Shown here: positions 1 through 10,376 of the stretch, one piece after another
How positions within the stretch are numbered: the stretch's first letter is position 1
Layout of the letters: each line of letters opens with the position of its first letter
Assembly: GCA_015657395.1 (NCBI GenBank)
Contig: JADLKI010000017.1
Location: forward strand, 27,107-37,482
Length of the DNA stretch: 10,376 nt
DNA from: Spirochaetales bacterium
Lineage (GTDB): Bacteria; Spirochaetota; Spirochaetia; Treponematales; Rectinemataceae
Direction: 5' to 3'
The notes under the pieces: model-generated
Seen by the model: the letters and a program-made list of their open reading frames with translations, nothing else
Databases searched by the model: none
What the model was told of the DNA's origin: nothing
Program-made: the position numbers and the translations under genes

Positions 1-60
1 GCCGGGCTGCTCGTCGAATCGGAGAAGCGGGGGCACGGGAAGACGTACCGAAAGGACTGA
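1..60 (+). CDS. C-terminal end of an unidentified protein (partial, cut by window start)
   Basis: An open frame enters from the left edge and ends at the TGA at 58-60, giving 19 residues: AGLLVESEKRGHGKTYRKD. A hydrophobic turn (AGLLV) followed by a basic glycine-rich stretch and a final KTYxK resembles the last helix and wing of a winged-helix DNA-binding domain, as found at the C-termini of some Fic proteins and transcription regulators. That is only a shape resemblance, and the family is not identified. The tail is clearly related to the end of the small ORF at 1676-1798 (shared pattern [VI]E[ST]xxRGxGKTYxK[DN]), so it is very probably real coding sequence. It is followed at once by a broken ybaK duplicate. 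Confidence 0.55.
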   Translation, partial: AGLLVESEKRGHGKTYRKD

Positions 61-83
61 GTGACCAGACAGCGAGCAACTAC

Positions 84-244
84 CATCATCGGAATGAAAA
101 AGATACTCCCGACGTTCGCTTCCCAAAAGTTGCAGCGGCAGAAGAATATCTATGTCTCGGCGGGCAAGAGGGACCTGCAGCTGTACTTTCCTCCGTGGAC
201 CTCATTACTTTCTGCGATATTACTCTGGAGATATAGGCGCGATC
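84..244 (+). pseudogene. Truncated, frameshifted duplicate of the 3' end of ybaK
   Basis: From about position 84 this stretch aligns without gaps to positions 3494-3603 of the intact ybaK in this window. The translation reads IGMKKILPTFASQKL... against IGMKKKFPTFASEKL..., then YVSAGKRDLQLY against YVSAGRRGLQLY. Eighteen bases are identical (tctatgtctcggcgggca). One base has been lost near 193-195. Restoring it gives VDLITFCDI, matching ADLISFCEI of the intact gene. Similarity runs to about 243, where the intact gene also ends. The first ~100 codons are absent, including the essential Lys47 region and most of the GYVRGGCSPIG motif, so no working deacylase can be made. It is a decayed partial gene copy, and the 39-bp repeats begin right after it. 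Confidence 0.85.
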
Positions 245-361
245 AATAATGTCTATTATAATAGGCAAAAGTAAAAAAACATATATTTTATCCATAAAAA
301 TGGATAAAATATTGAAAATAAAATTATTGTCCATTATAATAGACAATATGGAGGTCGATCT
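245..361 (+). repeat. Three imperfect 39-bp tandem repeats, each centred on a palindrome
   Basis: Units are 245-283, 284-322 and 323-361. Each holds a dyad of the form tTrTCyAT-nnnn-ATrGayAA. Dyad 1 is gtctatta/taataggc (251-266), with one mismatched pair. Dyad 2 is a perfect 13-bp inverted repeat at 283-295 and 300-312 around an AAAA loop. Dyad 3 is gtccatta/taatagac (329-344), with one mismatched pair. Dyad centres are at 258.5, 297.5 and 336.5, exactly 39 bp apart. Units 1 and 3 contain TATAAT at the dyad centre (257-262 and 335-340). Because 39 is a multiple of three, both strands read as 13-residue repeats (such as LSIIIDN or LSIKMDK), but I regard these as by-products and not proteins. 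The array ends at the start of the DUF4143 ATPase, so it most likely serves as a regulatory (operator) array for that gene. A mobile repeat or an RNA hairpin array is possible. Confidence 0.85.
312..340 (+). promoter_or_regulatory. Candidate sigma-70 promoter of the DUF4143 ATPase, inside the repeats
   Basis: TTGAAA at 312-317 and a perfect TATAAT at 335-340 are separated by 17 bp. The -10 box occupies the centre of dyad 3 and the -35 box touches the right end of dyad 2, so a protein bound to either dyad would block RNA polymerase. The predicted start near 347 would leave a very short leader, with the ribosome site GGAGG at 350-354 and ATG at 364. AT-rich repeats can mimic promoters by chance. 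Confidence 0.5.
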
Positions 362-363
362 GA

Positions 364-1599
364 ATGGATATTATTTCACGACCACGCTATCTGAACAGAA
401 TCCGTCCGTATATTGGAACAAAAATCATCAAGGCTGTCGTCGGGCAGCGACGAGTTGGAAAGAGTTATGTCCTGTTGCAGATTGCTGAGCTTCTGCGCGT
501 GGAGCATCCTGACTGGTTGATTCTTCATATCGATTTGGAACGGCTTGAATGGCGGCATTTGCAGACTGGCGATGATCTTGTGCGTGAGGTCTCAATGGCA
601 GTCTCATCCAAGATCGAGACAGGTGCGTATATAGCGCAGGCCAAGATAGCGCTTCTCCTTGATGAGGTACAAGAGCTTAAAGGATACGAGACCGCGGTGA
701 GAGGGTTCGCGGCGGACGAACATTTTGATGTCTATATATCAGGTTCAAACGCCGATTTGCTCTCTGGTGACATCGCGACGCTTTTCGCGGGAAGAGCGGT
801 TCGGATTGAGGTACATTCGCTCACGTATGACGAATTCCTGGTCTTCAACAAACTTAAGGACAATGACGCTTCGCTAGGACGCTTTCTACGATATGGAGGC
901 CTGCCATTTATAGCCAACCTCCCCAACGATGACTTGGTATTGAGTGAATATCTGGCGGCGGTGCTCGATTCTGTCGTACTCAAGGATGTCGTACAGAGGC
1001 ATGGCATACGAAGTCCGGCCCTTCTCGAACGAATACTTGAATTCACTGCCGACAATGTGGGCAGCCCGACTTCTGCCCGCAACATATCCAATTATCTCAA
1101 AAATATTCGAGTAGATGCCTCTCCGCAGTCAGTGCTCGATTATCTCGGTTACCTCATGAGGGCCTTTGCGTTAATCCGATGTCCCACCATGGACATCACA
1201 GGTAAGAAAATACTTGAGGGCGTCTCAAAATACTATTTTGAGGATTTGGGTTTAAGATCGGTGGTAAGGGGCAATAGGGATGCAGATATTGGCAAGATTG
1301 TCGAGAATGCGGTCTTCGGGAGACTGGCTGCGGATGGATGGACAGTATCAAGTGGCCGCGTCGGAGATCGTGAGATCGACTTCGTCGTCGAACGCGGAGA
1401 AGATTGCCGGTTCATTCAGGCTGCATACCTTATTCCAGACAGCTCTACGCGCGACAGAGAATTTGGAGGCCTTGTATCTTTGCGTGGTGGCTGGCCACGG
1501 TATGTTATCTCGATGGACCCGCTCGTCCAGGATTGGCAGGGGGTACATCATCTGAAGTTGAGAGATTTCCTGAGGGACGGCTTTGAGAGTGTACGATAG
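364..1599 (+). CDS. AAA-type ATPase with C-terminal DUF4143 domain
   Basis: The product has 411 residues, the usual length for this family. The N-terminal ATPase domain shows Walker A GQRRVGKS (27-34), Walker B ALLLDEVQE (96-104) and the sensor-like stretch ISGSNADLLS (125-134). YGGLP (177-181) is typical of the family. The C-terminal DUF4143 part has the restriction-endonuclease-like fold signature Glu314, EID (337-339) and Gln352-Ala-Ala-Tyr, in which the final catalytic lysine of true PD-(D/E)XK enzymes is not evident. Cellular function of the family is largely unknown; these genes are often accessory and multicopy. The start is set by GGAGG at 350-354, nine bases before the ATG, and an in-frame TGA directly precedes that ATG. 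It is a single gene under the three 39-bp repeats and is flanked by a ybaK remnant on the left and a short orphan tail on the right, so it may have been acquired by recombination. Confidence 0.93.
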   Translation: MDIISRPRYLNRIRPYIGTKIIKAVVGQRRVGKSYVLLQIAELLRVEHPDWLILHIDLERLEWRHLQTGDDLVREVSMAVSSKIETGAYIAQAKIALLLDEVQELKGYETAVRGFAADEHFDVYISGSNADLLSGDIATLFAGRAVRIEVHSLTYDEFLVFNKLKDNDASLGRFLRYGGLPFIANLPNDDLVLSEYLAAVLDSVVLKDVVQRHGIRSPALLERILEFTADNVGSPTSARNISNYLKNIRVDASPQSVLDYLGYLMRAFALIRCPTMDITGKKILEGVSKYYFEDLGLRSVVRGNRDADIGKIVENAVFGRLAADGWTVSSGRVGDREIDFVVERGEDCRFIQAAYLIPDSSTRDREFGGLVSLRGGWPRYVISMDPLVQDWQGVHHLKLRDFLRDGFESVR

Positions 1600-1675
1600 C
1601 TCACTATTGAATAAGACAGGAAAAGCCCAATAAAAAGGCTTCTTTGGGCATGGAGAGTTTAAAGGAACTTAAAGA

Positions 1676-1798
1676 ATGACGGAAAGCGAGAGGAAAACAA
1701 GAATTTATGCCCTCTTCGTCGAGGTCCTCATGATCCGCAGCATCGAGACGAAGACGCGCGGGCGCGGCAAGACGTATCAAAAGAATATAAAGGAATAA
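1676..1798 (+). pseudogene. 40-codon ORF: probable remnant sharing the RGxGKTY tail of the gene at the left edge
   Basis: It runs from ATG 1676 (AAAGGA about 10 bases upstream) to TAA 1796-1798, one base before the NUDIX start codon. The last ~20 residues, IETKTRGRGKTYQKN, parallel VESEKRGHGKTYRKD at the left edge of the window, and the two DNA segments are visibly alike. The first half is highly charged and unlike any family I recognise. The best reading is the 3' end of a second copy of that gene, with the rest lost. It could instead be a small real protein, or a leader peptide coupled to the NUDIX gene because stop and start nearly touch. Confidence 0.45.
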
Positions 1799-1799
1799 C

Positions 1800-2345
1800 A
1801 TGCAGGAAATCGAGACACTCTCGTCGAGGATCGTATACGAAAACAGATGGATGCGCGTGCGAGAAGACCGGATCAAAAGGCAAAATGGCACCCAAGGCAT
1901 ATATGGAGTCATAGAAAAGCCCGACTTTGCCGTGATCGTACCGATAGAAAACGATTCGGTCTACTTGGTTGAGCAGTATAGGTATCCGGTCAGGGGGCGG
2001 TATTGGGAATTTCCGCAGGGATCGTGGGAAGGTGCAAAGATTGAGCCGATAGATCTGGCCAAAGCCGAATTGAAGGAAGAGACCGGATTGACGGCCGATG
2101 ATGTGACGCAGATAGGGCATCTGTTTGAGGCGTATGGACATTCAAATCAAGGTTATTGCGTGTTCATCGCGAGAGGCTTGCACCAGGGGAAGAATGAACT
2201 CGACGAGGAAGAAGCGGGTTTGATAGCGAGAAGATTCAGAATAAAAGAGTTCGTGGAAATGATAAGGAACAACCGGATAAAGGATTCGACGACAATAGCC
2301 GTGTATGGATTGCTGATGGCAATGAAGGTAAAGGAATTCGCCTGA
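1800..2345 (+). CDS. NUDIX hydrolase, ADP-ribose pyrophosphatase type
   Basis: The product has 181 residues, normal for cytoplasmic NUDIX enzymes that split nucleoside diphosphate sugars such as ADP-ribose. The NUDIX box lies at 74-97 and ends AELKEETGL, with the metal-binding glutamates Glu90, Glu93 and Glu94. The usual Arg before the first Glu is Ala89 here, and the spacing from the leading glycine is one residue longer than the textbook box. The stretch WEFPQGSWEG (69-78) marks the subgroup. The N-terminal strand region (YENRWMRVREDRI) and VEQYRYPV (57-64) are typical of the ADP-ribose pyrophosphatase branch. The start is supported by AAAGGA at 1789-1794. The exact substrate is not visible. 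It is followed by 179 bp without a clear gene. Confidence 0.9.
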   Translation: MQEIETLSSRIVYENRWMRVREDRIKRQNGTQGIYGVIEKPDFAVIVPIENDSVYLVEQYRYPVRGRYWEFPQGSWEGAKIEPIDLAKAELKEETGLTADDVTQIGHLFEAYGHSNQGYCVFIARGLHQGKNELDEEEAGLIARRFRIKEFVEMIRNNRIKDSTTIAVYGLLMAMKVKEFA

Positions 2346-2524
2346 CAAGGCTCCTTCTGCTACACCGCAGCGCCGCCGCACGGCAAACGGCGTTCCGCGC
2401 GCCTGGCGGGCTCGAAAAAGCCGATAGTTGCAATAGAAATGCTCAACCGCGCCGGACAGGCCCCGATATATTTGAAGAATTGTTGAAATGCGGCTAGAAT
2501 GGCCGAATCTGAGGATATACAGCC

Positions 2525-3145
2525 ATGATCACGATACATTGCGCGATATTCGATTTTGGAGGGGTCATCACCAAGCCCCAGGCGGAACAGTATGTCGACA
2601 GGATGAGCAGACTCCTGGAGGTCGAAAAAGACGGATTTGCAAGAGAATACAGGAAAAACAGGCCTGATTACGACAGAGGGACGGTGGATGGGCAGGGCTA
2701 CTGGAGAAGAATAGCCTCCACGTTCGACAGAGAGATTGAGGATGAGACCATAGATGCACTGATAGAATACGACGTAAAGAGCTGGACCGTCATCAATCAG
2801 GACATGAAAAGGTATATACGTCAGCTTCAGAGGAACGGAGTGAAGACCGCCGTCCTGTCGAACATAAATTTCGATACCATACGGCATCTCGAAGCGCATC
2901 AGAAGTGGATTTCCCGGTTGGACCATAGAATATTCTCGTGCGAACTGAACATGATGAAGCCGGAAAAGGCGATCTATGAAAAGTGCCTGTCCGAAGTGGG
3001 CCATGCGCCGGAGGAATGTCTGTTCATTGATGACTTGGATGCGAACGTGCAAGCCGCCGACGCTCTCGGGATACACACCATCCTTTTTGAAGACAGCGGG
3101 AGAATGATGGACGAGATCGGATCGAACTACAGGTTCGAGGCATGA
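2525..3145 (+). CDS. HAD-superfamily hydrolase (subfamily IA, YihX/epoxide-hydrolase-N-like)
   Basis: The product has 206 residues with all four HAD motifs: motif I FDFGGVI with nucleophile Asp10, motif II LSN with Ser112, motif III MKPEKAIY with Lys145, and motif IV FIDDLDANVQAA with Asp169-Asp170. The small helical cap (about 16-95) fits subfamily IA, variant 3. The second motif I acid is glycine (Gly12, DFG instead of DxD), as in YihX-like members, so phosphoryl transfer may use another general acid. It is probably a cytoplasmic small-molecule or sugar-phosphate phosphatase, with substrate unknown. GAGG at 2511-2514 lies ten bases before the ATG. The next gene starts 40 bp downstream, so the two may be co-transcribed. 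Confidence 0.9.
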   Translation: MITIHCAIFDFGGVITKPQAEQYVDRMSRLLEVEKDGFAREYRKNRPDYDRGTVDGQGYWRRIASTFDREIEDETIDALIEYDVKSWTVINQDMKRYIRQLQRNGVKTAVLSNINFDTIRHLEAHQKWISRLDHRIFSCELNMMKPEKAIYEKCLSEVGHAPEECLFIDDLDANVQAADALGIHTILFEDSGRMMDEIGSNYRFEA

Positions 3146-3185
3146 ATCCATGCGATAGCGCGGTCCTCCGGAAAAGAAGGCAAGA

Positions 3186-3659
3186 ATGAAAAAGACCAAT
3201 GCCATGAGAATGCTCGATGAGGCGAAGATTTCCTATGAGGTCGCAGAATACGATGTCGATCCCGAGGACCTTTCCGGCCTCCATGTGGCTCAGACCGCCT
3301 CTCTGCCTCCCGGGCAGGTATTCAAGACCATCGTGCTCAAGGGAGATAGAAGCGGCTATCTTGTGGTCTGCCTGCCGGTCGGCGATGAGATCGATCTCAA
3401 AAAGGTCGCCGCGCTTTCCGGGAACAAGTCGGTCGAGCTGATTCACATCTCCGACCTGGAGAAGATCACCGGGTATGTGCGGGGCGGCTGCTCGCCCATC
3501 GGGATGAAGAAGAAGTTTCCGACCTTCGCCTCCGAAAAACTGAAACAGCAGGAAAAAGTCTATGTCTCGGCGGGCAGGAGAGGCTTGCAGCTGTATCTTT
3601 CTTCCGCGGATCTCATCTCGTTCTGCGAAATTTTCCTGGGCGATATCGGTCGCGAGTAG
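3186..3659 (+). CDS. ybaK: YbaK/EbsC-type Cys-tRNA(Pro)/Cys-tRNA deacylase
   Basis: The product has 157 residues, the family norm. YbaK proteins hydrolyse Cys-tRNA(Pro) made in error by prolyl-tRNA synthetase, and act in the cytoplasm. Visible family features are QVFKTIVLKGD with the essential lysine (Lys47), LPVGDEIDLKKVA (63-75) and GYVRGGCSPIGMKK (96-109). No active-site break is seen. A purine-rich GAAGG lies upstream of the ATG. The gene converges with the minus-strand isomerase gene 54 bp away, with no obvious strong terminator between them. A damaged copy of its last third lies at 84-244, so this region has been duplicated in this genome. Confidence 0.95.
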   Translation: MKKTNAMRMLDEAKISYEVAEYDVDPEDLSGLHVAQTASLPPGQVFKTIVLKGDRSGYLVVCLPVGDEIDLKKVAALSGNKSVELIHISDLEKITGYVRGGCSPIGMKKKFPTFASEKLKQQEKVYVSAGRRGLQLYLSSADLISFCEIFLGDIGRE

Positions 3660-3713
3660 TCGATGTGAGGCTTTTCCTGAGAATCGTCCCGGTCGAGGCC
3701 GCCGCTGTGATGG

Positions 3714-4694
3714 CTATCGTTTCGACGGGAAGATTTTGGACTTGATCCACGCGGTCGACTTCACCGCGTCACCTCTGGCGAGGAGGGCGCGGATCTCCTC
3801 CATGCTCTTCGCATCGAGCATCGCCTCTATTCCCTGGAGGAATTCTACGCTGTTGCGCAACGCTCCTTGGGCGTCTTCGCGGTATGGATACTGGTCCATC
3901 GAATACCATCCATCGTAGCCGAGTTCTTTGAGCCAGAAGAGGAGTTCGATGAACTCCACCAGGTGGACCGAGCCGACGATCATGTCGTCGTCCCAGAAGC
4001 GATAGTTGTCGTTGAAGTGCATGTGGAACAGTTTCCTGCCGGCCTGATTCAGAAGGACGGCAGCCTCCGCCATGTTTTCGCCCGCGACGAGGGAATGCCC
4101 AGTATCGATAGTGACGCCGACGTTGGGCAGCCCGACTTCCTGGGCAAGGATGAGGGTGTCGGCGGCGCGTGCGAGGAAGGAGTGGGTCCTCGGCTCTTTG
4201 GGCTTGTACTCAAGGGAGAACCGGATGTCCGGATAGGCCTTAGCTGCCGCGCGAATCGCGTCGACGATCCATTGTCGCGCTTGGAGGTAGTTGGACTGGA
4301 GAGGATAATCGTAGCCATCCTGGCCGGGCCAGATGTTGACGAGTGGGCATCTGAACTTTCGTGCGAGTTCCGCGGCGATCATGGTCTCGTCGAGGGCCTG
4401 TGCGCGTATCGCCGGATCCAGCGATACAAAGGCGCCGCGACCCCACCTTTTCTGGGAGAAATGGTCCGGCAGGATAGAGGCACACACAAGTCCGTACTTA
4501 TTCAGCAATTCGCCTATTTCATCGGCGTTCTGGGGTGTAATATCCCAGGTGCCGACAAGCTCGACTCCCGTAACGCCAAAGATTTCCGAGGCCTGTCTGA
4601 TCATTGTCTCTTTGGATGGCTGGTCTTTATATCCGGACGATAAAAACCTGTCGCATGTGTTGCCGAGGTTTCCGAGAATAATCGAATACTTCAT
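3714..4694 (-). CDS. Xylose-isomerase-like TIM-barrel sugar isomerase/epimerase
   Basis: The product has 326 residues of the AP endonuclease 2 / xylose isomerase-like barrel superfamily. Candidate metal ligands are Glu162 (SLEYK), Asp197 with His200 (VTIDTGHS), His226 (FHMHFNDN) and Asp267 (YSMDQYPYRED). WPGQDGYDYP (122-131) and NDNYRFWDDD (228-237) are characteristic stretches. No signal peptide is seen, so it is cytoplasmic. It probably interconverts an aldose and ketose or epimerises a ketose. The subfamily cannot be named, though it somewhat resembles L-rhamnose isomerase and D-tagatose 3-epimerase relatives. Its ATG overlaps the stop of the LacI-type gene (ATGA at 4691-4694), so the two are translationally coupled. 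The partner importer is divergently transcribed, which suggests the imported sugar is the substrate. Confidence 0.88.
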   Translation of the reverse strand: MKYSIILGNLGNTCDRFLSSGYKDQPSKETMIRQASEIFGVTGVELVGTWDITPQNADEIGELLNKYGLVCASILPDHFSQKRWGRGAFVSLDPAIRAQALDETMIAAELARKFRCPLVNIWPGQDGYDYPLQSNYLQARQWIVDAIRAAAKAYPDIRFSLEYKPKEPRTHSFLARAADTLILAQEVGLPNVGVTIDTGHSLVAGENMAEAAVLLNQAGRKLFHMHFNDNYRFWDDDMIVGSVHLVEFIELLFWLKELGYDGWYSMDQYPYREDAQGALRNSVEFLQGIEAMLDAKSMEEIRALLARGDAVKSTAWIKSKIFPSKR

Positions 4695-5731
4695 GCGGTA
4701 TCTCCTTCTGCCTCCGAAGGGCTGTCGATTCGTTTTACACTGCTTCTCTCTATGAGCCTTCCGCCGATAAGTACTTTCACGGCTGGCATATCGGCCTCTC
4801 CCTGTATGCGCGACACGAGCAGCTGAATCGCCATCCGGCCAATCTGGGCTTTGGATACTTGTATTGTTGTCAACGGCGGATCAGAGATGGCTGAAAGTGG
4901 AAGATCGTCAAAGCCGCCGATGGAGATATCCTCGGGAACCCTGATTCCCGATTTGGAAAAGGCCCTGAGGCAACCGCTTGCGATGATGTCGTTGCTGCAT
5001 ATGAGGGCTGTAGGCAATCGGGGATGCTGGGCAAGGATGGACTTCATGTCGCTGTAGGCTCCATGGAAGGTCTGGTCTACTGAGAAAATAAAGGATTTAT
5101 CCGCTTCAAGGCCGAGTTTCTGGAGCCCGGCGAAGAAGCCCATTTCGCGCAGACGTATGTTCCTCGTCTCGATTTTTCCTTTGACAAAACCAATGCTGCG
5201 GTGCCCCATGCTGTAGAGATGCGACAGGAGAAGGAACACCGAATCTTCATTGTTCATATCGACGAAATCGAAGTTCAGGAACTCGTGATACGTATCGATA
5301 AATACGAGTGGTTTTCTTATGACCTGAAATGATTCTATGTCTTCACGGCTGAGTTCGGTTCCCAGGACGATGAACCCGTCGGTCGCTTTTCCCAGAGCAG
5401 TCTCCAGGACTTGTTCCATCGGTGCGAGCTTGAACATGACTATCTCAAGAGAGTAGCCGGCCAACTTCGAGCCCTGACTGAGGCCTTCTATATAATCAGC
5501 TATGAATACGTCGTGGTCACGATTTATTGTGTGCCCGTGCCGGGCGATATGAAGCAGGCACAGCGAGCCCGCTTTCGCGCTGCGGGGACCGGTATATCCC
5601 AGGTCCTTGGCTGTTTGGAGTATCTTCATTCGCAGCTCGTCGCCCGCTCCGGGTTTGTTGTTCAGCACCAGCGATACCGTAGTGGAAGAAACGCCGACCG
5701 CATCGGCTATATCTTTTATTCGAATGCCCAT
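4691..5731 (-). CDS. LacI-family transcriptional regulator
   Basis: The product has 346 residues. The N-terminal LacI helix-turn-helix and hinge helix read IRIKDIADAVGVSSTTVSLVLNN-type (residues 3-25), followed by a periplasmic-binding-protein-like ligand domain (about 60-330) with FIVLGTE, GHRSIGFVKG, ICSNDIIASG and PLTTIQVSK. The frame is open further upstream (to 5770), but the ATG at 5731 is preferred because it starts right before the HTH, as in the family, and has GGAG five to six bases upstream. It acts as a DNA-binding dimer or tetramer whose affinity changes on binding a sugar or sugar phosphate. It is coupled to the isomerase gene and divergent from the ABC operon, so it probably regulates both. 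Candidate operator dyads lie at 5779-5796 and 6001-6019. Confidence 0.95.
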   Translation of the reverse strand: MGIRIKDIADAVGVSSTTVSLVLNNKPGAGDELRMKILQTAKDLGYTGPRSAKAGSLCLLHIARHGHTINRDHDVFIADYIEGLSQGSKLAGYSLEIVMFKLAPMEQVLETALGKATDGFIVLGTELSREDIESFQVIRKPLVFIDTYHEFLNFDFVDMNNEDSVFLLLSHLYSMGHRSIGFVKGKIETRNIRLREMGFFAGLQKLGLEADKSFIFSVDQTFHGAYSDMKSILAQHPRLPTALICSNDIIASGCLRAFSKSGIRVPEDISIGGFDDLPLSAISDPPLTTIQVSKAQIGRMAIQLLVSRIQGEADMPAVKVLIGGRLIERSSVKRIDSPSEAEGDTA

Positions 5732-5741
5732 TGTGACTCCA

Positions 5742-5770
5742 ATCTTATGGCATAATCCCCGGCTTGTCAA
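5742..5770 (-). promoter_or_regulatory. Candidate promoter of the LacI-isomerase operon
   Basis: Read on the minus strand there is a perfect TTGACA (5770-5765), a 17-bp spacer and TAAGAT (5747-5742), a four-of-six -10 match. Its weakness is geometry. The start would fall around 5735, at or past the GGAG site (5737-5740), giving a nearly leaderless mRNA. A start further upstream, with TAAAAT at 5782-5787 as -10, is an alternative but lacks a good -35. Confidence 0.35.
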
Positions 5771-5778
5771 GAAAAACT

Positions 5779-5796
5779 AATATTTTAGTAAATATT
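5779..5796. promoter_or_regulatory. Candidate operator dyad on the LacI side
   Basis: Perfect inverted repeat aatattt-tagt-aaatatt, 7-bp arms and 4-bp spacer, eight bases upstream of the candidate minus-strand -35. It shares the pattern ATATT..AGTAA.TAT with the reverse complement of the dyad at 6001-6019. It lacks the central CG seen in many LacI-family operators, so assignment to this regulator is inference. Confidence 0.4.
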
Positions 5797-5995
5797 TATA
5801 ACTTTATTTGCTTGATATATGTGCGTGTATAAGGCTAGCCTGTATGGTACAAAAAATGAAATATCTATATATTATAAAAAATACATGGCATTTTTGATTG
5901 GCCTTTGGGTTTCCCAATTGACCCGAATTGTCCACTGGAATGGCTGCAAACACGCCTTTCTGGTGCTGCTTTCGCTGAATTAATGCAAAAATAAG

Positions 5996-6019
5996 TACTT
6001 TGATATTACTTTAATATCA
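5996..6019. promoter_or_regulatory. Candidate operator: 11-bp tandem repeat forming a 19-bp dyad
   Basis: TACTTTGATAT (5996-6006) is followed directly by TACTTTAATAT (6007-6017), a repeat of about one helical turn. The same bases form the inverted repeat TGATATTA-CTT-TAATATCA at 6001-6019. It ends 12 bases before the -35 box of the ABC operon, a position suited to an activator or to a distal operator in a loop. Confidence 0.45.
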
Positions 6020-6031
6020 CTAAAATTTTCC

Positions 6032-6059
6032 TTGACAGCTCAGTCGGCAGTGCTATAAT
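6032..6059 (+). promoter_or_regulatory. Strong sigma-70 promoter of the sugar ABC operon
   Basis: Perfect TTGACA (6032-6037), 16-bp spacer and perfect TATAAT (6054-6059) with the extended -10 TGC directly in front (6051-6053). The expected start is near 6066, leaving a leader of about 27 bases that carries AGGAGG (6082-6087), five bases before the ATG at 6093. A promoter this close to consensus is likely to be held down by a repressor. Confidence 0.85.
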
Positions 6060-6092
6060 TAAGAACGCTATCCTAAATTCAAGGAGGACAGG

Positions 6093-7127
6093 ATGAAACG
6101 AAGGCTTTTCTTGATGATTTCGCTCGTGATGGTTTTCGTGCTGGCGGTTCCCCTATTTGCACAGACATATAATCCGCTGAACTTCAAATCGAAAAAACCG
6201 ATGAACCAGTGGAAAATCGCATTGGTCCCGAAGGATGCGACGAATGCCTGGTTTGTCCGCATGGAAGTGGGTGTCAAGCAGTTCGCAAAGGACACTGGCA
6301 TCAATGCTTTCCAGAAAGGGCCGCCCAAGACCGACGCAGCCATGCAGGCCCAGGTCATCGAGGACCTCATTGCGCAAGGAGTCGACGCCATCTGCGTCGT
6401 GCCGGTCGATCCTGCGGCCCTCGAGCCAGTGCTCGGCATGGCCCTGTCCAAGGGCATCGTGGTCATCGACCATGAAGGCGCCTCCCAGGAGAACTGCCTC
6501 TACGACATCGAGGCCTTCAGCAACCAGGGTCTCGGTCAGACGATCATGGTGGAGCTCGCCAGGATGATGGGAGAAAAGGGCGTGTACACCACGATGGTCG
6601 GCAACGTCACCAACGCTTCGCACAACGAGTGGGCCGACGCCGGCGTCGCCTATGCGAAGGCGCATTATCCCAACATGACACTCCTCGCCGCCGAGCCGCG
6701 CGTCGAGATCATGGACAACCTCGACACCGCGTACGAGCGTGCCAAGGAACTGTTCAAGAAATACCCCAACCTCAAGGGCATCTTCGGCACCTCCTCGCTC
6801 TCTTCGCCGGGCGCCGCACGCGCCATCGAAGAACTCGGCCTCAAGGGCAAGGCGTTCGTGACCTCGGTCGGCCTGCCCAACGAGAACAAGGCCTATCTCA
6901 AAAACGGCACTCTCCAGTCTGTCCTCCTCTGGGATCCCAGGGACGCCGGCTATGCCCAGTTGGCGATGGCGGTGAAGATTCTTAAGGGAGAGAAAATCGA
7001 AAACGGCTGCAACCTCACTGCTCCGGGCTGGACCTCGATGCAGTTTGCGCCGGGCTCTACGAAAATTCTGCAAGGCAAAGGCTGGATAACGATTACGAAA
7101 GATAATGTTGATTCCTTTGGCTTCTGA
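6093..7127 (+). CDS. Periplasmic sugar-binding protein of a ribose/AI-2-type ABC importer
   Basis: The product has 344 residues. The signal peptide MKRRLFLMISLVMVFVLAVP ends LFA at residue 23, and no lipobox cysteine follows, so the protein is free in the periplasm. The mature part is a type 1 periplasmic binding fold: KIALVPKDATNAWF opening strand, the repeat-like AQVIEDLIAQGVDAICVVPVDPAALEPVL, GIVVIDHEG at the hinge and a second lobe with LKGIFGTSSLSSPGAARAI. The pattern is closest to LsrB/RhaS-like binding proteins for pentoses, 6-deoxyhexoses or AI-2, but the ligand cannot be told. It is the first gene of the operon, with a strong ribosome site. Codons over roughly 6230-6900 end in C far more often than in neighbouring genes, as expected for high expression. 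A strong stem-loop follows the stop. Confidence 0.93.
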   Translation: MKRRLFLMISLVMVFVLAVPLFAQTYNPLNFKSKKPMNQWKIALVPKDATNAWFVRMEVGVKQFAKDTGINAFQKGPPKTDAAMQAQVIEDLIAQGVDAICVVPVDPAALEPVLGMALSKGIVVIDHEGASQENCLYDIEAFSNQGLGQTIMVELARMMGEKGVYTTMVGNVTNASHNEWADAGVAYAKAHYPNMTLLAAEPRVEIMDNLDTAYERAKELFKKYPNLKGIFGTSSLSSPGAARAIEELGLKGKAFVTSVGLPNENKAYLKNGTLQSVLLWDPRDAGYAQLAMAVKILKGEKIENGCNLTAPGWTSMQFAPGSTKILQGKGWITITKDNVDSFGF

Positions 7128-7153
7128 TGTATCATTCGAGTATCTGAATAAAT

Positions 7154-7180
7154 GTGGGGGAGCTCTTTCTGCTCCCCCAC
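7154..7180 (+). terminator. Strong intercistronic stem-loop after the binding-protein gene
   Basis: A perfect 10-bp stem, gtgggggagc / gctcccccac, with a seven-base loop. What follows (gttcttactgg) is not a proper U-tract, so it is probably a partial terminator or an mRNA-stabilising hairpin. Either would give more binding protein than membrane components, a common arrangement in sugar ABC operons. It lies between the binding-protein stop and the ATPase ribosome site. Confidence 0.75.
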
Positions 7181-7205
7181 GTTCTTACTGGCCGGGGAGG
7201 TAGCA

Positions 7206-8699
7206 ATGACAGCCCCAATATTGAAAGTCGAAGGAATCACCAAATCGTTTGGCGGCGTGCAGGCGCTCAGGGGAGTGAGCCTCGAGATCGGTTCGGGCGA
7301 AATTCACTGCCTTGCCGGAGAGAATGGTTCCGGAAAATCAACTCTTATCAAGGTGATTTCGGGCGTCTACGAGCCCGATGCGGGAAGGATCGAGATAAAC
7401 GGACAGCATTTTTCCCACTTGAATCCCAAGGAAGCCATCGGCCTCGGAATTCAGGTCATCTATCAGGATTTCTCCGTGTTTCCCAATCTGACGGTTATGG
7501 AAAATCTCGCCCTGAACATGGAGCTCATGGATAACCGCAAGCTGATGAATTATCGCAGGGCGAGGGCCATCGCCTTCAATGCCATTTCCCAGATAGGCTT
7601 CGATGTCGACCTGGATGAACGGGTAGAAAATCTCACGGTGGCCGACAGACAGCTCATTGCGATCTGCCGTGCGCTCTTGCAGGAAGCCAAGCTCATCATA
7701 ATGGACGAGCCAACTTCCGCACTCACAAAAAAGGAAGTCAAGGCCCTGTTCGCGGTGATCAAGAGGCTCCAGGCCCGGGGCCTGTCAATTCTGTTCGTAT
7801 CGCACAAGCTCGACGAGGTCTTCGAAATTTCAGAGCGCTATACGATCCTGAGGAGCGGCGAGAATGTGGCGAGCGGAAACACGGAGGAACTTGACCGGAA
7901 GACTTTTGCGTTCCACATGACCGGGCGGGAATTCGCCGATGAGTACTATAAGCCTGCAGGCGTGAAAGGGAAGCCTGTTTTGTCCGTCAGGGGATTAACG
8001 CTCCGCGGCGCCTATTCCGATATCTCTTTCGATCTCGCCCCGGGTGAGATTCTCGGAATAACGGGCCTCCTCGGGTCGGGACGGACAGAATTGGCCGAAA
8101 CGCTGTTTGGAATTCTGCAGCCCGATTCCGGCGGGATCGAGATCGACGGCAGGGCGGTCAAGATCAGGAGCGTGAAATCTGCGATCCGCAGAGGGATTGG
8201 CTATCTTCCCTCGGATCGCCTGACTGAGGGACTCTTCCAGCCGCAGGCGGTGGACCGCAATCTTGTAATCACGACTCTCGACCGATTGAGCAGCCGCCTG
8301 GGTTTTCTCCGGCGCAAGGCGATAGCGGAGACTGCCATGCAGTGGATTGACAGGCTTTCAATCGCGGTCAGAAGTCCGACGCTTCCCGTCCGGACACTGT
8401 CGGGCGGCAATCAGCAAAAGGTCGTGCTGGCGAGGTGGCTTGCCAACGACCTCTCCATTCTCATACTCAATGGGCCCACGGTGGGGGTGGACATCGGTTC
8501 AAAGTATGATATTCACGCACTGATGCGCAAGCTTGCGGCGGACGGCCTGGCGATCATCATCATATCCGACGATCTGCCGGAGGTTCTGGCGTGTGCGAGC
8601 CGCATACTCGTCATGCGCGATGGAGTATTTGTCCGGGAACTCGATCCATCTGCGACAACCGAGTCGAAACTCAGCGAATTGTCGACAGGAATCGCTTAG
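7206..8699 (+). CDS. Sugar ABC transporter ATPase, two fused ABC domains (RbsA/MglA type)
   Basis: The product has 497 residues, normal for this family. The ATG at 7206 is chosen because GGGGAGG (7194-7200) precedes it and the protein starts as family members do; the frame is open 18 codons further up, but that stretch would encode the hairpin. Domain 1 is complete: Walker A GENGSGKST (38-46), Gln87, signature LTVADRQ (143-149), Walker B LIIMDEPT (163-170) and switch His200. Domain 2 is degenerate: the Walker A lysine is Arg293 (GLLGSGRT), signature LSGGNQQ (398-404) is intact, Walker B reads LNGPT (421-425) in place of LDEPT, and the switch His position is Asp455. Hydrolysis should occur only at the composite site formed with domain 1 residues. 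It energises sugar uptake with the two downstream permeases. Confidence 0.95.
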   Translation: MTAPILKVEGITKSFGGVQALRGVSLEIGSGEIHCLAGENGSGKSTLIKVISGVYEPDAGRIEINGQHFSHLNPKEAIGLGIQVIYQDFSVFPNLTVMENLALNMELMDNRKLMNYRRARAIAFNAISQIGFDVDLDERVENLTVADRQLIAICRALLQEAKLIIMDEPTSALTKKEVKALFAVIKRLQARGLSILFVSHKLDEVFEISERYTILRSGENVASGNTEELDRKTFAFHMTGREFADEYYKPAGVKGKPVLSVRGLTLRGAYSDISFDLAPGEILGITGLLGSGRTELAETLFGILQPDSGGIEIDGRAVKIRSVKSAIRRGIGYLPSDRLTEGLFQPQAVDRNLVITTLDRLSSRLGFLRRKAIAETAMQWIDRLSIAVRSPTLPVRTLSGGNQQKVVLARWLANDLSILILNGPTVGVDIGSKYDIHALMRKLAADGLAIIIISDDLPEVLACASRILVMRDGVFVRELDPSATTESKLSELSTGIA

Positions 8700-8712
8700 G
8701 GAGGTAGAGAAA

Positions 8713-9729
8713 GTGATTTCCATGGGACGGATGACAAAACGATCCGAGCCATACATTCTGGCGGCGATTGTCGTGCTCAGCCTGCTGATACAGGCGAGAT
8801 CGGGACAGTTCTTTTCGGGCAACAACCTGGTGGACCTGGCCCGGTCTCTGATTGTGCCGGCGCTGTTTTCCATAGGCTGCATGATGGTCATTGTTTCAGG
8901 GGGGATCGATGTCTCTTTCACCGCCATTGCTTCGCTCGCCATGTATGTTACGGACAGGCTTCTACTTGCCTCACAGTATTCGGGGAATGTCATTCTGGCC
9001 TATGCGATATCGGCAGGCCTGGGACTGCTGATGGGCGCTCTGAATGGCTTTCTGATAGGTTTTCTGAGGCTGCCGACGTTCGTAGTGACATTGGGCACAT
9101 CGAGCCTTTTCACCGGCCTCATGTTCGGGGCTTTTTCAGCGAGCGCCTCCGATGTTCCTCCTTCCATAGCAAGACATGGCAAAGAGATACTGTTCACGGC
9201 GACGAATCCGAAGCTGGGTCTCACTTCCAATATGCCGTCTCAGATATTGATCCTCATCGCCGTTTTACTCTTTGCATTCTTCTTGCTTCGCTACACAATG
9301 CTTGGCCGGGGCATCTATGCAGTCGGCGGGGACGAGACGGCGGCAGAGCGCGCAGGATTCAACGTTCGCGGCATCAAAATGTTTCTTTACTGTTTTGTCG
9401 GCGTCCTTGCGGGGATCACTGGTATTGCCCGTATCTCCATGATGTCGTATGCAGATCCTTCGACGATGCTGGGCATGGAGATGACGGTCATCGCCGCAGT
9501 CGTCTTGGGAGGGACACGGGTTACCGGCGGTGTAGGAACGCTGGTGGGCACCATCAGCGGCGTTGCTTTAATGACCATCCTTTCGAACAGTTTGATCCTC
9601 ATAGGAATACCGACATATTGGAGTCGAGTGTTTACTGGTGCCGTCATCATCGTAGGTACTGGCGTTACCGCACATCAGATACGTTCAACGAGGCGGCGCC
9701 ATACTCAGCCACAAAAGGCCACGGTCTAG
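8713..9729 (+). CDS. Sugar ABC transporter permease 1 (RbsC-type, BPD_transp_2)
   Basis: The product has 338 residues with about eight to ten hydrophobic segments in the inner membrane. Family marks are SGGIDVSFTAIASLA (62 onwards), the glycine-rich GFLRLPTFVVTLGTSSLFTG, and AVGGDETAAERAGFNVRG followed by VVLGGTRVTGGVGT near the C-terminus, the loop that contacts the ATPase. The start is taken as GTG 8713, eight bases after GGAGG (8700-8704); ATG codons at 8722 and 8731 are in frame but too far from that site. Only 13 bases separate it from the ATPase stop, so it is clearly in the same operon. It pairs with the next permease to form a heterodimeric channel. Confidence 0.93.
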   Translation: MISMGRMTKRSEPYILAAIVVLSLLIQARSGQFFSGNNLVDLARSLIVPALFSIGCMMVIVSGGIDVSFTAIASLAMYVTDRLLLASQYSGNVILAYAISAGLGLLMGALNGFLIGFLRLPTFVVTLGTSSLFTGLMFGAFSASASDVPPSIARHGKEILFTATNPKLGLTSNMPSQILILIAVLLFAFFLLRYTMLGRGIYAVGGDETAAERAGFNVRGIKMFLYCFVGVLAGITGIARISMMSYADPSTMLGMEMTVIAAVVLGGTRVTGGVGTLVGTISGVALMTILSNSLILIGIPTYWSRVFTGAVIIVGTGVTAHQIRSTRRRHTQPQKATV

Positions 9730-9738
9730 GAGACGTCC

Positions 9739-10376
9739 ATGACAGCTGACAAACCTGCAGATTCTGTTCGCAGAGCCCGTGGAGCGCATGACCCGAATCT
9801 CCTCCGGCTATTGGTGATGCTTGTTTTTGTTTTTCTGTTGATGACGGTGCTCCGTCCCCACCAGTTTGCAACGATGACCAATTTCAACTCGATGATGAGG
9901 CAGTTCCCCGAGTATGGCATAATGGCAATCGGCATAAGCCTGACAATGATCACGGGCGGGATCGACCTCGGCGTGGTGGGCACTGCAAATCTCTCCGCCA
10001 TCATCGCGGCTAAGTTCCTTATCGGGTCTGTGCCGCAGGGTTCAACGCCTGCTCAGGTCGTGCCGTACCTTATCATTGCGGTTTTGCTCTCTCTTTCGGT
10101 TGGGCTGGCCTGCGGAACCATCGCAGGGACCCTCATTTCGCATTTTAACATTCCGGCGATACTCGCCACCCTGGGAACCCAGCAGCTCTTCACGGGGATT
10201 GCAATCGGGATCACGAGCGGCCGGCCGCAGAGCCGTCTGCCATTGCTGTATTCGCGAATTGGTAATACAGAGTTCTTCAGGTTTGTGCCCCTTTCCTTTG
10301 TGATATTCTCGGCGGTGGCCGTGGGTATCGGACTCATGCTGTCGCGCACACGTTTCGGTACCTGTATGTACATGAT
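9739..10376 (+). CDS. Sugar ABC transporter permease 2 (RbsC-type), cut by window end
   Basis: An open frame of 212 codons from ATG 9739 runs off the right edge. AGGAG (9728-9732) overlaps the stop of permease 1 and lies six bases before the ATG. The protein starts with a charged ~20-residue tail, then a membrane segment (LLRLLVMLVFVFLLMTVL), then MITGGIDLGVVGTANLSAI (70 onwards), the counterpart of GGIDVS in permease 1. HFNIPAILATLGTQQLFTGI matches the conserved permease stretch. The C-terminal third, including the expected ATPase-contact loop, lies outside the window. Two different RbsC-type permeases in series mean the channel is a heterodimer, as in rhamnose- and AI-2-type importers. Confidence 0.92.
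   Translation, partial: MTADKPADSVRRARGAHDPNLLRLLVMLVFVFLLMTVLRPHQFATMTNFNSMMRQFPEYGIMAIGISLTMITGGIDLGVVGTANLSAIIAAKFLIGSVPQGSTPAQVVPYLIIAVLLSLSVGLACGTIAGTLISHFNIPAILATLGTQQLFTGIAIGITSGRPQSRLPLLYSRIGNTEFFRFVPLSFVIFSAVAVGIGLMLSRTRFGTCMYM

Follow-up and report, generated by a model that had tools for sequence, protein, structure and literature searches.

Phased operator-like dyads private to each gene suggest that PDC-S01-type STAND-like ATPases repress themselves through their winged helix

Which protein reads the regularly spaced palindromes that precede an ATPase gene in a Spirochaetales bacterium, and what would their occupancy do to that gene? The window analysed here, a stretch of 10,376 nucleotides, carries on its forward strand at 364..1599 a gene for an AAA_14-DUF4143 ATPase of 411 amino acids that is PDC-S01-like according to Pfam and PADLOC profiles. 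On the 5′ side of this gene lie three 20-bp dyads of the form TTRTCYAT-N4-ATRGAYAA, with start-to-start distances of 39 and 39 bp. The original prediction had described this arrangement, and it is present: a scan of the window with the consensus at up to three mismatches returned three matches, compared with 0.28 expected, and none of 200 shuffles gave three.

The distal, operator-like palindrome, dyad 1 (ATGTCTATTATAATAGGCAA, 249..268), is a putative operator with two mismatches to the consensus. Dyad 2 (TTATCCATAAAAATGGATAA, 288..307), inside an inverted repeat at 283-312 with 13-bp arms, and the proximal dyad 3 (TTGTCCATTATAATAGACAA, 327..346), which overlies a −10 hexamer, have none; no strand was assigned to any of them. 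Symmetric pairs number 8, 8 and 9 of 10 for dyads 1, 2 and 3. In pairwise comparisons the dyads agree at 12, 17 and 15 of 20 positions; for the 19-bp linkers the agreement is 9, 4 and 3 of 19. Because the linkers do not repeat and Tandem Repeats Finder detected no tandem array at the dyads, the earlier description as three tandem 39-bp units was the wrong wording and was rejected; only the dyads repeat. The nearest named relative, at 94% identity, is UBA5556, a Spirochaetaceae metagenome genome, and its aligned upstream region has the same dyad order with a 1-nt difference in linker length between dyads 1 and 2 and a partly decayed dyad 3. A relative at 71% identity (G004) has dyads 2 and 3 only, dyad 1 not being conserved.

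The surroundings of the gene contain pieces of its neighbours. Window positions 87-192, before the ATPase gene, are a 106-base tail of a YbaK-like gene that is 76% identical to the intact downstream copy at 3497-3602, and at 1678-1797, after the ATPase gene, a short frame resembles pieces of a gene upstream of the window (L038:6457-7167). These duplicated flanking remnants hint at an insertion or duplication around the gene. Positions 3714-10376 are an ordinary sugar uptake locus with a LacI-type regulator, a xylose-isomerase-like protein and a sugar ABC importer (binding protein, ATPase and permeases).

The dyads coincide with a predicted promoter. TATAAT had been placed at the centre of the last dyad and is indeed found there as a putative −10-like hexamer (335..340, forward strand); it is also central in dyad 1 (257-262). 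Together with a putative −35-like hexamer, TTGAAA, identified by consensus scan on the same strand at 312..317 in the linker that separates dyad 2 from dyad 3, it forms TTGAAA-17-TATAAT, with a consensus promoter score of 11/12. Across region 1-2400, promoter-like sites showed no excess (three found, 3.1 expected). Within the order to which the window belongs, a −35/−10 match of at least 9/12 was found at 16 of 33 proximal dyads, compared with 5.5 expected from shuffled linkers, and at 10 of 33 distal dyads, compared with 3.9 expected, so that the signal is not specific to the proximal position. In Bacteroidales and Prevotellaceae, one of 20 proximal dyads had such a match, compared with 4.5 expected; the promoter consensus of these groups is perhaps different, a possible reason for the low match there. 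Dyads thus clearly coincide with predicted promoters in spirochaetes, and such a coincidence is only putative in other groups. In 51 of 79 genes, at most 30 bp separate the centre of the proximal dyad from the start codon. Because that centre falls directly on the chosen start in 7 of the 79, some of the start codons, which were set by a homology rule, are probably wrong.

For the family-wide analysis, we scored all pairs of 20-bp windows 24-80 bp apart (57 spacings) within 250 bases around the start by adding half of the mutual identity to the symmetry of both windows, and compared the scores with those of dinucleotide shuffles. The homologue set consisted of 145 genes kept from 168 at a pairwise identity below 80% and covered spirochaetes, Bacteroidales, plasmids, the phylum of L070 and others; left out around it were 13 matches set aside earlier, nine without an N-terminus and four with short upstream DNA. 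The gene sets were drawn from part of the places among the homologue matches listed. The best dyad pair was spaced 39-41 bp in 74 of the 145 genes, compared with 7.6 expected if all 57 spacings were equal. Sixty-three genes scored above all shuffles (0/50), 54 of them at 39-41 bp, and z exceeded 4 in 53 genes at 40 bp, 16 at 39 bp and five at 41 bp, as well as in ten at the double step of 80 bp and in 0 to 6 at any other spacing. From the window's own order, 57 non-redundant genes were kept of 73, and 28 of these beat every shuffle, 26 at 39-42 bp. A replication set fetched afterwards (35 of 39 genes kept; one of 40 had short upstream DNA) gave 27 of 35 at 39-41 bp, 19 with 0/100 shuffles. As a control, 134 upstream regions of neighbouring genes from the same loci yielded five that beat all shuffles (0/60) and a single one at 39-42 bp, which is L059 DNA read from a divergent frame starting at 1373, 125 bases off the ATPase start. 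The family-wide phasing at 39-41 bp bears out the view that so regular a spacing reflects a function. Among the 79 of 145 genes with z >3.5 at 38-42 bp, 70 carry two dyads, seven carry three and two carry four, and alignment on the proximal dyad showed, in both dyads, a preference for TTTC in the outer half-site and for TATAAT at the centre.

The phasing has taxonomic boundaries. Pairs at 39-41 bp that no shuffle reached were found in 24 of 55 genes of the own order, 8 of 13 from other spirochaetes and 14 of 26 from Bacteroidales, in 4 of 16 plasmid genes, in 4 of 27 from the phylum of L070 and in none of eight from Prevotellaceae. Another spacing was best in 71 of the 145 homologues, including 21 of the 27 from the phylum of L070 and 7 of the 16 on plasmids; no Prevotellaceae gene (0/8) had its best pair at 39-41 bp. 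A shuffle-supported pair at 39-42 bp was absent from all 26 Patescibacteria DUF4143 genes and from all 12 DUF4143 paralogues of the own genome other than the window gene, and a universal 40-bp rule for DUF4143 genes was rejected.

Other arrangements were seen in other DUF4143 genes. Among 50 genes of other lineages, spacings peaked at 33 bp (12 genes with z >2.5, compared with 0.9 expected), with six at 32 bp compared with 0.8 expected; such 32-33 bp pairs lie upstream of L004, L002, L114, L126, L131, L135, L148 and others. Because 11 of these genes are common to the 145-gene set and L012 and L015 represent one divergent intergenic region, the 33-bp peak is a lead only, and the dyad step may be lineage-specific across DUF4143 genes. 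Strong dyad pairs at 51-52, 71 and 74 bp were noted at L123 and L125 (Prevotellaceae), L167 (a Methanosphaera plasmid) and L174 (a Listeria seeligeri plasmid). The own genome has 15 DUF4143 matches, 14 over the cut-off, and eight of the 15 lie in both orientations inside 16 kb of a single contig (G000:C19:67651-83477). Several paralogues (L033, L034, L036, L031 and L032) have one long palindrome with 13-18 bp arms near the start codon, and these palindromes differ in sequence from each other.

The sequence of the dyads, in contrast to their arrangement, is not shared. It had been proposed that the same repeats might mark other DUF4143 genes; this was correct for the arrangement and found no support for the sequence, which differs from gene to gene (TTGTCCAT, TTTCGA, GTTTCATG, TTTACGG and others among homologues). 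In the own genome, the consensus with up to one mismatch occurs at two sites only, dyads 2 and 3, and with up to three mismatches at 91 places, compared with 104 for a reversed control pattern; a regulon elsewhere in the genome was rejected for want of any surplus of sites. In 30 genomes of the taxonomic family, a pattern from the close clade with up to one mismatch matched 14 places and the control pattern none. Seven of the 14, including all three perfect sites, precede close homologues in five genomes, one of them a broken gene in G017, and the other seven are unpaired singletons elsewhere. The concern that the repeat might lie at random places with no link to ATPase genes was not borne out.

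The ATPase itself exceeded the Pfam cut-offs for PF13173 (79.2 bits; cut-off 27) and PF13635 (49.5 bits; cut-off 28.1) and matched the PADLOC PDC-S01 profile PDLC04787 with 386.6 bits over residues 2-405, as did all 61 proteins of alignment A1 to that profile. No NCBIfam family matched, a sequence search of solved structures gave no useful match, and with search patterns from close relatives only, no homologue was found on viral contigs. The Walker A motif GQRRVGKS (residues 27-34; 442..465, forward strand) is fully or almost fully conserved in alignment A1, and G32, K33 and the Walker B residues D100-E101 are retained in 144 of 144 ungapped homologues. It is followed by a predicted winged helix-turn-helix at residues 218-277 (or ~216-275; 1015..1194, forward strand), modelled as helices 218-230, 238-247 and 254-266 and a strand at 270-277; helix 254-266 (1123..1161, forward strand) would be the recognition helix according to the structure model. 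Residues 306-398 (1279..1557, forward strand) have a PD-(D/E)XK-like fold on the basis of the DUF4143 match, the model and column counts. The acidic residues E314 and D339 are retained in homologues, and Q352-A353-A354 stands where a PD-(D/E)XK nuclease has its catalytic E-x-K. Of 143 ungapped homologues, 142 have Q at position 352; at position 354, A, S, C or T is found in 142 and K in the remaining one; among 39 DUF4143 genes outside the homologue set, the catalytic K is present in 33 and the E in 35. This loss of the nuclease lysine argues against reading the proteins as active nucleases. The nearest fold matches of the model were SSO1545 and PAB2304, followed by NLRs and CED-4, with 2qby and 1w5t also matched. 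An ATPase fold with Walker A and B motifs and a winged helix after it is the architecture of STAND NTPases, and the model points to a STAND-like ATPase whose Walker motifs are intact and whose nuclease fold lacks the catalytic lysine.

Co-variation between dyad and protein was analysed in genes with a clear pair only (z >4), 67 of the 145 and 27 of the 35, 94 in all. With overall protein similarity removed, dyad similarity in the 67 genes followed similarity within residues 231-270 (partial r 0.243; 0/2000 permutations), and the best non-overlapping 40-residue block reached a partial r of 0.10. With all 94 genes and with permutation confined to groups of related proteins (4, 8 or 15 clusters), none of 1000 permutations reached the observed value; for seven control blocks under within-cluster permutation, the best result was 19/200. 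The 27 replication genes by themselves gave the highest value at block 206-245 (0.34), with block 331 reaching 0.24, so that the peak is broader in this small set. The residues of the peak fold as the winged helix in a confident model (pLDDT 91.2). Because variation of dyads read by a separate protein should follow no particular part of the ATPase, and it follows the winged helix, the pattern points to self-regulation: the most likely regulator would be the ATPase itself, with the promoter of each copy covered by a set of operators private to that copy. The original idea of a shared consensus read by a dedicated separate regulator fits neither the dyads, which differ per gene, nor their tracking of the winged helix. 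An acidic residue at 255 accompanied a CpG in the half-site in 20 of 29 genes, compared with 1 of 38, as the best of 919 tests; this link failed a tree-based test (median p 0.5), the tree permitting few independent comparisons, each of which pointed the same way, and a single-residue specificity code at 255 was dropped as not independent of the tree.

We therefore consider it probable, from comparisons of sequences, that this PDC-S01 STAND-type ATPase represses its own gene by placing its winged helix on phased operators. This reading starts from what is directly observed, namely the anatomy of the array, the 39-41 bp phasing across the family, the co-variation with the winged helix and the loss of the nuclease lysine. 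We infer from these that the winged helix (approximately residues 218-277) would bind the ~20-bp dyads in dimeric or higher oligomeric form, and that two to four dyads ~40 bp apart would be occupied together, possibly cooperatively. Because the proximal dyad lies on the −10 element and the linker contains the −35 element, occupancy would be expected to block RNA polymerase, giving negative autoregulation; repression as the direction is likewise proposed, and the array may instead serve activation. Repression would probably be lifted by a change in the nucleotide or oligomeric state of the ATPase, a putative release signal, and the circuit may serve a role in defence. Operator sequence and winged helix would diverge jointly, a drift that would give each copy a private circuit with no cross-regulation among paralogues. 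A step of 40 bp does not correspond to an integral number of turns of the helix, which counts against the phased-operator reading.

It is unlikely, although conceivable, that the array is a functional platform on which the DNA-bound winged helix keeps the STAND ATPase resting or nucleates its assembly, the loss of the sites during infection freeing the protein. The STAND-like fold, with its nearest matches to SSO1545 and PAB2304 and then to NLRs and CED-4, speaks for this, as do membership in PDC-S01 and the presence of up to four dyads (2 of 79 genes), more than simple repression needs. The winged helix of STAND proteins, SSO1545/PAB2304, NLRs and CED-4 alike, is part of a resting-state lock, as in animal and plant STAND proteins. 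A speculative form of the idea, to which we give little weight, makes the promoter array both operator and sentinel, the resting-state lock of an innate-immunity ATPase: infection would strip, cut, modify or unwind the array DNA, whereupon the ATPase would be released and re-expressed, private arrays would let the paralogues within a genome act independently, and the assembly of each lineage would be mirrored in its step, ~40 bp here and 32-33 bp for other DUF4143 lineages. Against a platform stands the fact that autoregulation alone accounts for the overlap of dyad and promoter.

It is improbable that a transcription factor encoded elsewhere recognises the dyads and thereby governs the ATPase gene. 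Promoters with several operators mostly have dedicated regulators, and stand-alone repressors of defence genes exist; WYL-domain regulators (PMC9122601) and RptR (PMC12255303) reportedly act as such separate-protein repressors. However, the dyad differs by gene, tracks the winged helix of the ATPase and was not found at other genes of the genome, and a separate factor would need replacing along with every ATPase lineage. It is very unlikely that the dyads mark the ends of a mobile unit carrying the ATPase gene or serve as its recombination sites: the family is patchy (75 of 194 relatives), plasmid copies are frequent (229 records) and the window copy is flanked by duplicated remnants of neighbouring genes, but the dyads lie on the 5′ side only, with matches in the 400-bp 3′ flank of 3 of 78 genes and inside 1 of 78, and sites at the ends of a unit would have no need of a 40-bp register relative to a promoter. 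The reading as terminal repeats, which should occur at both ends of a mobile unit, was accordingly rejected. Hairpins of a leader RNA, acting as attenuator or terminator, are scarcely credible despite the perfect 13-bp arms around dyad 2, because the −10 box inside the proximal dyad would put the dyads at or upstream of the transcript start, and the short distance to the start codon and the conservation of spacing rather than sequence speak against them as well.

Autoregulation by the winged helix would give these ATPases a sequence-readable private array, that is, a ready DNA target per gene for binding assays, reporters and domain swaps, and thereby a route to testing what the proteins do. 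In the array, sequence-specific binding of DNA would be tied to the winged helix of a STAND-type protein, and the 94 co-varying pairs of protein and operator are material for learning a recognition code. PDC-S01 is reported to rank fourth in frequency among the defence systems of prokaryotes, and validation is said to be pending for most PDCs (PMC12988326). The PADLOC PDC-S01 candidates belong to the same protein family as the window ATPase by its PDLC04787 match (PMC12988326, PMC13356809), and the available portions of these accounts cover domain content, prevalence and phylogeny and leave operators unmentioned; the word 'promoter' has no occurrence in that of PMC12988326. For a system reported to be so common, we met no description of a mechanism in these parts of the literature, nor did a search of the open-licence literature return a description of an array before DUF4143 or PDC-S01 genes.

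Autoregulation through several operators is known, and it is the phased private array before these ATPase genes of which we found no description. AbiEi is a winged-helix antitoxin that represses its own abiE promoter via paired inverted repeats (PMC3985639; PMC7319586), and it resembles the present case as a winged-helix protein associated with phage defence whose inverted repeats surround the −35 and −10 elements of its own promoter (PMC3985639). AbiEi is a two-domain antitoxin beside a DUF1814 toxin, whereas here a single gene encodes a STAND-like ATPase, the nine window proteins scanned include no DUF1814 and the next gene is NUDIX. Also unlike the AbiEi sites, the dyads are full 20-bp palindromes in steps of ~40 bp and in two to four copies, with an operator sequence that varies between homologues. 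IniR, a mycobacterial signal transduction ATPase likened to SSO1545, is described as a transcription regulator and shares the SSO1545-like ATPase domain and sequence-specific promoter control; it activates another operon and carries a separate C-terminal DNA-binding domain (PMC5760070). The presumptive reader here is, in contrast, a winged helix that immediately follows the ATPase domain, and the target would be the promoter of the gene itself. Orc1/Cdc6 initiators have origin repeats beside their genes, and they share with the window protein an AAA ATPase joined to a winged helix, binding sites adjoining their own gene and the fold matches 2qby and 1w5t. Unlike them, the ATPase gene studied here shows no sign of a replicon, and its dyads overlap a predicted promoter in a chromosomal single-gene setting.

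What the first reader, a model, noticed from the sequence alone, without database searches (positions are those of the whole stretch)
245..361. Phased 39-bp palindromic repeat array driving a DUF4143 ATPase
Three tandem units place three dyads of one consensus (tTrTCyAT-n4-ATrGayAA) exactly 39 bp apart, the last with TATAAT at its centre. Such regular spacing in front of an ATPase of unknown function suggests a dedicated regulator binding cooperatively to several operators. It would be an undescribed control circuit if the same repeats mark other DUF4143 genes.
Basis: partly seen in the sequence, partly recalled or inferred. Interest (0 to 1): 0.75.

Follow-up and report, generated by a model that had tools for sequence, protein, structure and literature searches.

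The report
Self-addressed operator arrays of defence-candidate ATPases
A very common bacterial ATPase gene, listed as a candidate phage-defence gene, has a row of mirror-image DNA sites at a fixed 39-40 base spacing in its own promoter, and relatives have their own site sequences that track the DNA-reading part of their own protein, so the protein most likely switches its own gene.

Summary
Dyads at 249-268, 288-307 and 327-346 have centres 39 bp apart; the last holds the -10 box of an 11/12-match promoter. It is one case of an architecture of this protein branch. Promoters of relatives carry dyads 39-40(41) bp apart: 165 of 238 genes exceed all 20 of their own shuffles (75/92, 15/29, 75/117). 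In a like test, 74/92 pass at 38-41 bp, against 11-26/92 at other spacings and 13/102 control genes; 0/27 other DUF4143 genes pass. The letters are private: in seven genomes, 18 of 18 copies of one operator lie in the ATPase's own promoter. No neighbour class spans more than 8 of 114 loci. Across 69 sister pairs, residue 255, at the start of the winged-helix recognition helix, tracks operator change best (r=0.48, p=0.0045); the six best columns all lie in that domain (p=0.001). Three earlier designs were weaker or mixed. Best reading: the ATPase, a PADLOC PDC-S01 phage-defence candidate (E=3e-116), binds and represses its own promoter. Binding, repression and defence are untested.

The parts
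249..268 (.). dyad 1 (distal operator), half-sites ATGTCTATTA / TTGCCTATTA
   Evidence: kept in L030/L035
288..307 (.). dyad 2 (middle operator), 8-bp arms perfect; the symmetry extends to 283-312 (13-bp arms, 4-bp gap)
327..346 (.). dyad 3 (proximal operator), centred on the -10 box
312..317 (+). -35 box TTGAAA, between dyads 2 and 3
   Evidence: 11 of 12 matches with the -10, spacer 17
335..340 (+). -10 box TATAAT inside dyad 3
   Evidence: in relatives the -10 starts 2 bp before the proximal dyad centre in 40 of 92 genes
350..354 (+). Shine-Dalgarno-like GGAGG
364..1599 (+). AAA_14-DUF4143 ATPase, 411 aa; PADLOC PDC-S01
   Evidence: AAA_14 79.2 bits, DUF4143 49.5 bits, both over cut-off; PDLC04787, E=3.2e-116
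442..465 (+). P-loop GQRRVGKS, residues 27-34
   Evidence: invariant positions
1003..1248 (+). winged helix-turn-helix, residues 214-295, inferred DNA reader of the operators
   Evidence: AlphaFold2 model, mean pLDDT 90.7; columns that follow operator change cluster here
1123..1161 (+). recognition helix, residues 254-266; residue Q255 = 1126-1128
1279..1476 (+). PD-(D/E)XK-like C-terminal domain, residues 306-371, without the usual catalytic Lys (motif placed by eye)
   Evidence: the superfamily is named for PDC-S01 in PMC12988326

Best explanation
The three dyads are operators for the gene's own product. The ATPase binds its promoter through its winged helix (residues 214-295), probably as a dimer on each dyad. 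Dimers on sites 39-40 bp apart contact one another across the -35 box and cover the -10 box, so the gene keeps itself low until the protein is called away or changes shape. Genes of this branch have their own operator letters, co-evolved with their own recognition helix, so that many paralogs can coexist without cross-talk. Shown by computation: the array, its geometry, its privacy, and a statistical tie to the protein's wHTH. Inferred: the binding, repression rather than activation, dimer contacts, and release as the trigger.
For: (1) Geometry is a trait of the branch: best spacing is 39-40 bp in 31.9 of 92 family votes against 2.7 of 102 control genes; four-half-site score above 10 shuffles in 74/92 at 38-41 bp against 11-26/92 at six other spacing ranges and 13/102 in controls, about 8-9 expected by chance; second set of 117 genes: votes 40 bp 50.3, 39 bp 14.5, 41 bp 7.0, next 3.8. 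(2) It goes with this kind of protein: 0 of 27 genes picked by best DUF4143 score have it, though 15 of 27 have one significant dyad. (3) Privacy: 18 of 18 operator copies in 7 genomes lie in the own promoter, none elsewhere; 7 further genomes have none; the reversed control pattern gives 3 hits in the 14. The window's operator shows no excess elsewhere in its genome (6 hits per strand, 3 of them this array, against 9 for the reversed control). (4) No common neighbour that could be the regulator: the largest class is 8 of 114 loci, ABC-type ATPases by eye. (5) Covariation: residue 255 is first of 346 columns, permutation p=0.0045; the top six are all wHTH, p=0.001; three overlapping ways of matching again put residue 255 first, p=0.0105-0.031. 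D255 with CGA 15/21 against 2/97; Q255 with CAA/CCA 14/16 against 5/102, in two to three taxonomic groups. (6) The -10 box starts 2 bp before the proximal dyad centre in 40 of 92 genes.
Against: No binding or expression data. Fisher values ignore shared ancestry. Other covariation measures were weaker: on 60 genes the only column above the 95% level of the permutation maximum was residue 72 in the AAA domain, and no wHTH column reached it; in a mutual-information scan the best pair was residue 171 (AAA), with wHTH in 11 of the top 30 pairs, about 6.5 expected; a window scan favoured the wing (280-292) over the recognition helix. The wHTH against operator partial correlation is -0.20 (p=0.098) and the recognition helix alone -0.28 (p=0.020); in one of four matchings the domain-mean test is not significant (p=0.12). 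17 of 92, 14 of 29 and 42 of 117 genes did not pass the shuffle test. In 19 of 92 promoters the best -10 lies 7-9 bp downstream of the proximal centre and in 12 it lies 14 bp upstream; the promoter picks have no shuffle control, so repression by cover is not universal, and some arrays lie wholly upstream of the promoter (by eye). The neighbour survey saw only segments of 80 aa or more within about 1.5 kb; three loci have an HTH-type gene downstream.
Confidence: 0.75

Rival explanations
1. A separate transcription factor encoded elsewhere binds the arrays; the ATPase is only its target.
For: Palindromes over promoters are the usual mark of dimeric repressors; nothing here shows binding by the ATPase itself. 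Three of 114 loci have an HTH-type gene downstream.
Against: It would need a different factor for most genes, each tracking the ATPase's recognition helix. No neighbour class spans more than 8 of 114 loci (segments of 80 aa or more within about 1.5 kb). The tested operators occur nowhere else in their genomes beyond chance. Spacing goes with the kind of ATPase.
Confidence: 0.16
2. The array works in RNA, as hairpins or an attenuator in the 5' leader.
For: Dyads fold as hairpins by nature; L008 has strong inverted repeats upstream of the start codon.
Against: In the window the distal dyads lie upstream of -35 and the proximal one covers -10, so they would not be transcribed whole; the same layout is the commonest one in relatives. 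Strict 39-40 bp spacing between palindromes is a DNA-level constraint. No terminator-like site in 200-420.
Confidence: 0.04
3. The dyads are mobile-element, recombination or iteron-like replication sites, not a control region.
For: The model resembles Orc/Cdc6 initiators as well as STAND proteins; the gene sits beside a broken ybaK copy, as if it had moved.
Against: The sites are on the promoter side, most often in register with the -10 and -35 boxes, and 18 of 18 copies in 7 genomes are there.
Confidence: 0.04

Closest known systems
PDC-S01, PADLOC phage-defence candidate (AAA_14-DUF4143 ATPase)
   Same: The gene product matches profile PDLC04787 over residues 2-405, E=3.2e-116; PDC-S01 is described as an ATPase fused to a PD-(D/E)XK member and as the fourth most common defence system (PMC12988326, passages seen).
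   Different: None of the passages read describes its promoter, operators or regulation; defence by this gene is unproven.
RptR repressor of a phage-defence island (PMC12255303, passages seen)
   Same: Repeated palindromic sites over the -10 box of its own promoter; a dimeric repressor of defence genes.
   Different: Three 9-bp direct repeats with a conserved 6-bp site and a separate repressor; here 20-bp dyads 39-40 bp apart, private letters, and the effector-type ATPase itself as likely binder.
Autoregulated toxin-antitoxin operons and phage repressors (recalled; TA autoregulation is also mentioned in a passage)
   Same: The product binds operators in its own promoter; paralogs keep separate specificities.
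   Different: Here a single 411-aa AAA-type ATPase with a nuclease-like domain; no common partner gene was found.
Archaeal STAND-like ATPases 2qen and 2fna; Orc1/Cdc6
   Different: 15-17% identity; I know of no operator array for 2qen or 2fna (not searched).

Membership tests
Pfam AAA_14 / DUF4143 ATPases | both Pfam domains above curated cut-off | tested here: met
   79.2 bits (cut-off 27) and 49.5 bits (cut-off 28.1)
Pfam AAA_14 / DUF4143 ATPases | Walker A and Walker B residues | tested here: met
   G27, G32, K33, S34, D100, E101 invariant in 48 of 48
PADLOC PDC-S01 | profile match over the whole protein | tested here: met
   PDLC04787 E=3.2e-116, residues 2-405 of 411
PADLOC PDC-S01 | protection against phage | not testable with these tools
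   validation described as pending for most PDCs (PMC12988326)
PD-(D/E)XK nuclease (active) | catalytic E ... D ... (D/E)xK | tested here: not met
   E314 and D339 kept in 138 of 139 each, but the site where E-x-K is expected reads Q352-x-A/C/S/T/V354 in 139 of 139; the motif was placed by eye, so an atypical or differently placed active site is not excluded
PD-(D/E)XK nuclease (active) | fold of the C-terminal domain | tested here: inconclusive
   the structure comparison covered mainly residues 1-309
Autoregulated promoter with private operators | operators overlap the gene's own promoter | tested here: met
   (predicted promoter)
Autoregulated promoter with private operators | operator occurs only at its own gene | tested here: met
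   18 of 18 sites in 7 of 14 genomes searched; own genome
Autoregulated promoter with private operators | specificity follows the gene product's DNA reader | tested here: met
   weaker or mixed
Autoregulated promoter with private operators | product binds and represses | not testable with these tools
   needs EMSA and a reporter

The most novel reading that the evidence does not exclude
PDC-S01 genes are self-addressed immune switches. Each ATPase is both sensor/effector and its own repressor, and private operators give every copy a separate address, so a genome can hold many DUF4143 genes (13-15 hits here, 27 in G237) without cross-repression. An invader that draws the ATPase off its promoter, or changes its nucleotide state, would raise its expression at once. 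The residue 253-255 to half-site rules would be a readable recognition code across phyla.
Probability: 0.33. Interest if true: 0.86.

Novelty: new variant of a known kind. Interest (0 to 1): 0.73.

Why it matters
PDC-S01 is reported as the fourth most common defence-type gene across prokaryotes, with validation pending for most such candidates (PMC12988326, passages), and as the most frequent individual defence locus in a rumen survey (PMC13356809, passages). I found no account of its target, trigger or control in the searches named in the report. If each copy represses itself through a private operator array, the genes come with their own DNA bait and a ready reporter: the array can be used to purify the protein, to find the inducing signal, and to test which phage step releases it. 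It also gives a natural recognition-code data set for a winged helix inside an AAA-type ATPase.

Tried and rejected
Tried without use: NCBIfam gave no family. PDB by sequence gave one chance-level match. The genome-contig scan gave only four loci. Covariation by single columns on 60 genes, by mutual information and by sliding windows gave weak or mixed results, reported above; the sister-pair design was made after these, so its p-values are those of a fourth design, and its four matchings overlap. A simple tandem-repeat reading was rejected. A shared DUF4143 regulon was rejected.

Rows dropped before counts: L041, L097, L098, L099, L104 (match lacks the 5' part), L030 (same locus as L035), L055 and L065 (doubtful start), L107 (too little upstream DNA) (one search left out the first-fetched seven of these); L160; L198; L307 and L330. 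The homologs are the better-scoring hits of capped lists, not all members. Some remaining genes are near-duplicates (for example L057/L059, L083/L085, L076/L078/L080, L089/L096), so counts are not fully independent; covariation sets were cut at 80-85% identity or used each gene in one pair. The scans gave a bonus of 1 to spacings 39 and 40; and the spacing votes did not. In one search, L007, L013 (the window gene) and L014 were left out of the 15 own-genome hits. Control upstream regions have higher G+C (0.455 against 0.358); each was judged against its own shuffles. The 27 genes were picked by best DUF4143 score; I did not test further which branch each belongs to.

Full report
What is there. 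The window lies in a 3.03-Mb genome of 21 contigs. The closest named record found is a Spirochaetaceae MAG (L030). Ahead of the gene at 364-1599 are three dyads with centres exactly 39 bp apart; the last carries the -10 box of a good sigma-70-type promoter (TTGAAA at 312, spacer 17, TATAAT at 335). A three-site score of 113 is beyond all of 300 shuffles (maximum 90) and all of 164 tiles from base 400 on (maximum 74). The dyads are not tandem units: the DNA between them is not repeated.

The geometry is a trait of this protein branch. I fetched homologs from the window's order and phylum. In 92 usable upstream regions the best dyad-pair spacing falls at 39-40 bp in 31.9 votes against 2.7 of 102 control genes; the pair test at 39/40 bp is passed (p<=0.05) by 50 of 92 against 3 of 102. 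With all four half-sites compared, 74 of 92 exceed ten shuffles at 38-41 bp; six other spacing ranges give 11-26 of 92, and controls give 13 of 102 at 38-41 bp (8.4 and 9.3 expected). In a second set of 117 genes the unweighted spacing votes were 50.3 at 40 bp, 14.5 at 39 and 7.0 at 41, with 3.8 at the next value. Above all 20 shuffles were 54 of 69 genes from the window's order and 21 of 48 from the class of the genome behind L031, a MAG labelled Phytoplasma sp., and 15 of 29 from the class of the genome behind L033, an uncultured Prevotellaceae bacterium; of these 29, 10 of the 11 with at least 35% identity to the query pass. Other DUF4143 genes behave differently: of 27 picked by best DUF4143 score, none has the 38-41-bp pair, 15 have one significant dyad, by eye often around the -35 box, and several have their best pair at 32 bp (not tested against shuffles).

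The letters are private. Half-sites read TTGTCCAT, TTTCGA, TTTACGG, TTTGCGG, TTATCAG, TTTCAAAG, TTTTTCTC and others; close relatives share theirs. In the window's genome the consensus has no excess beyond this array. For TTTCGANTATANTCGAAA with up to one mismatch, 14 genomes gave 18 sites in 7 genomes; all 18 lie directly upstream of that genome's own ATPase gene (coordinates compared); the reversed control pattern gave 3 hits in the 14. Those seven genomes were chosen because the array was already known there; the test asks where else the operator occurs, and the answer is nowhere. In G002 the four centres are 40, 40 and 39 bp apart.

Who reads them. Among 114 loci with about 1.5 kb of flank, 321 neighbour clusters are single sequences, the largest class spans 8 loci, the next is 7 loci of DUF4143-like genes, and three loci have an HTH-type gene downstream (segments of 80 aa or more). 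So no common partner regulator travels with the gene at that distance. The protein's own winged helix is the obvious candidate, and the sister-pair test agrees. In 69 pairs, change at residue 255 tracks operator change best of 346 columns (r=0.48, permutation p=0.0045), and the six best columns (255, 295, 285, 254, 253, 269) are all in the winged-helix domain, which holds 75 of the 346 columns (p=0.001). Three other, overlapping ways of matching again give residue 255 first (p=0.0105-0.031), with 4, 4 and 6 of the top six columns in the domain. By tabulation, D255 goes with CGA at half-site positions -6 to -4 in 15 of 21 genes (2 of 97 others), and Q255 with CAA or CCA in 14 of 16 (5 of 102 others); these Fisher values do not correct for ancestry. 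Three earlier designs gave weaker or mixed signals: the only significant column was residue 72 of the AAA domain; the top pair was residue 171; the best windows were the wing of the winged helix. Domain-level partial correlations are modest (wHTH -0.20, p=0.098; recognition helix -0.28, p=0.020). I treat the tie as good but not proof.

How it would work. Of 94 genes whose proximal dyad centre lies between -35 and +3 of the ATG, 92 had a promoter-like pair. In 40 of the 92 the -10 box starts 2 bp before the proximal dyad centre, and the commonest -35 position (35 of 92) is 25 bp before it, between the two dyads; 19 have the -10 7-9 bp downstream and 12 have it 14 bp upstream (no shuffle control). 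A protein dimer on the proximal dyad would block the -10 box, and a contact with the next dimer would enclose the -35. Repression is therefore the likely sign; activation is not excluded for arrays that lie wholly upstream. 39-40 bp is about 3.7-3.8 turns of relaxed B-DNA, so the strict spacing suggests a fixed protein-protein contact rather than exact same-face phasing. Binding, sign and contact are inferred.

What is known. PDC-S01 is described as an ATPase fused to a PD-(D/E)XK-superfamily member, the fourth most common defence system across prokaryotes, with validation pending for most such candidates (PMC12988326, passages), and as the most frequent individual locus in a rumen survey (PMC13356809, passages). 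A DUF4143 gene of Thermus thermophilus, TT_P0211, rose 6.6-fold in the wild type carrying a plasmid compared with the wild type without it, and no such changes were seen without Argonaute (PMC4406477, section 7 read); this hints that such genes are inducible. RptR shows repeated palindromes over the -10 box of a defence-island promoter (PMC12255303, passages). Searches for DUF4143 (1 paper), COG1373 (7 papers, listing only), PF13635/PF13173/AAA_14 (571 papers, 30 listed, those listed unrelated), PDC-S01 (3 papers) and word sets on defence candidates and regulation (listings) showed no report of these operators in that open-licence library; subscription journals are not covered.

Verdict. Its circuit is best read as self-control by a defence-candidate ATPase with a private operator array, a general architecture of this branch.

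Noticed in passing
window's genome C19:67651-83477 (L017, L018): Eight of the genome's 15 DUF4143 hits lie within 16 kb, on both strands, one of them below Pfam's cut-off; genome G237 has 27 hits at E<=1e-10.
   Followed up: partly
L001, L002, L003, L004, L006, L010, L011 (own-genome paralogs): Paralogs of other kinds carry one strong dyad centred 28-69 bp before the ATG (7 of 12 at p<=0.02 against 1 of 45 controls at p<=0.05); several promoters look leaderless by eye, with a -10-like box about 7 bp before the ATG.
   Followed up: partly
L323, L327, L328, L331, L333: In these DUF4143 genes the best-scoring dyad pair is 32-33 bp apart (scores 35-52; not tested against shuffles): perhaps a second geometry.
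   Followed up: no
window 87-192 and 3497-3602: A broken copy of the ybaK/tRNA-edit gene, 76% identical over 106 bp to the intact gene at 3186-3659, ends close to the first dyad.
   Followed up: partly
window 1714-1796: By eye, a shortened copy of the 3' end of the gene upstream of the array (compare L030) lies just downstream of the ATPase gene, as if the ATPase gene had arrived with a local duplication.
   Followed up: no
PMC4406477, Table 1: TT_P0211, a DUF4143 gene of Thermus, rises 6.6-fold in the strain with a plasmid when Argonaute is present.
   Followed up: no
window 5760-6092: AT-rich region with an 11-bp tandem repeat (5996-6021) between a LacI-type regulator gene and a sugar-transporter-like operon; possible LacI-family operators.
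   Followed up: no
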